Of a stretch of DNA of 64,000 nt, positions 1 to 64,000 are shown piece after piece. This stretch comes from Seramator thermalis (GTDB lineage Bacteria; Bacteroidota; Bacteroidia; Bacteroidales; Dysgonomonadaceae), in NCBI RefSeq assembly GCF_004138125.1, contig NZ_RXHS01000005.1, forward strand, positions 62,001-126,000, given 5' to 3'. Made by a program: the position numbers and the translations under genes. Each line of letters begins with the position of its first letter. Position 1 is the stretch's first letter. Below the pieces are notes generated by a model. That model was not told where the DNA came from and ran no database searches. It saw only the letters and a program-made list of their open reading frames with translations.

Positions 1-684
1 CCTTCTGTCAATGCGGTTTTTGGTAACCATCAAGCGGTGTTGAGTGGTGATTATCTGCTATCTACTGCACTTCGCGAGAGTGTTAAGACCGGGAATCTCG
101 AAATTGTTGATATTATTTCTCATCTTGGTCAAAATCTCACAGAAGGAGAACTCAGTCAGTTTGCCATTGCTAATGAAGCAATTATTGACGAGGACGAATA
201 TTTCAACGTTATCGACAAAAAAACCGCTTCGCTTCTTGCTGCATGTGCCAAAGTAGGAGCTTTGACCTCCGGCGCCGATCGTGATACTGTGAATAATTTC
301 GAAAGATTTGGACGAATTCTTGGCATTACATTTCAGTTGAAAGATGATATTTTCGATTATTACAGTCAAGATGTTGGCAAGCCTACCGGCAGTGATATTA
401 AAGAAGGAAAAATTACCCTGCCTCTCATCTTTGCGCTGCAAAATGCACCTCGTTCCGATGCTGACGAGATGCTCGAGATAATTCGTTCTCGAACTTATTC
501 TGATGCCAATGTTGCTACACTTTTGCAGTTTGCAAAAACACACGGTGGAATAGATTATACCAATCAAAAGATAGATGCTCTACTCGCTGAGGCCGATTCC
601 ATTTTGGAATCGTTAAGTTTGAACGAAGATTATCGACCGCTCTTGCAACTTTTGTTCAAGTATTTAAAAGAGAGAAGTTACTGA
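1..684 (+). CDS. Polyprenyl (octaprenyl-type) diphosphate synthase, 3' part
   Basis: Trans-isoprenyl diphosphate synthase, which extends farnesyl or geranyl diphosphate with isopentenyl diphosphate to make the side chain of menaquinone. The gene runs in from the left edge in frame, so the first Asp-rich motif is outside the window. The first visible residues (PSVNAVFGNHQAVLSGDYLL) are the family's conserved stretch after that motif. The second Asp-rich motif, DDIFD, is coded near 343-357 and is followed by GKPTGSDIKEGKITLPLI, the usual Mg-diphosphate site. It ends shortly before a hairpin that works better as a terminator for the opposing hsp20. The IspB-like long-chain class is inferred from these motifs; product chain length cannot be read from this part. 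Confidence 0.9.
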   Translation, partial: PSVNAVFGNHQAVLSGDYLLSTALRESVKTGNLEIVDIISHLGQNLTEGELSQFAIANEAIIDEDEYFNVIDKKTASLLAACAKVGALTSGADRDTVNNFERFGRILGITFQLKDDIFDYYSQDVGKPTGSDIKEGKITLPLIFALQNAPRSDADEMLEIIRSRTYSDANVATLLQFAKTHGGIDYTNQKIDALLAEADSILESLSLNEDYRPLLQLLFKYLKERSY

Positions 685-710
685 TTACAATTGCTTTTAA
701 AGAATAAAAA

Positions 711-738
711 AAAGCACCACCCTTCAAGATGGCGCTTT
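711..738 (-). terminator. Intrinsic terminator of hsp20
   Basis: Read on the minus strand this is a 9-bp stem (AAAGCGCCA pairing with TGGTGCTTT, one G-U pair) with a 10-base loop, followed directly by a run of eight T. It lies 42 bases past the hsp20 stop. On the plus strand, for the convergent synthase gene, the same hairpin has an A-C mismatch and no T run. Confidence 0.75.
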
Positions 739-779
739 CCCGCTTTATTACGTTTTCCTATTTGCGGGGCTAAAAGCTG

Positions 780-1229
780 TTATTGAATTTCGATGCGTTT
801 AGCCTTTGTAACGTTTTCATCTTCTTTCTTGACAGGTATCTCTACCATCAAAACACCGTTTTCAACTTTCGCATTTATTTTGTCTTTCTCCGCATTTTCA
901 GGGAGAATCATCGTTCTTTGGAATTGTGTGTAAGAGAATTCGCGTCTCAGGTATTTACCTTTTTTGTCTTTTTCTTCACTTTCGTTTTTCTTTTCGAAAC
1001 TGATGATCAAGTTGTTGTCATCATCCACCATCACATTGCAATCTTCCTTCGTCATTCCCGGAGCAGCGACCTCTACCACAAATCCATTTTCTTCTTCACG
1101 AATGTTGATTGCAGGTACCGACCTATTGCTCGTCAGCCATTCGTTACCGAAGAAATCGTTGAATACACTCGGTACTAAATCGTTGAATACGCTCGGTAAC
1201 CAATTGGTTGTTCTTTTTACCAGTGCCAT
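780..1229 (-). CDS. Hsp20 small heat-shock protein
   Basis: ATP-independent holdase chaperone of the cytoplasm. The alpha-crystallin domain occupies roughly residues 38-140, with the typical AAPGMTKED and GVLMVEIPVKK (G-V-L) strands. The N-terminal arm carries an exact-phase duplication: PSVFND occurs twice eight residues apart, coded by a 24-bp tandem repeat. The start at 1229 is preceded by AAAGGAGGG on the minus strand, an unusually strong Shine-Dalgarno for this phylum. The upstream 150 bases hold an inverted repeat that may be a heat-shock or stress operator. The gene is monocistronic, closed by the terminator at 711-738. Confidence 0.95.
   Translation of the reverse strand: MALVKRTTNWLPSVFNDLVPSVFNDFFGNEWLTSNRSVPAINIREEENGFVVEVAAPGMTKEDCNVMVDDDNNLIISFEKKNESEEKDKKGKYLRREFSYTQFQRTMILPENAEKDKINAKVENGVLMVEIPVKKEDENVTKAKRIEIQ
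1153..1200. repeat. 24-bp tandem duplication inside hsp20
   Basis: Two head-to-tail 24-bp copies (1153-1176 and 1177-1200) differ at three positions. They add eight residues (PSVFND repeated) to the N-terminal arm of Hsp20 without disturbing the frame. Confidence 0.85.
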
Positions 1230-1236
1230 AGTTGTG

Positions 1237-1245
1237 CCCTCCTTT
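1237..1245 (-). promoter_or_regulatory. Strong Shine-Dalgarno of hsp20
   Basis: AAAGGAGGG on the minus strand, 7 bases before the ATG at 1229. It nearly matches the full anti-Shine-Dalgarno complement. Bacteroidota genes rarely carry such a site, so it stands out and fixes the start codon. Confidence 0.7.
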
Positions 1246-1327
1246 CTTATTTTTTATTTTTCAACTTTCACTATCAAACAAGCAAATGGCATGCCAATCC
1301 ATTTTCGTAAAGTTTACCTATTTGAAA

Positions 1328-1342
1328 ATGACAAAATGTCAT
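1328..1342. promoter_or_regulatory. Inverted repeat upstream of hsp20
   Basis: ATGACA-AAA-TGTCAT is a perfect 6-3-6 inverted repeat about 100 bases before the hsp20 start. A near copy of its left part (ATGTCAAAATG, 10 of 11 matching) lies 52 bases further upstream at 1380-1390, about five helical turns away. The arrangement fits a binding site for a stress regulator; the protein is unknown. Confidence 0.4.
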
Positions 1343-1462
1343 AAAATATCAAATTAATAGGTTGTTATTGGCCAAAGCTATGTCAAAATGTATGATTATT
1401 GGAGAAAATCACAACTCTTTGCTAAAAGTGGCTGTGAACGTCGAGTGCAAAAATCGATTCAA

Positions 1463-2329
1463 TTAGTCCTCAATTGCTTTCAATAATGTATTTGCCAATC
1501 GGCTTGTGCCTATTCTGAAAAGGTCTTTGTTGCACCATTCGTTACCCAATATTTCTTTCACAATTGTGTAATATTTTACGGCATCTTCAACTGACGAAAC
1601 ACCTCCGGCAACTTTGAATCCGATTTTCGTCTTCGTTTTGTCGTAATACGATTTTATGGCGTGGCACATCACGTACGCAGCTTCAAGTGTTGCTCCTTCA
1701 TAAATTTTTCCGGTTGATGTTTTGATGAAATCAGCTCCCGAATACATCGCCAGAATGGCTGCATTGTGAATGTTTGTGGCAGTTTTAAGTGCTCCGGTTT
1801 CGAGAATTACTTTTAGTTTTGCTTCGTGGCAGGCAAACTTCACTTCTTCGATTTCTTCGCACATCTCTTCATATTCTTCTCCGAAAAAGAGGCCCAAATT
1901 AATGACAATGTCAATTTCGTCGGCGCCATCCATGACGGCAAGTGCCGTTTCGGCAATTTTTGTTTCGGTAAAAGTCTGCGAGGTAGGAAATCCTCCTGAA
2001 ACACATGCGATTTGCACATCTGCAGTCAGCGCTTCTCTTACCGTTTTGGCGAAATTGGGATACACGCAGATGGCCGCAACATTATCTATTTCGGGGTTTG
2101 TTCCTTCGAAATCGTTCACTTGCTGAACCATCTTCCAGATATGTTCGCGAGTATCTGTACCATTCAGCGATGTGAGATCGATGCATGAGTATAGAAGTTT
2201 ATACACCTGTTTGTTGTTGTTTTCTGCATACTTTTCGTTAATCAGTTCGGCAACCTTGCTTTTAACCTGTTCGTCGGACAAATCGAATGAATGCGTGCGA
2301 AGCACGTCGGTATAACTTTTGATATCCAT
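1463..2329 (-). CDS. deoC: Deoxyribose-phosphate aldolase
   Basis: Cleaves 2-deoxyribose 5-phosphate to glyceraldehyde 3-phosphate and acetaldehyde in deoxynucleoside catabolism. Class I aldolase TIM barrel; the Schiff-base lysine is K203 in FIKTSTGK, the second catalytic lysine is K239 in GFKVAGG, and D140 sits in EIDIVINLG. At 288 residues it is the longer form common in Bacteroidota. It is the last gene of the leftward run mnmG-apt-uvrC-dtd-mazG-deoC, 42 bases after the MazG-like gene. Confidence 0.96.
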   Translation of the reverse strand: MDIKSYTDVLRTHSFDLSDEQVKSKVAELINEKYAENNNKQVYKLLYSCIDLTSLNGTDTREHIWKMVQQVNDFEGTNPEIDNVAAICVYPNFAKTVREALTADVQIACVSGGFPTSQTFTETKIAETALAVMDGADEIDIVINLGLFFGEEYEEMCEEIEEVKFACHEAKLKVILETGALKTATNIHNAAILAMYSGADFIKTSTGKIYEGATLEAAYVMCHAIKSYYDKTKTKIGFKVAGGVSSVEDAVKYYTIVKEILGNEWCNKDLFRIGTSRLANTLLKAIED

Positions 2330-2371
2330 TTTTTTCGTAAAATTACAGTTTGGTGATTGTGATTGTATATT

Positions 2372-2713
2372 TTATTCTTTATTGTCTGAATTCAGTTTCT
2401 TGTTTTGTTTGTGGCGTTCGGCATCTCTGTTTGTTTTCTTTTCGATATTGTTTGCAAATGCCTGTTCCAAATCTACGCCGGTTTGATTGGCAAGGCAAAT
2501 CAAAACCCACAGCACGTCGGCCATTTCATCGGCTAAATCATATTTTTTGTCCGATTCTTTGAAAGATTGTTCTCCGTAGGTACGTGCGATAATGCGCGCA
2601 AGTTCACCAACTTCCTCGGTAAGTATGGCCATGTTTGTCAATTCGCTGAAATAGCGAACGCCGTAGGTCTTGATCCATTTGTCAACCTGAAGTTGAGCTT
2701 CTTCCAGTGTCAT
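2372..2713 (-). CDS. MazG-like nucleotide pyrophosphohydrolase
   Basis: All-alpha NTP pyrophosphohydrolase of the MazG type, thought to remove non-canonical nucleoside triphosphates. The metal-binding pattern is visible: EEVGEL, then DLADEMADVLWVL about 25 residues later. The start at 2713 (MTLEEAQLQVDKWI) is preferred over the in-frame ATG at 2743 because it matches the family start and avoids a 25-base overlap with dtd. Length about 113 residues. The neighbours dtd, uvrC and apt suggest a nucleotide-quality role; exact substrate unknown. Confidence 0.88.
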   Translation of the reverse strand: MTLEEAQLQVDKWIKTYGVRYFSELTNMAILTEEVGELARIIARTYGEQSFKESDKKYDLADEMADVLWVLICLANQTGVDLEQAFANNIEKKTNRDAERHKQNKKLNSDNKE

Positions 2714-2718
2714 TGTCT

Positions 2719-3168
2719 TTATTTTTCTTTTGAGTCTATCCAAATGGTAACGGGCCCGTCATTAACGAGCGAAACTTGCATGTCGGCACCAAATTCACCG
2801 GTTTTCACGTCCTGTTGCAATATTTGGCTCATCGATGAGCAAAATTCTTCGTAGATCGGGATGGCAAAATCCGGTTTGGATGCCCGTATGTATGATGGCC
2901 GATTCCCTTTTCGAGTGTCTGCAAACAGGGTGAATTGCGAAACGACCAACACTTCACCTCCTGTTTGGAGTATCGATTGATTCATGATACCTTTTTCGTC
3001 GTCGAATATTCTGAGATTTGCTGCTTTTCTGCAAATATACTGAATATCTTCACGATTATCGGCATCTTCTATACCAATGAAGATCAACATTCCTTCTCCT
3101 ATGCTGCTTTTTTCGTTTCCGCCGATATGCACGGATGCAGATAATACTCGCTGAATGAGTGCCCGCAT
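2719..3168 (-). CDS. dtd: D-aminoacyl-tRNA deacylase
   Basis: Removes D-amino acids (and glycine from tRNA-Ala) mischarged onto tRNA. Both family signatures are present: SQFTLF near residue 78 and NDGPVT near residue 138, which form the cross-subunit active site of the homodimer. At 149 residues it has the usual DTD length. It begins 3 bases after the uvrC stop, so the two are translationally close. Confidence 0.96.
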   Translation of the reverse strand: MRALIQRVLSASVHIGGNEKSSIGEGMLIFIGIEDADNREDIQYICRKAANLRIFDDEKGIMNQSILQTGGEVLVVSQFTLFADTRKGNRPSYIRASKPDFAIPIYEEFCSSMSQILQQDVKTGEFGADMQVSLVNDGPVTIWIDSKEK

Positions 3169-3170
3169 GA

Positions 3171-4967
3171 TTATGATTGATTTTTGAAGTGATCGATTAC
3201 AATTTTTCCTTTTGATTCACCCACTACTTCGATGATTTCTTTTTCGTCAGCTTCTTTCAATCGTTTGATGCTTTTGAAATGTGTCAACAATTTTTTTCTC
3301 GTCTCCGTTCCCACGCCTTTGATATTGTCGAATTCTGAAGTCAATTGCGATTTGCTTCTTTTTTGTCGATGAAAGGTAATACCGAATCGATGAGCTTCGT
3401 CTCGAAGTTGTTGAATGAGTTTTAAGGTTTCCGAATTTTTGTCGAGGTAGAGTGGGATAGGGTCTTCGGGAAAATAAATTTCCTCCAATCGCTTTGCTAT
3501 GCCGATTACGGCAATTTTGCCGTATAATCCAATTTTCTGAAGCGAATCTACTGCAGCGTGAAGTTGGCCTTTACCGCCGTCAATTACAATGAGTTGTGGC
3601 AGTGGAGAGCCCTCGTTAAGTGCGCGAGAATAGCGTCTTTCCACAATCTCTCGCATCGATGCGAAATCGTCGGGTCCTACAACGGTTTTCACATTAAAAT
3701 GTCGGTAGTCTTTTTTCGAAGGTTTTGCTTTTTTAAACACGACGCACGAAGCAACTGGATTTGTCCCTTGAATATTTGAATTGTCGAAGCATTCGATATG
3801 CCAGGGAATTTCTTTCAGATGCAAATCTTTTTGGACGGTTGTCAGAATTCTTGTGGCACGTTGGTCGGGATTCAGCATTTCTGCTTTTTTCAACTTATCG
3901 AGTTTGTATTGTTTGACATTTTTGTCCGAAAGTTCCAGCAGTTTCTTTTTATCGCCACGTTGAGGAATCGTGAATTCTACATTTGTGAGCGTGAGATCGG
4001 GCAGAAAAGGGACGATGATTTCTTTGGATTCGCTCCCAAATCGTTGGCGCATTTCCACAATGCCAAGGCTTAACAATTCCTCTCTCGTTTCATCTAATTT
4101 TTTTCGGTATTCAAATGTATATGCTTGCACTACGGCTCCATTAACAACATGCAGGTAATTAATGTAAGCCGAATTTTCGTCGTCGTCGTATCCAAAAACA
4201 TCTAAGTTGTAATTTAAATTGCTGACAACCTGCGATTTTTCTCTGAAATTCTGTATCAACAAATATTTTTCTTTCAAGGCCTGTGCCTCTTCAAATCGAA
4301 GTTCTTCTGCGTATTGCTGCATTTTCGATTGAAGTTGTTTTTCTACAATGCCGACATTCCCTTTTAAAATTTCAACAATTTCCTCGATGTTTTTATTGTA
4401 ATCTTCGAGTGATTGATATCCTTCGCACGGACCTTGACAACGTTTGATGTGATATTCCAGACATACTTTAAACTTCCCGGCAGCTATGTTTTCGGGGGTA
4501 AGATTCAACCTGCAGGTTCTCACATGATACACTTTTCGGAAAATATCAATCAGTGCGTTGACGGACATCACCGATGTATATGGCCCGAAATATTTGGATC
4601 CGTCCTTGACAATATTTCTTGTTTTGTAAACCCTTGGAAAATATTCGTTTTTAACCACGATTGAAGGGTAAGTTTTGTCATCCTTCAGCATCACATTATA
4701 TCGCGGTTTCAGTTGCTTGATAAGGTTGTTTTCGAGCAAAAACGACTCTTCTTCGCTATTGACGACAATATATTTTATCTGACGAATATTTTTGACCAGA
4801 ACTCTCGTTTTGGGGTTATCCTGAAATTTGTTGAAATAAGAAGATACGCGACGTTTTAAGTCTTTTGCTTTTCCCACATAGATAACTTTGCCTTTTTCGT
4901 CGAGAAATTGGTAACATCCGGGACTGTGAGGAATTATTTTGAGCGTATTTTCTATTTCAGAATTCAC
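3171..4967 (-). CDS. uvrC: UvrABC excinuclease subunit C
   Basis: Makes both incisions in nucleotide-excision repair. Domain order: GIY-YIG nuclease (CYQFLDEKGKVIYVGKAKDLKRR split over residues 18-41), Cys-containing linker, UVR motif (about 205-240), the RNase H-like second nuclease (ECFDNSNIQG, later VIDGGKGQLHA) and a C-terminal helix-hairpin-helix pair (NIKGVGTETRKKLL). Full length at 598 residues. It starts 12 bases after the apt stop, in one operon with apt and dtd. Confidence 0.97.
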   Translation of the reverse strand: MNSEIENTLKIIPHSPGCYQFLDEKGKVIYVGKAKDLKRRVSSYFNKFQDNPKTRVLVKNIRQIKYIVVNSEEESFLLENNLIKQLKPRYNVMLKDDKTYPSIVVKNEYFPRVYKTRNIVKDGSKYFGPYTSVMSVNALIDIFRKVYHVRTCRLNLTPENIAAGKFKVCLEYHIKRCQGPCEGYQSLEDYNKNIEEIVEILKGNVGIVEKQLQSKMQQYAEELRFEEAQALKEKYLLIQNFREKSQVVSNLNYNLDVFGYDDDENSAYINYLHVVNGAVVQAYTFEYRKKLDETREELLSLGIVEMRQRFGSESKEIIVPFLPDLTLTNVEFTIPQRGDKKKLLELSDKNVKQYKLDKLKKAEMLNPDQRATRILTTVQKDLHLKEIPWHIECFDNSNIQGTNPVASCVVFKKAKPSKKDYRHFNVKTVVGPDDFASMREIVERRYSRALNEGSPLPQLIVIDGGKGQLHAAVDSLQKIGLYGKIAVIGIAKRLEEIYFPEDPIPLYLDKNSETLKLIQQLRDEAHRFGITFHRQKRSKSQLTSEFDNIKGVGTETRKKLLTHFKSIKRLKEADEKEIIEVVGESKGKIVIDHFKNQS

Positions 4968-4979
4968 TGCAAATTTTTT

Positions 4980-5510
4980 TCAGATTTTAAACTTCAATAT
5001 TGTATCTATATCTACATCATGATTGAATAATGCACGACCGTTCAACTCTTCCAATTCGATCAGAAAATTGATATATATTTTTTTTACGCCCAATTTTTTC
5101 ACGAGTTGGTATGCTGCAGCCATTGTACCTCCTGTAGCCAACAAATCGTCGTGAATGAGAACGACATCTTCCGGGACAAGTGCATCCTCATGAATTTGAA
5201 TCACATCATCGCCATATTCTTTCGAATATTTTTCTTCGATTGTCTTATAAGGAAGTTTCCCGGGTTTTCGGATCGGAACAAACCCTGCATGCAGTCTGAT
5301 TGCAGTTGCGGGTCCCATAAAGAAACCGCGAGACTCTATTCCAACCACTTTGGTGATGCCTTTATCTTTGTATCGTTCATAAAGAATATCCGATAATTCC
5401 TGCAGATGATCTGCATTTTGAAATAGGGTGGTTATGTCCTTAAATTGTATCCCCTCAATCGGAAAGTCGGGAATATTACGCACTGCTTCTGTAAGTTTTT
5501 CTATACTCAT
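4980..5510 (-). CDS. apt: Adenine phosphoribosyltransferase
   Basis: Purine salvage: adenine plus PRPP gives AMP and diphosphate. The PRPP loop is LIHDDLLATGGTMAAA; the usual VDDLLATGGT has a His in place of the first Val. The SRGFFMGP and IRKPGKLPYKT segments are also typical. 176 residues, normal length. It is separated from mnmG by a 43-base gap that holds the parS site. Confidence 0.96.
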   Translation of the reverse strand: MSIEKLTEAVRNIPDFPIEGIQFKDITTLFQNADHLQELSDILYERYKDKGITKVVGIESRGFFMGPATAIRLHAGFVPIRKPGKLPYKTIEEKYSKEYGDDVIQIHEDALVPEDVVLIHDDLLATGGTMAAAYQLVKKLGVKKIYINFLIELEELNGRALFNHDVDIDTILKFKI

Positions 5511-5529
5511 TATTTTTGTTTATTAGTAA

Positions 5530-5545
5530 TGTTCCACGTGAAACA
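5530..5545. promoter_or_regulatory. parS: parS centromere site (ParB binding)
   Basis: TGTTCCACGTGAAACA matches the bacterial parS consensus TGTTNCACGTGAAACA at every position, and the flanking A and T extend the palindrome to 18 bases. It lies in the 43-base gap between the mnmG stop and the apt start. parS sites cluster around the replication origin and are bound by ParB for chromosome segregation, so the window is probably origin-proximal. No second copy was noticed in the window. Confidence 0.88.
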
Positions 5546-5553
5546 TTTTGTGT

Positions 5554-7428
5554 CTATCTTCCTAATAATATAAGCAATACCGAAATGTCGTTTGGCGAAA
5601 CGCCGGGAATTCTGCTCGCCTGTGCGATGGTTTCGGGGTTAATTTTGGTGAGTTTCTGTCGTGCTTCGGTGGACAAAGACTGAATTTCGTTGTAGTTGAA
5701 TTTATCTTTGATCCGAATATCTTCGAGTCGCGATATTTTGTCTGCCATTAATTTTTCGCGTTTGATATAACCGTCATATTTTATCTTTATGTTTGCCGAT
5801 TCTACGATTTCGTCGCGGCGATTCGGAATTTGTTCAACCTGTGCTTTCAATGGAGCGATTTCTTCAGTTAACGTTTCAATATCGATGTGTGGCCGCGAAA
5901 GCAGTTCGATGAGTTTTACGCCACGTTTCAGAGGCGCTGTGCCGATTCTTTCCAGAAACGGATTGATGCGATCGGCTTTGACCGAGAAATTTGAGATAAA
6001 ATCGATGAGTTTGGCAATTTCAGCTTCCTTCTCATCCAAGAGTTGGATCCGATCGTGCTTAGCCAATCCAATTTCGAAGCCTTTGCGCGTTAGTCGTTCA
6101 TCGGCATTGTCCTGACGAAGCAAAATTCTGTATTCGGCTCTCGATGTGAACATTCGATAGGGCTCGTCCACGCCTTTTGTTATTAAATCATCTATCAGCA
6201 CACCAATATAGGCTTCGTCGCGGTGCAATACGAAAGGATTGCCTCCGTGACAATTGATATGGGCGTTGATTCCGGCTATCAGTCCTTGTCCTGCGGCTTC
6301 TTCATAGCCGGTTGTTCCGTTGATTTGCCCTGCAAAAAACAGATTCTTTATGTGTTTCGTCTCGAGCGTTGCATAAAGTTGGGTCGGATCGAAAAAATCG
6401 TATTCGATGGCATATCCGGGCCGGAAAATATGAACATTGCGAAATGCCGGTATGCGTTGCAAAGCGTTTAGTTGGGTTTGCAAGGGTAGGGAAGATGAAA
6501 AACCGTTCAGATAATATTCGTTGGTATGTTCACCTTCCGGCTCTAAAAAAAGTTGATGGCTCGTTTTTTGCGAAAATGTAACGATTTTTGTTTCGATACT
6601 CGGACAATAGCGAGGCCCGATGCTTTTGATTTGTCCGTTATAAAGGGGTGAATCGCTTAGACCTTCTCTCAACGCTTCATGCACGTATTCCGAAGTATTG
6701 GCAATCCAACAGCTGCGCTGGATGAGCTGTCGTTGAACATGGGGAAGATAAGAGAATTTGTGAAAATCGTCATCTCCCTTTTGTTCTTCCAAAAGGGAAA
6801 AATCGACGCTTCGTCCGTCGATGCGAACCGGCGTTCCCGTTTTCATACGATCGGCTTTGAATCCTGCATCTCGAAGCTGCTCGGACAATCCGAAAGAGGC
6901 CGGCTCTGCAACTCTGCCGCCACTTATTTGTACTTTTCCGATATGCATCAATCCGTTCAAAAATGTTCCGTTGGTCAAAACAACGGCTTTGGCTGTGAAT
7001 TCGACTTGCATTTTAGTCTTTACACCCGCAACCGAACCGTTTTTCAACAGAAGTTCCGTTACGGTATCTTGCCACATATACAGATTGGGCGTATTTTCGA
7101 TGATCTCGCGCCAGGTGGCGATAAACTTCATTCGGTCGCTTTGCACCCGTGGACTCCACATAGCCGGACCTTTCGAACGATTTAACATCCGAAATTGTAT
7201 TGCCGTTCGGTCACTCACTATTCCCATTTGGCCTCCTAACGCGTCTATTTCGCGCACAATTTGCCCTTTGGCAATTCCACCTACTGCCGGATTGCAGCTC
7301 ATTTGGGCAATTTTGTTCATATCCATGGTGATGAGCAGCGTTTTCGAACCCATGTTGGCTGCTGCAACCGCAGCTTCACAACCGGCATGACCTGCTCCCA
7401 CCACAATTATATCGTAATTAAAATTCAT
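5554..7428 (-). CDS. mnmG: tRNA uridine-5-carboxymethylaminomethyl modification enzyme MnmG (GidA)
   Basis: FAD- and folate-dependent partner of MnmE that installs the cmnm5 group on U34 of several tRNAs. The N-terminal dinucleotide fold is DIIVVGAGHAGCEAA, followed by the family segments CNPAVGGIAKGQIVREIDALGG and GTFLNGLMHIG. The start at 7428 (MNFNYD) is chosen because a promoter -7 element covers the in-frame upstream ATG at 7452; this gives 624 residues. It heads the leftward cluster toward apt and uvrC. Confidence 0.97.
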   Translation of the reverse strand: MNFNYDIIVVGAGHAGCEAAVAAANMGSKTLLITMDMNKIAQMSCNPAVGGIAKGQIVREIDALGGQMGIVSDRTAIQFRMLNRSKGPAMWSPRVQSDRMKFIATWREIIENTPNLYMWQDTVTELLLKNGSVAGVKTKMQVEFTAKAVVLTNGTFLNGLMHIGKVQISGGRVAEPASFGLSEQLRDAGFKADRMKTGTPVRIDGRSVDFSLLEEQKGDDDFHKFSYLPHVQRQLIQRSCWIANTSEYVHEALREGLSDSPLYNGQIKSIGPRYCPSIETKIVTFSQKTSHQLFLEPEGEHTNEYYLNGFSSSLPLQTQLNALQRIPAFRNVHIFRPGYAIEYDFFDPTQLYATLETKHIKNLFFAGQINGTTGYEEAAGQGLIAGINAHINCHGGNPFVLHRDEAYIGVLIDDLITKGVDEPYRMFTSRAEYRILLRQDNADERLTRKGFEIGLAKHDRIQLLDEKEAEIAKLIDFISNFSVKADRINPFLERIGTAPLKRGVKLIELLSRPHIDIETLTEEIAPLKAQVEQIPNRRDEIVESANIKIKYDGYIKREKLMADKISRLEDIRIKDKFNYNEIQSLSTEARQKLTKINPETIAQASRIPGVSPNDISVLLILLGR

Positions 7429-7449
7429 CTGCGATTTTATGTAAGCTTG

Positions 7450-7457
7450 CAAAGATA
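7450..7457 (-). promoter_or_regulatory. Promoter -7 element of mnmG
   Basis: TATCTTTG on the minus strand matches the Bacteroides TAnnTTTG element, about 21 bases before the MnmG ATG at 7428. It overlaps the alternative ATG at 7452, which it therefore rules out. Confidence 0.6.
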
Positions 7458-7739
7458 CTAAAAAAGAAAATTTGGCAGTAAAACTTTATGTTAATGGAGG
7501 ATAACAATGCATCGCTCAAGGTATTTTACCAAAATATGAAGATACCCAATAAATGATTGATGCCGGATACCCTTGAAGATTGCACCCGAAATGGTCTTTA
7601 ATCGATGAATCCCGCATATAACAAGCCGATCAACAAAAGCCATCTTTCGAATATTTTGATTCAATTATCTGTAAAAAATGAGATTCCGGCAATTTCTTTT
7701 TCCTGAAGATTCTCGGATGGGATTATGATTTCGGCTTAG
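7458..7739. other. Intergenic region without recognisable gene
   Basis: About 280 bases between ybeY (leftward, ends 7740) and the mnmG promoter. No open frame with family-like residues, no tRNA-like fold and no clear T-tailed hairpin was seen on either strand. Confidence 0.5.
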
Positions 7740-8159
7740 TTATTTCGATCTGATTGATAGAGCTTTATCTTCTGCTTTTCGCATTTTTTTGCTATCTGCT
7801 TCAGATTTGTCCTTCAAACCACAGAGATGCAATATGCCATGAATGATGACGCGATGCAATTCATCATCGAAATTTGTTCCGTATTTTTCGGCATTTGAAC
7901 GCACAGTGTCGATGCCGATAAAAATATCGCCCGATATGCGATCGCCTTCCGAATAATCAAACGTGATAATATCCGTGTAGAAATCGTGATGAAGATAGGT
8001 CTGATTGATTTCCAAAATTTTTGCGTCATCGCAAAAAATGTAGGAAATATCACCGGCCTTTTTTCCGTACTCTTCAGCTATAACCTTTATCCAGTTAGAA
8101 GTTGCGCGTTTTTTTATATTGGGTAGAGCCACATTTTCGGCTTGAAAAGTGATAGCCAT
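7740..8159 (-). CDS. ybeY: Endoribonuclease YbeY (rRNA maturation)
   Basis: Zinc-dependent endonuclease for 16S rRNA 3'-end processing and 70S quality control. The metal site is HGILHLCG near residue 110. The third histidine found in many bacteria (GYDH) is replaced (GLKDKSE), which I believe is common in Bacteroidota YbeY. 139 residues. It lies 35 bases after the SpmA/B-like gene and ahead of mnmG, so it may be the second gene of a two-gene unit. Confidence 0.93.
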   Translation of the reverse strand: MAITFQAENVALPNIKKRATSNWIKVIAEEYGKKAGDISYIFCDDAKILEINQTYLHHDFYTDIITFDYSEGDRISGDIFIGIDTVRSNAEKYGTNFDDELHRVIIHGILHLCGLKDKSEADSKKMRKAEDKALSIRSK

Positions 8160-8194
8160 GTTCGAATGATTTTATTGATTATTTTCGATGTAAA

Positions 8195-9427
8195 TTATCC
8201 AAAGAAAAGATACGCCACAAAAATAGCGGCAATTACGCCGGCCAAATCGGCTAAAAGGGCATAGGGAACCGTATAGCGCGTATTTTTTATGTTCACGGCG
8301 CCATAATATACCGCCACGATGTAAAAAGTAGTATCGGTGGCCCCTTGCAATACTCCCGATAAACGACCGGCAAACGAGTCGGCACCGAAGGTTTTCATGG
8401 CGTCGATCATCATACCACGAGCGCCGCTCCCGCTGAGCGGTTTCATCAGTGCTGTAGGCATCCCGTCCACCCAGCGAGTATCTATTCCGGTGAAGGCAAC
8501 AACGTTGCGAAGGCCTTCCATCAAAAAGTCCATTGCCCCCGAAGCGCGAAACACCCCAATTCCCACCAAAATGGCAATCAGATAGGGAATGATGGCGACT
8601 GCGGTTTTGAAGCCGTCTTTTGCTCCATCGATGAAGGCATCGAATATATTTATTTTTCTCTTCATAGCTTTCACGATGAAGGCGATGATAATGCTCAGAA
8701 GAATAATGTTGGCAATCAGGCTCGAAACAATGCTGATTTGTTGTTGAGGCATCGTCCGGAAAGCAAAAATTGTGGCGACAATGATGGCTGTCATTACTCC
8801 GAAGAATCCTAAAATAGTTTTGTCGAAAACGTTGATTTTTTGCTTCATGCACACGGCCAGCACGCCAACCAGCGTGGCTGCGAAGGTGGCAATCATAATC
8901 GGAATAAAAACATCGGCCGGATTGGAGGCTCCCATCTGCGCCCGATAAACCATGATGGTTACCGGAATGAGCGTAAGACCTGAGGCATTCATCACCAAAA
9001 ACATAATCATCGGATTCGAAGCTTCTTCCTTGTTGGGATTGATTTCCTGCAATTCGCTCATGGCTTTCAATCCGAAGGGGGTTGCAGCATTGTCGAGGCC
9101 GAGCATATTGGCCGAAACGTTCATGAGAATGGATGCTGAAGCAGGATGCCCTTTGGGAATATCGGGGAAAAGTTTCGAAAACAGCGGGGCAGCGGCTCGG
9201 GCAAAAAGTTCAACCATTCCGCCGCGTTCACCGATTTTCATCATGCCAAGCCATAACGAAAGTACGCCCGTGAGCCCTAAGGAAATTTCGAAACCGGTTT
9301 TAGCCGAATCGTAGGTCGAATTCATGATTTCGGTAAAGATAGTGACATCACCAAAAAAAATCAATCGCACAAGTGCGACCACAAAAGCTATCAGAAAAAA
9401 TGCAATCCAGATGTAATTCAGAACCAT
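8195..9427 (-). CDS. Nucleoside-recognition (Gate) membrane protein, SpmA-SpmB fusion type
   Basis: Polytopic inner-membrane protein with two Gate domains in one chain: residues about 1-200 resemble SpmA and 210-410 resemble SpmB of Bacillus, where the two are separate spore-maturation proteins. Diagnostic stretches are NMLGLDNAATPFGLKAM in the first half and SGSGARGMMIDAMKTFG in the second. In a non-sporing Bacteroidota the role is unknown; transport of a small solute is a reasonable inference. 410 residues, usual for the fused form. A -7 element lies at 9492-9499. Confidence 0.88.
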   Translation of the reverse strand: MVLNYIWIAFFLIAFVVALVRLIFFGDVTIFTEIMNSTYDSAKTGFEISLGLTGVLSLWLGMMKIGERGGMVELFARAAAPLFSKLFPDIPKGHPASASILMNVSANMLGLDNAATPFGLKAMSELQEINPNKEEASNPMIMFLVMNASGLTLIPVTIMVYRAQMGASNPADVFIPIMIATFAATLVGVLAVCMKQKINVFDKTILGFFGVMTAIIVATIFAFRTMPQQQISIVSSLIANIILLSIIIAFIVKAMKRKINIFDAFIDGAKDGFKTAVAIIPYLIAILVGIGVFRASGAMDFLMEGLRNVVAFTGIDTRWVDGMPTALMKPLSGSGARGMMIDAMKTFGADSFAGRLSGVLQGATDTTFYIVAVYYGAVNIKNTRYTVPYALLADLAGVIAAIFVAYLFFG

Positions 9428-9491
9428 AAGCGATGTTTTCGACGATTATTTTTCAGTGCTGGGCTGAAACCGGTTGTACGAATTTGTTGCT

Positions 9492-9499
9492 CAAAGATA
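9492..9499 (-). promoter_or_regulatory. Promoter -7 element for the SpmA/B-like gene
   Basis: TATCTTTG on the minus strand, about 65 bases before the ATG at 9427, in the gap shared with the divergent helix-hairpin-helix gene. Confidence 0.45.
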
Positions 9500-9550
9500 G
9501 TGCTTTCGGTGGAATAATATGTATCTTCGCTGCTTCAAATTCCTTAATTT

Positions 9551-10285
9551 ATGGCATGGAAGGACTATTTGTATTTTCGGCAGGGCCAAAAGATTGCGGT
9601 TGTGATATTGCTGGGACTTATTTTGACGGCTTTGATCATCAATGGCGTAATATCTGCACGTAAACGGCAGGAAGTTGTTGTCATTCAGAACGATTCACTC
9701 CAAAGAGAATTCGAAGCTTTCGAGAAATCGTTGCTGGAAAAAGAAGAGAATATCGATTCGGGATATCGTCGGAGATATTACGCTTCATCTGACGAAAGGA
9801 GATATCCCGATCGGCAAAGCGAATATGAATCCAAGAATCGTGAAACAGGTTATACCCCTTTCCCAAAAGCAGAAAAGTTGGCCGAAGGCCAAACCATTTC
9901 GTTAAACGAAACGGATACGGCGCAATGGAAAAAAATTCCCGGAATAGGGAGTGCTTTTGCTTCGCGCATCGTAAAATATCGGAATCGATTGGGCGGTTTC
10001 ACCTCCGTGAATCAGTTGAAAGAAGTGTATGGCATCGATGCCGAATTGTATTCGAAAATCAGCCCTTATATCAAACCTGACGGGAATTATTCGAAAATAA
10101 ATGTCAATAAGTTGGAATTTAAGCAACTGCTCAGCCATCCTTATCTGAATTACAAACAAGTGAAAGCAATTGTCGGTTTGCGTGACAGAAAAGGCAAGAT
10201 TGCTTCGATCAACGAATTGTCGATGCTCGACGAATTTACTACAGCCGATATCGAGCGATTGACGCCCTACCTCGAATTTGAATAA
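9551..10285 (+). CDS. Membrane-anchored helix-hairpin-helix (ComEA-like) protein
   Basis: Single transmembrane helix at about residues 15-34, then a charged Arg/Tyr-rich linker (about 50-110), then two or three helix-hairpin-helix units: WKKIPGIGSAFASRIVKYR near 126-144, LGGFTSVNQLKEVYGID after it, and a degenerate repeat to the C terminus. HhH units of this type bind DNA without sequence preference in ComEA, the DNA-uptake receptor. A role in DNA uptake or repair at the envelope is inference; it stands alone, divergent from the SpmA/B-like gene. Confidence 0.8.
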   Translation: MAWKDYLYFRQGQKIAVVILLGLILTALIINGVISARKRQEVVVIQNDSLQREFEAFEKSLLEKEENIDSGYRRRYYASSDERRYPDRQSEYESKNRETGYTPFPKAEKLAEGQTISLNETDTAQWKKIPGIGSAFASRIVKYRNRLGGFTSVNQLKEVYGIDAELYSKISPYIKPDGNYSKINVNKLEFKQLLSHPYLNYKQVKAIVGLRDRKGKIASINELSMLDEFTTADIERLTPYLEFE

Positions 10286-10357
10286 ATGAGTGGAAAACTG
10301 AATCGCTCGAATAGCAATTCTTCCCTGTTTGTTCTATGGATGTAACCTATAGCATAC

Positions 10358-10403
10358 ATGGAGTTGCATGGGAGTTGCCATGGAGTTGCCTCGGAGCTAT
10401 AGC
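10358..10403. repeat. Short direct repeats (ATGGAGTTGCC)
   Basis: Three head-to-tail copies of a 10-12 base unit, ATGGAGTTGC, ATGGGAGTTGCC and ATGGAGTTGCC, then a drifted fourth (TCGGAGCTATAGC). CTATAGC flanks the block on both sides (10348-10353 and 10398-10403). It sits between the stops of two convergent genes. Confidence 0.7.
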
Positions 10404-10454
10404 ATAGCAAGGCTATAGATAAATGGAGAGTAACATGGACGAAAAAGCCATGTT

Positions 10455-13070
10455 TTATTTTCTGAGCGCCTTGATATTTTCTTTCAACAATTCGATTTTG
10501 CTTTGGGCATCTGTCAATTTTTTGCGTTCATTTTCAACAATTTCCGGTTTGGCATTTTGAATAAAACGTTCGTTGCTCAATTTTTTCTGAACCGATTGTA
10601 AAAAGCCTTCCTGATAAGTGAGTTCGGCTTCGAGCTTTTTCAATTCGGCTTCCACGTCGATTTTTTCGGCCAGAGGTATCGAAAATTCGGTGGTTCCGAC
10701 CATAAAGCCAATGCCGCCTGCGCTCTTTTCATCTACCCTGTCGATAGCCGAAAGATTTGCCATTTTCAGGATAATGCTGTCGTAGGCGTGGTTGTAATCA
10801 CCAATCACTTGCAGCGTCAGCACTTCCTTGTTCGGAATGTTTTTTTCCAGCCGCACGGTGCGAATACCCGCGATAATTTCCTTCGTCGATTCGAAATCGG
10901 CAAGCAATCGGTTATCAATGCTTCGGGCACGAGGTTGCAACGCCGTCATGATACTTTCGCCCGGTTGACGTTCTTCGAGTGCCTGCCACAATTCTTCCGT
11001 GATGAAAGGCATAAACGGATGAAGCAGTCGCAGCAAGGCATCGAAAAATTGCAGGGTCGATTGATAAGTTTGGCTATCGATGGGTTGTTGATAGGCGGGT
11101 TTGATAATTTCGAGATACCACGACGAAAACTCATCCCAAAAAAGTTTGTACACCATCATCAGGGCTTCCGAAAGGCGGTATTTCGAAAACAAATCGTCCA
11201 CTTCGGCAATGGTTCCCGAAAGTTTCGACTCGAACCATTCGATGGCAATTTTCGACGATTCCGGCTGTTCGATTTCGGCCGTCTGCCATCCTTTGACCAG
11301 CCGAAAGGCATTCCAAATCTTATTGTTGAAGTTACGTCCCTGTTCGCATAGCGCTTCGTCGAAAAGCAGATCGTTTCCGGCAGCGGACGACAGCAGCATG
11401 CCCATGCGCACACCATCGGCACCATATTTGTTCATCAATTCAATCGGATCGGGCGAGTTGCCCAATTGCTTGGACATTTTGCGACCGAGTTTGTCGCGAA
11501 CGATTCCGGTAAAATATACATTGCGGAAGCAAGGTTGCTTGCGATATTCGTATCCGGCCATGATCATGCGGGCAACCCAAAAGAAGATGATATCCGGACC
11601 CGTTACCAAATCGTCTGTTGGATAATAGTAGTTGATATCTTTGTTGTCGGGATGATTGATGCCGTCGAACACCGAAATAGGCCACAACCACGACGAAAAC
11701 CAGGTATCGAGCACGTCTTCGTCCTGTTTCAGATCGTCGATCGTAATCGGATAATCTACCTGTTTTTTTGCCTTTTCGTAGGCTTCCTCTTTTGTCATAG
11801 CCACCACGTACCCGCCTTTGGGCAGAAAATAAGCCGGAATGCGGTGTCCCCACCACAATTGGCGACTGATGCACCAGTCTTTCACATTCTCCATCCAGTG
11901 GCGATAGGTGTTTTTGTATTTATCGGGATAGAATTTGATCGTATCATTTTCTACTGCTTCCAAGGCCGGTTTGGCAAGTTGATCCATTTTCAGAAACCAC
12001 TGCATCGACAGTTTGGGCTCGATCACTTCGTTGGTGCGTTCCGAAAAGCCGACCTTGTTGGTATAGGGTTCTGTTTTTTCGAGCAGACCGGCTTCCTGCA
12101 GATCTTTTTCGATTTTTTTGCGCACTTCAAAGCGATCCATGCCCGTGTAAGGAGCTCCGTTTTCGTTGAGCGTGCCGTCGGGATTGAAAATATCGATGGA
12201 AGGCAGACGATGTTTTTCGCCCAGCATATAGTCGTTGATATCGTGTGCGGGAGTTACTTTAAGGCAACCCGTACCGAAATCGATATCGACATATTCGTCT
12301 TCGATCACCGGAATTACGCGATTGATGATCGGCACGATTACTTTTTTGCCTTTCAGGCGGGCGTTTTTCGGATCGTCGGGATGGATGCACATGGCCGTAT
12401 CCCCCATGATGGTTTCCGGACGAGTAGTTGCAACCACGGCATAGTCATCTTCACCTTCCACGCGGTAGCGGAGGTAATATAATTTTCCGTTTACTTCCTT
12501 GTGAATGACTTCCTCGTCGGATAGGGCGGTCAGCGCTTTCGGATCCCAATTCACCATGCGAACGCCCCGATAGATCAATCCTTTATCGAAAAGGTCGCAA
12601 AAAACGCGCAGCACGCTCTCGGAACGTATTTCGTCCATCGTGAATGAGGTTCGGTCCCAGTCGCACGATGCGCCCAGTTTTTTAAGCTGTTCGAGTATGA
12701 TTCCGCCGTGTTCGTGAGTCCAATCCCAGGCATGACGAAGAAATTCGTCGCGTGAGAGGTCGTTTTTCTTGATGCCTTGCGATGCAAGTCGCGCCACCAC
12801 CTTCGCTTCGGTAGCGATGGAGGCATGGTCGGTTCCGGGAACCCAGCAAGCATTTTTGCCCTGCATGCGTGCACGTCGCACAAGTACATCCTGAATCGTG
12901 TTGTTGAGCATGTGCCCCATGTGCAATACGCCGGTAACGTTTGGTGGCGGAATGACAATCGTATAGGGTTCACGTTCATCGGGTTCGGAATGGAATAAAC
13001 GGTTTTCCATCCAATATTTGTACCACTTGTCTTCTACTTCTGCAGGGTTGTATTTGCTTGCAATTTCCAT
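10455..13070 (-). CDS. valS: Valyl-tRNA synthetase
   Basis: Class I aminoacyl-tRNA synthetase that charges tRNA-Val and edits threonine. HIGH-type motif HMGH at residues 50-53 in [17 protein letters not shown] at 531-535 in place of KMSKS; editing domain around [12 protein letters not shown] (215-226). The last 70 residues form the charged coiled-coil arm that contacts tRNA. 871 residues, full length. The ATG at 13070 follows a good -7 element by 20 bases. Confidence 0.97.
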
Positions 13071-13090
13071 AAATCGTTAAGATTGAAGTG

Positions 13091-13098
13091 CAAAAGTA
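13091..13098 (-). promoter_or_regulatory. Promoter -7 element of valS
   Basis: TACTTTTG on the minus strand, 20 bases before the valS ATG. Confidence 0.55.
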
Positions 13099-13414
13099 CA
13101 AAAAAAAGACAAGCAGACAAGTGAAAATCAGTTGTAACGATGTCTTGAAGGTTTGTTTCGAAAGGTAACGACAGATGAAAAGGAAGCGGAAATATTGATA
13201 TTTATTCGGGATAAAAGGGACTTTGTCGCGAAGAATTGCAATTCGGCGTGGATGCCTCGTATGTCTTTTTTCGCTCAAAAATAGAGTTAATATACTAAAA
13301 CAACAATCAATATTTATTTAATATCACATTCTTTTCAATTCGTAAATATATTCACGTTCATTTACATTTCGACATAGTTGTTAATCTGAAACGGCTGTTT
13401 TATATCGATTTTTA
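13099..13414. other. Upstream region of valS before the repeat array
   Basis: AT-rich stretch with no coding frame that looks like a protein and no tRNA-like fold. The last 45 bases (about 13370-13414) may be one eroded unit of the 43-bp array. A T-box or other leader RNA was looked for and not found. Confidence 0.4.
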
Positions 13415-14098
13415 CACTTTTTAACGCGACGAGTAGGTTTTGTGTCATAACATTGGTCACTTTCCATTTTGACGAGTGACCTTTGTGTTCACACAAAACG
13501 TACTTTCCTGAATGCGGAATGGCATTTGTGAACCCAAAATGGTCGCTTTTCACTTTGACGACCGACCTTTTACGATTTACATGACCCACTCCGTTAACAA
13601 ATTATGGGATGTTTCTCCATTTTTGATAACTATTTTTAAGGTGGAGTGACTTTTGTGCAGACACAAAACCCGTTCCTCGCGGCGACGAGTGAGTTTTGTC
13701 TGCAAACAAAGGTCGTTCCTTTTAACGTCGAACAACCTTTTTCGGGTGAAAAAGGTCGTTCCGCATTTTGCGACGTGAGTTGTTTCGATAGTAAAAGGTC
13801 GTTCAGCGCAATGCGAAGTGGGCAATTCGGCAAAAACAGGTCACTCCGCATCCTGCGGACGGGGTGTTTTACCGGTAAAAAGTCGCTCCTCATAGCGGAA
13901 AGTAGGTTTTGTGTCTGCACAAAAGCCGTTCCTCGTGATAACAAGTCGTAATTTTCAGCGGAAAATTATCGTTCCTTTAACAGTCCGGTAACCTTTTCGA
14001 ATAGCGATTGGTCGTTCCGCAAAATGGGAATCCCATCATGTGGCAGTGAAATGGTCGTTCGGCAAAATGACGAGTGGGGTTTTCGGTGTGGCGAATTG
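13415..14098. repeat. 43-bp tandem repeat array, 16 diverged units with paired hairpins
   Basis: Units begin at 13415, 13458, 13501, 13544, 13587, 13628, 13671, 13714, 13757, 13800, 13842, 13884, 13927, 13970, 14013 and 14056; spacing is 43 with 41 or 42 in three places. A unit opens with CGTTCC or CACTCC, then a GC-rich mini-hairpin (for example CCGCA-TCC-TGCGG, unit positions 5-17), often GACGAGTG, then a second hairpin. In units 2, 6, 8, 11, 12 and 13 the second hairpin has its four-base loop exactly at unit positions 31-34, with different but pairing arms: TTTGTG/CACAAA, CCTTTTTC/GAAAAAGG, TTTTA/TAAAA and TAATTTTC/GAAAATTA. It lies downstream of namZ and upstream of valS, both leftward. 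Reading frames across it are repeat artefacts. Confidence 0.9.
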
Positions 14099-14197
14099 AC
14101 AAATCCCAAAACGGAAAGGGAAAATTTATTTTTGATAGTGTGCCTCTTTTAGGTCGAAATCCGCATTTCGGTTTTTGTCCTCAAGCTTTTGCTTCCA

Positions 14198-15361
14198 TCA
14201 CTCTGCATACAGCAGATAGGGTTTGCGTTGCTGCTTGAATCGAATCACATCATTCTGCCATTTTGCCTTGATTTCCCGGGCCGATTTTCCGGCAATGATG
14301 TCGCGACGAATGTAATCGACACCCACAAGTTTTTCGAAAAAAGGAGTAAAAAATCGTTCGCCCATTTGAAGATTTTGGTAGGCATCGATGAGGTAGGAAA
14401 GGTCGAATCCTCGATCGCGAATCGTCGAAAATGGGATGTTCCGCAGATCAACTCCGCAACAGCGCTGATTGAGCAACGGCGGATTTTTTGCGCCCGGCAT
14501 GCTTTGGGGCGTGAAACAAAAAGTGGAGCCTTTATACCTCGGATGCCCGTAAACCTGAAACGGGAATGGGGTGCCGCGACCAAGACTCACGACGGTGCCT
14601 TCGAACAGACAAACCGAAGGATAGAGATAAATCGATTGCATGTTAGGAAGATTGGGCGATGGCGCTATGGGCAATTCGTACAACGTTTGATGGGTATAGT
14701 TTTCGCACGGAATGACGGTCAGGTCGCACTTGCGTTTTTCGGGCAGCCAACCTTCACCGTTGATCATTAAGGCCAATTCGCCCGGCGTCATGCCGTGAAC
14801 GATCGGAATCGGCAGCCAGCCGACACCCGATTTGTGTTTCATATCGAGGATGGGTCCGTCCACATAAAATCCGTTGGGATTGGGACGGTCGAGCACAATC
14901 ATTTTCTTTCCCGTTTCGGCGCAGGCATCCATCATGCGGGCCATGCTGATGTAATAGGTATAAAATCGCAAGCCGACATCCTGCAAATCGAAGACGAGGA
15001 CGTCGAACTGTTTCATTTGCTCGGGCGAAGGCTTTCCGCCCGCATTTCCGTAAAGCGACCAGATTGGAATTCCGGTTTTTTCGTCGATGGAATTATTGAC
15101 ATGTTCGCCGGCATCGGCATTGCCCCGAAATCCGTGTTCGGGTGAGAAAATCCCTACAATATTTATACCGTTTCTCACTAATGCATCCACCAAATGTTCG
15201 TTCCCAACGATGCCGGTTTGATTGGAAAGAACGACCACCTTTTTCCCTTCGATAAGCGGCAAATAGCAATCGGTGCGTTCGGCGCCAACTTTCACGGGAG
15301 GAATTTGTGCAAACACGGATAGCGTTGCAAGAAATGAGACGAAGAGGAAAAATGGTTTCAT
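14198..15361 (-). CDS. namZ: DUF1343 / NamZ-type exo-beta-N-acetylmuramidase, secreted
   Basis: Member of the family that includes Bacillus NamZ and a Tannerella homologue, which releases N-acetylmuramic acid from the non-reducing end of peptidoglycan fragments. The N-terminal domain carries VVLSNQTGIVG and GIFSPEHGFRG, and VLDRPNPNG is the conserved core. The start at 15361 gives a clean signal peptide (MKPFFLFVSFLATLSVFAQ) and about 387 residues; a longer frame would overlap the MerR gene. One base separates it from the MerR stop, so the two form an operon. It fits recycling of cell-wall sugars. The array follows its stop. Confidence 0.88.
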   Translation of the reverse strand: MKPFFLFVSFLATLSVFAQIPPVKVGAERTDCYLPLIEGKKVVVLSNQTGIVGNEHLVDALVRNGINIVGIFSPEHGFRGNADAGEHVNNSIDEKTGIPIWSLYGNAGGKPSPEQMKQFDVLVFDLQDVGLRFYTYYISMARMMDACAETGKKMIVLDRPNPNGFYVDGPILDMKHKSGVGWLPIPIVHGMTPGELALMINGEGWLPEKRKCDLTVIPCENYTHQTLYELPIAPSPNLPNMQSIYLYPSVCLFEGTVVSLGRGTPFPFQVYGHPRYKGSTFCFTPQSMPGAKNPPLLNQRCCGVDLRNIPFSTIRDRGFDLSYLIDAYQNLQMGERFFTPFFEKLVGVDYIRRDIIAGKSAREIKAKWQNDVIRFKQQRKPYLLYAE

Positions 15362-15362
15362 T

Positions 15363-15758
15363 TCAATCTTCGATTTGAGTTTTCGAATATTTCTGTTGCT
15401 GATGCAGCATTTCGAATTCTTCTTCGATAGAAGCCAATTCTTTGCGAATTTCCTGGAGACGGGCAACGGCTTCGACACGTTTTTCTTCGTCGTCCTTTTT
15501 CGATTTCAAAGTCTGTCGGGCGCCTTCTATGGTCATTCCCTTTTCTTTTACCAAATGATACACGATCTCGATTTGCTGAATATCCTCTTTGGTATATTGT
15601 CGTGTGCCTCCGGCTGTTTTTTTTGGGCGGATGTTTTCGAATTCTTTTTCCCAATAGCGGAGCAGCGATACATTCACGGCAAAATGGTCTGCCACTTCCT
15701 GTATGGAGTAGTAGAGCCGTTTATCGCTGAATTGGATGAGTTTTCTTCGTTTTGCCAT
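15363..15758 (-). CDS. MerR-family transcriptional regulator
   Basis: Winged-helix MerR DNA-binding domain at about residues 12-80: YYSIQEVADHFAVNVSLLRYWEKEF, then GGTRQYTKEDIQQI. A short coiled coil follows, with no cysteine-rich or large effector domain. The start at 15758 (MAKRRKL) is preferred because the -7 element at 15801-15808 excludes the in-frame start at 15836; length 131. It is divergent from alaS and co-transcribed with namZ. Ligand and target are unknown. Confidence 0.88.
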   Translation of the reverse strand: MAKRRKLIQFSDKRLYYSIQEVADHFAVNVSLLRYWEKEFENIRPKKTAGGTRQYTKEDIQQIEIVYHLVKEKGMTIEGARQTLKSKKDDEEKRVEAVARLQEIRKELASIEEEFEMLHQQQKYSKTQIED

Positions 15759-15800
15759 GACGGGATGGAGCAATTTGTATTTTAGAGGTTTGTAATCATG

Positions 15801-15808
15801 CAAAAATA
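15801..15808 (-). promoter_or_regulatory. Promoter -7 element of merR-namZ
   Basis: TATTTTTG on the minus strand, 42 bases before the MerR ATG. It lies 12 bases from the opposing alaS -7 element, so the two promoters interleave. Confidence 0.5.
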
Positions 15809-15820
15809 AACTTTTTGCCG

Positions 15821-15828
15821 TAACTTTG
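15821..15828 (+). promoter_or_regulatory. Promoter -7 element of alaS
   Basis: TAACTTTG, an exact TAnnTTTG match, 35 bases before the alaS ATG at 15864. Confidence 0.55.
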
Positions 15829-15863
15829 CAAACCAAATTTCAGACCAATAAGTGATAGAATTT

Positions 15864-18482
15864 ATGATGACTTCGAAAGAGATACGTCAATCGTTTAAAG
15901 ATTTTTTTGCATCCAAAGGACATCAAATCGTCCCATCGGCTCCGATGGTTATCAAGGGCGATCCTACGCTCATGTTTACCAACGCCGGAATGAATCAGTT
16001 TAAAGATATTATTTTGGGAAATGTTCCTGCAAAATATCGGCGCGTGGCCGATTCACAAAAATGCCTTCGCGTAAGCGGTAAGCACAACGATTTGGAAGAA
16101 GTAGGGCACGACACCTATCACCACACCATGTTCGAGATGCTGGGCAACTGGTCGTTTGGCGACTATTTCAAGAAGGAAGCCATCGAATGGGCTTGGGAAT
16201 ATCTGACCGAAACGCTCAAACTCGATAAAAACCGACTCTATGTAACGGTTTTCGAAGGAAGTGCCGAAGAAAATCTTTCGCGCGACGATGAGGCCGCGTC
16301 CTATTGGGCTAAATTTCTTCCTTCGGAAAGAATCATCGACGGCAACAAAAAAGATAATTTTTGGGAAATGGGCGATACAGGTCCGTGTGGTCCCTGCTCC
16401 GAAATTCATATCGATATCCGTTCGGATGAAGAACGATCGAAAACGGACGGGCTTTCGCTGGTCAACAAAAGCCACCCGCACGTGATCGAAATATGGAACC
16501 TTGTTTTCATGCAATACAACCGCAAAGCCGATGGTTCGCTCGAACCGCTTCCGGCGAAAGTGATCGATACCGGTATGGGATTCGAACGTTTGTGCATGGC
16601 CGTGCAGGGAAAAACATCGAACTACGACACCGATATTTTTCAACCGATTATTCGCAAAGTTTCCGACCTTTCGGGATTCAATTATGGGAATGATCCCAAA
16701 AAGGATGTGGCCATGCGCGTGGTGGCCGATCATGTGCGTACGATCGCTTTTTCGATTACCGACGGGCAATTACCATCCAATACTAAAGCCGGATACGTTA
16801 TTCGCCGCATATTGCGTCGGGCGGTACGTTACGGTTACACGTTTCTCGATTTGAAGGACGCTTTCATGTACAAACTCGTGCCGACGCTCATTGATGTGAT
16901 GGGCGACGCCTATCCCGAATTGATTGCGCAGCAAACGCTTATCGAAAAAGTGATGAAGGAAGAAGAAGATTCTTTCTTGCGAACACTCGATACAGGAATC
17001 CGCTTGTTGGACAAAAAAATTTCGGAACTCAAGGCTGCAGGAAATAATATCCTGGAGGGCGAGATTGCCTTTCAACTTTATGACACGTATGGTTTTCCGC
17101 TCGATCTGACGGAGCTGATTCTCCGCGAACACAATATGACGGTCGATACTGAAGGATTTGACGTGGAGATGCAGAAGCAAAAGGAAAGGGCGCGCAACGC
17201 CGCTGTCGTCGAAACAGGCGACTGGGTGAAGATTCACGATGGCGAGCCCGTTTTCACCGGTTATGATGAGGTGGAGAGCCGAACGCAAATACTTCGTTAT
17301 CGCTCGGTGAAGCAAAAGAATAAGAATTATTATCAAATTGTCCTCTCGCGATCGCCATTCTATGCCGAAATGGGAGGTCAGGTAGGCGACAGCGGTTGGT
17401 TGATTTCTCCTGAAGGCGAAAAAGTAGAAATTTTCGACACGAAGCGCGAAAATAATCTTGCGATACACTTGGCCGAAAAACTGCCATCCGATCTTTATGA
17501 AACGTTCACGGCCAAAATCGATGAAAAAAAGCGCACCGCCACCGAATGCAATCACACGGCAACGCACCTGTTGCACGAATCGCTTCGCGAGGTGTTGGGT
17601 ACGCATGTCGAACAGCGCGGCTCGTATGTTTCGCCCGATGTGTTACGCTTCGATTTCTCCCATTTTCAAAAAATGACTCCCGACGAAATTCGGAGAACCG
17701 AACAGTTGGTTACGGCAAAAATCCGTAGCGATTTTCATCTCGAAGAGAATCGCGAAGTGCCTGTAGAAGAAGCGAAAAGATCCGGCGCGATGGCGCTGTT
17801 CGGCGAAAAATATGGAGACAAGGTTCGTACCGTCAGGTTTGGAACTTCTCTCGAGCTTTGTGGCGGTACGCACATTTCGTCAACCGGCCGCATCGGAACG
17901 TTTCGGATTGTGAGCGAATCGGCTATCGCTGCCGGTGTTCGCCGCATCGAAGCCGTTACGGCGGAAAATTGCGAAAACTATCTCTATCGGCAGGAGGATT
18001 TGATTAAATCGATTCAGCAAATCTACAATAATGCGCCCAATTTGATTGCGTCCATCAAAAAGTCGTTGGATGAAAACAGCGAATTGAAAAATAGAATCGA
18101 ACAGTTTGTTCATGAGAAGGCCGAAAACATCAAACGACAAATATTGGAAGAGCCAAAAATCATAAACGGGATCACGGTTTATTGTTTGCAGGGGGGGTAT
18201 CCGTCGGATATGGTGCGTGAAGTAGCTTTTGCACTTCGTCGCGAACCCGGCGACAAAAAAGCTTTTGTGGCTGCAACTTATGACAACGGAAAACCCCAAT
18301 TGCTGGTAATGTTATCGGACGATTTGGTAGATAAAGGGTTCGATGCCTCTAAGATGGTCAGAGAAGCAGCTTCATTTATACAGGGCGGCGGCGGCGGTCA
18401 AAAGAATTTCGCTTCCGCAGGAGGAAAAACCGTGGACGGATTGAATGCAGCGTTTGAAGCTGTTTTAAAGCATTTTCGGTAA
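15864..18482 (+). CDS. alaS: Alanyl-tRNA synthetase
   Basis: Class II synthetase for tRNA-Ala with its own editing domain. The catalytic core begins with [17 protein letters not shown]; motif 2 lies in the [16 protein letters not shown] region. The editing domain has the zinc motif [11 protein letters not shown] and [10 protein letters not shown]. The C-terminal DHHA1 domain carries [15 protein letters not shown]. The start at 15864 (MMTSKEI) replaces an upstream GTG in frame; length about 872. It ends 24 bases before a terminator hairpin. Confidence 0.97.
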
Positions 18483-18505
18483 CGGACGAACTTAATACAA
18501 TATTT

Positions 18506-18545
18506 AAGCCCATATCAAGATGTTTTGGCCTTGTTATGGGCTTTT
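18506..18545 (+). terminator. Terminator of alaS
   Basis: AAGCCCATA (18506-18514) pairs with TATGGGCTT (18535-18543), with partial pairing inside the loop, followed by a short T run. Confidence 0.7.
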
Positions 18546-18590
18546 CTGGTTAATTATCGGCTAAAGTAATGGAATGATAAGAATTTTTCT

Positions 18591-18598
18591 TATTTTTG
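18591..18598 (+). promoter_or_regulatory. Promoter -7 element of the LacI-family gene
   Basis: TATTTTTG, 24 bases before the ATG at 18623, between the alaS terminator and the gene. Confidence 0.5.
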
Positions 18599-18622
18599 AA
18601 CCGATTAACAGTCGCTTTATCG

Positions 18623-19636
18623 ATGGAAAAACGCCCGATCACATTGAAAGATATCGCCAAAGCGCTCGATTTGTCCACTTCGACAGTTTCGCGTGCCATG
18701 AGAGGCCATCCTGCCATCAGCGAGGAAACCCGAAAACTTGTGCAGCAGTATGCCGAAGAGCATAAATACAAGCCCAATACACTGGCGCTTAGCCTTCGCA
18801 CCAATAAAAACAACACGATTGGCGTTATCGTTCCCGAGATTGTCCATTTTTTCTTTTCATCTGTTTTGGCCGGCATTCAGGACGAGGCAGAAAGCGAAAA
18901 CTATCATCTCCTCATGTGTAACAGTAACGAGATGTACGAGCGCGAGGTGAAAAGTGTGCAAACACTTTTGGACGCTCGCGTGTGCGGCATTTTGGCGTCG
19001 ATGTCGAAGAATACGCTCGAATACCGGCATTTTCAAAACATTATCGACGATGATGTACATTTGGTGTTTTTCGATCGGATTTGTCCCGGAATCAATGCCG
19101 ACAAGGTAGTGGCTGACGATTATCGTGGGGCATTTACGGCTGTTGACTATCTTGCCGAAACCGGCTGCTCGCGCATTGCATTTTTAGGTTCCGATTCGCA
19201 TTTGCCTATTTCGAACAATCGCAGAATGGGTTACGAAGATGCGTTGCGAAAACATAAATTGCCGGTTGAGAAAAAATGGATCAAAGTGTGCGATACGACT
19301 GCTCTGGCACAACAAGTCATTCCCGAAATGCTGGACGAGGAAAATCGTCCCGATGCTTTTTTCTGCATCAATGACGAGGTGGCAGCCTATTGTCTGCAAA
19401 TCGTGAAAGCGTCCGGATTTCGTGTGCCTGAAGATATTTCGATTTGCGGGTTCACCAACGGTTATATCACCGAAGTAACCGATCCTGCTCTTACGAGCGT
19501 CGATCAGCATGGCTACGAAATGGGGCGCGAAGCCGCGCGATTGCTCATCAATCGCATCGAAGGAGTGGAAACCAAAAAAGGAGTTGTCAGCCGTTTGATC
19601 AAAACCGATTTGGTGATCCGTCAATCTACCCGATGA
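18623..19636 (+). CDS. LacI-family transcriptional regulator
   Basis: N-terminal LacI helix-turn-helix (ITLKDIAKALDLSTSTVSRAMRGH, residues about 6-29), hinge helix, then a periplasmic-binding-protein-like sensor domain (NTIGVIVPEIVHFFFSSVLAGIQ onward). The start at 18623 (MEKRPIT) is the family start; an in-frame TTG 27 bases earlier lies in the promoter. 337 residues. A near-perfect LacI-type operator lies 5 bases after its stop, ahead of the transporter and GH13 genes, so it probably controls that cluster in response to a maltodextrin- or sucrose-like sugar. Confidence 0.94.
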   Translation: MEKRPITLKDIAKALDLSTSTVSRAMRGHPAISEETRKLVQQYAEEHKYKPNTLALSLRTNKNNTIGVIVPEIVHFFFSSVLAGIQDEAESENYHLLMCNSNEMYEREVKSVQTLLDARVCGILASMSKNTLEYRHFQNIIDDDVHLVFFDRICPGINADKVVADDYRGAFTAVDYLAETGCSRIAFLGSDSHLPISNNRRMGYEDALRKHKLPVEKKWIKVCDTTALAQQVIPEMLDEENRPDAFFCINDEVAAYCLQIVKASGFRVPEDISICGFTNGYITEVTDPALTSVDQHGYEMGREAARLLINRIEGVETKKGVVSRLIKTDLVIRQSTR

Positions 19637-19640
19637 GGAT

Positions 19641-19658
19641 TATGCACACGTTTGCATA
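19641..19658. promoter_or_regulatory. Candidate LacI-family operator
   Basis: TATGCACACGTTTGCATA pairs at 8 of 9 symmetric positions and has the central CG typical of LacI-family operators. It lies between the regulator gene and the transporter gene, about 50 bases upstream of the -7 element at 19711. Confidence 0.6.
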
Positions 19659-19710
19659 AAAAATTTCGAATCTTTTTTCTATTGTAAAACAGATCGATAA
19701 GAAGAACCAT

Positions 19711-19718
19711 TATCTTTG
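19711..19718 (+). promoter_or_regulatory. Promoter -7 element of the transporter-GH13 operon
   Basis: TATCTTTG, about 160 bases before the transporter ATG at 19877, leaving a long leader. The operator lies upstream of it, a place more usual for activation or looping than for simple blocking. Confidence 0.4.
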
Positions 19719-19876
19719 TCCACATACACGTTTTAATTTCATCGGAAAGCATCGATATCGTATGATATTTTTCGTACACGAGCCGATTATACCTGAAAAT
19801 AATTCTCTTGCATTCTTTTTTCGCGTTGGTTGCCAACAACTGAAAGCGTGTCGGAGACGATATACTTGAAATCGAT

Positions 19877-21400
19877 ATGAAAAAAAAACATCTCTCCTTT
19901 TGGGAAATTTGGAACATGAGTTTCGGTTTTCTCGGTATTCAATTTGGATTTGCGCTGCAAAATGCGAACGTAAGCCGCATTTTCGAAACGTTGGGCGCAA
20001 AAGTTGAGGACATTCCTATTCTTTGGATCGCGGCACCTCTCACCGGTTTGATTGTACAACCCATTATCGGGCATTTCAGCGACAAAACGTGGAACAGATT
20101 TGGGCGTCGTAGGCCTTATTTTACCATAGGGGCTATTTTTACAACGCTTGCTCTCTTCATCATGCCCAATTCGCCATCTTTATGGATAGCTGCCGGAATG
20201 CTCTGGATTATGGACGCGTCGATCAATATTTCGATGGAGCCGTTTAGAGCATTTGTAGGCGACAATTTGCCTACCGAACAGCGAACAATGGGCTTTGCCA
20301 TGCAGAGTTTTTTTATCGGTGTAGGAGCTGTCATTGCCTCTATTCTTCCCTACATCCTTACGAATTGGTTTGGCGTAGCCAATACCGCTCCCGAAGGAAT
20401 AATTCCGCAATCGGTTAAACTGTCGTTTTATATTGGCGGTGTGGTGTTGCTGGCTGCTGTTTTATATACGGTATTCACTTCCAAGGAATACACTCCGGAA
20501 GAGCTTGCTGCTTTTGAAGAAGATAAAGCGAAAACAACCGGATTATCCTACGAAATCAAGCAGCCGGTTACCTTCGCTCAATATTTTAAAAATGGATTGA
20601 TTTGGGGTTTATCCGGTTTGATCATTACGGCTTTGGTTGCAATGTTTAAGCTGAATGCACAGTTATACATCGTTTCGGGACTGTTGATTGCTTTTGGACT
20701 GATATTGATTGTTTCGGGATTTATTTCGAAAAGCAATCCCCAACCTCGCGGAATCACGGACATTATGAACGACTTGCTGCACATGCCCAAGACCATGGGC
20801 GAATTGGCCGTCGTTCAGTTTTTTTCGTGGTTTGCCTTTTATGCCATGTGGATTTATACCACGCCGGCCGTTACGCAACATATTTATGGAACCACCGATT
20901 CGGCATCGGAGCTGTATAATCAGGGCGCAAACTGGGTAGGAGTGCTGTTTGGCGTATATAGCGGCGTTTCGGCCATTTTTGCTTTTCTTTTGCCCGTTCT
21001 TGCGCGTCAAATTGGGCGTAAGGCCACGCATTCGCTTGCTCTTGCAGTAGGAGGACTTTCGTTCATCTCGTTCTTCTTTATCCAAAATCCCACGATGCTG
21101 ATAATTCCGATGATCGGCATCGGATTCACTTGGGGAAGCATTCTTTCGATGCCTTATGCCATTCTCACGGGAGCGTTGCCGGCCAACAAAATGGGAACGT
21201 ATATGGGTATTTTCAATTTTTTCATCGTAATTCCTCAAATTTTGGCAGCAAGTGTATTGGGATTCATTACGAAGGATTTGTTTGATGGAAAGGTCATTTA
21301 CACGATGATTGTTGCCGGCTGCTCACTGTTGTTGGGTGCTGTATCGGTATTTATGGTTCAGGATCGTGATGATGTTTATAAACTCAAAAAGCAAGCATAA
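19877..21400 (+). CDS. MFS sugar transporter, SLC45 (sucrose/maltose) type
   Basis: Twelve-helix inner-membrane symporter. The start resembles the SLC45/GPH-like group: SFWEIWNMSFGFLGIQFGFALQNAN, and the loop 2-3 signature is GHFSDKTWNRFGRRRPY. In Bacteroidota such genes sit beside alpha-glucan or sucrose enzymes, and this one is followed 1 base later by a GH13 gene. 507 residues. Likely cargo is maltose or maltodextrin; the sugar is inferred from the neighbour only. Confidence 0.9.
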   Translation: MKKKHLSFWEIWNMSFGFLGIQFGFALQNANVSRIFETLGAKVEDIPILWIAAPLTGLIVQPIIGHFSDKTWNRFGRRRPYFTIGAIFTTLALFIMPNSPSLWIAAGMLWIMDASINISMEPFRAFVGDNLPTEQRTMGFAMQSFFIGVGAVIASILPYILTNWFGVANTAPEGIIPQSVKLSFYIGGVVLLAAVLYTVFTSKEYTPEELAAFEEDKAKTTGLSYEIKQPVTFAQYFKNGLIWGLSGLIITALVAMFKLNAQLYIVSGLLIAFGLILIVSGFISKSNPQPRGITDIMNDLLHMPKTMGELAVVQFFSWFAFYAMWIYTTPAVTQHIYGTTDSASELYNQGANWVGVLFGVYSGVSAIFAFLLPVLARQIGRKATHSLALAVGGLSFISFFFIQNPTMLIIPMIGIGFTWGSILSMPYAILTGALPANKMGTYMGIFNFFIVIPQILAASVLGFITKDLFDGKVIYTMIVAGCSLLLGAVSVFMVQDRDDVYKLKKQA

Positions 21401-21401
21401 T

Positions 21402-22763
21402 ATGATGAAAAAGTCGTTCATTCCCTATCTTCTTATTCCGCTGTTACTCTTTTCATGTAAACAGGGAAATAAACCGGCGGTCGTTGCCGACCAGAAAACA
21501 TCTGTTCATCCCGAGTGGGTGTATAATGCGACGATTTACGAAGTGAATACGCGCCAATACACGCCCGAAGGTACTTTCAACGCTTTTGCCCAACACCTTC
21601 CACGCTTGAAGCAGCTCGGTGCGGATATTCTGTGGTTTATGCCCATCCAAACCATCGGCGAAAAAGGACGAAAAGGGACGTTGGGAAGTTATTATTCCAT
21701 CCGCAATTATACGGAAGTGAACAAGGAATTTGGAACACTCGACGATTTCAAGAGTGTGGTGAAGCAGGCACACGATCAGGGCATGAAAGTGATTCTCGAT
21801 TGGGTGGCTAATCATTCGTCGCGCGATAATGTGTGGATGGATCAACATCCGGACTGGTACGTACGCGATAGTTTGGGCAATATTCCCGTGCTTTACGATT
21901 GGACCGATATTGCCGAACTCAATTACGATAAAGCCGATATGCGTGCCGAGATGATCAAGTCGATGATGTTTTGGATTCGCGAAGCCGATATCGACGGTTT
22001 TCGGTGCGATGTGGCCGGGGAAGTTCCGACGGACTTTTGGCTCGCAGCCAAAGATTCGCTTAAGACGTTGAAGCCCGATATTTTTTTGTTGGCCGAAGCC
22101 GAAAAGCCCGAATTAAACGAATCGGTTTTTGATGCCTATTATGCTTGGAATTTTCATCACAAAATGAATTTGGTTGCACAAGGCAAAGCCAATGCAGATT
22201 CGTTGCGTGCGGCGCTACAAAAAATGAAAACCGATTTCTCGCCGAATGCCATTCCGATGATATTTACTTCGAATCACGACGAAAACTCGTGGAACGGAAC
22301 CGAGTTTGAGCGAATGGGTGATGCCTCCAAAACATTTGCTGCGCTCACTTATGTCCTTCCGGGCATGCCGCTTATCTACAGCGGTCAGGAAGTTGGATTG
22401 AATCGCAGGCTGCAATTTTTCGAAAAAGACAGCATTACATGGAAAGATCCCGACGGATTCACCGATTTCTATCGCTCGTTGAACAAATTGAAAAAAAGTA
22501 ATCCGGCACTGATGTGTCAGGAAAAAGGGGGAGAGTTGGTTGAGATTGGCAATAATAATGCTCGCAATATTTGGTCTTTTAAGCGGACAAAAGATGCAAA
22601 CGAAGTGGTATGTGTGTTCAATTTCAGTAAAAAAACGCAAAAGGTGGATTTCGAAGAGGATTTCCCCGGACAGGGCTTTAAAGCATTCCCGGACAACGCG
22701 GAAGTCTCTTCGCAAAAGTCGATGAATTTGGGTCCGTGGGAATATCGCATATTTTACAGGTAA
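21402..22763 (+). CDS. GH13 alpha-amylase, lipoprotein
   Basis: Alpha-glucan hydrolase anchored by a lipid: signal peptide II with cysteine at residue 19 (LLLFSC). The barrel shows the GH13 regions: DWVANH near 134-139, nucleophile D203 in GFRCDVA, acid/base E232 in LLAEAE, and transition-state D293 in TSNHDENSW. The C-terminal beta domain is short. The start at 21402 gives the lipoprotein signal; the longer frame overlaps the transporter. 453 residues. It probably cuts starch-like oligosaccharides for the transporter. Confidence 0.93.
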   Translation: MMKKSFIPYLLIPLLLFSCKQGNKPAVVADQKTSVHPEWVYNATIYEVNTRQYTPEGTFNAFAQHLPRLKQLGADILWFMPIQTIGEKGRKGTLGSYYSIRNYTEVNKEFGTLDDFKSVVKQAHDQGMKVILDWVANHSSRDNVWMDQHPDWYVRDSLGNIPVLYDWTDIAELNYDKADMRAEMIKSMMFWIREADIDGFRCDVAGEVPTDFWLAAKDSLKTLKPDIFLLAEAEKPELNESVFDAYYAWNFHHKMNLVAQGKANADSLRAALQKMKTDFSPNAIPMIFTSNHDENSWNGTEFERMGDASKTFAALTYVLPGMPLIYSGQEVGLNRRLQFFEKDSITWKDPDGFTDFYRSLNKLKKSNPALMCQEKGGELVEIGNNNARNIWSFKRTKDANEVVCVFNFSKKTQKVDFEEDFPGQGFKAFPDNAEVSSQKSMNLGPWEYRIFYR

Positions 22764-22769
22764 AATCGA

Positions 22770-22803
22770 AAGAGTGTCGCAAAGAAATTTTCGCGACACT
22801 CTT
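22770..22803. terminator. Hairpin after the GH13 gene
   Basis: Perfect 11-bp stem, AAGAGTGTCGC pairing with GCGACACTCTT, 12-base loop, 6 bases after the stop. No T run follows, so it may act by RNA stability as much as termination. Confidence 0.55.
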
Positions 22804-22862
22804 CTATAAAAATTGAAACTCGATATCTTCAGCAGATAAACCTGCTAAAATCGAATGCACGA

Positions 22863-23084
22863 TTAATATTCGTCTTCGTTGAAGAAGAAATCCTCGTTGC
22901 TCGGATAATCGGGCCAAATATCTTCGATGGATTCAAAAATTTCTCCGTCTTCTTCGATTTCCTGCAAATTTTCGATCACTTCCAACGGCGCACCCGAACG
23001 TTGCGCATAATCGATCAATTCGTCCTTGGTTGCAGGCCATGGAGCATCTTCGAGTTTCGAAGCCAATTCTAATGTCCAATACAT
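22863..23084 (-). CDS. DUF2795 small acidic protein
   Basis: 73 residues, strongly acidic C terminus (many D, E and F). The N-terminal half (ASKLEDAPWPATKDELIDYAQRSGAP split) matches the DUF2795 pattern of a short helical domain. Function unknown. A -7 element at 23133-23140 gives it its own promoter. Its opposite orientation to the GH13 operon makes the ends converge. Confidence 0.8.
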   Translation of the reverse strand: MYWTLELASKLEDAPWPATKDELIDYAQRSGAPLEVIENLQEIEEDGEIFESIEDIWPDYPSNEDFFFNEDEY

Positions 23085-23132
23085 GGTGATTCTATTATCT
23101 GATTAATTTTTTCTTGTTTCGTAAATTTCGCG

Positions 23133-23140
23133 CAAATATA
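23133..23140 (-). promoter_or_regulatory. Promoter -7 element of the DUF2795 gene
   Basis: TATATTTG on the minus strand, 48 bases before the ATG at 23084. Confidence 0.5.
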
Positions 23141-23157
23141 GTAAAATTTCTATTTGA

Positions 23158-23709
23158 TTATTTTTCCCAATATACTTCTTTACCGTTTTCGTTGACCTCT
23201 TTTCGTGCCAATACGAAGAAGTAGTCGGAGAGGCGATTAACGAATCTTGTAATGCGTTCGTCAACAGGATACTTTTCCGCTACTTTATAAATCATTCGTT
23301 CGGCACGGCGACATATCGATCGGCATACATGTGCTCGAGAGGCCGATTCACTTCCACCCGGAAGAATAAAACGGTTGAGTCTTGGCAATTTTTCGTCGAG
23401 CCTGTCGATTTCGATTTCTATTTTTGAAATATCATCCTCCGAAATAATGCTGGCTGCCTTTGGAGCCACAGATTCTGTTTCGGTAGCCAAATAGGAACCA
23501 ACCGCAAACAATTTGTTTTGCACGAAAGACAGAAATGTCTTTGTTTCGTCGTCCTCCATTTCACAAGCGAGCCAACCGACAAAACTATTCAGTTCGTCCA
23601 CTGTGCCATAGGCGTCGAGGCGGATATGTGTTTTTTCAACTCTTGTGCCACCGACCAGAGATGTTGTACCCGCGTCACCCGTTTTAGTATAAATCAAGCT
23701 CTTTTTCAT
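23158..23709 (-). CDS. ATP:cob(I)alamin adenosyltransferase, PduO type
   Basis: Transfers the adenosyl group of ATP to cob(I)alamin to make coenzyme B12. The PduO N-terminal ATP loop is YTKTGDAGTTSLVGG and the corrin-facing helix includes SRAHVCRSICRRAER. 183 residues. It is 21 bases after an unrelated conserved gene and may be the last gene of a run from porV through ispF. The likely consumer, for example methylmalonyl-CoA mutase, is not in the window. Confidence 0.95.
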   Translation of the reverse strand: MKKSLIYTKTGDAGTTSLVGGTRVEKTHIRLDAYGTVDELNSFVGWLACEMEDDETKTFLSFVQNKLFAVGSYLATETESVAPKAASIISEDDISKIEIEIDRLDEKLPRLNRFILPGGSESASRAHVCRSICRRAERMIYKVAEKYPVDERITRFVNRLSDYFFVLARKEVNENGKEVYWEK

Positions 23710-23730
23710 TTGCGAAAAATTAGATACTTC

Positions 23731-24357
23731 TCAGACGAGATAGTTTAATTTATAATACGAAGAATTTAGAATAACAATGCCATCCTGGCGCATGTCAAAA
23801 GTAAGTGCGATGCGCGGATCGGTTTGTACCTCTTTCCAAAATCTTCGCGACTCCTTGTCAGCATCGATATGCCTTATCACCCAAAATGTTTGGTTATGGC
23901 TGATCTTCAAAAGGTTTTCTATCGAAATACCATACGCGTTCGGTAGCAATTGCATATCAACTATTATGACGTCCATCTGTTCAAAGCGAAATGCGTGCCA
24001 AAATTCTATCTTCCCTTCACAAATTTCGCTCATTTTGCTGTTTGTTTCCTGATCGGTCAAGCAGATAATTCGAGCTTCAGGCGAGGCAGCGTTGACGAAC
24101 AGTGGTAAGGCATAATCTTGCTTTCCTCCGACGATTAATACGTTTTTCGGACGAAAAAAGTTCACGATACGAAAAGAAAGTTGATGGATGGACGAAATTG
24201 GAGCATCGATGTGCTTTTCGGATAAATATTGAGGGATATCGAAATAAGCGTAATAGGAATATTTCTCGAAGAGGATGTTGGTGATAAAGTTGAAAGCGAA
24301 AGGCGAATGAACGCCAAACCCTTTAGCCGTGCGTAGCCGTTTCAGATGATCGAACAT
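23731..24357 (-). CDS. Conserved Bacteroidales protein, degenerate SAM-methyltransferase-like
   Basis: The N terminus KGFGVHSPFAFNFITNIL is a hallmark of a Bacteroidales family usually labelled as class I SAM-dependent methyltransferase. A Rossmann-like strand follows (NVLIVGG near 93), but the glycine-rich SAM loop is poor (GGKQDYALPL), so activity is doubtful. The C terminus (RRFWKEVQTDPRIALTFDM) is also family-like. 208 residues. No function is known; it lies between ispF and the adenosyltransferase gene. Confidence 0.6.
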   Translation of the reverse strand: MFDHLKRLRTAKGFGVHSPFAFNFITNILFEKYSYYAYFDIPQYLSEKHIDAPISSIHQLSFRIVNFFRPKNVLIVGGKQDYALPLFVNAASPEARIICLTDQETNSKMSEICEGKIEFWHAFRFEQMDVIIVDMQLLPNAYGISIENLLKISHNQTFWVIRHIDADKESRRFWKEVQTDPRIALTFDMRQDGIVILNSSYYKLNYLV

Positions 24358-24378
24358 GGATGCCTCTTTGTTGTGGTT

Positions 24379-24858
24379 TTATGGTTTTTGGATAAGGGCA
24401 ACGGCGTACGCCGTGATTCCTTCTTCCCGACCTACAAATCCCATACGCTCGGAAGTAGTGGCTTTTATCGAAATATTGTCAATTTCGGTATGGAGAATGT
24501 CGGCCAATGTTTGTTGCATGAGCGGTATGTGAGGATTCAGTTTAGGACGTTCGGCACAGATGGTGGCATCGATGTTGCCGAGTGAATATCCTTTTTCCTC
24601 AACCAGTCGGAGGGTTTTTGCCAGCAAAATCTTACTGTCGATTTGTTCGAATTCGGGCGCCGTATCCGGGAAATGGAATCCGATGTCGCGCAAGTTGGCT
24701 GCCCCCAACAGGGCATCGCAGATGGCATGAATGAGGACATCGGCATCCGAATGTCCCAACAATCCCATCTCGTGTTCGATTTTTATTCCGCCGATCCATA
24801 ATTCGCGTCCCGACTGAAGCCGGTGCATGTCATATCCAAAGCCAATGCGTACGATCAT
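24379..24858 (-). CDS. ispF: 2-C-methyl-D-erythritol 2,4-cyclodiphosphate synthase
   Basis: Fifth step of the MEP isoprenoid pathway; trimeric zinc enzyme. The start RIGFGYDMHRL and the GHSDADVLIHAICDALLGAA region give the metal-binding D and H residues; IDATICAERPK follows. 159 residues, full length. It starts 6 bases after the porV stop. The porV-ispF linkage is also found in Porphyromonas gingivalis. Confidence 0.97.
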   Translation of the reverse strand: MIVRIGFGYDMHRLQSGRELWIGGIKIEHEMGLLGHSDADVLIHAICDALLGAANLRDIGFHFPDTAPEFEQIDSKILLAKTLRLVEEKGYSLGNIDATICAERPKLNPHIPLMQQTLADILHTEIDNISIKATTSERMGFVGREEGITAYAVALIQKP

Positions 24859-24864
24859 TTCCGA

Positions 24865-26040
24865 TTAATACATTAAATTACGAATTCCATCAATGTCGAA
24901 GCCGATTGAAAGCCGTAAAGTCTGATCGAGGGGATTGTTTTGCACAGTCGAAACCAAATATGCCGCATCGAGTCGAAAGGCATTTTTGATGTCGAAGCCG
25001 GCGCCGAACGCAAAATATTTTCGGTTGCCCTTGTAAGCACTTTCATTGAAATATCCGGCACGAACCGAAAATTTTTGATCGTATGTATATTCGGTACCCA
25101 CAGACCACATCACTTCCTGCATCTCTTCCCCGAATCCGCCGGGCGCATCGCCGAACGATTTGAAAATGCCGGAGATGGGCGATATGTCGCGGTACTCGTT
25201 CACCCGTGTTTGCCAATCGGCATCCGATTCGTTTTCATCTCTGATGGGTGGTGTCGGAACCAGCAGTTTGTTCAGATCGACACTGAACCCAATTGTATTG
25301 AGATTGTCGATAGGATAGGCAAGTGAAGCTCCCAAGCGGAGGTTTGTCGGGATAAATTCCGAAGTATTGCCTCCATCCATCGAGATCTTGGTTCCGATAT
25401 TTGAAATATTAAATCCCAATCCCAACAGTGCTTCCGAACGGCCGATATTCAGATACGATTCGTTGTATCCCGAAATGTCGGCTGCAAATGCATTGCCGGG
25501 CGTAATGTCTTCTTCGGCACCCGTCGAATAGTCCGATCGGATGTAGCGTAATGTAACTGCTCCCGAGAATGTTTCGGATAGTCTTCGCGAATAGGCAACA
25601 TCAAACGAAAGTTCATAAGGGGATACGCTTTGCCAAAATTCGCCATTCAAATCGGTGATATCGATATCGCCCAATGAAAAATATCGGAGCGAGGCGCTGA
25701 CGGCATTTAGGTTTTCGTTTCCGAATTTCCAATATCCGGTAACATAGGTCAAATTGATATCGTTGACCAGTTTACTCAACCAGGGTGTGAATGAAACGGC
25801 GAATCCGGCATTGCTCTGTACGAAAGCATATTTGGCCGCATTCCAATATTGTGAATAGACATCGGGCAATGTGGCTCCGCCGATATCGCCCATTCCTCCT
25901 CCACGCGCGTCAGGAGCAATCTGTAACGAGGGAACGGCTATGGGTATAGGGTTATAATCTTGCCCGAATGCCGAATGGCTGATGCCGGCGGTGAAAAGAA
26001 GGAAGAGAGTTGCGAAAAATAGTTTTTTCATATCGCTCAT
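24865..26040 (-). CDS. porV: Type IX secretion outer-membrane protein PorV
   Basis: Outer-membrane beta barrel of the FadL type that carries cargo proteins to the PorU sortase in the type IX secretion system. A signal peptide is followed by the family N terminus IPIAVPSLQIAPDARGGGMGDIGGAT, then alternating barrel strands to the C-terminal SIGFDID. 391 residues. An in-frame ATG at 26031 is an equally good start. porU, which precedes it in Porphyromonas, is replaced here by a fumarylacetoacetase-family gene. Confidence 0.9.
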   Translation of the reverse strand: MSDMKKLFFATLFLLFTAGISHSAFGQDYNPIPIAVPSLQIAPDARGGGMGDIGGATLPDVYSQYWNAAKYAFVQSNAGFAVSFTPWLSKLVNDINLTYVTGYWKFGNENLNAVSASLRYFSLGDIDITDLNGEFWQSVSPYELSFDVAYSRRLSETFSGAVTLRYIRSDYSTGAEEDITPGNAFAADISGYNESYLNIGRSEALLGLGFNISNIGTKISMDGGNTSEFIPTNLRLGASLAYPIDNLNTIGFSVDLNKLLVPTPPIRDENESDADWQTRVNEYRDISPISGIFKSFGDAPGGFGEEMQEVMWSVGTEYTYDQKFSVRAGYFNESAYKGNRKYFAFGAGFDIKNAFRLDAAYLVSTVQNNPLDQTLRLSIGFDIDGIRNLMY

Positions 26041-26089
26041 GTACTTTTTAGAGTAGAAACAGAATAAATCGCTTTTTATTATAGAGCGG

Positions 26090-26704
26090 TCATTTTACTT
26101 TAAAATCGAGCAACTTTTGATCGCCTACAAATCCTTCGAGATGATCGTCGATGTGAACGGGCCCGATTCCGGCCGGTGTTCCGGTGAAAATGAGATCGCC
26201 GATTTTTAAAGTGAAAAACCGACTTATGTATGCGATTATTTGGTCAACCGAGAAAATCATATCTTTGGTATTGCCTTGTTGCACGGTTGTTCCATTGATA
26301 TCGAGATGAAAAGGGATATCCCGGATGTCGGGAAACAACGCTTTCGAAACGAATGTGCCTATGGGTGCCGAGTTGTCGAAACTTTTCGAAATTTCCCACG
26401 GCAAGCCAAGTTGTTTTTGTTGTACTTGCAAATCGCGGGCTGTAAAATCAATACCAACCGTAAGCTCGTCATAGTATCGGTAAGCAAATCGTTCGGAAAT
26501 ATTTTTCCCCAGTCGGCTTATTTTAATCACAATTTCTGTTTCGTAATGAATTTCATTCGAAAAATCGGGGAGGAAAAACGGCTTGCCATCTTTGAGAACT
26601 GCCGTGTCGGGTTTCATGAAAATCACCGGGTTGGGACTTTCGAAAGTGCGTTTCATTTCCTGATTGTGAGAGCCGTAATTGAGACCTATCGCAAATACTT
26701 TCAT
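26090..26704 (-). CDS. Fumarylacetoacetate hydrolase family protein
   Basis: FAH-fold hydrolase or decarboxylase; members act as acylpyruvases, oxaloacetate decarboxylases or isomerases. The metal ligands are visible: E in HYETEIV, and D in IDFTARD, with FTGTPAGIGP closing the site. At 204 residues it is the short, single-domain YcgM type. It starts 9 bases after the rex stop, so the two are co-transcribed. Substrate cannot be read. Confidence 0.88.
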   Translation of the reverse strand: MKVFAIGLNYGSHNQEMKRTFESPNPVIFMKPDTAVLKDGKPFFLPDFSNEIHYETEIVIKISRLGKNISERFAYRYYDELTVGIDFTARDLQVQQKQLGLPWEISKSFDNSAPIGTFVSKALFPDIRDIPFHLDINGTTVQQGNTKDMIFSVDQIIAYISRFFTLKIGDLIFTGTPAGIGPVHIDDHLEGFVGDQKLLDFKVK

Positions 26705-26713
26705 ATAGATAAA

Positions 26714-27367
26714 CTATTTCGAAGAATGATGAGCATTCAGCCTGTTAAACATTACCGCCAGATCGGCATACATCGATGTGTTTTGCAAAACGATGTTTTC
26801 GGGTACACGAATGCGGAAAGGCGTGAAGTTCCAGATGCCGCGTATCCCCCCTTCGATCATATAATCGGCAACTTGTTGTGCAATTTCGGAAGGCACTGTG
26901 AGTACTCCGATTTCGGCTTTGATGATTTTATTCCGTTCGATGAATTCGTCGGAATGATATACCGGTATTTCGCCGATACTTCTATTGATTACGGCTTGAT
27001 TCACGTCGAAGCCGGCTTCTATTTTCAGACTGTATTGTTCGAGCCCTGAATCTGCCAGGAGCGCTGCCCCGAGACTCCCTACTCCGAAAAGCACGGCTTT
27101 GTGTTTTGAGCTAAAGCCAAGTATCTCTTCGAGTGTTTCAATCAACGAATCGAGCTCATATCCTACTCGGGTTTTGCCGCTTGCATCGACATACGAGAGA
27201 TCTTTCGCTATTTGCGTGGAGGAAACGTAGATTTTTTCCCCAATCTGAGTTGAAGACACGTGCGTTTCCCCCTGCTTTTTCAGCAGTTTTATGTAAGCCA
27301 AATAGAAAGGCAATCGCCTCAATGTTGGCTCGGGAATGATCGACTGAAAAGAAGAGAGTCCGGACAT
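26714..27367 (-). CDS. rex: Redox-sensing transcriptional repressor Rex
   Basis: Senses the NADH/NAD ratio and represses fermentation and respiration genes when NADH is low. An N-terminal winged helix (EPTLRRLPFYLAYIKLL, STQIAKDLSYVDASGKTRVGYE) precedes a Rossmann NADH domain (AVLFGVGSLGAALL). The start at 27367 (MSGLSSFQS) is set by the -7 element at 27391-27398; a longer frame would read through it. 217 residues. Confidence 0.94.
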   Translation of the reverse strand: MSGLSSFQSIIPEPTLRRLPFYLAYIKLLKKQGETHVSSTQIGEKIYVSSTQIAKDLSYVDASGKTRVGYELDSLIETLEEILGFSSKHKAVLFGVGSLGAALLADSGLEQYSLKIEAGFDVNQAVINRSIGEIPVYHSDEFIERNKIIKAEIGVLTVPSEIAQQVADYMIEGGIRGIWNFTPFRIRVPENIVLQNTSMYADLAVMFNRLNAHHSSK

Positions 27368-27390
27368 ATCAAAATGGATAATAAGATTTG

Positions 27391-27398
27391 CAAAGTTA
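27391..27398 (-). promoter_or_regulatory. Promoter -7 element of rex
   Basis: TAACTTTG on the minus strand, 23 bases before the ATG at 27367. Confidence 0.55.
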
Positions 27399-27546
27399 TG
27401 CTTTTTTGACGATTTTATATTAATTTCGGTTTTGTTTAAGTGGACACTATCCATTTCTTTGTTATCCAAAGGCGTTGGTTTTGCCCATAATGTTTGATAA
27501 ACATCACTTTGTCCGCATCACAAAAGGCATGTGGAAAGATTAATAC

Positions 27547-28137
27547 ATGAACGATTATCGAATCGAAATTCATCCGTTGCAGCCCTTTTTGCCATCCAAT
27601 GCGATTCTTTTGCTTTTGGGTAGTTTTCCTCCTCCACGTTCCAAATGGAGGATGGACTTTTTTTATCCCAATTTTCAGAACGATATGTGGCGAATAATGG
27701 GCGTAGCGTTTTTTAATGACAAAGATCATTTTTTGACTGAAGACAAAAAATCGTTCAATAAAAAACGGATCATTTGTTTTCTGGAGGAAAAGGGGATTGC
27801 TATTTTCGATATGGCTCATAAAGTAATTCGCCATAAGGAGAATGCTTCTGATCGGGAGTTGGAAGTGGTAGCACCGATCGATATCCGCTCCGTCCTTCTC
27901 CAAATTCCTTCCTGTCGTTTTTTGGCAGCTACGGGAGAAAAAGCTATGGATACGCTGCTGTCACAATTCCCTTCGGTTGAAAAACGGCCATCGATCGGAA
28001 ATTTCATAGAAATCCCGATCGATGAGCAACTGTATCGTCTTTATCGCATGCCTTCATCCTCAAGGGCTTATCCAAAGTCGTTGGAAGAAAAGGCCTCTTT
28101 TTATGCGAAGATGTTTCACGATGCCGGTTTGCTTTAA
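27547..28137 (+). CDS. Uracil-DNA glycosylase superfamily protein
   Basis: The N-terminal LLLLGSFPPPRSKWRMDFFYPN resembles the G-S-F-P and water-activating segment of uracil-DNA glycosylase-like proteins found in Bacteroidota. A later RFLAATGEKAMDTL and MPSSSRAY segment gives the second motif region (S-S in place of the usual H-P-S). 196 residues. A role in removing deaminated or mismatched bases is inferred from fold only. Its stop overlaps that of the convergent ABM-domain gene in TTAA at 28134-28137. Confidence 0.75.
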   Translation: MNDYRIEIHPLQPFLPSNAILLLLGSFPPPRSKWRMDFFYPNFQNDMWRIMGVAFFNDKDHFLTEDKKSFNKKRIICFLEEKGIAIFDMAHKVIRHKENASDRELEVVAPIDIRSVLLQIPSCRFLAATGEKAMDTLLSQFPSVEKRPSIGNFIEIPIDEQLYRLYRMPSSSRAYPKSLEEKASFYAKMFHDAGLL

Positions 28138-28577
28138 GGCTCGGCATCCATCATAAAATCTTCGGCCGCTTCGTTTTCCTCGGTATTAATCAGATAAAGC
28201 GTTTTTACGGTTTGATTTTTGATCAGTTTTTTTAATTTTCCGCCCACTATTTCCTTAAAATAAGGAGAATTGTTGTGTTTCTTTACCGCATCCTGATTTT
28301 CGTAGCTTTCGTACACGAAAATTTTATTAGGTTCTTCTTCGCTCATCAGTAAATCGTAGGCAAGGCAACCCTCTTCGTTTTCGAGTACTTGAGATTGCAT
28401 TTGGGTCATTAGCTCGATTGCCGTGTCAAGGTCGTTTTCGTCGAACGAAAATTCTACAAAAAGAACTACACCATCAGGACTTGCTGCTGTTTCGTCGTTT
28501 TGCGCGCTCACACCGTTGGCATACGTCAATAAAAGAGCTGCTGTTGCAAGAAAGACTTTAATTAATTGTTGTTTCAT
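28134..28577 (-). CDS. Exported ABM-domain (antibiotic biosynthesis monooxygenase-like) protein
   Basis: Signal peptide (LIKVFLATAALLLTYANGVSAQ), then one ferredoxin-like ABM domain at about residues 35-125, with the typical ENEEGCLAYDLL and IFVYESYENQDAVKKHNNSPYFKE segments. Cytoplasmic relatives act as quinol monooxygenases or heme-degrading enzymes; an exported copy is less usual. The C-terminal tail is acidic. 147 residues. Substrate unknown. Confidence 0.8.
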   Translation of the reverse strand: MKQQLIKVFLATAALLLTYANGVSAQNDETAASPDGVVLFVEFSFDENDLDTAIELMTQMQSQVLENEEGCLAYDLLMSEEEPNKIFVYESYENQDAVKKHNNSPYFKEIVGGKLKKLIKNQTVKTLYLINTEENEAAEDFMMDAEP

Positions 28578-28605
28578 AGAGCGTAAAATTTGAAGAGTTA
28601 TGAAA

Positions 28606-29418
28606 TTAATTGATAGGATGTCTTATTCCCGAAAAATTTTTTAGTACGACTCGCATCGATCCTATTTTCAGACCAATTTCGATAATGAGCGGCATGCGAT
28701 TGAGATCATTGGTCAGTGCAACGTTCATAGCTTCCTGCTGATCGGCGAAAGCATCGTCCAATATCATGAGCGACAATTTAATGGAATCGTAGGTTTTTCC
28801 ATCATTCGCTTTCACAGATTCCGTACCCATATAACGAATCGACATATTTACAATTTTTCGGCCCGTTACAAACTGAATGGGGATGTTGTCGCCCCGTTTC
28901 AGGTTCGAATAGTCGAGATTGCGGGCGTAAGCAAGAACAGAAATATAGTCGTATGAGCATTTGTTGGTTGTGAATATGGTGTCGAACCTGAGTTTACCTT
29001 TCCAGTGTCGTATGGAGCGTATTTTCATTTCTCCGTTCCGGTAGGAATAAGATTGTCGATCCGTAGAGTAATCTTTTCCCTCGAAAGCTTCTTTTGTGAA
29101 TAGGAGCGGAACCATATTGGCATCGACATAACCGGTGAGTGTGTCGTTCACTGTGTACATGTTTCCTACGATTCCGGAGGTATTGGCGAGTAATTTGATT
29201 CTGTAGGCACTTTTCCCGGCTACATTTGTCAACGTGGTGCTGAGTGAGCCTACGCCGGCTTTGGCGTTGATAATCCCGTACTTGTAATATAAGTCGTAGC
29301 TCAATTTTTCTCCCTCTTTAAAGGCTTTGTTCTCGATTTTGCACTGTGCGGAGGAGAAAAATGCCATGAGGAAAAAGATGCCGAAGAAGGCGATTGTAAG
29401 CTGTATTTTCTTTTTCAT
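28606..29418 (-). CDS. DUF3108 exported protein
   Basis: Signal peptide (AFFGIFFLMAFFSSAQ), then a domain of about 240 residues with the DUF3108 start FKEGEKLSYDLYYKYGIINAKAG and an all-beta character. Members are predicted periplasmic or envelope proteins in Bacteroidota with no known role. 270 residues. It follows the Ig-domain lipoprotein gene by 34 bases and is probably co-transcribed with it. Confidence 0.82.
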   Translation of the reverse strand: MKKKIQLTIAFFGIFFLMAFFSSAQCKIENKAFKEGEKLSYDLYYKYGIINAKAGVGSLSTTLTNVAGKSAYRIKLLANTSGIVGNMYTVNDTLTGYVDANMVPLLFTKEAFEGKDYSTDRQSYSYRNGEMKIRSIRHWKGKLRFDTIFTTNKCSYDYISVLAYARNLDYSNLKRGDNIPIQFVTGRKIVNMSIRYMGTESVKANDGKTYDSIKLSLMILDDAFADQQEAMNVALTNDLNRMPLIIEIGLKIGSMRVVLKNFSGIRHPIN

Positions 29419-29452
29419 TGCGATTTCTAATTTTATACATTTCCCATTCTTG

Positions 29453-31387
29453 TTATCGACTTAAAAAGGGATTATTTTCTGTACTTCGGGTTGGATTCAT
29501 CCCTGTGTCATTTTGTCGATTTTGACCGTTCAATTGTTCATTTAAGTTTCGGCGTTTCTTAACTTCAGGTTTATTTTTAGTAATTTCAAGCGGTTTTTGT
29601 TTTACGGGAGGAGTTTCATTCACATTCCATATCTCTTCGTGATCTGTATATGCCCTTATTTCGAAATAGCGTGGATAATAATAAACAAATTCGGGTTGAC
29701 GTTTTTTTTCGTAATTACCGGTCGTCCATTTTCCATCCCTGTTTTCGTCGATAAACAGTCGAGCGTAAATTGTTCCCGGATTGAGATCCATAAAAATTGC
29801 TTCATTGTTTTCGACGAGAGTTTTTCTGAAAGGTTTATCGGTTTTGTCCAGTAGCTCCACATACACGTCTTTGTCACCGGGTAATCCCGAAATCGTTATA
29901 AGGAGATTTCCATACTGATCAAGTTTTTTTACCGTGAAATCTTGCGAAACTTTGTTATTCCACAATCCGTAGTAGCTTGTGTAGGCTGCTGAATCTATTT
30001 CGAAACGATATTTCCCACCGGGAGCCCATCGCGTACGCAAAACATATTTTCGCGAATTGAGCGAGTCCTTTTCAATGGAATAGGGTGAGGCAACATACGA
30101 AGAATCGACCATTCGCAAGAGTTTGATGTGCGCGGTGTCAAATTGTATTACCGGTTGTTCCAATTCGATCCGAATCGGTTGGTAAATTTCGTGAGTTGAT
30201 TGAATATTGCTTGTAATGTGGAGGTATTGGGTGTCTTCTTTTTCGTTGTCTTTGGATTTGACCTCTTTGGGTTTGCGAAAATTAAAACTGAGGGTATCGG
30301 TATCAATATAATTCCGGTTTAACGAGTCAGTTCTTACATAATTGACCAACATGCGGATACTATCGGTTTTATACACTGTTGAGTCCGTAATCCACAACGT
30401 GATACTGTCGTTGTTCACACTTCTTTCTTCCACGTACCATGAGGTGTCGTTTCGTTCGGGGCTAAGTAAACGGAATGTTGGCTTTGATGTAGGTGCGGCA
30501 AAAAACATAGTGAGCTTATATTGTTCGGGTCGTTCGTGTTTTTGGAGATATTGGCGTTGAAAATCACTAAGGAAGGATCTTAAAACAATGTCGTCGGGCA
30601 AAAATCGGGTATATTGTATCGTCTTGATGGTGTCTATTTGAGTTGTATCCTTTTTGTTGAAAATCGTGTCATTGCGGGTTGCCTGCACGGTGGAAGGAAC
30701 GATAATGCTGTCGAGAAAAGCAATTGCCTCAGCCGGATTATCGTATTTGTAGTCGCGATTCAGATCGTTCAGCGCATAAATTTTGTAGCGACCGGGCGCC
30801 ATACCTTTTACCGTGAATCGACCTTTCGAGTCGGTTCTGCCTATACGTTGAAAACGTGTTTTTGTAAAAGCTGTATCTTCGAGATTGGAATGAATTCCGA
30901 CATAAATTCCCGATACAGGTTCCAAATTTTCGGCTTCGAGTACATTTCCCGATATGGCAAGCGTATCGAGTTGATCGCCGGTTGAAAACGATATCGAAAA
31001 GTTTTCAAGCGGATTGCCTTCGTTATTATCAACAATGGCATCGGTGAAATCGACGGTGTACGTTGTATTGGGTATCAAATCGTCTTTTAGTTTGACTACC
31101 ACTTTTCGCCCGACGGCACTGATCTCGGGAAAATTTTGCTGCGGTGGTGTAATGATGATTTTTTCGGAAGGTTTCTCTATTTTGATATTTTCATCAAAAA
31201 AAATTTCGATGATGGATTTATCGACATTTATGGAATTGAATTCGGGTGTGGTTTTGAGTACAACCGGTGGATTTTCGTCATATAATCCTCCCGTCGGTGA
31301 TGCCATATTGGCACACGAATGCATCATACTGATGGTAAGCACTATGAGAAACAGTATCGTGAGAAAAGAAAGTAGATTATTGTGCAT
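29453..31387 (-). CDS. Envelope lipoprotein with SbsA-type Ig-like domain
   Basis: The signal ends in HSC (residue 24), a lipoprotein cleavage site, after LTILFLIVLTISMM. An Ig-like Big_5 domain follows (NPPVVLKTTPEFNSINVDKS onward, about 35-140), then a carboxypeptidase-regulatory-like segment (LEAENLEPVSGIYVGI, GRFTVKGMAPGRYKIYALND) and a long beta-rich region. The C terminus is Asn- and Arg-rich. The -7 element at 31427-31434 sets the start; a longer frame enters the DUF2851 gene. About 644 residues. Role unknown, possibly cell-surface. Confidence 0.82.
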   Translation of the reverse strand: MHNNLLSFLTILFLIVLTISMMHSCANMASPTGGLYDENPPVVLKTTPEFNSINVDKSIIEIFFDENIKIEKPSEKIIITPPQQNFPEISAVGRKVVVKLKDDLIPNTTYTVDFTDAIVDNNEGNPLENFSISFSTGDQLDTLAISGNVLEAENLEPVSGIYVGIHSNLEDTAFTKTRFQRIGRTDSKGRFTVKGMAPGRYKIYALNDLNRDYKYDNPAEAIAFLDSIIVPSTVQATRNDTIFNKKDTTQIDTIKTIQYTRFLPDDIVLRSFLSDFQRQYLQKHERPEQYKLTMFFAAPTSKPTFRLLSPERNDTSWYVEERSVNNDSITLWITDSTVYKTDSIRMLVNYVRTDSLNRNYIDTDTLSFNFRKPKEVKSKDNEKEDTQYLHITSNIQSTHEIYQPIRIELEQPVIQFDTAHIKLLRMVDSSYVASPYSIEKDSLNSRKYVLRTRWAPGGKYRFEIDSAAYTSYYGLWNNKVSQDFTVKKLDQYGNLLITISGLPGDKDVYVELLDKTDKPFRKTLVENNEAIFMDLNPGTIYARLFIDENRDGKWTTGNYEKKRQPEFVYYYPRYFEIRAYTDHEEIWNVNETPPVKQKPLEITKNKPEVKKRRNLNEQLNGQNRQNDTGMNPTRSTENNPFLSR

Positions 31388-31426
31388 AAGCTTCTCTTTG
31401 ACGCTGTGTTTGAATATAAGCGACCA

Positions 31427-31434
31427 CAAAAATA
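31427..31434 (-). promoter_or_regulatory. Promoter -7 element of the Ig-domain lipoprotein gene
   Basis: TATTTTTG on the minus strand, 39 bases before the ATG at 31387. Confidence 0.5.
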
Positions 31435-31511
31435 CAATGTTTTTCAAAGATTTAGGAGATTTATATCTGAAAAATCGTAAAATCGGATTTTGTGAAGGTC
31501 CTTTTAAAACT

Positions 31512-32789
31512 TTATTGGGTGGACAGGATGTGATGCCCAAAACGGCAGTACAGACATTTTCGTTTTTGGCAATATTCCCTGTAGAGTTGAATTGACGCCT
31601 GTGTATCAAAAGCATTTTTCAGCTCAATCCCGGCGGCGCAAAAATCCCGGACGATGCTGTTCCTTTCGGGCTTCAGAGCTTCGAGGATGTGAATGGCTCT
31701 GTCGGTATATTTTTCGATATCGTTTTGTTTGCCGTAGGCAAAGAGAAGGGGAACAACCGAATTGATGAGAATGGCATCGAGCGAATTGTCACCCAATGAT
31801 TTGGATATTTTCTTAGATGTTTTTCCGAAAGAATAATGAGTTTGCCAATATTCCGAAACCTTAATCTGAAAAAACATTCGCAACTGCAAAGGGTCTTCCT
31901 TTTCGAGAATGGCCGAAAACAATCGATCCGATTGTTGGATGATCGCTGCCAATTCGGCTATTCTGACTTGCGGAAATCCTTGCGGTCGGGTGCGAAGTTT
32001 TTTGAAATGGACATCTTCCAAAGGTTTAAGCATGAATTTCTTTTTCAGAAATTGATATTCCCGCTGCAGTTCGAAATAATAATCGTCGTTTGCCACATTT
32101 TCTTCCAGCATGCCGGCTTGTCCAAAAAGCAACGCTTCTACCTGAAACAGATTGTCGGAATGCTTGCGAATATAGCTATAGGGCAGGCTCAGAGCAAGTC
32201 GTTCGAATTCGTCGGAATTGAGCCCGAATCCGAAATTTCGTGCCAACAACACATAAAATGTGTCGTCCCATGAGTTATTGAACCTCTTCAGATGTGCGTA
32301 AATGTCATTTGTCTTTCGTTCCAACCGTTCGATGGCCAGTGTTGTGAGCCATGCGTCGGTCCGGCTTTTGGGAAGATCGGTAAGCTGTGATCTGCAGGGC
32401 AGCACGACATCGCTAAACAGCAAAAAGTCGGCATTTTGTTTCACTTTTTCCGAAACGTGGATCACAAGTTGGGGAACTTTCTGTCCTTTTTCGTTGAAAA
32501 CATCGCCCTTGTCGTACTCTACCACGTGCAGCACTACCGAATTGTAAGCTTTATCCTTGTGGTGCCCATGTTTCGTCCATTCGTCCGATGAACGATGAAT
32601 CTCTACATTTCCGGCCCAAACGGTTTCGCCGATCCTTATCTTGGCGTTAAAAAAATCGGGTCCGGCATTGTTGTTCCACGTTCCGGTGTCAATTATTTCA
32701 ATCTTTTGTTCATCGGTCGTAATTAAATTTTCTGACGCGAACAGTTTAAATTTCCAGCAGTAGTGCAGTAGTTCCTCGCGGTTAGTCAT
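31512..32789 (-). CDS. DUF2851 family protein
   Basis: A 425-residue cytoplasmic protein of a family common in Bacteroidota. The N-terminal NREELLHYCWKFKLF and IIDTGTWNNNAGPDFFNAKIRIG segments are its signature, and the middle GNVEIHRSSDEWTKHGHHKDKAYNSVVLHVV carries H and D residues that look like a metal or catalytic site. No activity is known to me. The start at 32789 (MTNREE) follows the -7 element at 32814-32821; the longer frame has no support. Confidence 0.82.
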   Translation of the reverse strand: MTNREELLHYCWKFKLFASENLITTDEQKIEIIDTGTWNNNAGPDFFNAKIRIGETVWAGNVEIHRSSDEWTKHGHHKDKAYNSVVLHVVEYDKGDVFNEKGQKVPQLVIHVSEKVKQNADFLLFSDVVLPCRSQLTDLPKSRTDAWLTTLAIERLERKTNDIYAHLKRFNNSWDDTFYVLLARNFGFGLNSDEFERLALSLPYSYIRKHSDNLFQVEALLFGQAGMLEENVANDDYYFELQREYQFLKKKFMLKPLEDVHFKKLRTRPQGFPQVRIAELAAIIQQSDRLFSAILEKEDPLQLRMFFQIKVSEYWQTHYSFGKTSKKISKSLGDNSLDAILINSVVPLLFAYGKQNDIEKYTDRAIHILEALKPERNSIVRDFCAAGIELKNAFDTQASIQLYREYCQKRKCLYCRFGHHILSTQ

Positions 32790-32813
32790 TTTTTCCGAAA
32801 TGTTTCTATGTTT

Positions 32814-32821
32814 CAAAAATA
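32814..32821 (-). promoter_or_regulatory. Promoter -7 element of the DUF2851 gene
   Basis: TATTTTTG on the minus strand, 24 bases before the ATG at 32789. Confidence 0.5.
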
Positions 32822-32884
32822 GCATGAATTTACGGCATTTCAAAAAGATACTTCGATTTTGTCTGTCCAAGAGTGATATTGTAG

Positions 32885-32892
32885 TACATTTG
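32885..32892 (+). promoter_or_regulatory. Promoter of the cysteine desulfidase-like gene
   Basis: TACATTTG -7 element, with TTTG at 32858-32861 as a possible -33 element (23-base spacing, slightly long), 21 bases before the ATG at 32914. Confidence 0.5.
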
Positions 32893-32913
32893 TACTTTAA
32901 AAAACCCACGCTG

Positions 32914-34200
32914 ATGTTGACTTTGAATGAAAGAATGAAAATCGGTGCGCTAATGCGTCGTGAAATCGTTCCCGCAATCGGCTGCACCGAACCCGTTTCT
33001 GTAGCTTTATGCACGGCACGGGCTGTAGAAACGCTCGAAAATTTTCCGGACCGGATTGAGGTGTCGCTCAGTACAAATGTCGTTAAAAATGCGATGGGGG
33101 TCGGAATTCCCGGAACAGGCATGACCGGTTTGCCGATTGCGATTGCTTTGGGTGCTATTGCCGGAAAATCGGCTTATGGACTCGAGGTGCTCAAAGACAT
33201 TACGGCTGATGATGTGGAAAAAGGGAAAAAGATGATTGCCGAAGGCAAAATTCATATCTGCCTCGAAAAGAATGAAACCGACAAATTGTTTATTCGCGTT
33301 CGATGTCAATCGGGAAAGGATTTATCGGAAGCCATTATTTGCGGCGACCACACGAGTTTTATTTTTGTCGGGAAAAATGGGCTAACGTTATTGGAAAAAT
33401 CGGCAATGCGCGAACGCAAGGATGAATCGGATAATGATTTGAAATTAACATTCAAAAAAGTTTACGATTTCGCTATCGAATCTCCACTCAATGAAATTGA
33501 CTTCATACTGGCCGCCGCAAAAATGAATCGCGAAGCATCGGAGGCTGCAAAAAATGATACCTACGGGCACAGCGTTTCAACCACAATTTTGAGCGAAAGA
33601 GGGAGGAATATCTTCGGTGATAATCTTCACAGTCGTATGGTTGCGGCTACAGCTGCCGCTTGCGACATCCGAATGGCTGGCGCGATGGTGCCCGTGATGA
33701 GCAATTCGGGAAGTGGGAATCAGGGAATTGCCGCAACACTTCCGGTATCGACTTATGCCGAAAATACCAATTGCTCTGAAGAGCAACTCGTCCGTGCTTT
33801 GGTTTTGAGTAATTTGTGCATGATTTACATCAAGCAGTATTTGGGGCGACTTTCGGCTCTTTGTGGATGTGTGGTGGCTTCAACCGGTGCCTGTTGCGGC
33901 ATCGCCCGGCTGATGGGCGGAAGCTATGAGCAGATTACGTATGCGGCCAAGAATATGATTGCCGATATCACCGGCATGATTTGCGACGGAGCCAAACCGA
34001 GCTGCGCCCTGAAAATTGCGAGTGGAGTTTCCACCGCAACTTTGTCGGCGCTGATGGCAGTGGAGGATAAGGTGGTCTCGTCGCAGGAAGGAATCATCGA
34101 CGACGATATTGATCAGACCATTCGAAATCTCGCACTGATCGGGAATAAGGGCATGACCGAAACCGACAAAATTGTTTTGGATATTATGACAAAAAAATGA
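32914..34200 (+). CDS. L-cysteine desulfidase / UPF0597 (YhaM) family protein
   Basis: Iron-sulfur-dependent lyase family related to the serine dehydratase alpha chain; characterised relatives break L-cysteine into sulfide, ammonia and pyruvate. Conserved cysteines: AIGCTEPVSVALC at the N terminus and SLC/CGCVVASTGACCGIARL in the C-terminal half, with NSGSGNQGIAATLPV between. The start at 32914 (MLTLNERMKIG) is the family start. 428 residues. It is alone and divergent from DUF2851, so the link to sulfur use comes from family only. Confidence 0.87.
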   Translation: MLTLNERMKIGALMRREIVPAIGCTEPVSVALCTARAVETLENFPDRIEVSLSTNVVKNAMGVGIPGTGMTGLPIAIALGAIAGKSAYGLEVLKDITADDVEKGKKMIAEGKIHICLEKNETDKLFIRVRCQSGKDLSEAIICGDHTSFIFVGKNGLTLLEKSAMRERKDESDNDLKLTFKKVYDFAIESPLNEIDFILAAAKMNREASEAAKNDTYGHSVSTTILSERGRNIFGDNLHSRMVAATAAACDIRMAGAMVPVMSNSGSGNQGIAATLPVSTYAENTNCSEEQLVRALVLSNLCMIYIKQYLGRLSALCGCVVASTGACCGIARLMGGSYEQITYAAKNMIADITGMICDGAKPSCALKIASGVSTATLSALMAVEDKVVSSQEGIIDDDIDQTIRNLALIGNKGMTETDKIVLDIMTKK

Positions 34201-34283
34201 CTGCTTCGCTTTGCTTGAGCGAAACGAATTGTCTTGTTCGCATTTTTGAGAGGTTGAAATTCGGAAATTTCGATGATTTTGAG

Positions 34284-34291
34284 TAGTTTTG
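34284..34291 (+). promoter_or_regulatory. Promoter -7 element of gpmA
   Basis: TAGTTTTG, 49 bases before the gpmA ATG at 34341. Confidence 0.45.
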
Positions 34292-34340
34292 TGTCATCAT
34301 TCACAAAACCGATTATTCATCAACAAATAACTCGAAAAAT

Positions 34341-35087
34341 ATGAAAAAAGTAGTTTTAATTCGTCACGGTGAGAGCGTTTGGAATAAGGAAAACCGTTTC
34401 ACGGGGTGGACCGATGTCGATCTTTCCGAAAAAGGCATTCAGGAAGCTCACGAGGCCGGCAAGTTGCTCAAAAAGGAAGGCTTTCATTTCGAAAAGGCTT
34501 ATACATCTTATCTGAAAAGAGCTATCAAAACATTGAATATCGTGCTCGACGAAATGGATTTGGATTGGATTCCGGTAGAGAAAACCTGGCGTCTCAACGA
34601 AAAACATTACGGGATGTTGCAAGGCTTGAATAAAGCCGAAACGGCCGAAAAATATGGTGAAGAACAGGTTTTGATTTGGCGTCGCAGCTACGATGTTCCG
34701 CCTGCACCACTTGCCAAGGACGATCCTCGTTCACCTTTTTTGGATCCGCGCTACAAAGGAGTAGATGAAAAAGATCTTCCGTTGACCGAAGCGCTCAAAA
34801 ATACGGTGGAACGCATTCTGCCTTATTGGAACGACACTATTTTGCCAAGCCTTAATAATTACAACGAAATTATTGTTGCTGCTCATGGCAATAGTTTGCG
34901 CGGCATTGTGAAGCATCTCAAAAACATTTCGGACAACGATATCGTGGGATTGAATCTGCCGACGGGTGTGCCTTATGTTTTCGAATTCGATGACAATTTG
35001 AACGTTGTGAAAGATTATTTCCTGGGAGATCCCGAAGTAATCAAAAAACTGATGGATGAAGTTGCCAATCAGGGAAAGGCAAAATAA
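34341..35087 (+). CDS. gpmA: 2,3-bisphosphoglycerate-dependent phosphoglycerate mutase
   Basis: Interconverts 3- and 2-phosphoglycerate in glycolysis. The phosphohistidine motif is IRHGESVWN (H near residue 9); the second catalytic His is in [15 protein letters not shown] near residue 182; RLNEKHYG carries the catalytic Glu. 248 residues, the standard dPGM length. It is monocistronic and closed by the bidirectional terminator at 35111. Confidence 0.97.
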
Positions 35088-35110
35088 CTTCGAAAGAAAC
35101 CAACAAAAAA

Positions 35111-35144
35111 AAACGGACGCTAAAAACTTTAGTGTCCGTTTTTT
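35111..35144. terminator. Bidirectional terminator between gpmA and the thioredoxin-fold gene
   Basis: AACGGACGCTAAA pairs with TTTAGTGTCCGTT (one G-T pair) around a 3-base loop, with an A run on the left and a T run on the right. Both convergent genes can end here. Confidence 0.85.
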
Positions 35145-35163
35145 GGTGTGTGAAGATTTTTAT

Positions 35164-35655
35164 TTAAAGGATGGCTTTCAGTTGATCCGGAGTAATGTTC
35201 ATGGCCCGAATCACACCTTGCTCATCAATTAAATAATTCTTGAATCCCTTGTTCAACTGAAACTCTTTGTAGATTTCAGATCGGATTCCATTCGTGTCGC
35301 AATACTGCGAGTTGTTTTCGAGTTGGTCCCAGAGAACCGTTTTTTCGAATACGCTTCGACTTTCATCAAAACATATCGAGAGAAGCGTGACGTCGGGATA
35401 ATTGTTCTTCAATAAGTTATGTATCCTGACATTGTTTGCTCTGGATTGGGCGTCGTAAGCTGCCCAAAAGTTTACCATTACTTTTTTGCCTTTATATTCG
35501 CTTAAGTCGATGTTTTTCCCTTCCGCATCGTGCAATACGATATTCGGGAGAATTTCTCCCGGATGATAACCTATGGAAGGCTTGTCGGTCTTGATTGACC
35601 CTGACGACAAAATAAGCGAACCCAATGCGATGAGGCAAAAGTTCACGTACTTCAT
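35164..35655 (-). CDS. TlpA-like thioredoxin-fold protein lacking the CxxC motif
   Basis: Exported thioredoxin-fold protein: hydrophobic N terminus (FCLIALGSLILSSGS), then the TlpA/AhpC start (HPGEILPNIVLHDAEGKNIDLSEYKGKKVMVNFWA). Where redox-active members have W-C-x-x-C, this one reads AAYDAQSRANN, with no cysteine. It is therefore unlikely to be a disulfide reductase; a binding or chaperone role is possible. 163 residues. The -7 element at 35761 leaves a leader of about 100 bases. Confidence 0.82.
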   Translation of the reverse strand: MKYVNFCLIALGSLILSSGSIKTDKPSIGYHPGEILPNIVLHDAEGKNIDLSEYKGKKVMVNFWAAYDAQSRANNVRIHNLLKNNYPDVTLLSICFDESRSVFEKTVLWDQLENNSQYCDTNGIRSEIYKEFQLNKGFKNYLIDEQGVIRAMNITPDQLKAIL

Positions 35656-35760
35656 ATAGTTCTATTTTAAATTAATACTCTATCTCACCGGATGCTTCAC
35701 GCAGTGGATGAGATACTTTTTTGGCCATTCGCCAATGGCTGATTGTTAAAAAATTGCTTG

Positions 35761-35768
35761 CAAAGGTA
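35761..35768 (-). promoter_or_regulatory. Promoter -7 element of the thioredoxin-fold gene
   Basis: TACCTTTG on the minus strand, 105 bases before the ATG at 35655. Confidence 0.4.
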
Positions 35769-35868
35769 CGTTACATTCCGTAATGAGCAAAAAAATATCC
35801 TACAATATATGTTTTCAAATATTTATTCGTGTTAATTTGTGCTTGTTAGAGCATTGTATTGTAGTGTG

Positions 35869-36834
35869 TTATCTGTCTAAGGAAAAGAATCTCGACAATT
35901 CTTCAACGGAGGCATCTTTCAAAATCACCTTTTTCGATTTATCCAGCAAATAAATAACAGGCGTAGCCTGGATATCGTACAATCTTTTTTTGAAGATCGT
36001 GCCGTTTTTGTCGTAAGCATTGATCCATTCGGCGGGTAATTCGTTTAAATATTCCGTCCATTCGGAGTAGGAATCACCGGGATACATCGTCATAATCGAG
36101 AGAAAAGTACGGTTTGCATTATTCCTTTTCATTGCCGATTGAATGTTGGTGTTAGTGAGAATGCTATTAATGGCCGCCTTGCAGGTGTTACATCCCGGGT
36201 TGATAAAAATAAGTATGAGGTAATCGCTTTGAAGGGAATATAAATCACTTGTTTTACCCGAAGCTACCGTATAATCGAAATTGTTTGCTTTTGATCCCAC
36301 CCGATTTTTCTGTATCATTTCCAATTGAAATTCGTATATCGATTTTTTTTCTTTTTCGGGAACAGGCGATTTAACAAGTTGTCGAAGCACTTCCAAATAC
36401 ATATCTTCGTTTCGAAAAGGTGAATGAGGGCCGTAATAATATTTTTCGAACAGCGACGCGAAATGGTGTAGCATCGCTTTGTTTGCAGAGGCTTTTTCAA
36501 TAGTAATTCCGAGTGAGGTCTTGGCATCATTTTCGGGAACATAACTTAGCACATTGATGTAATCGACGAAAGCCTGCTCGGTGATGTCGGGCCGGTCGAT
36601 GAGCTTTTCGTTCGTGAAATCGAAACGATCCCAATAGTGCATACACAAAAATAGGGCTCGTTCGTTTGACTCCGTCATCGTATCCGGTATTTCGGGTAAT
36701 AAAAAGGTGTCTTTGGCAAGAGTTTGTGCGTAGGTTTTCCAATCTTCTGAAGCGGTTTCCGATTGTGTCTTCTTGCTCGAAGAACAAGCCGAAACAAAAC
36801 AGACAATCAAAAGTATGATATAATGGGTTTTCAT
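35869..36834 (-). CDS. DUF5106 lipoprotein with C-terminal thioredoxin domain
   Basis: The signal ends in SACSSSKK (lipoprotein cysteine near residue 17). The N-terminal part (about 40-170) fits DUF5106 (NERALFLCMHYWDRFDF), and the C-terminal 150 residues form a thioredoxin fold with an intact CNTC in INPGCNTCKAAI. The active site and lipid anchor suggest envelope disulfide chemistry. The start at 36834 gives the signal; a longer frame overlaps dnaX. 322 residues. The cysteine-less homologue lies in the same orientation 213 bases downstream. Confidence 0.85.
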   Translation of the reverse strand: MKTHYIILLIVCFVSACSSSKKTQSETASEDWKTYAQTLAKDTFLLPEIPDTMTESNERALFLCMHYWDRFDFTNEKLIDRPDITEQAFVDYINVLSYVPENDAKTSLGITIEKASANKAMLHHFASLFEKYYYGPHSPFRNEDMYLEVLRQLVKSPVPEKEKKSIYEFQLEMIQKNRVGSKANNFDYTVASGKTSDLYSLQSDYLILIFINPGCNTCKAAINSILTNTNIQSAMKRNNANRTFLSIMTMYPGDSYSEWTEYLNELPAEWINAYDKNGTIFKKRLYDIQATPVIYLLDKSKKVILKDASVEELSRFFSLDR

Positions 36835-36922
36835 CTTCGGTTCGGTTTTCTGTGGTAAAGGTATAAAAAAAAACGGATAGTTTCGATTTAAATCGGACTC
36901 GAGATAAAACCGATAAATTTTG

Positions 36923-36930
36923 TACATTTG
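36923..36930 (+). promoter_or_regulatory. Promoter -7 element of dnaX
   Basis: TACATTTG, 25 bases before the dnaX ATG at 36956. It rules out the in-frame start at 36920. Confidence 0.5.
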
Positions 36931-36955
36931 TGTTTTACAAGAAATATTCGCACAA

Positions 36956-38773
36956 ATGGACAAATATATCGTATCGGCACGAAAATATCGCCCATCCACT
37001 TTCCGATCGGTTGTAGGACAGGAGGCGCTGACAACGACGCTCAAAAATGCCATTGCTTCGAATAAGTTGGCACATGCTTATTTGTTTTGTGGCCCTCGCG
37101 GTGTAGGGAAAACTACGTGTGCCCGCATATTTGCCAAAACGATTAATTGTTTTCATCGAACGGCTGACAACGAGGCTTGCAACGAATGTGAATCGTGTGT
37201 GGCCTTCAACGAACAGCGATCTTACAACATTCATGAATTGGATGCTGCGTCCAACAATTCCGTTGACGATATTCGTCAGCTGATCGATCAGGTGCGCATT
37301 CCGCCTCAAATAGGAAAATACAACGTTTATATTATCGATGAGGTGCACATGCTTTCGACGGCTGCTTTCAACTCGTTTCTGAAAACGCTTGAAGAACCTC
37401 CTGCTCATGCCATTTTTATATTGGCAACCACCGAAAAGCATAAAATTATCCCCACTATTCTTTCGCGTTGTCAGGTTTACGATTTCAACCGAATTACTGT
37501 TGCCGATATTGTTCGCCAGCTTCAATACATTGCCGATCGGGAGGGCGTGAATGCTGAACCCGAAGCTCTCAACGTGATTGCTCAAAAGGCTGACGGAGGT
37601 ATGCGCGACGCATTGTCTATTTTCGATCAGGTGGTGAGCTACACCTCGGGAAACATCACTTACCGGGCCGTAATCGAAAATTTGAATGTGCTCGACTATG
37701 AATACTATTTCCGGCTAACCGATGCTATACTTTCAGGAAGTGTTGTAGATTGTTTGCTTATTCTCAACGACATTCTCAATCATGGTTTCGAAGGGCAATA
37801 CGTCATAACCGGAATAACTTCGCATTTTCGTGATTTGTTGGTATGTAAAGATGCGCAGACGGCAAAATTGTTCGAAGTAGGGGCCTCGATCCGCGATCGT
37901 TATATCGAGACTGCAAAGCGGTGCAGCAACGAATTTCTGTATCAAGCTATCGAAATTGCCAATGATTGCGATTTGAATTATCGGTTGAGCAAAAACAAAA
38001 GACTGATGCTCGAATTGGCCTTTATCCGTTTGTGTCAGTTGTCGGATAATTCGGCACAGGTAAGTTCGCAGCAAACAAAAAACGCACTTAAACCCGTAGA
38101 ACCTTCTTCGCGAACGCTTACCTCCGATCCGAAAAACGGCTCGAAATCCGCTGCACAATCTCCTTCAAAAGTTTCGGAATGTACAGAGAATGTGTTACAT
38201 GAACCTGATTCGGCTACAACAGAATCCTATCAATCTGATACCAGGGCGAATGAAGCTAACTCGCGAACCACAAGATCGGCCAAAGAACCTGTCAAGAAAG
38301 CGAGTTCTTCGCTCGATGGCATCGGTGTATCTATTTCGTCGCTTCGCGGGAAAAAAGATGCGCACCAAAATGCTGCATCCAATTTGACACCTGCCACGAA
38401 AACCGGTCGCTCCGATCAATATTCCGAAAAAGAGTTGATTGATGCCTGGAATGCCTTTACTGCGGGATTGACTGAGGAGAAATTGCTCCAAAACGCCATG
38501 AACCTCTATAAACCACAAATGCTGAACGAATCGTTGTTCGAAGTGAAGGTGAGTAACGAAATCAGCAAACAGTTTCTCGAGGACAACAGCTTGCGCATTC
38601 TCTCGTTTTTGCGTGAAAAATTGGGAAACGATGATATTACGATGATCCTTTCCATTGCCGAAACTTCTGATATCAAGAAACCTCTTTCGCAACGCGAAAT
38701 TTTCGATGCGATGGTTGACGAGAATCCCGCACTGCAAAAACTGTCGGACGAATTTGGACTCGAATTGAGTTGA
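36956..38773 (+). CDS. dnaX: DNA polymerase III subunit gamma/tau
   Basis: AAA+ clamp-loader subunit. Walker A GPRGVGKTT near residue 45, zinc ligands CNECESC near 77, Walker B region IIDEVHML near 120 and SRC sensor (LSRCQVYDF). Domain III ends near 360; residues about 370-480 are a Ser- and Lys-rich linker and the C-terminal 120 residues are the tau-like part. The start at 36956 (MDKYIVSARKYRPSTF) is the family start; 605 residues. No gamma-making slippery run of A was obvious. Confidence 0.96.
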   Translation: MDKYIVSARKYRPSTFRSVVGQEALTTTLKNAIASNKLAHAYLFCGPRGVGKTTCARIFAKTINCFHRTADNEACNECESCVAFNEQRSYNIHELDAASNNSVDDIRQLIDQVRIPPQIGKYNVYIIDEVHMLSTAAFNSFLKTLEEPPAHAIFILATTEKHKIIPTILSRCQVYDFNRITVADIVRQLQYIADREGVNAEPEALNVIAQKADGGMRDALSIFDQVVSYTSGNITYRAVIENLNVLDYEYYFRLTDAILSGSVVDCLLILNDILNHGFEGQYVITGITSHFRDLLVCKDAQTAKLFEVGASIRDRYIETAKRCSNEFLYQAIEIANDCDLNYRLSKNKRLMLELAFIRLCQLSDNSAQVSSQQTKNALKPVEPSSRTLTSDPKNGSKSAAQSPSKVSECTENVLHEPDSATTESYQSDTRANEANSRTTRSAKEPVKKASSSLDGIGVSISSLRGKKDAHQNAASNLTPATKTGRSDQYSEKELIDAWNAFTAGLTEEKLLQNAMNLYKPQMLNESLFEVKVSNEISKQFLEDNSLRILSFLREKLGNDDITMILSIAETSDIKKPLSQREIFDAMVDENPALQKLSDEFGLELS

Positions 38774-38818
38774 CGACTGATTTATCTTGATTTCGTCAAT
38801 ATTCAGAATCTCCGTGAG

Positions 38819-39484
38819 ATGAAAGAATTGAAATTCTTGTTACTCTGTTTTTTGATGATAGGGGTGGCTTGTAACCATAGCAGGAAGCAATCTGTTGGCG
38901 AAAGCGAAAAAATAGAGAGAACGGATTCCGGTCAATCGCAATCTGTGCCGGATACCATCATCGATAGCGATTATTCGTTTGCAGAAGCCATTTCCGGTTC
39001 ATCCGCTCCGGAATACATAATCGATAAACTAAAACTGATCACAGTACACTACGTTTCTACCGATGGTCGTATTCATCAGGGACAAATCCTTACGCATCGC
39101 CACATAGCCGATGATCTTTCGGAAATGTTCGATTTCATGTTATCGCATAATTTTGTAGTAGAAAAAGCCATCCCGATTGTGCGCTACAATTGGGATGACA
39201 GTCTTTCGATGGAAGATAACAATTCGTACAGTTTTTGTTATCGCAATGTTTCATATTCCAAACACGCTCAAGGCTTGGCTGTCGATATCAATCCTCGATT
39301 TAACCCGCTTCGCCGGAAAATCGGGAATCGACCCAACGAACCTGCCGGTGCTGTTAGAGATACCACCGTCAACGGCACATTTTTCACCGGACATCCGGTT
39401 GTCGAAGAATTTCGGAAACGCGGCTTCCGTTGGGGACATTCGTTCTCGAAATATTACGACGATCACCATTTCGAGAAACGATAG
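38819..39484 (+). CDS. M15-family peptidase lipoprotein (D-Ala-D-Ala/L-Ala-D-Glu type)
   Basis: The signal ends in GVACN (lipoprotein cysteine). The C-terminal half is a zinc peptidase of the M15 family: first ligands H and D in SKHAQGLAVDINPRFNP, and later the HPVVEEFRKRGFRWGH ... DDHHFE segment with the last His and catalytic residues. Members cut peptidoglycan cross-links or stem peptides. 221 residues; the N-terminal 90 carry no known domain. It starts 46 bases after dnaX and may be read with it. Confidence 0.88.
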   Translation: MKELKFLLLCFLMIGVACNHSRKQSVGESEKIERTDSGQSQSVPDTIIDSDYSFAEAISGSSAPEYIIDKLKLITVHYVSTDGRIHQGQILTHRHIADDLSEMFDFMLSHNFVVEKAIPIVRYNWDDSLSMEDNNSYSFCYRNVSYSKHAQGLAVDINPRFNPLRRKIGNRPNEPAGAVRDTTVNGTFFTGHPVVEEFRKRGFRWGHSFSKYYDDHHFEKR

Positions 39485-39564
39485 CGATTTCATCAATAGA
39501 ATTGATGGGCAAGGCAAGAAAAATGCGTTTGGTTCGCATGAAAAAAAGCGCGTTTAATCCTAAT

Positions 39565-40149
39565 TTAGTTGATGACGTATATAACAGAAACGGCACCCTT
39601 TGTTGGACCAAAGTAATTTTTCCGGTTTCCCCCGGTTTTGGAAGCATTTTCACCCAACGAATACACGTCATAATCAAACCGGGCATATCCTAAACCAAGC
39701 GTGGCCTCCACTCCCCATCGGTCATTCAAGATCCAATGATATCCATAACTTACGCCTATACCGATGGCCGATCCGTCATAACGCCGATCTTTCAGGTTTT
39801 CCAGTTTCCAAATCGGAATATCCAAACCTCCCATATTAAATTGTCCGCCAACGCCATGCACTCCGAAAAAATGACCGTTGGACGTTTCATCAAGCCAATA
39901 GCGTGCTTCAGGCCATACAACCCAATGTTTCAATTGTTTATTGTCTCCGAATTTAAACGGATTGAATCCTACCGATAATTCCACACTCACCTTGTCGGCC
40001 ACTGCAAATTCCGCTCCCAAATTTGGTGTTGCGGTCAACCAATATGGAGCATTGGTTTTCAAAACGGTTTTCTGTGCAGTTAAGCCTAAGGATAGTCCCG
40101 TGAACAGAGAAAGGACTATAGTCATTTTTCGAAATGTATTCATCTTCAT
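39565..40149 (-). CDS. DUF3575 outer-membrane-like protein
   Basis: Signal peptide (MTIVLSLFTGLSLGLTAQ) followed by a predicted eight-stranded barrel: KTNAPYWLTATPNLGAEFAV at the start and repeated alternating strands such as YDGSAIGIGVSYGYHWIL. It matches DUF3575, found widely in Bacteroidota, sometimes with fimbrial or OmpA-like genes. The ATG at 40149 is chosen over a TTG at 40152. 194 residues. Role unknown. Confidence 0.83.
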   Translation of the reverse strand: MKMNTFRKMTIVLSLFTGLSLGLTAQKTVLKTNAPYWLTATPNLGAEFAVADKVSVELSVGFNPFKFGDNKQLKHWVVWPEARYWLDETSNGHFFGVHGVGGQFNMGGLDIPIWKLENLKDRRYDGSAIGIGVSYGYHWILNDRWGVEATLGLGYARFDYDVYSLGENASKTGGNRKNYFGPTKGAVSVIYVIN

Positions 40150-40187
40150 CAATTTAAATTAGAAATAACATCATTTGACTATCTACG

Positions 40188-40195
40188 CAAATATA
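40188..40195 (-). promoter_or_regulatory. Promoter -7 element of the DUF3575 gene
   Basis: TATATTTG on the minus strand, 38 bases before the ATG at 40149. Confidence 0.45.
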
Positions 40196-40453
40196 CATGA
40201 TTAATGTCAATTTATATATAAATCGGTGAAAATTTTCCTCCGGAATATGAAATTTTATGTTGCAGACATAGTTTCCGTTTACGTCATTCGTTTTCGAAAT
40301 ATACACAATCAGCTTTTTCGGAAACAATCGCCATTTTTGCAATAATTACACGAAAAAAATATAACATCCACAGACCGGTGAGTTTTCGTTATCTCAAAAA
40401 AAAATATTCGGTTTTTTTGACCATTTGTCATGCATTCTTCAGTTCATGTTTCC
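40196..40453. other. AT-rich intergenic region
   Basis: No gene, RNA fold or clear terminator seen. It leads into the 11-bp repeats and the GH27 remnant, and the whole 770-base gap looks like the scar of a lost gene. Confidence 0.4.
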
Positions 40454-40486
40454 GTCGTATTTGGGTCGTACTTGCGTCGTACTTGG
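40454..40486. repeat. 11-bp tandem repeat, three copies
   Basis: GTCGTATTTGG, GTCGTACTTGC and GTCGTACTTGG head to tail, followed by the partial TTCG. It lies directly upstream of the GH27 remnant. Confidence 0.8.
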
Positions 40487-40519
40487 TTCGAATGAAATTC
40501 GGGCGATTTTTGCTCTTCA

Positions 40520-40675
40520 ATTTCAGAAATCCATTCTGACATCCTTGACATTGATTCCGATCTTTATCGCTATGCATCAGCAGGCCATTACAACGACATG
40601 GATATGTTGCAGGTCGGACGCGGGATGACTTACGACGAAGACAAAATCGCACTTTTCGATGTGGTGCATGCTTAA
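40520..40675 (+). pseudogene. Fragment of a GH27 alpha-galactosidase
   Basis: A 51-codon stretch with a stop at 40673-40675 and no start. Its translation includes DLYRYASAGHYNDMDMLQVG and then RGMTYDEDK, the conserved GH27 segment with the acid/base Asp of the N-D-M-D-M-L motif. The rest of the enzyme is missing on both sides, and the residues after DEDK (IALFDVVHA) no longer match. It is a remnant of a full gene of several hundred codons that has been deleted. Confidence 0.65.
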
Positions 40676-40888
40676 ATTCTCTTTATTCGAGAAAGGCCAA
40701 TTGAAAAAACGGCAGTTTTTCTGCTTTTACTATTCTTAATAGATGAAATAGCCGTTGTTATAAATCCGGAATCGTTAATTATACAGAGCAACAGATGGTG
40801 TCTATCGACGATAGGTCTCATCAATAATAGTGATTTTTACTCCTATTTTTAGTTACTTCTTGCTATTTTGCACCTCATAATTGAATGA
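40676..40888. other. Intergenic region between the GH27 remnant and the porin promoter
   Basis: AT-rich; only a weak 5-bp hairpin near 40677-40693. Nothing else recognised. Confidence 0.35.
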
Positions 40889-40927
40889 TAATTTTGCGAC
40901 GATTAGAAAGTTAAGTCGCTTATGAGG
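40873..40927. promoter_or_regulatory. Inverted repeat spanning the porin promoter and start
   Basis: CCTCATAA (40873-40880) and TTATGAGG (40920-40927) are perfect inverted 8-mers 39 bases apart. They flank the -7 element and the second covers the start codon, a layout fit for a dimeric repressor or an RNA hairpin that hides the start. Confidence 0.4.
40889..40896 (+). promoter_or_regulatory. Promoter of the OprB-like porin gene
   Basis: TAATTTTG -7 element with TTTG at 40867-40870 as -33 (18-base spacing), 25 bases before the ATG at 40922. Confidence 0.5.
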
Positions 40928-42058
40928 GAAAATTTGATTTTTCTGTGGTTGGTAATAGCAGTTTCATTGCAAGCAGATAACGATTCTACAAAACAGGCTT
41001 CGCCTTTCCTATTTACTGCAAGCTACGTCGGTGAAAATGTGTTCAATTTGTCGGGCGGAATAAAAACGGGTTACAACTATTTGGGTTTTGCCAACCTCAA
41101 CCTCACTTTTGATACCGAAAAAGCCGATTTGTGGATAGATGGTGAGTTTTTTATCAATGCAGCCAATACACATGGAAAAACGCCTTCGGAAAATATGTTT
41201 GGCGACTTGCAAACAGCTTCGAACATCGAAGCCGGAAATCACATTTATTTGCAGGAATTATGGTATAGGCATCATTTCGAAAAAGTGGAATTGACCGTCG
41301 GATTACAAGATATGAATGCTGAATTTGCCAATACCGAAAACGGCGGACTTTTTTTGAATAGTTCTTTTGGCATCCCACCCACTTTTTCGCTGAATCTACA
41401 CGCACCAATTTTTCCGCTCACGTCTCTCGGTATTACGGCAAAATGGCAAATATCGGATCGTTTCATCTGGCTCAATGGAGTATATGATGGCACTCCAACC
41501 GATTTCGGAAAGAACCCGTATAATATCAATTGGCAGTTCAAAAAAGGAGACGGCATTTTAGGTGTAAGTGAAATGCAATATCTTTCGCAAAACAAACAAT
41601 GGCCCGGAACGTATAAACTGGGCATTTTTGCTCACAACCATGTCATTGAACGCATTTTCATTAACCTTCCCGATTCGCTCGATACCAACACATGGGGGCT
41701 GTATGGTATCATCGATCAACAAATATGGCAGTTGAACAATAAAAAAATAAATGGTTTTTTGCAGATCGGCTATAGTCCATCAGAAGTAAGTGCTAACGAT
41801 TTCTATCTGGGAGCGGGAATGAACTTCACGGGATTTTTGTGCAAGACTCACGACGATGAACTTGGCATTGCCATTGCACATGCTCATCTTGCACATGCCA
41901 ACGAAAGCGAAACAGCTATCGAACTCACCTGGCACAAACCTTTATTGAGATATTTTTATTTGCAACCGGATATCCAATATATCATACATCCATCGGGGAA
42001 AAGCAGCGGACTGAAAAATGTTTTGGCCGCATTTTTGCGGTTCGGTTTCGAATTTTAA
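40922..42058 (+). CDS. OprB-family carbohydrate-selective porin
   Basis: Outer-membrane barrel. A short signal (FLWLVIAVSLQA) precedes FTASYVGENVFNLSGGIKTGYNYLGFANLNLTFDTEKA, the OprB-type start, and the protein ends in the typical aromatic barrel strand LRFGFEF. 378 residues. Although the family is named for sugars, the neighbours znuC and znuA run convergently toward it, so a role in metal-ion entry is possible. Confidence 0.8.
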   Translation: MRENLIFLWLVIAVSLQADNDSTKQASPFLFTASYVGENVFNLSGGIKTGYNYLGFANLNLTFDTEKADLWIDGEFFINAANTHGKTPSENMFGDLQTASNIEAGNHIYLQELWYRHHFEKVELTVGLQDMNAEFANTENGGLFLNSSFGIPPTFSLNLHAPIFPLTSLGITAKWQISDRFIWLNGVYDGTPTDFGKNPYNINWQFKKGDGILGVSEMQYLSQNKQWPGTYKLGIFAHNHVIERIFINLPDSLDTNTWGLYGIIDQQIWQLNNKKINGFLQIGYSPSEVSANDFYLGAGMNFTGFLCKTHDDELGIAIAHAHLAHANESETAIELTWHKPLLRYFYLQPDIQYIIHPSGKSSGLKNVLAAFLRFGFEF

Positions 42059-42071
42059 TCGCTATTTTCCA

Positions 42072-42854
42072 TCAATCGCGATGGGACTCATCATGATCGT
42101 GCTCAAGCAGTATCCGATGGGGCAGCGATCCATGTCCGAGAATTTCAATCGGACAGGAGTCATACGCTTTTTGTAACCAATCCGGTGAAATATCGGCTCC
42201 CGAATGATAATGCAAATCGCCGTTGACGCAGGCAATGTTTTTTACAAGAGAAATGATGGTGCCAATATCGTGCGAAACAAGCACGATGGATATGTCCCGG
42301 TTGATTTCTCCCAACAGTTTGTAGAAATTGGTTTCGAAGAGTTTATCTACATACGAGTTTGGTTCATCCAGGACAATCAGTTTGGGATTGTCCACAATAG
42401 CCCTTCCAAGCAATACGCGCTGCAATTGTCCTCCGGACAATTCACCGATAGGGCGTTTCAGCAAATCGTCTATGCCTAACTGTTCGGCCGTGTGATGCGC
42501 TTTTTGTTTATCGGCTGCTGTATAGCGCTTAACGATTCGACCCGAAGGGGTCAGCCCCGACAAGATGACATCCTGCACGGTTATGGGGAACTTCCGATCG
42601 ATTTGATTGATTTGTGGCAAATAACCGATATTAATCGAACTTACCTGTTTTCCGTTTTCATAAAACTTGATAGATCCGGAGGATGGCGTTACCAAACCAA
42701 GTATAGCTTTAAGCAAAGTTGTCTTTCCACCTCCGTTTGGACCGATGATTCCTAAAAAATCGCGATCATACACCGTAAGGTTAACGTCGTGTATCACGTT
42801 GGGTTTATTTTCGTAACCAACGGTCAAATTCTCTATTTCAATCAGTTTATTCAT
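42072..42854 (-). CDS. znuC: Zinc/manganese-type ABC transporter ATP-binding protein
   Basis: ATPase of a metal-ion ABC importer. Walker A GPNGGGKTT near residue 40, signature LSGGQLQRV near 138, Walker B LIVLDEPNSYVD near 162, switch His in LVSHDIG. The C terminus is His- and Asp-rich (EHDHDESHRD), a common feature of zinc-linked proteins. The start at 42854 overlaps the znuA stop by 8 bases. 261 residues. The expected permease gene does not follow; the next gene is the convergent porin. Confidence 0.92.
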   Translation of the reverse strand: MNKLIEIENLTVGYENKPNVIHDVNLTVYDRDFLGIIGPNGGGKTTLLKAILGLVTPSSGSIKFYENGKQVSSINIGYLPQINQIDRKFPITVQDVILSGLTPSGRIVKRYTAADKQKAHHTAEQLGIDDLLKRPIGELSGGQLQRVLLGRAIVDNPKLIVLDEPNSYVDKLFETNFYKLLGEINRDISIVLVSHDIGTIISLVKNIACVNGDLHYHSGADISPDWLQKAYDSCPIEILGHGSLPHRILLEHDHDESHRD

Positions 42855-43734
42855 CTCTTTTCCCTGCCAATATTTCGGCGATGCGAATCGTTTCCTTATC
42901 CCACTCATAGCCAAGCGGATTTATTTCGAATACTTTGGCTCCTACTTCCCGAGCCACAACTTCGGCATTCTTCCGGTCGAATCCTTTTTGAATGAAAACT
43001 ACTTTCACCTGTTCGCTTTTAGCAACATCCACAAGCGATTTCATTTGCGATGGCGACGGATTTTTGCCTTCGAACTCGATGCTGTGCTGAATGAGATCGT
43101 AATCGCGCGCCAAATAGCTCAATGCAGGATGATAGATGATGAAACTGCGTGAAGGTGCAGTGCGAAGCAATCCGGAAACAATACTGTCCGTTTCGTCAAT
43201 AATTTTTTCGAGCTTTTCGAAGTTGGTTTTATAAAACCGGGTGCTATCGGGATGTGCAAACACGAGAGCTCGATACATATTTCCGGCAAATATTTTTGCT
43301 GTTTTTGGTGAAGACCATACGTGGGGATCGGGTGCCGGCGAGCGATGAATGTCTTTCTCGTCCGAACCATGATCGTGCTCACCCATAATCAAATCAATTC
43401 CTCGCGAACAATCGACGATTGTCATTTTAGGATTATTTTTTGCCAGATCGGCTGTCCACGCATTTTCAAATCCGAGATAACCCACCTTGAAATACATTTC
43501 GCTTTCAGCCAAATCAAGCATCATGGCCGGAGTTGGTTCATACGTTTCGGGACTTGCACCGGGAGGTACGACCGTATTGATTCGATAGCTGTTGCCAACG
43601 ATTTTTTCGAGGAAAAATCGCTGTGGCTCAATTGTTACAGAAAGCACCTTCTGATCGCTTTTTTTGTCCGATTGACACCCCACAAATAAAGCTAAAGAAA
43701 GTATAGTCCATACGGCAATTTGATTTGTCTTCAT
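42847..43734 (-). CDS. znuA: Zinc ABC transporter substrate-binding protein
   Basis: Cluster A-I metal-binding lipoprotein (signal ends VGCQSDKK). A His-rich loop (GEHDHGSDEKDIHRSPAPDPHVW) and three further His/Asp ligands (FIIYHPALSYLARDY, FIQKGFDR) are typical of ZnuA. 295 residues. It is the first gene of the znuA-znuC pair. The -7 element at 43746-43753 leaves only a few bases of leader. Confidence 0.92.
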   Translation of the reverse strand: MKTNQIAVWTILSLALFVGCQSDKKSDQKVLSVTIEPQRFFLEKIVGNSYRINTVVPPGASPETYEPTPAMMLDLAESEMYFKVGYLGFENAWTADLAKNNPKMTIVDCSRGIDLIMGEHDHGSDEKDIHRSPAPDPHVWSSPKTAKIFAGNMYRALVFAHPDSTRFYKTNFEKLEKIIDETDSIVSGLLRTAPSRSFIIYHPALSYLARDYDLIQHSIEFEGKNPSPSQMKSLVDVAKSEQVKVVFIQKGFDRKNAEVVAREVGAKVFEINPLGYEWDKETIRIAEILAGKRDE

Positions 43735-43745
43735 TATTTTTTTAA

Positions 43746-43753
43746 CAAAAGTA
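43746..43753 (-). promoter_or_regulatory. Promoter -7 element of znuA
   Basis: TACTTTTG on the minus strand, 11 bases before the ATG at 43734; the transcript would have almost no leader. Confidence 0.5.
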
Positions 43754-43793
43754 AGAAATTCTACCTATATGCGAAATACTAACAAAGATTTCA

Positions 43794-43801
43794 TATTTTT
43801 G
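43794..43801 (+). promoter_or_regulatory. Promoter -7 element of mnmD
   Basis: TATTTTTG, 6 bases before the ATG at 43808; transcription would start at or next to the start codon. Confidence 0.5.
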
Positions 43802-43807
43802 TTGCAA

Positions 43808-44479
43808 ATGGAAGAACTCAAAATCGAAATTACGGAAGATGGATCGCATACACTTTATGTACCGACTCTCGACGAACATTATCATTCAACTCACGGAGCC
43901 CTGCAAGAATCGTTGCATGTATATATCGAAGCAGGATTGCGAGCGTGCGAGAAAGACCAAATTCATTTGCTTGAAGTAGGGTTCGGGACAGGTTTGAATG
44001 CCTTTCTTTCGTTGCTCGAAACCGAATCGAGAGGGATAAAAATCATTTATCACACAGTCGAAAGATATCCACTCTCCCGCGAGAAAGTGTCGGCTTTGAA
44101 CTATCCGTCGCTGATTGCGCCTCAACATTCCGATACATTTACGCTGCTTCATTCCTCACCTTGGGAAACTCCAATTGAAATAACATCCCAATTTACACTC
44201 GTCAAGCATTGTTTCGACCTTTCGCAACCTGCACAATTTGATCCACAAACAGAATTTGATGTGATTTTTTATGATGCGTTTGCTCCCGATAAACAGCCGA
44301 AAATGTGGACATTGGAGATTTTCGAAAAGATCTTCTCTCTCTGTTCTTGTGATGCCATCTTCACCACATATTGCGCCAAAGGTGAGGTGAGACGAACATT
44401 GCAAACTGCGGGATTTGTCGTTGAGAGGCTTCCCGGTCCTCCGGGAAAACGCGAGATGCTGAGAGGCAGGAAAGAATAA
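43808..44479 (+). CDS. mnmD: tRNA (mnm5s2U34)-methyltransferase, MnmD domain
   Basis: Methylates nm5s2U34 of tRNA, the last step of the pathway begun by MnmG; in gamma-proteobacteria this domain is fused to MnmC. The SAM region is LLEVGFGTGLNAFLSLLE and the family motif is FDVIFYDAFAPDKQPKMWT. The start at 43808 (MEELKIEITEDGSHTLY) is the family start; 223 residues. It stands as a single-domain protein, divergent from znuA. Confidence 0.92.
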   Translation: MEELKIEITEDGSHTLYVPTLDEHYHSTHGALQESLHVYIEAGLRACEKDQIHLLEVGFGTGLNAFLSLLETESRGIKIIYHTVERYPLSREKVSALNYPSLIAPQHSDTFTLLHSSPWETPIEITSQFTLVKHCFDLSQPAQFDPQTEFDVIFYDAFAPDKQPKMWTLEIFEKIFSLCSCDAIFTTYCAKGEVRRTLQTAGFVVERLPGPPGKREMLRGRKE

Positions 44480-44503
44480 TGAGGAAAATGCAGACCTGTC
44501 AAG

Positions 44504-45634
44504 TTAAACAGGGTTTCTTTTTTCCTTTTTCCCTCTTTTTCTCCACCAGATGACGAATCCGGTTATCGGAAGACCCGCGATAAAAATGCTCGCGAAAAAG
44601 GCAATTATTTTTCCCGGAAGGCCTAATATTGCGCCGGTATGAATTTCATAATTCATACGCATTAACTTGTCTGCCGTGTCGGCATCTGCAAAACGACCAT
44701 ACAGGTTGCCGACGCTCATCTCGGTAAGGGTGTTGCAATCGAAGTATCTATAATCAGTTTTCCAATATTTCCCGTCTGCTTGTGTGGCATTTGCAGCAAT
44801 CAATGTGGAATCGTTTCGAGGAGGATGTATTTCTATGGAGGCGGCATTGGGATACTCTCTCTGCATCAGAAGCCATATTTTGTCGATGGATTCACCAATA
44901 GTCGATGATGACGATAAATTGTTTTTGGGCGCTGCATCGCTGTACGTGAGACTTTTGTCCCCTCCTGCAAATTTATAAACTGCCTCGGCAAACCAAGGAT
45001 ATCCCCAAACCAAACCACTGAATGCAAACACACATCCAAAAATGGAAGCATAAATTCCTCCAACAACGTGCAAATCGTAATTCACGCGTTGCCATTTCAC
45101 TTTTTTACCCCACTTTAGCGTAAGCCTTTTTTTCAGTTGAGAAAATCGTTTCGGTAGCCAGACAATAATTCCTGAAATTAAGACAATGAGAAAAATCAAA
45201 GTTGATCCTGCTACTAATGGTTGTCCAATTTGTGGCGGTAACCAGAGATAAAAATGGCCCATTAGTATAAATCGAAAGAAATCTTTGTTCATATCCTTCA
45301 CCTTTAGCACCTTTCCGCTATAAGGATCGATATAAACAATATAATAATAATTGGGATTATACCCATAGAAAATAGCTTCTGCCGATTTTCCTTTCCCATT
45401 GTATTTGACGGAATGAAGTGTTTTTCCCGGAAGAACTCTTTCGGCTACAGACTGCAGTTGCGACGGAGGTAATTTTGGCACATCAAGCACCTCAACTTTG
45501 TGATATTTCCCTAATCCGGATATCTCTTCCTGAAAAGCATAAAGTGCCCCCGTAATGGATATAAGGAACACCAATAGCCCGGATACAAGCCCGAGCCATA
45601 AGTGTATTTGATAAAAAAATCTTTTCATGCCCAT
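44504..45634 (-). CDS. PepSY-associated membrane protein (siderophore/iron reductase type)
   Basis: Inner-membrane protein with four helices: about residues 12-33, 140-160, 190-215 and 350-370. The first helix region KRFFYQIHLWLGLVSGLLVFLISITGALY and the paired H in MGHFYLWLP and YDLHVVGGIYASIF are typical of PepSY_TM proteins that reduce ferric siderophores in the periplasm. 376 residues; an ATG two codons in (45628) is possible. It starts 6 bases after the TonB receptor stop. Confidence 0.88.
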   Translation of the reverse strand: MGMKRFFYQIHLWLGLVSGLLVFLISITGALYAFQEEISGLGKYHKVEVLDVPKLPPSQLQSVAERVLPGKTLHSVKYNGKGKSAEAIFYGYNPNYYYIVYIDPYSGKVLKVKDMNKDFFRFILMGHFYLWLPPQIGQPLVAGSTLIFLIVLISGIIVWLPKRFSQLKKRLTLKWGKKVKWQRVNYDLHVVGGIYASIFGCVFAFSGLVWGYPWFAEAVYKFAGGDKSLTYSDAAPKNNLSSSSTIGESIDKIWLLMQREYPNAASIEIHPPRNDSTLIAANATQADGKYWKTDYRYFDCNTLTEMSVGNLYGRFADADTADKLMRMNYEIHTGAILGLPGKIIAFFASIFIAGLPITGFVIWWRKRGKKEKRNPV

Positions 45635-45640
45635 TTCCCG

Positions 45641-47980
45641 TTAAAACTTATAAGTAATATTTAGGCGAGAATTCATTTTAGGTTCAGATTGCCAATAATA
45701 AAAATCGCCATATGAGTAATATGCCCCGGAATAAAGATATCGATTGGTTATATTATTGATGTTGAGAGCGATCAAAAATCTGTGAGCCTGATAGGAAATT
45801 GCTGCATCCAGCCTGAAATAATCGGGAAGTAATTGACTGGTTCCATCGAAAACATACCATGCCGTCCTTCCCGCCTGGTATTGTGTTCCCAACGAAATCC
45901 CAAGTCCTTTGAAGCTGCTGTCCCTAAAACGATATGTTAGCCATGCATTTGCAATGTGTTTAGTAGATCCGGGTGTAGCGATGCCCACTTTGTTCGGATC
46001 CGTATCTTTTGTTACTTTGCCATCAGTGTAAGCATAATTTGCCATCATGCTCAGTTGTTGCGTTATCTGTCCACGTAGGTCGAATTCGATTCCTTTTGTA
46101 GTAGTTTGTCCTAATTGTACCGAAAAATAAGTATGTTCGGGATCGGCAGTGAGAACATTGTTTTTCACAATCTGATAAAGAGATAGTGACGATACCCAAC
46201 TGCTGTCAAACCAATCATATTTTACGCCTATTTCTTTATTCGATCCCGTAACAGGTTTAAAGCTATTTCCATAGTAATCCGATCCGGCTTGAGGTACAAA
46301 TGATTGATCATATACGACATAAATGGATAAATTTTTATCTATTGAAAGACTCAATCCGGCCCGAGGAGTAAATCTGCTTGCATCAACTTTCCCCGAATAA
46401 GGGTCTGTATTGGTTGCTGTGGTATATCGACCGGCCAATGTTACTCGAAGCCGATCGTTGAGCATCGCTATTTCGTCTTGTAAATAGTAGCCGACATACG
46501 ACTCTTCATAATTTACCCCTCGCTGACGTATATTTAACCTACGGTCATATTCCGGATAGCTCGAGGCCGGCACCTGACCATATACGGGTGAATAGATGTT
46601 TAATTTCCCAAATGATCCGCTCTGAGCCCAGTCGTGAAAATATGCTTTATCACTCATGTCGATTCCCGTGAGTACTCTGTGTCTCAATGCTCCTGTTTTC
46701 AGATCACCATTTATGAAGAACTGACCAACTTTACTTTCTCCCAAATAATCCCAAATGGAAGCTGCTCGATAAAGAGTATCCTTATCTGCAGAGAATCCTG
46801 TGGGCCACAAACTTTGTCCTTCCTGCCGTGAAAGAATATAAGCAAATTGTCCGGTAAAATTCCAATTATCGTCCAAATTGTGCATCAAGGTGACAAATGC
46901 TGAATGTTCATTCAATTTTGTAGGCGACATGTTTGGTTCGGCTGTAGTAAAATCGACCGGTAGATCAGCATATCCTTTTGCCGAAAAAGAATAATTGCTT
47001 CCAATGGGCGAAGTTTGATTGTAATTGTATGTGTATTCCGCCGTTATGGATGTTTTGTTGTCGAACTGATATTTGATTACCGGAGCAATCGAAAATCTGT
47101 TGTTAAACTCATAGGGGCGTTGAGAGTCTTTTGCTTGTCCAAGAATATTTAATCGATATAATAATTTGCCCGAACGATCGAGTTTACCATCCAAATCGAG
47201 TGTTGTGCGATAAGTATTAAAACTTCCGACAGTCATCGATGCCTCACCTTTTGTGATTCCTGTCGGTTTTTTCGTCACCACATTATAGAATCCGCTCGGT
47301 TCTCCATTCGAAAGCATGAATCCCGCCGGACCTTTGACAAATTCAATTCGTTCAACCATGCCCATATCTTCCGGTTGAGGACTCCATGACATTGTTACAT
47401 TCATGCCATTACGATAAGCAGCTATCTGCGAACCACGCATAAAAATAAGGGCATAATTGTCCCAATGTTCCATTCTGCGTGCACCACTCACATTTCGAGT
47501 AACACCTTCCAGTATATCAAATATCTGCTGATCCCGGAGCACTTGTTTCGTAACGATCTGAATATTTTGAGGAATATTTAATACAGGCGTTTTTAAGCGA
47601 AGTGAAATTGACGGATAATCGGCTACATATTTCGATGGATTGGCTGTAACTATAACTTCTTTTAATTCCTGACCGGTCTCAGTCAAAACGAACGACGTTT
47701 TTATGATTTCCCCGGCCTTTACTTTCACTTCTTTTGTCTGTGTTTCCAGTCCTACGAAAGACGCTCGCAAAACGTAATTGCCTGGTTTTATATCATCGAG
47801 ACGGAAATAACCCTTCGAATTTACGGTCGTACCCTTTGTAGTTCCAACTAACCATATATTTACAAATTCGGCAGGATTGCCGTCTTTGGTCGTAACCATT
47901 CCTTCAATAATTCCTGTTTGTGCCATCGCCACATGAATGGACATTGACAGGCATATCATCATTAGTAATATTCTTCTCAT
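45641..47980 (-). CDS. TonB-dependent siderophore receptor
   Basis: Outer-membrane ferric-siderophore transporter. Signal peptide, then an N-terminal carboxypeptidase-like domain (GIIEGMVTTKDGNPAEFVNIW, about 22-105), TonB box near ELKEVIVTA, plug domain (NIPQNIQIVTKQVLRDQQIFDILEGV) and a 22-strand barrel ending in LNITYKF. 779 residues. With the PepSY gene it forms an iron-acquisition unit. A full -33/-7 promoter lies upstream at 48014. Confidence 0.94.
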   Translation of the reverse strand: MRRILLMMICLSMSIHVAMAQTGIIEGMVTTKDGNPAEFVNIWLVGTTKGTTVNSKGYFRLDDIKPGNYVLRASFVGLETQTKEVKVKAGEIIKTSFVLTETGQELKEVIVTANPSKYVADYPSISLRLKTPVLNIPQNIQIVTKQVLRDQQIFDILEGVTRNVSGARRMEHWDNYALIFMRGSQIAAYRNGMNVTMSWSPQPEDMGMVERIEFVKGPAGFMLSNGEPSGFYNVVTKKPTGITKGEASMTVGSFNTYRTTLDLDGKLDRSGKLLYRLNILGQAKDSQRPYEFNNRFSIAPVIKYQFDNKTSITAEYTYNYNQTSPIGSNYSFSAKGYADLPVDFTTAEPNMSPTKLNEHSAFVTLMHNLDDNWNFTGQFAYILSRQEGQSLWPTGFSADKDTLYRAASIWDYLGESKVGQFFINGDLKTGALRHRVLTGIDMSDKAYFHDWAQSGSFGKLNIYSPVYGQVPASSYPEYDRRLNIRQRGVNYEESYVGYYLQDEIAMLNDRLRVTLAGRYTTATNTDPYSGKVDASRFTPRAGLSLSIDKNLSIYVVYDQSFVPQAGSDYYGNSFKPVTGSNKEIGVKYDWFDSSWVSSLSLYQIVKNNVLTADPEHTYFSVQLGQTTTKGIEFDLRGQITQQLSMMANYAYTDGKVTKDTDPNKVGIATPGSTKHIANAWLTYRFRDSSFKGLGISLGTQYQAGRTAWYVFDGTSQLLPDYFRLDAAISYQAHRFLIALNINNITNRYLYSGAYYSYGDFYYWQSEPKMNSRLNITYKF

Positions 47981-48013
47981 ATATTTGCAAATTGTTTAAG
48001 TGATAATCGGCTA

Positions 48014-48044
48014 CAAAAGTAGTTTCCGACTATTCCACCTGCAA
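48014..48044 (-). promoter_or_regulatory. Promoter of the siderophore receptor operon
   Basis: On the minus strand TTG (48044-48042), 20 bases, then TACTTTTG (48021-48014), fits the Bacteroides -33/-7 layout, 33 bases before the ATG at 47980. No clear Fur box was identified. Confidence 0.5.
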
Positions 48045-48191
48045 TACCAAAATATATGGGTTTTGGGAATCGGTACTAATAACAAATAAGTATAAAATGA
48101 TTCTTTATCCACACAAAGGGGAGATGTTTAAATCTATCAATATCTCTCTGTAATGCGGATTAATAGATAACAGGAGAGACTGCATGGTTAC

Positions 48192-48230
48192 AAAAAAAAA
48201 TCGCCGTTAAAAACAGTAAACGGCGATTTT
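48192..48230 (-). terminator. Terminator of the polysaccharide-utilization cluster
   Basis: AAAATCGCCGTT pairs with AACGGCGATTTT (12 bp) around a loop of about 10 bases. On the minus strand the stem is followed by nine T, 34 bases past the GH2 stop. Confidence 0.88.
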
Positions 48231-48263
48231 ATCGGAAAGGAAGATATATCAATATTCCTAAAG

Positions 48264-50762
48264 TTACTGTGATACAATAATTGTGGAACCGCTTTTCAGA
48301 CCATTGGAGGTAGCAGTCAGGCGAATCTTGTCGGCGGTTTTATCGCTTTGAATCACAACCAGACATTTGCCATAGAATGCTTTTCGTTGAGGTGCCTTGA
48401 AACTTTCCATGCTGATGGGACTTCCGTTATCGACGCCTGCAATTTTTCCATTGCCTGATATTTCGAAATAGATTTGGTTTTCGGCATTCGGACATAAATT
48501 CCCGTCACGATCCAAAATTTCCACCGTAACGAATGACAAGTCCGTACCGTCTGCTGCTATCTCTTTGCGGTCGGGTGTAAGTCTGATCTGATAGGGTTCT
48601 CCTGCCGTCTTAATTTCCTGCGAAAGGACTTCTCTCCCGTTTTTGCGGGTAACTACCCGAATCGTTCCGGGTTGATAAGTCAATCGCCATACGACATGGA
48701 ACTCGTTTGGTGCTTTTTTTCGAACTCCTTGTGAAATACCGTTCAAGAAAAGTTCGGCTTCATCGGCATTGTTGTAATAAGCCCAAATGTCGATGAGCTG
48801 CCCTTTTTCCCAATTCCAGTGGGGAAAAACGTGCAACATGGTTTTGTCGGTCCAAACCGATTGATAGAAATAGTAGGCATCTTTCGGAAACCCGGCCAAA
48901 TCCACTGCGCCAAAATAGGAACTGCGAGCCGGAAACCAATATGGTGTCGGTTCGCCAATATAGTCGAATCCTGTCCAAATATACATTCCGCTGACGAACG
49001 GATTGTCATTCACTTTTCGCCAAGTCTCTTCGTGTGTCGAACCCCAGGGAACATGGCAGTTGTCATAGGACGAACATGCATAGGATGGATCGGAGAAAGG
49101 CAAATCCCATCGCGATGGCCAGATATAGACCGAATCGCTTGGCATTCTGTAATATCCGCGTGTTGCCAAGGCCGAAGTAGTTTCGGTTGCGATGAACGGC
49201 TTTCCGGGAAAATGAACTTTTACATTATCGAAATCGGAGAGGTGATAGTTGAATCCGATCAGATCGATGGCTCCCGATTTGAAAAGATGATTTTGAGGGC
49301 TGGGTTCATTATTGCCGGAGGTAATGGGACGTGTCGGGTCAAGATTCCTGACGATGTCGGCGAGTTTTTTTGTCAATAGTGCGTTTACGCTCATCGAGTC
49401 CGATCGGAGCGAAGCAGGATCTCTTTTCAGATTGAGTATTAAATTGGCCTGTTGAATATCCAACGTGTCGGCATTGGCATCCGTCCATTGTTCCAACACC
49501 TCGTTGCCGATGCTCCACATGAACACCGAAGGATGATTTCGGTCACGCAAAATGTGATCGGTGAGGTCGCGTTCGTGCCATTCGTTGAAATATTGGGCAT
49601 AGTCGTAGGCGGTTTTTTTCTTTCTCCACATGTCGAAAGTTTCGTCCATTACGATAAATCCCATGCTGTCGCACAATTGCAACAATTCGGGTGCAGGCGG
49701 ATTGTGTGAGGTTCTGATGCCGTTTACTCCCATACCCTTCAAAATTTGCAATTGCCGTTCGATAGCGCGTTTATTGACCGCTGCACCCAGACAGCCCAAA
49801 TCGTGATGCATGCACACACCTTTTATCTTCACGGGTTGTCCGTTGAGCGAAAACCCTTTGTCAGGATCGAAAACAAACGTTCTGACCCCGAGTGGGGTAG
49901 TGTAGGTGTCGATTGTTTTTTCCTTTTCTACAATCTCGGTGCATATTTTGTACAAATACGGATCTTCAATGCTCCAGCGCCGAGGATTGTCAAGCACTAA
50001 TTGTTGTTCCTCTTTGGCAATATCGTTTTCTTTAATTGTTTTTGGCGATTGAGCCGTAGCCAAAATCTTGCCCGATTGATCGATGATTGATGTTTTCAAC
50101 AAGATATTTGCCGGAGAAGATTTTTCGTTTCGTATGGTGGTAACGATGTTCACCGTAGCCTTATCGGTTGACACATTTGGAGTAGTAACATACGTTCCCC
50201 AATTATCTACATGCACGGGAGCGGTTTCCGTAAGCCATACATTTCGATAAATGCCACAACCGGAATACCATCGCGAGTTGGGCTGTTTGCTGTTATCGAC
50301 CCTGACTGCAATTACATTCTCGCCATCGAAACGGAGATGAGGCGTGAGGTCATATTGAAACGAAATGTATCCGTAGGGACGAAACCCCAGATGATGTCCA
50401 TTGATCCAGACGTCTGAATTCATGTACACACCATCAAATCCGACAAACAACTGTTTGCCTTTTGTCGATGGATCTACTCGAAAAGTTTTTCGATACCAGC
50501 CTACACCACCGGGTAGTGCTCCTCCTCCGGCTCCCGAAGGATTATCTATGCTGAAGGAGCCCTCAATAGCCCAGTCGTGAGGTAGAGTGAGGTTTCTCCA
50601 ATCGGAGTCGTCGAACGATGGCTGTGAGGCCGCTGCAACGTCTCCCAAATGGAATTTCCATCCTTCGTTGAAACTGCTGACCTTTCTCCCATTTTCTTGT
50701 CCGGAAACATTCCATGCCAGTGTTAGGAGCGATGCAAAGAGATAGATTCCGATTTTTTTCAT
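48264..50762 (-). CDS. GH2 beta-galactosidase
   Basis: Exported GH2 enzyme with signal peptide (AWNVSGQ). Sugar-binding domain about 25-190, Ig-like domain to 300, TIM barrel 300-590 with acid/base E421 in WSIGNEV and nucleophile E527 in ATETTSA, then a DUF4982-type and an Ig-like C-terminal domain. 832 residues. In xyloglucan loci the GH2 enzyme removes the galactose that caps xylosyl side chains, before the GH31 next to it. It starts 2 bases after the GH31 stop and is the last gene of the cluster. Confidence 0.93.
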   Translation of the reverse strand: MKKIGIYLFASLLTLAWNVSGQENGRKVSSFNEGWKFHLGDVAAASQPSFDDSDWRNLTLPHDWAIEGSFSIDNPSGAGGGALPGGVGWYRKTFRVDPSTKGKQLFVGFDGVYMNSDVWINGHHLGFRPYGYISFQYDLTPHLRFDGENVIAVRVDNSKQPNSRWYSGCGIYRNVWLTETAPVHVDNWGTYVTTPNVSTDKATVNIVTTIRNEKSSPANILLKTSIIDQSGKILATAQSPKTIKENDIAKEEQQLVLDNPRRWSIEDPYLYKICTEIVEKEKTIDTYTTPLGVRTFVFDPDKGFSLNGQPVKIKGVCMHHDLGCLGAAVNKRAIERQLQILKGMGVNGIRTSHNPPAPELLQLCDSMGFIVMDETFDMWRKKKTAYDYAQYFNEWHERDLTDHILRDRNHPSVFMWSIGNEVLEQWTDANADTLDIQQANLILNLKRDPASLRSDSMSVNALLTKKLADIVRNLDPTRPITSGNNEPSPQNHLFKSGAIDLIGFNYHLSDFDNVKVHFPGKPFIATETTSALATRGYYRMPSDSVYIWPSRWDLPFSDPSYACSSYDNCHVPWGSTHEETWRKVNDNPFVSGMYIWTGFDYIGEPTPYWFPARSSYFGAVDLAGFPKDAYYFYQSVWTDKTMLHVFPHWNWEKGQLIDIWAYYNNADEAELFLNGISQGVRKKAPNEFHVVWRLTYQPGTIRVVTRKNGREVLSQEIKTAGEPYQIRLTPDRKEIAADGTDLSFVTVEILDRDGNLCPNAENQIYFEISGNGKIAGVDNGSPISMESFKAPQRKAFYGKCLVVIQSDKTADKIRLTATSNGLKSGSTIIVSQ

Positions 50763-50764
50763 TG

Positions 50765-53623
50765 CTATAATTTTATGGTTACTTTTTCCCCTGTGTATTT
50801 CACTTCAATTCCTTTGGTTTCGAAATCCAGAGGTTTTGGAGAATTTTGTTGTACAAAAATAACGTTAAATTTTCTATTTTGCAGCATCCCGTCGTAAGAT
50901 CCCTTTCGTTCTCCAATCGTAAGTGTTTTTGTGGAATTGTCGAAAGAGAAAGGAATCATGCTGAATTTCCCCTTCTCGTAATTGTAGTTTACCGCTTCGT
51001 CTTCATACAGGGTAAACGAACCATTCTGTCCGTCGTAAACATAAAGCGTGATTTCGTCAGGCAATTTTTGATTGTAATATTCTATCTCGGGGCCAAAAGG
51101 AACGATACTGCCGGCGCGAACGAAGATGGGCATTCTTTCGTAAGGAGCATCTACCGTTTTCCACTGCTTTGCGTCGATGAAAGTGCCGGAATACAGGTCG
51201 TACCACCCTGCACAATTCGGAAAATATACTTTTCGGGTTCGTGCTCCGTATTCATAAACAGGACAAGCCATGAAAGCCGTTCCAAACATATACTGGTCAC
51301 CAATATTGGTTACATTCGCATCATCGGTAAAATCCATTACCAAAGCACGCATGATGGTATAATCATTGAAAAAGGTCATTCCCGCAAGCGAATAAATGTA
51401 AGGCATAAGTCGATACCTCAACCGATCATAATAGAGGATCGATTTGTAGGCGGGATGATCTTCAGGCGCAATGTTGAATGGCTCTCGAAATGGAAACTGA
51501 CCGTGAGCGCGAAACAATGGGACGAAAGCTCCAAATTGATACCATCGGGTGTTAAGTTCGCGCCATTCTTTCAGGTCGGCATTTTCTATGCCTGTTTTAT
51601 CAAAAATTCGTTGTCCGTTTTCGTATCTTTTTTCGACGCTAAATCCGCCGATATCCATTGTCCAATAAGGTATTCCACTTAACGAAAAATTCAGTCCGGC
51701 CGAAATTTGGGCTTTCATGTCTTCCCAACGCGTTCCGATGTCGCCACTCCAAACGGCAGTGGAATAGCGTTGCAATCCCGCAAATCCTGATCGGGTGAGA
51801 AGAAATACCCGCCGATTGGGGTCAACACCACGCTGCCCGTCATATATGGCTTCGGCATTCATCAACGCATACGCGTTGAAATATTTGGTGGATGGTCCCA
51901 ATGCAGTTGGACCACACAATTTTTTTCGATAATTCATATCGGTATTGTCTTGGATATTTGGTTCGGAAGCATCCATCCACCAGGCATCAAATCCGAGAGG
52001 ATATAATTTTTGCTCCAACTGTTTCCAGAACAATTTACGGGCTCCTTCGGCGTAAGCATCGTAGAACGAACCGATATATCCGGGATAAATCCAGTCACGA
52101 ATGCTGTCTTTAACGGCTTGTCGATACATCCACCCATGTTCGTCGAACTGTTTGTAGTGTTCGGTAGTAATATAGAATTTGGGCCAAACCGAAATCATAA
52201 TCTTTGCATTCATGGCGTGTACCGAATCCACCATGCCTTTTGGGTCGGGAAAACGCTGCTTGTCGAAATCGTGGCTACCCCATGCATCAACCGGCCAATA
52301 TGACCAGTCCTGAACAATGTTATCGATGGGAATTTGTTTTTCGCGAAATTTTGCGAGTGTTTCCAAGAGTTCGTGTTGAGTTTTGTATCTTTCGCGACTT
52401 TGCCAGAAGCCCATAGCCCATTGAGGCATTACTTGCGATTTACCCGTAATGGTTCTGTAACCACTGATTACATCATCCATATTTTTTCCGTAGATGAAAA
52501 AATAATTTATTTCGTTGCCCATTTCGCTCCAAAGCGAAAGTTTTTTCTGTTCTGCGTCATCAACCGGACTAAGTGCTTTGAGCGATAAATACGAAACATT
52601 GCCGTCAGGCTTCCATTCGATGCGAATTGGCATTTTTTGACCGGCTGTAAAGTTGTAGGAAAATTTATAATCGTTTGGATTCCATGCTGCACGCCAACGC
52701 TCTTTTACCACAGGTTCATTGTTCAAAAACACTTTAGTGTAACCGGCATAATGAAGTAGGAATCGATAAATTCCACTTTCGGGAGATTCAATTTGTCCTT
52801 CCCAAACGACAGTTGCATCGGACAAATCGAAATTCTCAGGAAAATTTTTTATCAACGAAAGGTTTTCATAATCAATCGCAGATTCGATTCTTGATATCGT
52901 TTTTTCTTTATTCGCATAAGTTGCCGTAAGCCCGCCTTCTTTACCGGTTTTGTCGTAAAGTTTAAACTGGCTGAGTTGTCCATAATCGCGAATATCGCCA
53001 AATTTGCTCAATGAATAGTTATCCCATAAAATTCCGTAATTTTTTGTGGAAACAATCATGGGCACTGAGACTTTTGTATTGTACTGAAAGAGAGATTCGT
53101 TCTTTCCTTTATAATTGAATTCGTCGGATTGGTGTTGTCCTAATCCGTAAAAAGCTTCATCGTTCTGTGATTCGAAAATCTGACGAAGGGTATATCCTTT
53201 TGTGCCTTCCACTTCGATGGGTGTAAATGTTTTTCCTCCTCCCTTATTTTCGAGAAGGATTGGTTTGTTTTGCTTGTCAAAAAATGCAATTTCGCCTGTT
53301 GATTTATTTATGGTTACTGTCAATGAATCAGTCGATAAAACCACCTCTTTATCGGTTTCACTTACTTTAAATTTATCCGTATATTGGAGATTGGAAACGG
53401 TGATTAAACTCTTTTCCTGCGAAAAATCTTTATCGGCTGTTGCTTGTACATGCACGACTTTGTCGTTTACAACCTGTATTTTAATTTTTTGTGCAGGGAT
53501 ACTATCCTTTCCTTTTATGGAAAGGACAATTCCGTTTTCCACTCTTTGAAATGATTTGGAAGCACAGGAAGAGCTAAATATAACGAACGAAATAAAAATA
53601 ATGATATAATATAAGTTCTTCAT
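50765..53623 (-). CDS. GH31 alpha-xylosidase with PA14 insert
   Basis: Removes alpha-1,6-xylose from the non-reducing end of xyloglucan oligosaccharides. The signal ends SSSCASK (probable lipoprotein). The N-terminal domain is split by a PA14 module (about 225-355, GIYRFLLHYAGYTKVFLNNE), as in the Bacteroides and Cellvibrio xyloglucan enzymes. The barrel shows nucleophile D551 in WWMDASEP and acid/base D628 in SGDIG. 952 residues. The xylose rather than glucose specificity is inferred from the PA14 insert and the neighbours. Confidence 0.92.
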   Translation of the reverse strand: MKNLYYIIIFISFVIFSSSCASKSFQRVENGIVLSIKGKDSIPAQKIKIQVVNDKVVHVQATADKDFSQEKSLITVSNLQYTDKFKVSETDKEVVLSTDSLTVTINKSTGEIAFFDKQNKPILLENKGGGKTFTPIEVEGTKGYTLRQIFESQNDEAFYGLGQHQSDEFNYKGKNESLFQYNTKVSVPMIVSTKNYGILWDNYSLSKFGDIRDYGQLSQFKLYDKTGKEGGLTATYANKEKTISRIESAIDYENLSLIKNFPENFDLSDATVVWEGQIESPESGIYRFLLHYAGYTKVFLNNEPVVKERWRAAWNPNDYKFSYNFTAGQKMPIRIEWKPDGNVSYLSLKALSPVDDAEQKKLSLWSEMGNEINYFFIYGKNMDDVISGYRTITGKSQVMPQWAMGFWQSRERYKTQHELLETLAKFREKQIPIDNIVQDWSYWPVDAWGSHDFDKQRFPDPKGMVDSVHAMNAKIMISVWPKFYITTEHYKQFDEHGWMYRQAVKDSIRDWIYPGYIGSFYDAYAEGARKLFWKQLEQKLYPLGFDAWWMDASEPNIQDNTDMNYRKKLCGPTALGPSTKYFNAYALMNAEAIYDGQRGVDPNRRVFLLTRSGFAGLQRYSTAVWSGDIGTRWEDMKAQISAGLNFSLSGIPYWTMDIGGFSVEKRYENGQRIFDKTGIENADLKEWRELNTRWYQFGAFVPLFRAHGQFPFREPFNIAPEDHPAYKSILYYDRLRYRLMPYIYSLAGMTFFNDYTIMRALVMDFTDDANVTNIGDQYMFGTAFMACPVYEYGARTRKVYFPNCAGWYDLYSGTFIDAKQWKTVDAPYERMPIFVRAGSIVPFGPEIEYYNQKLPDEITLYVYDGQNGSFTLYEDEAVNYNYEKGKFSMIPFSFDNSTKTLTIGERKGSYDGMLQNRKFNVIFVQQNSPKPLDFETKGIEVKYTGEKVTIKL

Positions 53624-53708
53624 AATTAATGGAATAAAATTTTATGTTTATGACGACAAAAGATTGTTTTTATCAATCATAATGATTTTAGAAGGATATT
53701 TACAAAAA

Positions 53709-55340
53709 TCATTTCAACATCCATCCCAATGCAAAAACCAGCGGCGCTTGCCAGTTAATAGCTATTTCATTACGAGCGTAATCGTTTTGTTCATCAACCC
53801 AGTCGGTAGCCGTATGCCCTCCGCCAACCAAATAGCCGGGCCACGGAGCTCTATTTTTGTCTGCGCCGGAACGTCTATCATGTGGGTGCATCGGTGGATT
53901 TATTCCAATTCCGGTTACATAGGACCGGTTGTAGTAGTTTCGTCCAAACAAGTGGGCAACGGCATCCGATGCGGTTTCTTTATAAACTTTATCGGAATTG
54001 AGACAATCCGCAACAAAGAGATTGATGGTTTGTCTGGCTACTGTTCCGTTGCAGCCCCAGTAATATCGCTTTAGCGGACGACGATAAATATCTTTTTGAG
54101 CGTTATTCACTATTTTTTGAGCAACTGCAATAATATTTTGTCGAATGGTTTGTTCAACATTTTTGTTTTTACCTTTTCTTTCACACAAGGAATAAGTGAA
54201 CATACCCAAATTGGAAACATTTCCCCAATCCCAATCCTCGTCAATTCGACAATTCATTTTTGAGGCTCGTTTTTCGAAATCTTTCAAAAATTCCTCTTCG
54301 CCGGTTGTTTGCCACATTTCGGCAGCAGCCCAAAGTCGGTCGTCTTCATCAGAAGTTTGATAACCACCTGTTTTAAAATCCCCCTGAACAAAAGGTTTAT
54401 TTTCGGGATGCGCTTTCAGATATTGATAACTCAGACGGGCAGCTTTCAAACATTTTTCACTAAAGGCCTTATCAAATGGAGCGAAAATTCGGGCAGCCAT
54501 TGCCGTAATAGCTACAAAATCAGCCGTTGCGGCAGAACTCCATTCGGTAAAATATCTTTTTTCCTTATCTTCCTCCGGCATGATAAAAGGTGCAAACTCG
54601 ACACGGGTAAGCTTATGCGATACACGGCCACTGCCATCGGGATATTGCATTTTCAAAATCCAATCCGTTTCCCACTTCAATTCCTTTAAATAATCAGGTA
54701 ATTTGGGAGCTGTGTCCGGAATGTCCAACGAAATTTTTTCGATATCCGGTTGAAAATGTTCCCATGCCATAAACAGGATGCCGAGGGTGATTCCGGCATT
54801 TACAACATATTTGCCGTAATCACCTGCATCGTGCCAGCCGCCTGTCCCGTCACGTTTAAATCCCTTGTTGCCAAGATAATCATCATACCCATCATCCAAA
54901 TGGCAAGCTGCATGTGAAAATATTTCTCCATTGTGCTTGCCATGAACGTCAGTGCCGCATCGCCACAGGTAAAAACCCCGCATGACGGTTTCGAACGGCT
55001 CATGATATACATTTTCATTAACCGGAAACACTGTCGATTTTTCACCGTCCGGAAGTTCGATATAATAATTCCCGCGATTTGTAAACGCCGAGAAATCGGC
55101 AATCCATGCCTCTTGATTCACATCTTGCTGAAAAATGGGGCCTCTTGTTTTGCCGGCAAAAACCATTTCATGAGTTGCTGCATCTTTTACAACAAAAGAG
55201 TCGCATTTTTTGATAATTGTTGCTTCCTTCATTTGCTGAGGCACAAACCCGAGCGAATTAAAACGTACGTTCGAAGTGTTTTGAGCATATGCTTCTAAGC
55301 ACGAAATGCTTAAAAGAAAAATGAGCCAGTTTTTTTTCAT
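53709..55340 (-). CDS. GH9 endo-beta-1,4-glucanase
   Basis: Inverting glucanase, probably on the xyloglucan or cellulose backbone. Signal peptide to AYAQ, N-terminal Ig-like CelD_N domain (about 22-108), and (alpha/alpha)6 barrel with catalytic base D171 and D174 in GGWHDAGDYGKYVV and acid E525 in EQNDYARNEIAINW. 543 residues. No carbohydrate-binding module or type IX sorting domain is seen. It starts 8 bases after the GH3 stop. Confidence 0.94.
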   Translation of the reverse strand: MKKNWLIFLLSISCLEAYAQNTSNVRFNSLGFVPQQMKEATIIKKCDSFVVKDAATHEMVFAGKTRGPIFQQDVNQEAWIADFSAFTNRGNYYIELPDGEKSTVFPVNENVYHEPFETVMRGFYLWRCGTDVHGKHNGEIFSHAACHLDDGYDDYLGNKGFKRDGTGGWHDAGDYGKYVVNAGITLGILFMAWEHFQPDIEKISLDIPDTAPKLPDYLKELKWETDWILKMQYPDGSGRVSHKLTRVEFAPFIMPEEDKEKRYFTEWSSAATADFVAITAMAARIFAPFDKAFSEKCLKAARLSYQYLKAHPENKPFVQGDFKTGGYQTSDEDDRLWAAAEMWQTTGEEEFLKDFEKRASKMNCRIDEDWDWGNVSNLGMFTYSLCERKGKNKNVEQTIRQNIIAVAQKIVNNAQKDIYRRPLKRYYWGCNGTVARQTINLFVADCLNSDKVYKETASDAVAHLFGRNYYNRSYVTGIGINPPMHPHDRRSGADKNRAPWPGYLVGGGHTATDWVDEQNDYARNEIAINWQAPLVFALGWMLK

Positions 55341-55348
55341 TTCGATTT

Positions 55349-57655
55349 CTATTCTTTCACGTAAAAACTTTGTTTCAGTAAATCTTCCTCTCGGGACGAA
55401 GAACCGACCATTACGATAAATTCTCCGTTTTCAACCACCGGCTTCAGATTTTTATCCAAAAAAGTGAGTTTGTCGGGAGAAACAGTAAAATGTACGGTTT
55501 TGGTTTCACCGGTTTTCAGCGTTACACGGGCAAAATCCTTCAATTCCTTTATCGGCCGTGTTACGGAACTAAACTTATCGCGAAGGTAAAGTTGCACAAT
55601 TTCCGTACCATCCATTTTGCCGGTATTGGTAACATCCACACTTACTTCAAGGTTTTCGTCTTTCGAAATTTCCGAACCGGAAAGTTGGAGATTATCATAT
55701 TTGTAGGTGGTGAACGACAATCCGAATCCGAATGGATATAAAGGTTCACTGGAAGTTACCACATACGGATGAAAGTATTGCGAAGGTTTGTGATTGTAAA
55801 TCATTTGTATCTGACCGACGCTTCGAGGAATGGTTATGGGAAGTTTTGCCGAAGGATTGATTTTTCCATAAAGAATCTCGGCTATTGCCTCGCCTCCGTA
55901 CATTCCCGGTTCCCAAGCCTGAACAAGTGCATTCACTTTCTCAACTGCTTTTTCTACCCCCAACGGACGACCGGTAATTAAAATCAAAATCGTTGGCTTT
56001 CCCGATGCCGCCACTTTTTCGATCAGGTCGTTTTGCAACCCAACCAAATCGATATCCGAACGGTCTGTATCTTCGCCTCCGGTTCGTTCTGTCCAGCGAA
56101 AACGCATCATATATTCTCCGGCAACTACGATATTCAAATCGGCGGACTTGGCTTTTTCAGCGGCTTCGTTTACTTTTTCGGGTGACATGTTTCGTGGATC
56201 CCAGCCTTGATCGACAAATTCGAAATGTGTATTTGGCGATACCATTTTTAGTCCTTCCAAAACGGTGATCACATTTTCATCTTTTTGAACTGCACTCCAG
56301 TCGCCGAGAATATTCATATCGTTGGCATTGATACCGGTTACGAGCACATTTTTATATTTTTCCGTCAAAGGAAGAATTCCGTCGTTTTTCAGTAAAACAA
56401 TGCTGTTACGTGCGGCTTCAAGAGCAGTTTGTCGGTGTTCGGAATTTAATCGGATTTTCATCGTTGTTTTTTCGTCGGCATAAGGATGCTCGAAAAGCCC
56501 CAAACGAAATTTTATCGTCAGGATTTTTCGTACCGATTCATCGATTCGTGATTCGGGGATACGACCTTCTTTCACCAGTTCCGAAACCAGTTCGTTCCAG
56601 TGAATGCCGTGCATGTGCATATCCATTCCGGCCATAATGGATTGATAAAAAGCCTCCTTCAGATTTTCGGCCGTTGCATGTAAGTCGTACAAATGTTCGA
56701 TATCCATCCAATCGCTCACGATAAAACCTTTGAATCCCCATTCTTTCCTCAGCACATCGGTCATCAGCCACTCGTTGCTGTGGCAGGGAATGCCGTTAAG
56801 TTCGTTGTGCGACATCATCGCCGACATAGCTCCGGCATCAACACCGGCTTTGAAAGAAGGGAAAAAAACTTCGCGTAATGTTCGTTCCGAAAGATCGGCC
56901 GGTGAGCCATTGGTTCCGTTGATCGGTTCGCTTCCGGCAACGAAATGTTTAATGCAGGCTAAAACGTCGTTCTCACTGTTTAAATCGCCTTGATAACCTT
57001 TGACTGTTTGAATGCCCATTTGGGTGACCAGATGAGGATCTTCACCGAAAGTTTCGCCAACACGACCCCAACGCGGATCACGGGCAACTTCTACATTTGG
57101 ATTGAACGTCCAGTGCATATTCATCGATCGCATTTCCTTTGCTGTTTGTCGGGCAATTTTGTATGCCATTTCCGTATCGAATGATGAAGCCAAACCGATA
57201 TTTGTCGGATACACAGTATTGTCGGGTGCATTGGCATTTCCGTGAATGGCATCGATACCAAAAATGACGGGAATTTTCAATCGGCTTTGCATAGCCAGCG
57301 ACTGAAGATAATTGGCTTCCTGAATAGTTAAAACATGAAGAAACGAACCAACCAGACCTTCTTTTGTCAGGTTTTCCAAATCAGTGGTCGAAAATCCGGG
57401 ATAAAAAGCGCTTGCAGTATTGTTTTTTAGTTGTTCGGCCGTAAGATTAGCTTCGGCAGTTTTGATATGTTCAATGCCTACAAACTGATTCATTTGCCCG
57501 ATTTTTTCTTCGAGTGTCATTCGCGAAAGCAAGTCATTTACACGTTCTTCCACGGTTGCTTTTGGATTCTGATACAAGGGGACGGTTTTTTGAGCGTCCA
57601 CATTTGCATTCATTACCAAAATTAAACTAACGACGGAAATAAATATTTTTTTCAT
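55349..57655 (-). CDS. GH3 beta-glucosidase
   Basis: Exo-acting glucosidase of the BglX type, releasing glucose from cello- or xyloglucan oligosaccharides in the periplasm. Signal peptide to VDAQ, N-terminal barrel with nucleophile D315 in GFIVSDWMDIEHL and KHFVAGSEP before it, alpha/beta sandwich with AGEYMMRFRWTERTGGEDTDRS, and a fibronectin-like C-terminal domain (LEVSVDVTNTGKMDGTEIVQLYL). 768 residues. It starts 12 bases after the acetylesterase stop. Confidence 0.95.
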   Translation of the reverse strand: MKKIFISVVSLILVMNANVDAQKTVPLYQNPKATVEERVNDLLSRMTLEEKIGQMNQFVGIEHIKTAEANLTAEQLKNNTASAFYPGFSTTDLENLTKEGLVGSFLHVLTIQEANYLQSLAMQSRLKIPVIFGIDAIHGNANAPDNTVYPTNIGLASSFDTEMAYKIARQTAKEMRSMNMHWTFNPNVEVARDPRWGRVGETFGEDPHLVTQMGIQTVKGYQGDLNSENDVLACIKHFVAGSEPINGTNGSPADLSERTLREVFFPSFKAGVDAGAMSAMMSHNELNGIPCHSNEWLMTDVLRKEWGFKGFIVSDWMDIEHLYDLHATAENLKEAFYQSIMAGMDMHMHGIHWNELVSELVKEGRIPESRIDESVRKILTIKFRLGLFEHPYADEKTTMKIRLNSEHRQTALEAARNSIVLLKNDGILPLTEKYKNVLVTGINANDMNILGDWSAVQKDENVITVLEGLKMVSPNTHFEFVDQGWDPRNMSPEKVNEAAEKAKSADLNIVVAGEYMMRFRWTERTGGEDTDRSDIDLVGLQNDLIEKVAASGKPTILILITGRPLGVEKAVEKVNALVQAWEPGMYGGEAIAEILYGKINPSAKLPITIPRSVGQIQMIYNHKPSQYFHPYVVTSSEPLYPFGFGLSFTTYKYDNLQLSGSEISKDENLEVSVDVTNTGKMDGTEIVQLYLRDKFSSVTRPIKELKDFARVTLKTGETKTVHFTVSPDKLTFLDKNLKPVVENGEFIVMVGSSSREEDLLKQSFYVKE

Positions 57656-57667
57656 TTTTCAACAGTT

Positions 57668-59098
57668 TTATTTTTCGAAATTGTCCGTTCTGAAGGGAAC
57701 TACAGGCAATTCGCGTGTGTTGTAAAGATTACCGATTTGGAAATTTTTAAAGCAATATCTCGCTGCTACGGGTTTTGATATATTTTCATTGGAAACAATC
57801 AAAATGCGATTGTTTAAATCGACTTCCACTTTTGCAGGATAAAAAATGTGATCTTCTCCGGCAATTTCAAAACCTTTTATGTCCACTGCGCGACTGAACC
57901 CATCTTCGGCATAGTTGAAGGAAAGATAAATTTTTCCGTCTTTTATTTCCATCGATTTATATTCCGGGCCGTGCGACGCAATTCCTTTCAGTCCATAAGT
58001 TTGCGAAAGAGCCAAAAAAGCCAGTCGTTTGCCCACGTCGATTTTGTTTCGCGGATGAATGTTGGTCTTTTCGTAATCTTTTACTAAATCGTTGGTAGAA
58101 ATCATTCCGCTGTTCGGGATCAATGATTGAGTCTTAAATTGAGCTTCGCGCAACAAAGCTCCCGAAGTGCCGGTCTCGCCATCGCCATAAATCCACGGCG
58201 CTATTTCGACGTAATAAAAAGGCAAATCGCCCAATCCCCAATCTTTTCGCCACAAATTGACCATGTTGGCAAGTCGCTCGGCATATACATCATGTTTCCC
58301 CACATTTGATTCACCTTGATACCAGATAAATCCCTTTATCGTATAGTGGATTAACGGATGTATCATGGCATTGTACATAAGCATGGGTCGAGCCATGGGG
58401 TTGAGTTCGTTAATGGCCTTTTCGCTCAAATCAATATCAGGATAGGTCTCGAGAATCTCACGATTAATCCATCCTTCTACTCTCGTTCCTCCCCAACTGG
58501 AAACAATTATTCCTACCGGAACGTTTAATGTCCGATAAAGCATTTGGGCGAAATGATATGCTGTGGCGCTAAACCACGGAGCATTTTCCGAATTACATTC
58601 TTTCCAAGTTCCTTTAACGGTTTCCTGAGGCGTCATTGCTGCCGTTTTAGGAATGGTAACAAAACGCATTCCTTTGTTTTGTCCTGCCATCGCAATAGTT
58701 TCGTTAGCTTTGAGAATCAGATTGTTCCAAAAACCATTCAACGGCATTTCCATATTACTTTGTCCGGAAGCAAGCCAAACTTCGCCAATAAGAATATTTT
58801 TCAACGTAAGTTTTTCGCCATCTGAAAAGGTAATGGTATATGGAGTAAAACTTGCTGCAGGTGTAGCAACGGAAGCGATCCAATTTCCTTTTGCATCGAC
58901 CTTCACTTTGGTAATTTCGGAAGTCCATGAAGGGCGAATTTCGACAGTTTTTCCGGGATCGGATTTCCCCCAGAGATTGACTTTTGTGTTCTGTTGCAAA
59001 ATCATGTTATCGCTCATGATTTCGGGCAACAAAATTTTTGCTCCGAGTGAATTGGTCAGCATCAATAGGAGCAGTAATGGTAAAATTTTGATTTTCAT
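57668..59098 (-). CDS. SGNH acetylesterase (sialate O-acetylesterase-like)
   Basis: Deacetylase with the SGNH block I ASGQSNMEMPL near residue 113 and a TIM-like domain (ISSWGGTRVEGWI; GFIWYQGESNV). Signal peptide (LLLLLMLTNSLGA). Related enzymes in plant-glucan loci are xyloglucan acetylesterases, so removal of acetyl groups from galactosyl side chains is the likely role here. 476 residues. It lies between a GH5 and the GH3 gene with gaps of 5 and 12 bases. Confidence 0.87.
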   Translation of the reverse strand: MKIKILPLLLLLMLTNSLGAKILLPEIMSDNMILQQNTKVNLWGKSDPGKTVEIRPSWTSEITKVKVDAKGNWIASVATPAASFTPYTITFSDGEKLTLKNILIGEVWLASGQSNMEMPLNGFWNNLILKANETIAMAGQNKGMRFVTIPKTAAMTPQETVKGTWKECNSENAPWFSATAYHFAQMLYRTLNVPVGIIVSSWGGTRVEGWINREILETYPDIDLSEKAINELNPMARPMLMYNAMIHPLIHYTIKGFIWYQGESNVGKHDVYAERLANMVNLWRKDWGLGDLPFYYVEIAPWIYGDGETGTSGALLREAQFKTQSLIPNSGMISTNDLVKDYEKTNIHPRNKIDVGKRLAFLALSQTYGLKGIASHGPEYKSMEIKDGKIYLSFNYAEDGFSRAVDIKGFEIAGEDHIFYPAKVEVDLNNRILIVSNENISKPVAARYCFKNFQIGNLYNTRELPVVPFRTDNFEK

Positions 59099-59103
59099 AT
59101 TAA

Positions 59104-60081
59104 TTATTTTTTATGATTATTATCGATAATGCTTTGTCGTGCAAGTTTTCCCCAAGGTTTGAGCAGATTGTCGTTCCATTTTCCATAGGAAGAAGCGTTA
59201 GGCAAAAGCATTGAACAAGTTTCGTTTTTGTCGGAAACTGACCATGCAACCCAGCTCAGCTTTCGGCTTTCCATCCATTCCACATATGTTTTCCATTCTT
59301 CTGTTCCCAAACGTCCGTCGCCATTCGCCTCTGATGCCCCACATTCCGAGACAAAAACAGGAATACCTTTTGCAATGGCGGCATCGGTACGATCGCGCAA
59401 CCATTTATCGTGAGTTGCAGCATAAAAATGCATGGTGTACATAATGTTTGTTGCATTCTGAATCGGATCTTCGGCAACCAAATGCAAATCCTGATCCCAA
59501 TGAGGGTTTCCTACCAAAATAATATTATTCGGATCATTTTCGCGAATCACTTCCATCACTTCTTCCGCATAGGTTTTTACTTCCGGCCATTCAAAATAAT
59601 CGGGTTCATTCCAGATTTCGTAAATAACGTTTGGATATTTCCCGTATTTGGTGGACATTTTTTTGAAAAAAGACTTTGCTTCATCCAAATATTTGAGGTG
59701 TGCATGAAAATCGATAATTACATAAATACCATTTTCAATAGCTCCTTCAATCACCGGAGTAATGCATTGCAATGCAAATTGTGGATTTTCACGATAGTTA
59801 TTTTCAATTTGAACTCCCATTGCTGCGCGAATGACACTGCAATGCCAATCATTGGCAAGCCATTTCACTGCTTTTTTGTTGTAGAATCGTGGCCAAAGGT
59901 TGTGCCAACCCAAACTCACGCCACGAAGAACCACCGGTTCTCCTTTTTCATTGCAAAGTTGCGTTCCTGAAACTTTCAATTGTCCATTAAGAGCAACCGG
60001 CGAATTTTTTGGCGCTGCGAAACAGCTCATCAAGGAAAAAGAAAAAATCAATGTCAATATTTGTTTGCGATATTTCATCAT
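59104..60081 (-). CDS. GH5 endoglucanase (GH5_2-like)
   Basis: Retaining glycosidase. The start of the barrel reads VVLRGVSLGWHNLWPRFYN, typical of GH5_2 cellulases; acid/base Glu in YEIWNEPDY near residue 160 and nucleophile Glu in VFVSECGAS near 247. The signal contains FSLMSCF, a possible lipoprotein site. The ATG at 60081 is chosen over the one at 60093 because it gives a cleaner signal; 325 residues. No binding module. Endoglucanase is preferred over mannanase from the barrel start. Confidence 0.9.
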   Translation of the reverse strand: MMKYRKQILTLIFSFSLMSCFAAPKNSPVALNGQLKVSGTQLCNEKGEPVVLRGVSLGWHNLWPRFYNKKAVKWLANDWHCSVIRAAMGVQIENNYRENPQFALQCITPVIEGAIENGIYVIIDFHAHLKYLDEAKSFFKKMSTKYGKYPNVIYEIWNEPDYFEWPEVKTYAEEVMEVIRENDPNNIILVGNPHWDQDLHLVAEDPIQNATNIMYTMHFYAATHDKWLRDRTDAAIAKGIPVFVSECGASEANGDGRLGTEEWKTYVEWMESRKLSWVAWSVSDKNETCSMLLPNASSYGKWNDNLLKPWGKLARQSIIDNNHKK

Positions 60082-60108
60082 TTTAGGTGACACTTTTAAT
60101 TGAAATTG

Positions 60109-61338
60109 TCATTTAATTCGATTGATCAGTTCCAGGCACATTCGGCTGTTGTGGTAAGGACATTTCCAAAATCCGGCTTTATCGTTCAACGTGTCTTTTC
60201 GCCCGTCCTTCGAAACTGACCAGTACCATTCGCCATTTTCGTTGTCAATCAGGTTTTCTTTGATAAAATTCCAGGAACGGATCGCTTTTTCGAGGTAAGA
60301 TTCTTTTTTCGATAGTTGATATGCATTGAAAAATCCGACCACAGCTTCTGCCTGTGGCCACCAATCGCAATTTGTATCGAGGTGATTTGTCTCGACGTTT
60401 TTTTCGTTCATCAGCCCTCCGTTTTCACGAAGTCCTTCTGCAGCTGCATCCGCAACGCGAAGAACGGTATTTCTCACTTTTTCCAGTGTTTCCGCATCAC
60501 CCAAAACCACTCCGGCTTCGTCCAACAACCAGGAGGCTTCAATATCGTGTCCGAACGATTGAATGGACGATTTACACACCCAATTTTCATCGAAAAAAAG
60601 ATTCAAATGATATGTTTCGGAATTGATAATTTTTTCGAGAAAAAGATTTATCAGATTTTTCAGTTGCTTTTCCAACAAAGGATTTTTCCAAACCCGAAAT
60701 AAATGAGTGTAAGCTTCGAGCAAGTGCAAATGGGTGTTCATCGTCTTTTTTTCGTTGGCATCTTTTTCGCTCAAACGTACGTCGTCGAGCAAAATCCAAT
60801 CGCGACTGTATGCTTCGAAATAGCCGTTTTTGTCCTTATCGAAACTGTATTTTTCTATCAACGAAAAAAGTTCTTTTGCCTTTTCCAAAGCCGTTTCATT
60901 GCCGCTCGCACGATAAAATTCGACCAATGCATAAATGAAAAATGCTTGACTGTAAATCTGTTTTTTGGTGTCGGCAGGCGAACCATCTGCATTCAGCATC
61001 CAATAAGTCCCTCCAAATTCTTCATCAAAAAAATGGTTGAAAATATATTCCTTTGCATGTTCAGCTTCCTTCAGATACGCTTCGTTTTTCAAATGAAATG
61101 CTGCGGAAGAAAAAGTCCACAAAATGCGTGCATTCAAAATTCCACCTCTTGGAGCGTTTTTTATCAGCTGACCTTCACCGGTCATTTGTCCAAAATACCC
61201 ACCACGTACCAAATCTTTCATTTTTTCTGCCCAAAACGGAAGAATATCTTGCGTTAATTCGTCGTAAACTTCCTCCTTTAATTTTATTAGATTAAAAGAA
61301 ATATTCTTGTTTGCTGTTTGTTTTGAATAATTTGTCAT
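60109..61338 (-). CDS. AGE-family epimerase, probable cellobiose 2-epimerase
   Basis: (alpha/alpha)6-barrel epimerase of the N-acylglucosamine 2-epimerase family, which turns cellobiose into 4-O-beta-glucosyl-mannose. Core segments NARILWTFSSAAFHLK, HDIEASWLLDEA (catalytic His) and KCPYHNSRMCLELINR (second His) are present. No signal peptide: cytoplasmic, which agrees with the GPH transporter that precedes it by 44 bases. 409 residues. Cellobiose is inferred from the cluster; mannobiose is the main alternative. Confidence 0.87.
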   Translation of the reverse strand: MTNYSKQTANKNISFNLIKLKEEVYDELTQDILPFWAEKMKDLVRGGYFGQMTGEGQLIKNAPRGGILNARILWTFSSAAFHLKNEAYLKEAEHAKEYIFNHFFDEEFGGTYWMLNADGSPADTKKQIYSQAFFIYALVEFYRASGNETALEKAKELFSLIEKYSFDKDKNGYFEAYSRDWILLDDVRLSEKDANEKKTMNTHLHLLEAYTHLFRVWKNPLLEKQLKNLINLFLEKIINSETYHLNLFFDENWVCKSSIQSFGHDIEASWLLDEAGVVLGDAETLEKVRNTVLRVADAAAEGLRENGGLMNEKNVETNHLDTNCDWWPQAEAVVGFFNAYQLSKKESYLEKAIRSWNFIKENLIDNENGEWYWSVSKDGRKDTLNDKAGFWKCPYHNSRMCLELINRIK

Positions 61339-61382
61339 TTCGAAATCAAAGATTTACAACGTTTTGAATGAAAAAACCGGTT

Positions 61383-62810
61383 TTATTGAATTGTCGATTT
61401 AGCTCTTTTCTGGTCGAGTTGTTCGATTATTTCTTTTACTTTTTTGTCGGAAAGCGGATAAAACAACATTCCTACAAATGTCAACAAACAGCAAAATGCA
61501 GGGAAGATACTTATCATAAGTCGCTCTCCGAAAATGGTTTCTACAGCCTGTTGTGCAGCCTGAGGATTATAATTGAAAATTGCCAAAATCCAACCGCTTA
61601 AAGCTGCTCCTAACGCCCAACCCAATTTTTGAGACATGGAAGAAGACGAGAAAATCAATCCCGTAGCACGTCGTCCCGTAGTCAGTTCCTGATGATCGAC
61701 AATATCGGCAAACATCGACCAAAGCAGCGGCAACACATATCCTGCGAAAATAGAAGTAAAAAATTGCAAAACAAGAATCAGCGGAACATTATTCGGAACA
61801 AAATAAAAACCTGTACTCAAAATTCCCGCCATCAAAATGGAAATCATGTACGTTCGTTTCTTGCCATATTTGGCAGAAACAGCAGGTGCTGCCATTACTC
61901 CAATCAAATTGGCTGCCTGTCCGACAAGGAAATAGATAGTCGTCATGTCCCATCCGGTACCGGCCATTCGGTAATTCACCCGAACATAATCGCGAAAATA
62001 GTAAATCGCCACACTATCACGTATGGCATTGAAAAGCAAAGCTGCCAGTCCTGTTCCAATGAGAATCCACCACGGAGAATTGTGAAACAGATTTTTCAAA
62101 TCCTGTTTGACGGAAACATTTTCTTCGCTTTCAATTTGCGTTACGCGTTCTTTCGTCCAACTAAAACACAGTAAAAACAAAATGACACACACAACGCCGA
62201 TTGTTCCAACGCCTAAAACCCATCCCGTAGGGTTGGTGCTAATTGAATTTTCTGTTGTTTTTATAATGGTTTCCCCTCCAAAATGTCCGGCATAAAAATC
62301 GACCAACGGTTGCAACAGCATAAACGTTACAAAACTACCGATAAATGCAAACGACATTCGGTAGGAAGAAAGTGTGTTACGTTCAATCGGATTTGAAGTA
62401 ATGGATCCTAACAATGAAGCATAAGGCACATTAATCAGCGAATACACAATCATCATCAGTGAATAGGTGACGTAAGCGTAAATCAGCTTTCCGGTTTGCC
62501 CGAAATCGGGAGTGTAAAAAGTGATAACACCCATCACGGCAAAAGGAATAGCAAACCAAAGCAAGTATGGGCGATATTTTCCCCAGCGGGTTTTGGTACG
62601 GTCGCTCATTATGCCCACGAATACATCGAAAAAAGAATCCCACAAACGTGCCACCAGGAACATCGTTCCGGCAGCTGCAGCCGTTATTCCGAAAACATCC
62701 GTATAGAAAAACAGCGAATACATTCCGAAAATCTTCCAAAACATGGAAGAGGCTGCATCACCAAAACCATAACCAATCTTTTCCCTTAACCCGATTTTTT
62801 CTGTAGTCAT
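61383..62810 (-). CDS. GPH-family sugar symporter
   Basis: Twelve-helix glycoside-pentoside-hexuronide:cation symporter of the inner membrane. The start LREKIGYGFGDAASSMFWKIFGMYSLFFYTDVFG and the loop VGIMSDRTKTRWGKYRPYLLW are diagnostic. 475 residues. It lies between a GH5 lipoprotein and the epimerase and probably imports cellobiose or a xyloglucan-derived sugar. It belongs to a different subgroup from the SLC45-like transporter at 19877. Confidence 0.92.
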   Translation of the reverse strand: MTTEKIGLREKIGYGFGDAASSMFWKIFGMYSLFFYTDVFGITAAAAGTMFLVARLWDSFFDVFVGIMSDRTKTRWGKYRPYLLWFAIPFAVMGVITFYTPDFGQTGKLIYAYVTYSLMMIVYSLINVPYASLLGSITSNPIERNTLSSYRMSFAFIGSFVTFMLLQPLVDFYAGHFGGETIIKTTENSISTNPTGWVLGVGTIGVVCVILFLLCFSWTKERVTQIESEENVSVKQDLKNLFHNSPWWILIGTGLAALLFNAIRDSVAIYYFRDYVRVNYRMAGTGWDMTTIYFLVGQAANLIGVMAAPAVSAKYGKKRTYMISILMAGILSTGFYFVPNNVPLILVLQFFTSIFAGYVLPLLWSMFADIVDHQELTTGRRATGLIFSSSSMSQKLGWALGAALSGWILAIFNYNPQAAQQAVETIFGERLMISIFPAFCCLLTFVGMLFYPLSDKKVKEIIEQLDQKRAKSTIQ

Positions 62811-62861
62811 TCTTTTGTTTAATGCTAAAAAAATAAATCAATAATAGTTGTTTTTGTTGCT

Positions 62862-63923
62862 CTAATTTACGCTTTGTGCAGCAGGCATGGTATCTTTTGT
62901 AAGAGCATCGACCAATTGCGTTCGATATGTTTTTGTTTGCGGGTCGTAAATACCAAATCCGGAATTCCATTCCCAGTACGCCCAGCTAAATCCTTGCTGT
63001 TCGAACCATCGGGAAAGGAAGCGCGTCCATTTTACTCGCGAATCCATATCGGCTTTTGAATAAGCTCCAAATTCACCGATATGTATGGGAATATTTTTTG
63101 ATTTTGACAAAGCAATGGCTGCCTGAAATTCATTCATTACCGCTTGCCGTTCGGCTTGCGTGTCGTTCCATTTTGTCCCCAGCCAGGCATCGGAACCTTC
63201 TACCCATTCAGCTCCCTGATGCGTGAACTGAAAAGGATTGTAGTAATGTATCGTGAGAATCAAATGATTATCATTCGGCACAATGGTAAGCGACTTCAAT
63301 GCCGAAATGCCACCCCATTCGGCAACACCCAGCAAAACGCAACGTTGAGGATTCGTTTCACGAATTACTCTCAACGCATCTCTGTAATAGTCGTTCCAAA
63401 GTCCGGCGGTAAGTTTGTCGTGTGGTTCATTTAATATTTCAAACACCAAACTGTCGGGATAATCCTTGAAATATTCCGAAATCTGTTTCCATTGAGCCAG
63501 AAATCGAGCTTTTTGTCCTTGCGGATCGGCCATTAAGTCGTTGTGGTGGTGCATGTTGATAATAATGTGCAATTTATTTTCCAAAGCAGCATCCACAACC
63601 GATTTTATCGTATTCAGAAATTCAGGATAAATGGTGTAGGGTGGTGTGCTCATGCTGCGGTCGTCCCTTTCCCATTTGATCGGAACACGAACATGCGTAA
63701 ATCCCAGTTCGGCAATTTTTCGAAAATCGTCTGCATCGAAAGGCGATTGCCACGATTGATCGGCTTCGAAGGTGTTGCCGATGTTTATCCCCCGTCCCAG
63801 CCGTTGATTCATTTCTGTGGCAGTTGCCCACTGTTTTTCGTGTGAAGGTTCAGAATTCGATTTTTGACAACTTGTAATAAAGGAAACAAGAATAAACAAT
63901 AAGATTGATTTGCTCATTTTCAT
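62862..63923 (-). CDS. GH5 endoglycanase, surface lipoprotein
   Basis: The signal ends SFITSCQKS (lipoprotein cysteine near residue 19), which places it on the cell surface, where it could make the first cut in the polymer. The barrel begins RLGRGINIGNTFEA; acid/base Glu in FEILNEPHD near residue 170 and nucleophile Glu in IHIGEFGAYS near 289. 353 residues, no binding module. The GH5 subfamily cannot be fixed by eye. It is the most upstream gene of the cluster in the window; no -7 element was seen in the 77 bases before the edge, so it may be read through from upstream. Confidence 0.9.
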   Translation of the reverse strand: MKMSKSILLFILVSFITSCQKSNSEPSHEKQWATATEMNQRLGRGINIGNTFEADQSWQSPFDADDFRKIAELGFTHVRVPIKWERDDRSMSTPPYTIYPEFLNTIKSVVDAALENKLHIIINMHHHNDLMADPQGQKARFLAQWKQISEYFKDYPDSLVFEILNEPHDKLTAGLWNDYYRDALRVIRETNPQRCVLLGVAEWGGISALKSLTIVPNDNHLILTIHYYNPFQFTHQGAEWVEGSDAWLGTKWNDTQAERQAVMNEFQAAIALSKSKNIPIHIGEFGAYSKADMDSRVKWTRFLSRWFEQQGFSWAYWEWNSGFGIYDPQTKTYRTQLVDALTKDTMPAAQSVN

Positions 63924-64000
63924 TGTATTGAGTATATTACGATATTAGAAAAATAGTGTCGAAAGTTTGTCTGCTATATCTGATGCTAAGTTAAGCAAAA

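Follow-up and report, generated by a model that had tools for sequence, protein, structure and literature searches.

Porphyromonas gingivalis, the host of BrickBuilt, belongs to the Bacteroidales. As described in the part of the source covered here, BrickBuilt is a minisatellite-carrying MITE consisting of a leader, 23-nt tandem repeats, and a tail; it is intergenic, is predicted to form stem-loops, and occurs in 19 copies, some of them at sites shared with a sister species (PMC4596501). According to the same account, terminators are predicted near 10 of the 19 copies, and segments of BrickBuilt have promoter activity in E. coli (PMC4596501). MITEPgRS and MITE464, also of P. gingivalis, are described there as dispersed non-autonomous elements with 41-nt tandem repeats and approximately 10-20 copies (PMC4596501). 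Palindromic repeats are further represented by BIMEs, i.e., extragenic clusters of REP palindromes, for which DNA-level roles such as supercoiling are suggested in the part of the source considered (PMC3733652).

Here, we compare with these systems a repeat found in a 64,000-nucleotide window, by which we mean the whole stretch of DNA analyzed. The span from position 13285 to approximately 14120 is one of eight copies, in its own genome, of a non-coding, intergenic, dispersed repeat that is present in two genomes of one Dysgonomonadaceae genus. Like BrickBuilt as described in the covered part of its source, the element has a narrow host range within the Bacteroidales and is intergenic, non-coding, and multi-copy (8 copies here vs. 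19); in both, tandem repeats of comparable size (half-units of 21.5 nt here vs. 23 nt) come after a leader without repeats, stem-loops are predicted, and some sites are shared with a sister species. Unlike BrickBuilt as described there, with its IS5-like terminal inverted repeats and 1 to 22.8 tandem repeats, our element keeps its register and unit number constant in the aligned copies, is built of alternating inverted half-units, and has no clear tail that we could see; a search for terminal inverted repeats in six copies (10-base windows, at most one mismatch) gave AT-rich matches in two and none in four. MITEPgRS and MITE464 are alike in their near-equal period (41 vs. 43 here) and in carrying tandem repeats inside a dispersed element. 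Unlike our element, they have terminal inverted repeats nearly identical to those of BrickBuilt and repetitive segments flanking the array, and dyads are not reported in the part of their description covered (PMC4596501).

The clustering of palindromic units in extragenic DNA is shared with BIMEs as described, but here there are eight copies of one array, with no solitary units among the candidates scored and no adjoining Y1 transposase. A unit model (R1) matched the arrays on both strands; 150 of 946 candidates were scored, and the 102 matches with E values of 0.05 or lower all lie within or overlap the eight arrays. The two Y1_Tnp matches in the genome (C38:17807-18151 and C7:37565-37909) are not near any array. 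A REP/BIME with a RAYT was rejected on these grounds.

No description of the element was recognized in the open-licence PMC literature, and its likeness to BrickBuilt rests on architecture as described, not on direct sequence comparison. An earlier sequence-only reading of the window had named no described family as a match; this holds for sequence, where no match was found, but not for architecture, in which BrickBuilt and MITEPgRS are similar as far as the covered description goes (PMC4596501). BrickBuilt, together with MITEPgRS/MITE464, is the nearest kind found. Overall, we favor, with a probability of about 0.5, a dispersed BrickBuilt-like repeat whose array is constrained as DNA, perhaps as a phased platform for protein.

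Architecture of the Array and of the Whole Element

The array lies between two minus-strand ORFs, at 10455-13070 and 14198-15478, which we take to be valS and namZ, respectively; these names, and those of trpS, hflX, lpd, and arcA, come from the sequence-only reading or from reading the translations. The whole element is approximately 800 bp long, intergenic, and composed of a leader and the array, with the following features:

13285..13414, + strand: AT-rich leader, outside the repeat, common to the copies having that end (leader-only search)
13415..14098, + strand: array of approximately sixteen 43-bp units with two dyad axes per unit, 21.5 bp apart (lag identity, dyad spacing, unit-model matches on both strands)
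13437..13590, + strand: left cassette, approximate limits, allele class A in the window copy (identity tables, sliding identity)
13591..13640, + strand: core GTTAACAAA-N24-ATAACTATTTTTAA, a diverged unit, with N23 in copy L018 (pattern search)
13636..13944, - strand: ORF across the array, spurious rather than a gene (no codon-position bias)
13649..13670, + strand: top class-2 dyad, axis 13659.5, 86% Watson-Crick over copies
13735..13756, + strand: class-2 dyad CCTTTTTC/GAAAAAGG, axis 13745.5, 85% Watson-Crick over copies
13842..13862, + strand: top class-1 dyad, axis 13852, 76% Watson-Crick over copies
14066..14120, + strand: ragged 3' end, homology between copies fading (alignment of copies)

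At lags of 43 and 86, self-identity is 0.437 and 0.406, respectively, as compared with a peak of 0.339 in 500 block shuffles (lags 20-119), which bears out the diverged array of approximately sixteen 43-bp units that the sequence-only reading had placed between namZ and valS. The axes at 13659.5, 13681.0, 13702.5, 13724.0, 13745.5, and 13767.0 give a dyad spacing of 21.5 bp, with approximately 31 dyads in the array, two per unit. The 43-bp unit is thus two inverted half-units, and since these alternate, the array is alike on both strands. Watson-Crick pairs occupy 1725 of 3334 cells (51.7%) at the 31 axes, which were set at the 21.5-bp spacing and refined within one base, and 17.8-29.6% of cells off register, where the controls had no refinement. 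At least 55% Watson-Crick pairing over the copies is reached at 13 of the 31 dyads, with the other 18 below that level; therefore, the earlier claim of two stem-loops in each unit is sound as to two dyads per unit but overstated as to pairing. The six second hairpins that had been singled out (units 2, 6, 8, 11, 12, and 13) correspond to the dyads at 13489.5, 13659.5, 13745.5, 13873.5, 13915.5, and 13958.5, with 58-86% Watson-Crick pairing over copies.

Class-2 axes have a variable center (mean minority frequency of 0.20-0.27 within 3 bases) and conserved outer arms (0.05-0.09 at 5-10 bases), and the palindrome at axis 13659.5 differs among three allele classes, A, B, and C. By eye, GACCTTTG in class-2 dyads resembles the IS5-type ends listed for BrickBuilt in the part of its description covered. 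The mean column identity of a unit alignment (A1; 94 units from eight copies, with diverged core units left out) is 60%. TRF at a score of 30 reported nothing at 13415-14098, and a CRISPR array was rejected, given this result and units without near-identical direct repeats.

The array limits of 13415-14098 given by the sequence-only reading stand, although the element itself continues downstream to approximately 14120 and upstream to approximately 13285, through a leader that had been missed. A leader-only search recovered all eight copies in the genome of the window and three plus a truncated one in the related genome, with the rest at E 0.136 or worse, and found no solitary leader above background. 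Leader identity between copies is 71-94%, and in the three copies folded, the leader gave no fold signal (z from +0.5 to -1.3). The core pattern TTAACAAAN{20,30}ATAACTATTTTT has eight matches in the genome of the window, five in the related genome, and none in the other 99 family genomes.

The core also contains an 11-codon ATG-TAA frame (13604-13639); by eye, most copies keep this frame open, L018 has a frameshift in it, and L021 and L022 lack its ATG. A terminator-like CTAAC...GTTAG palindrome is visible by eye immediately before the leader in L010, L012, L013, L014, L016, L018, and L019; palindromes of a similar sort are present elsewhere in the related genome. A protein-coding repeat was rejected: in the 102-aa frame across the array, substitutions by codon position number 57/46/47, with similar values in two other frames, and the frame is broken in 7 of the 12 copies compared. 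The array is non-coding, as had been proposed.

Copies, Distribution, and Placement

Eight near-full copies are present in the genome of the window (G000), on contigs C1, C6, C11, C22, C23, C33, C35, and C38; the window copy is that on C33, and the other seven are 77-92% identical to it. The sole congener compared (G001, 83% complete) has four copies, on C5, C75, C82, and C138 + C49, two of which are cut by contig ends (C82 is truncated, and one copy is split over C138 and C49), and a remnant (L023) on C16, which is a reduced trpS-side copy. A DNA search of 41 genomes found the element in these two only, family scans found matches in 2 of 101 genomes, again G000 and G001, and a sample of the order found only the genome itself (1 of 393). 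Candidates scored per genome numbered 13 in the 41-genome search, 5 and 61 in the family scans, and 15 in the order sample, so weak relatives could be missed. A longer core pattern matched five contigs of the G001 MAG only in a collection of genome contigs. The DNA searches of phages and plasmids and the core-pattern search of viral contigs gave no match, and a phage or plasmid origin was rejected accordingly.

As judged by flank proteins and DNA, four copies are syntenic between the two genomes: namZ, DUF6261, NUDIX-side, and cas9-side. Homologous arrays in intergenic regions with conserved flanks, which the sequence-only reading had proposed to look for in relatives, are thus present in the congener. 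At the hflX-side site, 896 bp separate the flank matches in G000 vs. 17 bp in G001, although the latter could be a deletion rather than an empty site; no target duplication was visible by eye at this one site, where the junctions have drifted. Since neither terminal inverted repeats nor a target duplication were found, mobility rests on copy number and this one filled/empty site. The flanks of L010 match G001 contigs that end nearby, and the downstream flank of L011 was not found in G001.

Several observations concern the neighborhoods of individual copies. The first concerns L016 and L018 and the region L055:8974-18103: L016 lies upstream of a cas9 gene (1436 aa in L055, Cas9 by PADLOC), and its syntenic copy in G001, L018, precedes an ORF with 88% identity to that Cas9. 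Beyond cas9, G000 has more ORFs and a repeat array with a 77-bp period (21.6 copies), consistent with a CRISPR array. A CRISPR link of the element was rejected: one copy (L016, syntenic L018) is upstream of cas9, but within the set of flank ORFs its flank proteins matched nothing except one another. Downstream of the element at the syntenic DUF6261 site (L014/L054 and L019), the DNA of the two genomes differs: G000 has a helicase together with a type IIG restriction-modification protein, and G001 has a type II methyltransferase. A stretch of approximately 350 bp next to L019 has a match in the 3' flank of L010 as well, as if the element were at an exchange point. The leader of L011 adjoins a different dispersed repeat (from about -594 to -132, counted from the BLAST start of the element), pieces of which match many places in G001.

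The position of the window copy, between the 3' end of namZ and the 5' end of valS, would suit a local regulatory device, either a multi-hairpin terminator of merR-namZ, as the sequence-only reading had suggested among other roles, or a portable promoter/terminator for neighbors such as valS. Promoter-like sites are consistent with this, numbering 6 vs. 2.5 (sd 1.5) in shuffles, as is the promoter activity of BrickBuilt segments reported in the covered part of their description (PMC4596501). However, terminator-like sites number 1 vs. 1.8 expected, and the copies are found in convergent (L010, L011, L012), divergent (L014, L016), and co-directional (L009, L013, L015) settings, as defined by ORFs of at least 90 aa and, for L015, only when one disregards an ORF of 116 aa that overlaps the end of the element. 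The merR-namZ terminator was rejected on these two grounds, and a regulatory device of any such kind seems very unlikely. The favored reading, a dispersed BrickBuilt-like repeat, is taken up below with evidence from comparison of its copies.

Alleles and Block Exchange between Copies

The left block (approximately 13437-13590) exists as three alleles that are 61-75% identical between classes. Among five dispersed copies in G000, the left block is 96-99% identical and the right half 81-93%, and this mosaic pattern is also evident in sliding identity along the copies. The right halves of seven of the eight G000 copies cluster apart from those of G001 (support 0.979), and the remaining, cas9-side copy has a right half with 83-85% identity to the G001 copies but 78-83% to most of those in its own genome. 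The two DUF6261-side copies are both of class B in the left block (89%). Gene conversion between copies is the likely cause of this mosaic.

These patterns bear directly on the earlier claim that arms change in concert, through sequence drift "rather than recent copying." The concerted change is real at several dyads, but conversion, which can swap a whole palindromic block at once, accounts for much of it; the near-identity of left blocks in five dispersed copies with diverged right halves is contrary to the exclusion of recent copying. Since copies exchange blocks, selection on RNA cannot be read cleanly from arms that change together.

Block exchange is also what would be expected of a selfish or inert repeat with no host function, its palindromes renewed by mutation, in the form of template switching at quasipalindromes, and by gene conversion among copies as well as among units. 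Template switching at quasipalindromes is on record, according to the parts of the sources covered (PMC7202029, PMC8604942), and one copy (L023) is reduced to a remnant. Minority-base changes at dyads point in the same direction, with 110 single Watson-Crick losses vs. 41 single gains and 19 entries of both-sided change from one Watson-Crick pair to another, where most pairs are entered once from each side. These counts include dyads before 14030 and columns with at least nine letters, each base being counted once whatever its copy number. The same register in complete copies and in three diverged left-block alleles, and the rarity of insertions and deletions relative to flanks (given below), argue against an inert repeat, which we regard as possible but doubtful. 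By comparison, the favored BrickBuilt-like element, appearing to be a non-autonomous, minisatellite-carrying repeat with copies homogenized by gene conversion, would include the same exchange and add a constraint on the array.

Tests for Selection on RNA

The sequence-only reading had taken retained pairing to imply selection on RNA or cruciform structure. A long structured non-coding RNA of approximately 30 hairpins, transcribed from the leader, would be in accord with three of five covariation measures in A1: paired cells (65.7% vs. 62.9% shuffled and 38.0-45.2% slid), cells changed on both sides (151 vs. 112.3 shuffled), and the covariation score (0.267 vs. 0.235 shuffled), with none of 500 shuffles as high in any of them. 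However, the units and copies in A1 are related and have exchanged blocks, the controls are count-based, and the two measures least inflated by relatedness do not exceed the shuffles, i.e., pairs with both-sided change (15 vs. 14.2; 166 of 500 as high) and further pair types (44 vs. 48.8; 498 of 500 as high). Within single arrays, no covariation was seen for class-1 arms (p values of 0.18-0.93), and it was weak for class-2 arms (p values of 0.008-0.53, below 0.05 in 4 of 10 copies).

Pooled over dyads on the + strand, G.T cells number 413 vs. 256 A.C, which exceeds the composition expectation (0.135 to 0.111) and is what an RNA from the + strand would also give. Among minority-base changes that break a Watson-Crick pair, by contrast, there is no preference for G.T (26, vs. 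33 to A.C; p = 0.43), and ancestral arms, copied through the units, are the probable source of the pooled excess.

Folding energies of three copies are low on the + strand (MFE z of -7.1, -6.1, and -5.7), in keeping with an RNA, but the - strand folds equally (z of -7.5, -6.8, and -5.3). The consensus fold of the whole alignment (882 columns), computed without a shuffled control, has values of -39.5 (+ strand) and -30.1 (- strand). Rfam gave no match at gathering score (below it, E 0.29-4.6), so a known RNA family was rejected, and the leader has no exact Bacteroidetes promoter pattern. We conclude that there is no good evidence of selection on RNA, contrary to the sequence-only reading, and consider a long structured RNA improbable. 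The favored reading places the constraint on the DNA itself, and tests of this are described in the next section.

Register and Constraint on Duplex DNA

Syntenic array pairs differ at 14-24% of positions through mismatches, and insertions and deletions among them are rare. Four array pairs (two partial from contig ends) have 2 indels per 452 mismatches, as compared with 19 per 280 in four of seven syntenic intergenic flank pairs (Fisher p = 1.4e-6; pairs left out of the flank count being L016/L018 upstream, L009/L020, and L013/L023), and a second aligner with all seven flanks gave 14 per 414 in arrays vs. 52 per 290 in flanks (p = 3.5e-9); array segments were cut at aligned columns and flank ends were not, which bears on this comparison. 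Relative to mismatches, indels are thus depleted approximately 15-fold as compared with flanks by one aligner and approximately 5-fold by the other, although gene conversion may erase indels and so exaggerate the constraint on register.

The alignment of 13 copies over 13415-14030 (three of them partial) has only two 1-nt internal gaps, with the L023 remnant and a 36-bp match on C36 being outside the alignment. In five copies that represent the three left-block classes, Watson-Crick pairing is 0.47-0.60 at offset 0, the best offset in each, vs. 0.24-0.26 off register; symmetry is therefore retained under sequence drift, as the sequence-only reading had held. Spacing and symmetry seem to be guarded while the letters change. 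Only two genomes carry the element, one of them 83% complete, so few events are represented and the copies are not independent.

A guarded register agrees best with two-fold sites set in a phased row along duplex DNA, with indel-erasing conversion as the main caveat. The constraint may act on the double-stranded array rather than on RNA, and two-fold-symmetric sites in a phased row, approximately two helical turns apart, may be where a putative dimeric DNA-binding protein or nucleoid factor assembles. If a protein assembles on phased sites in this way, base changes would be tolerated and insertions and deletions would not.

A more specific version would be that the row of approximately 30 dyads in constant register is a phased nucleoprotein platform with exchangeable tip alleles, where several hairpins share one recognition code that changes with a putative partner protein. 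The idea comes from the left-arm tips of class-2 dyads in the tip region (13437-13670), which read TTTGTG in 5 of 15 in L009 (class A) and TTTGACC in 4 of 15 in L014 (class B), at four same places. Strict co-change of tips is counter-indicated by L019, which is mixed, with class B tips in the left block and the class C palindrome at 13659.5, and a shared code is in our judgment unlikely. The more general form of the favored reading, a BrickBuilt-like repeat with an array constrained as DNA, does not include such a code.

Implications

An apparently isolated array becomes a repeat family, with eight natural copies whose alleles are mosaic, partners at syntenic sites in a sister species, and a single filled/empty site. 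The element would add a second Bacteroidales lineage for the minisatellite-in-element kind known from P. gingivalis. It also provides a caution for the study of palindromic arrays, in which block exchange between copies can mimic RNA covariation; a count of G.T vs. A.C changes and a count of indels help to separate constraint at the RNA level from constraint at the DNA level. The register constraint on DNA would be the interesting part, as read from the few genomes on which it rests, and if the depletion of indels holds in more genomes, it would point to a novel phased DNA-protein assembly.
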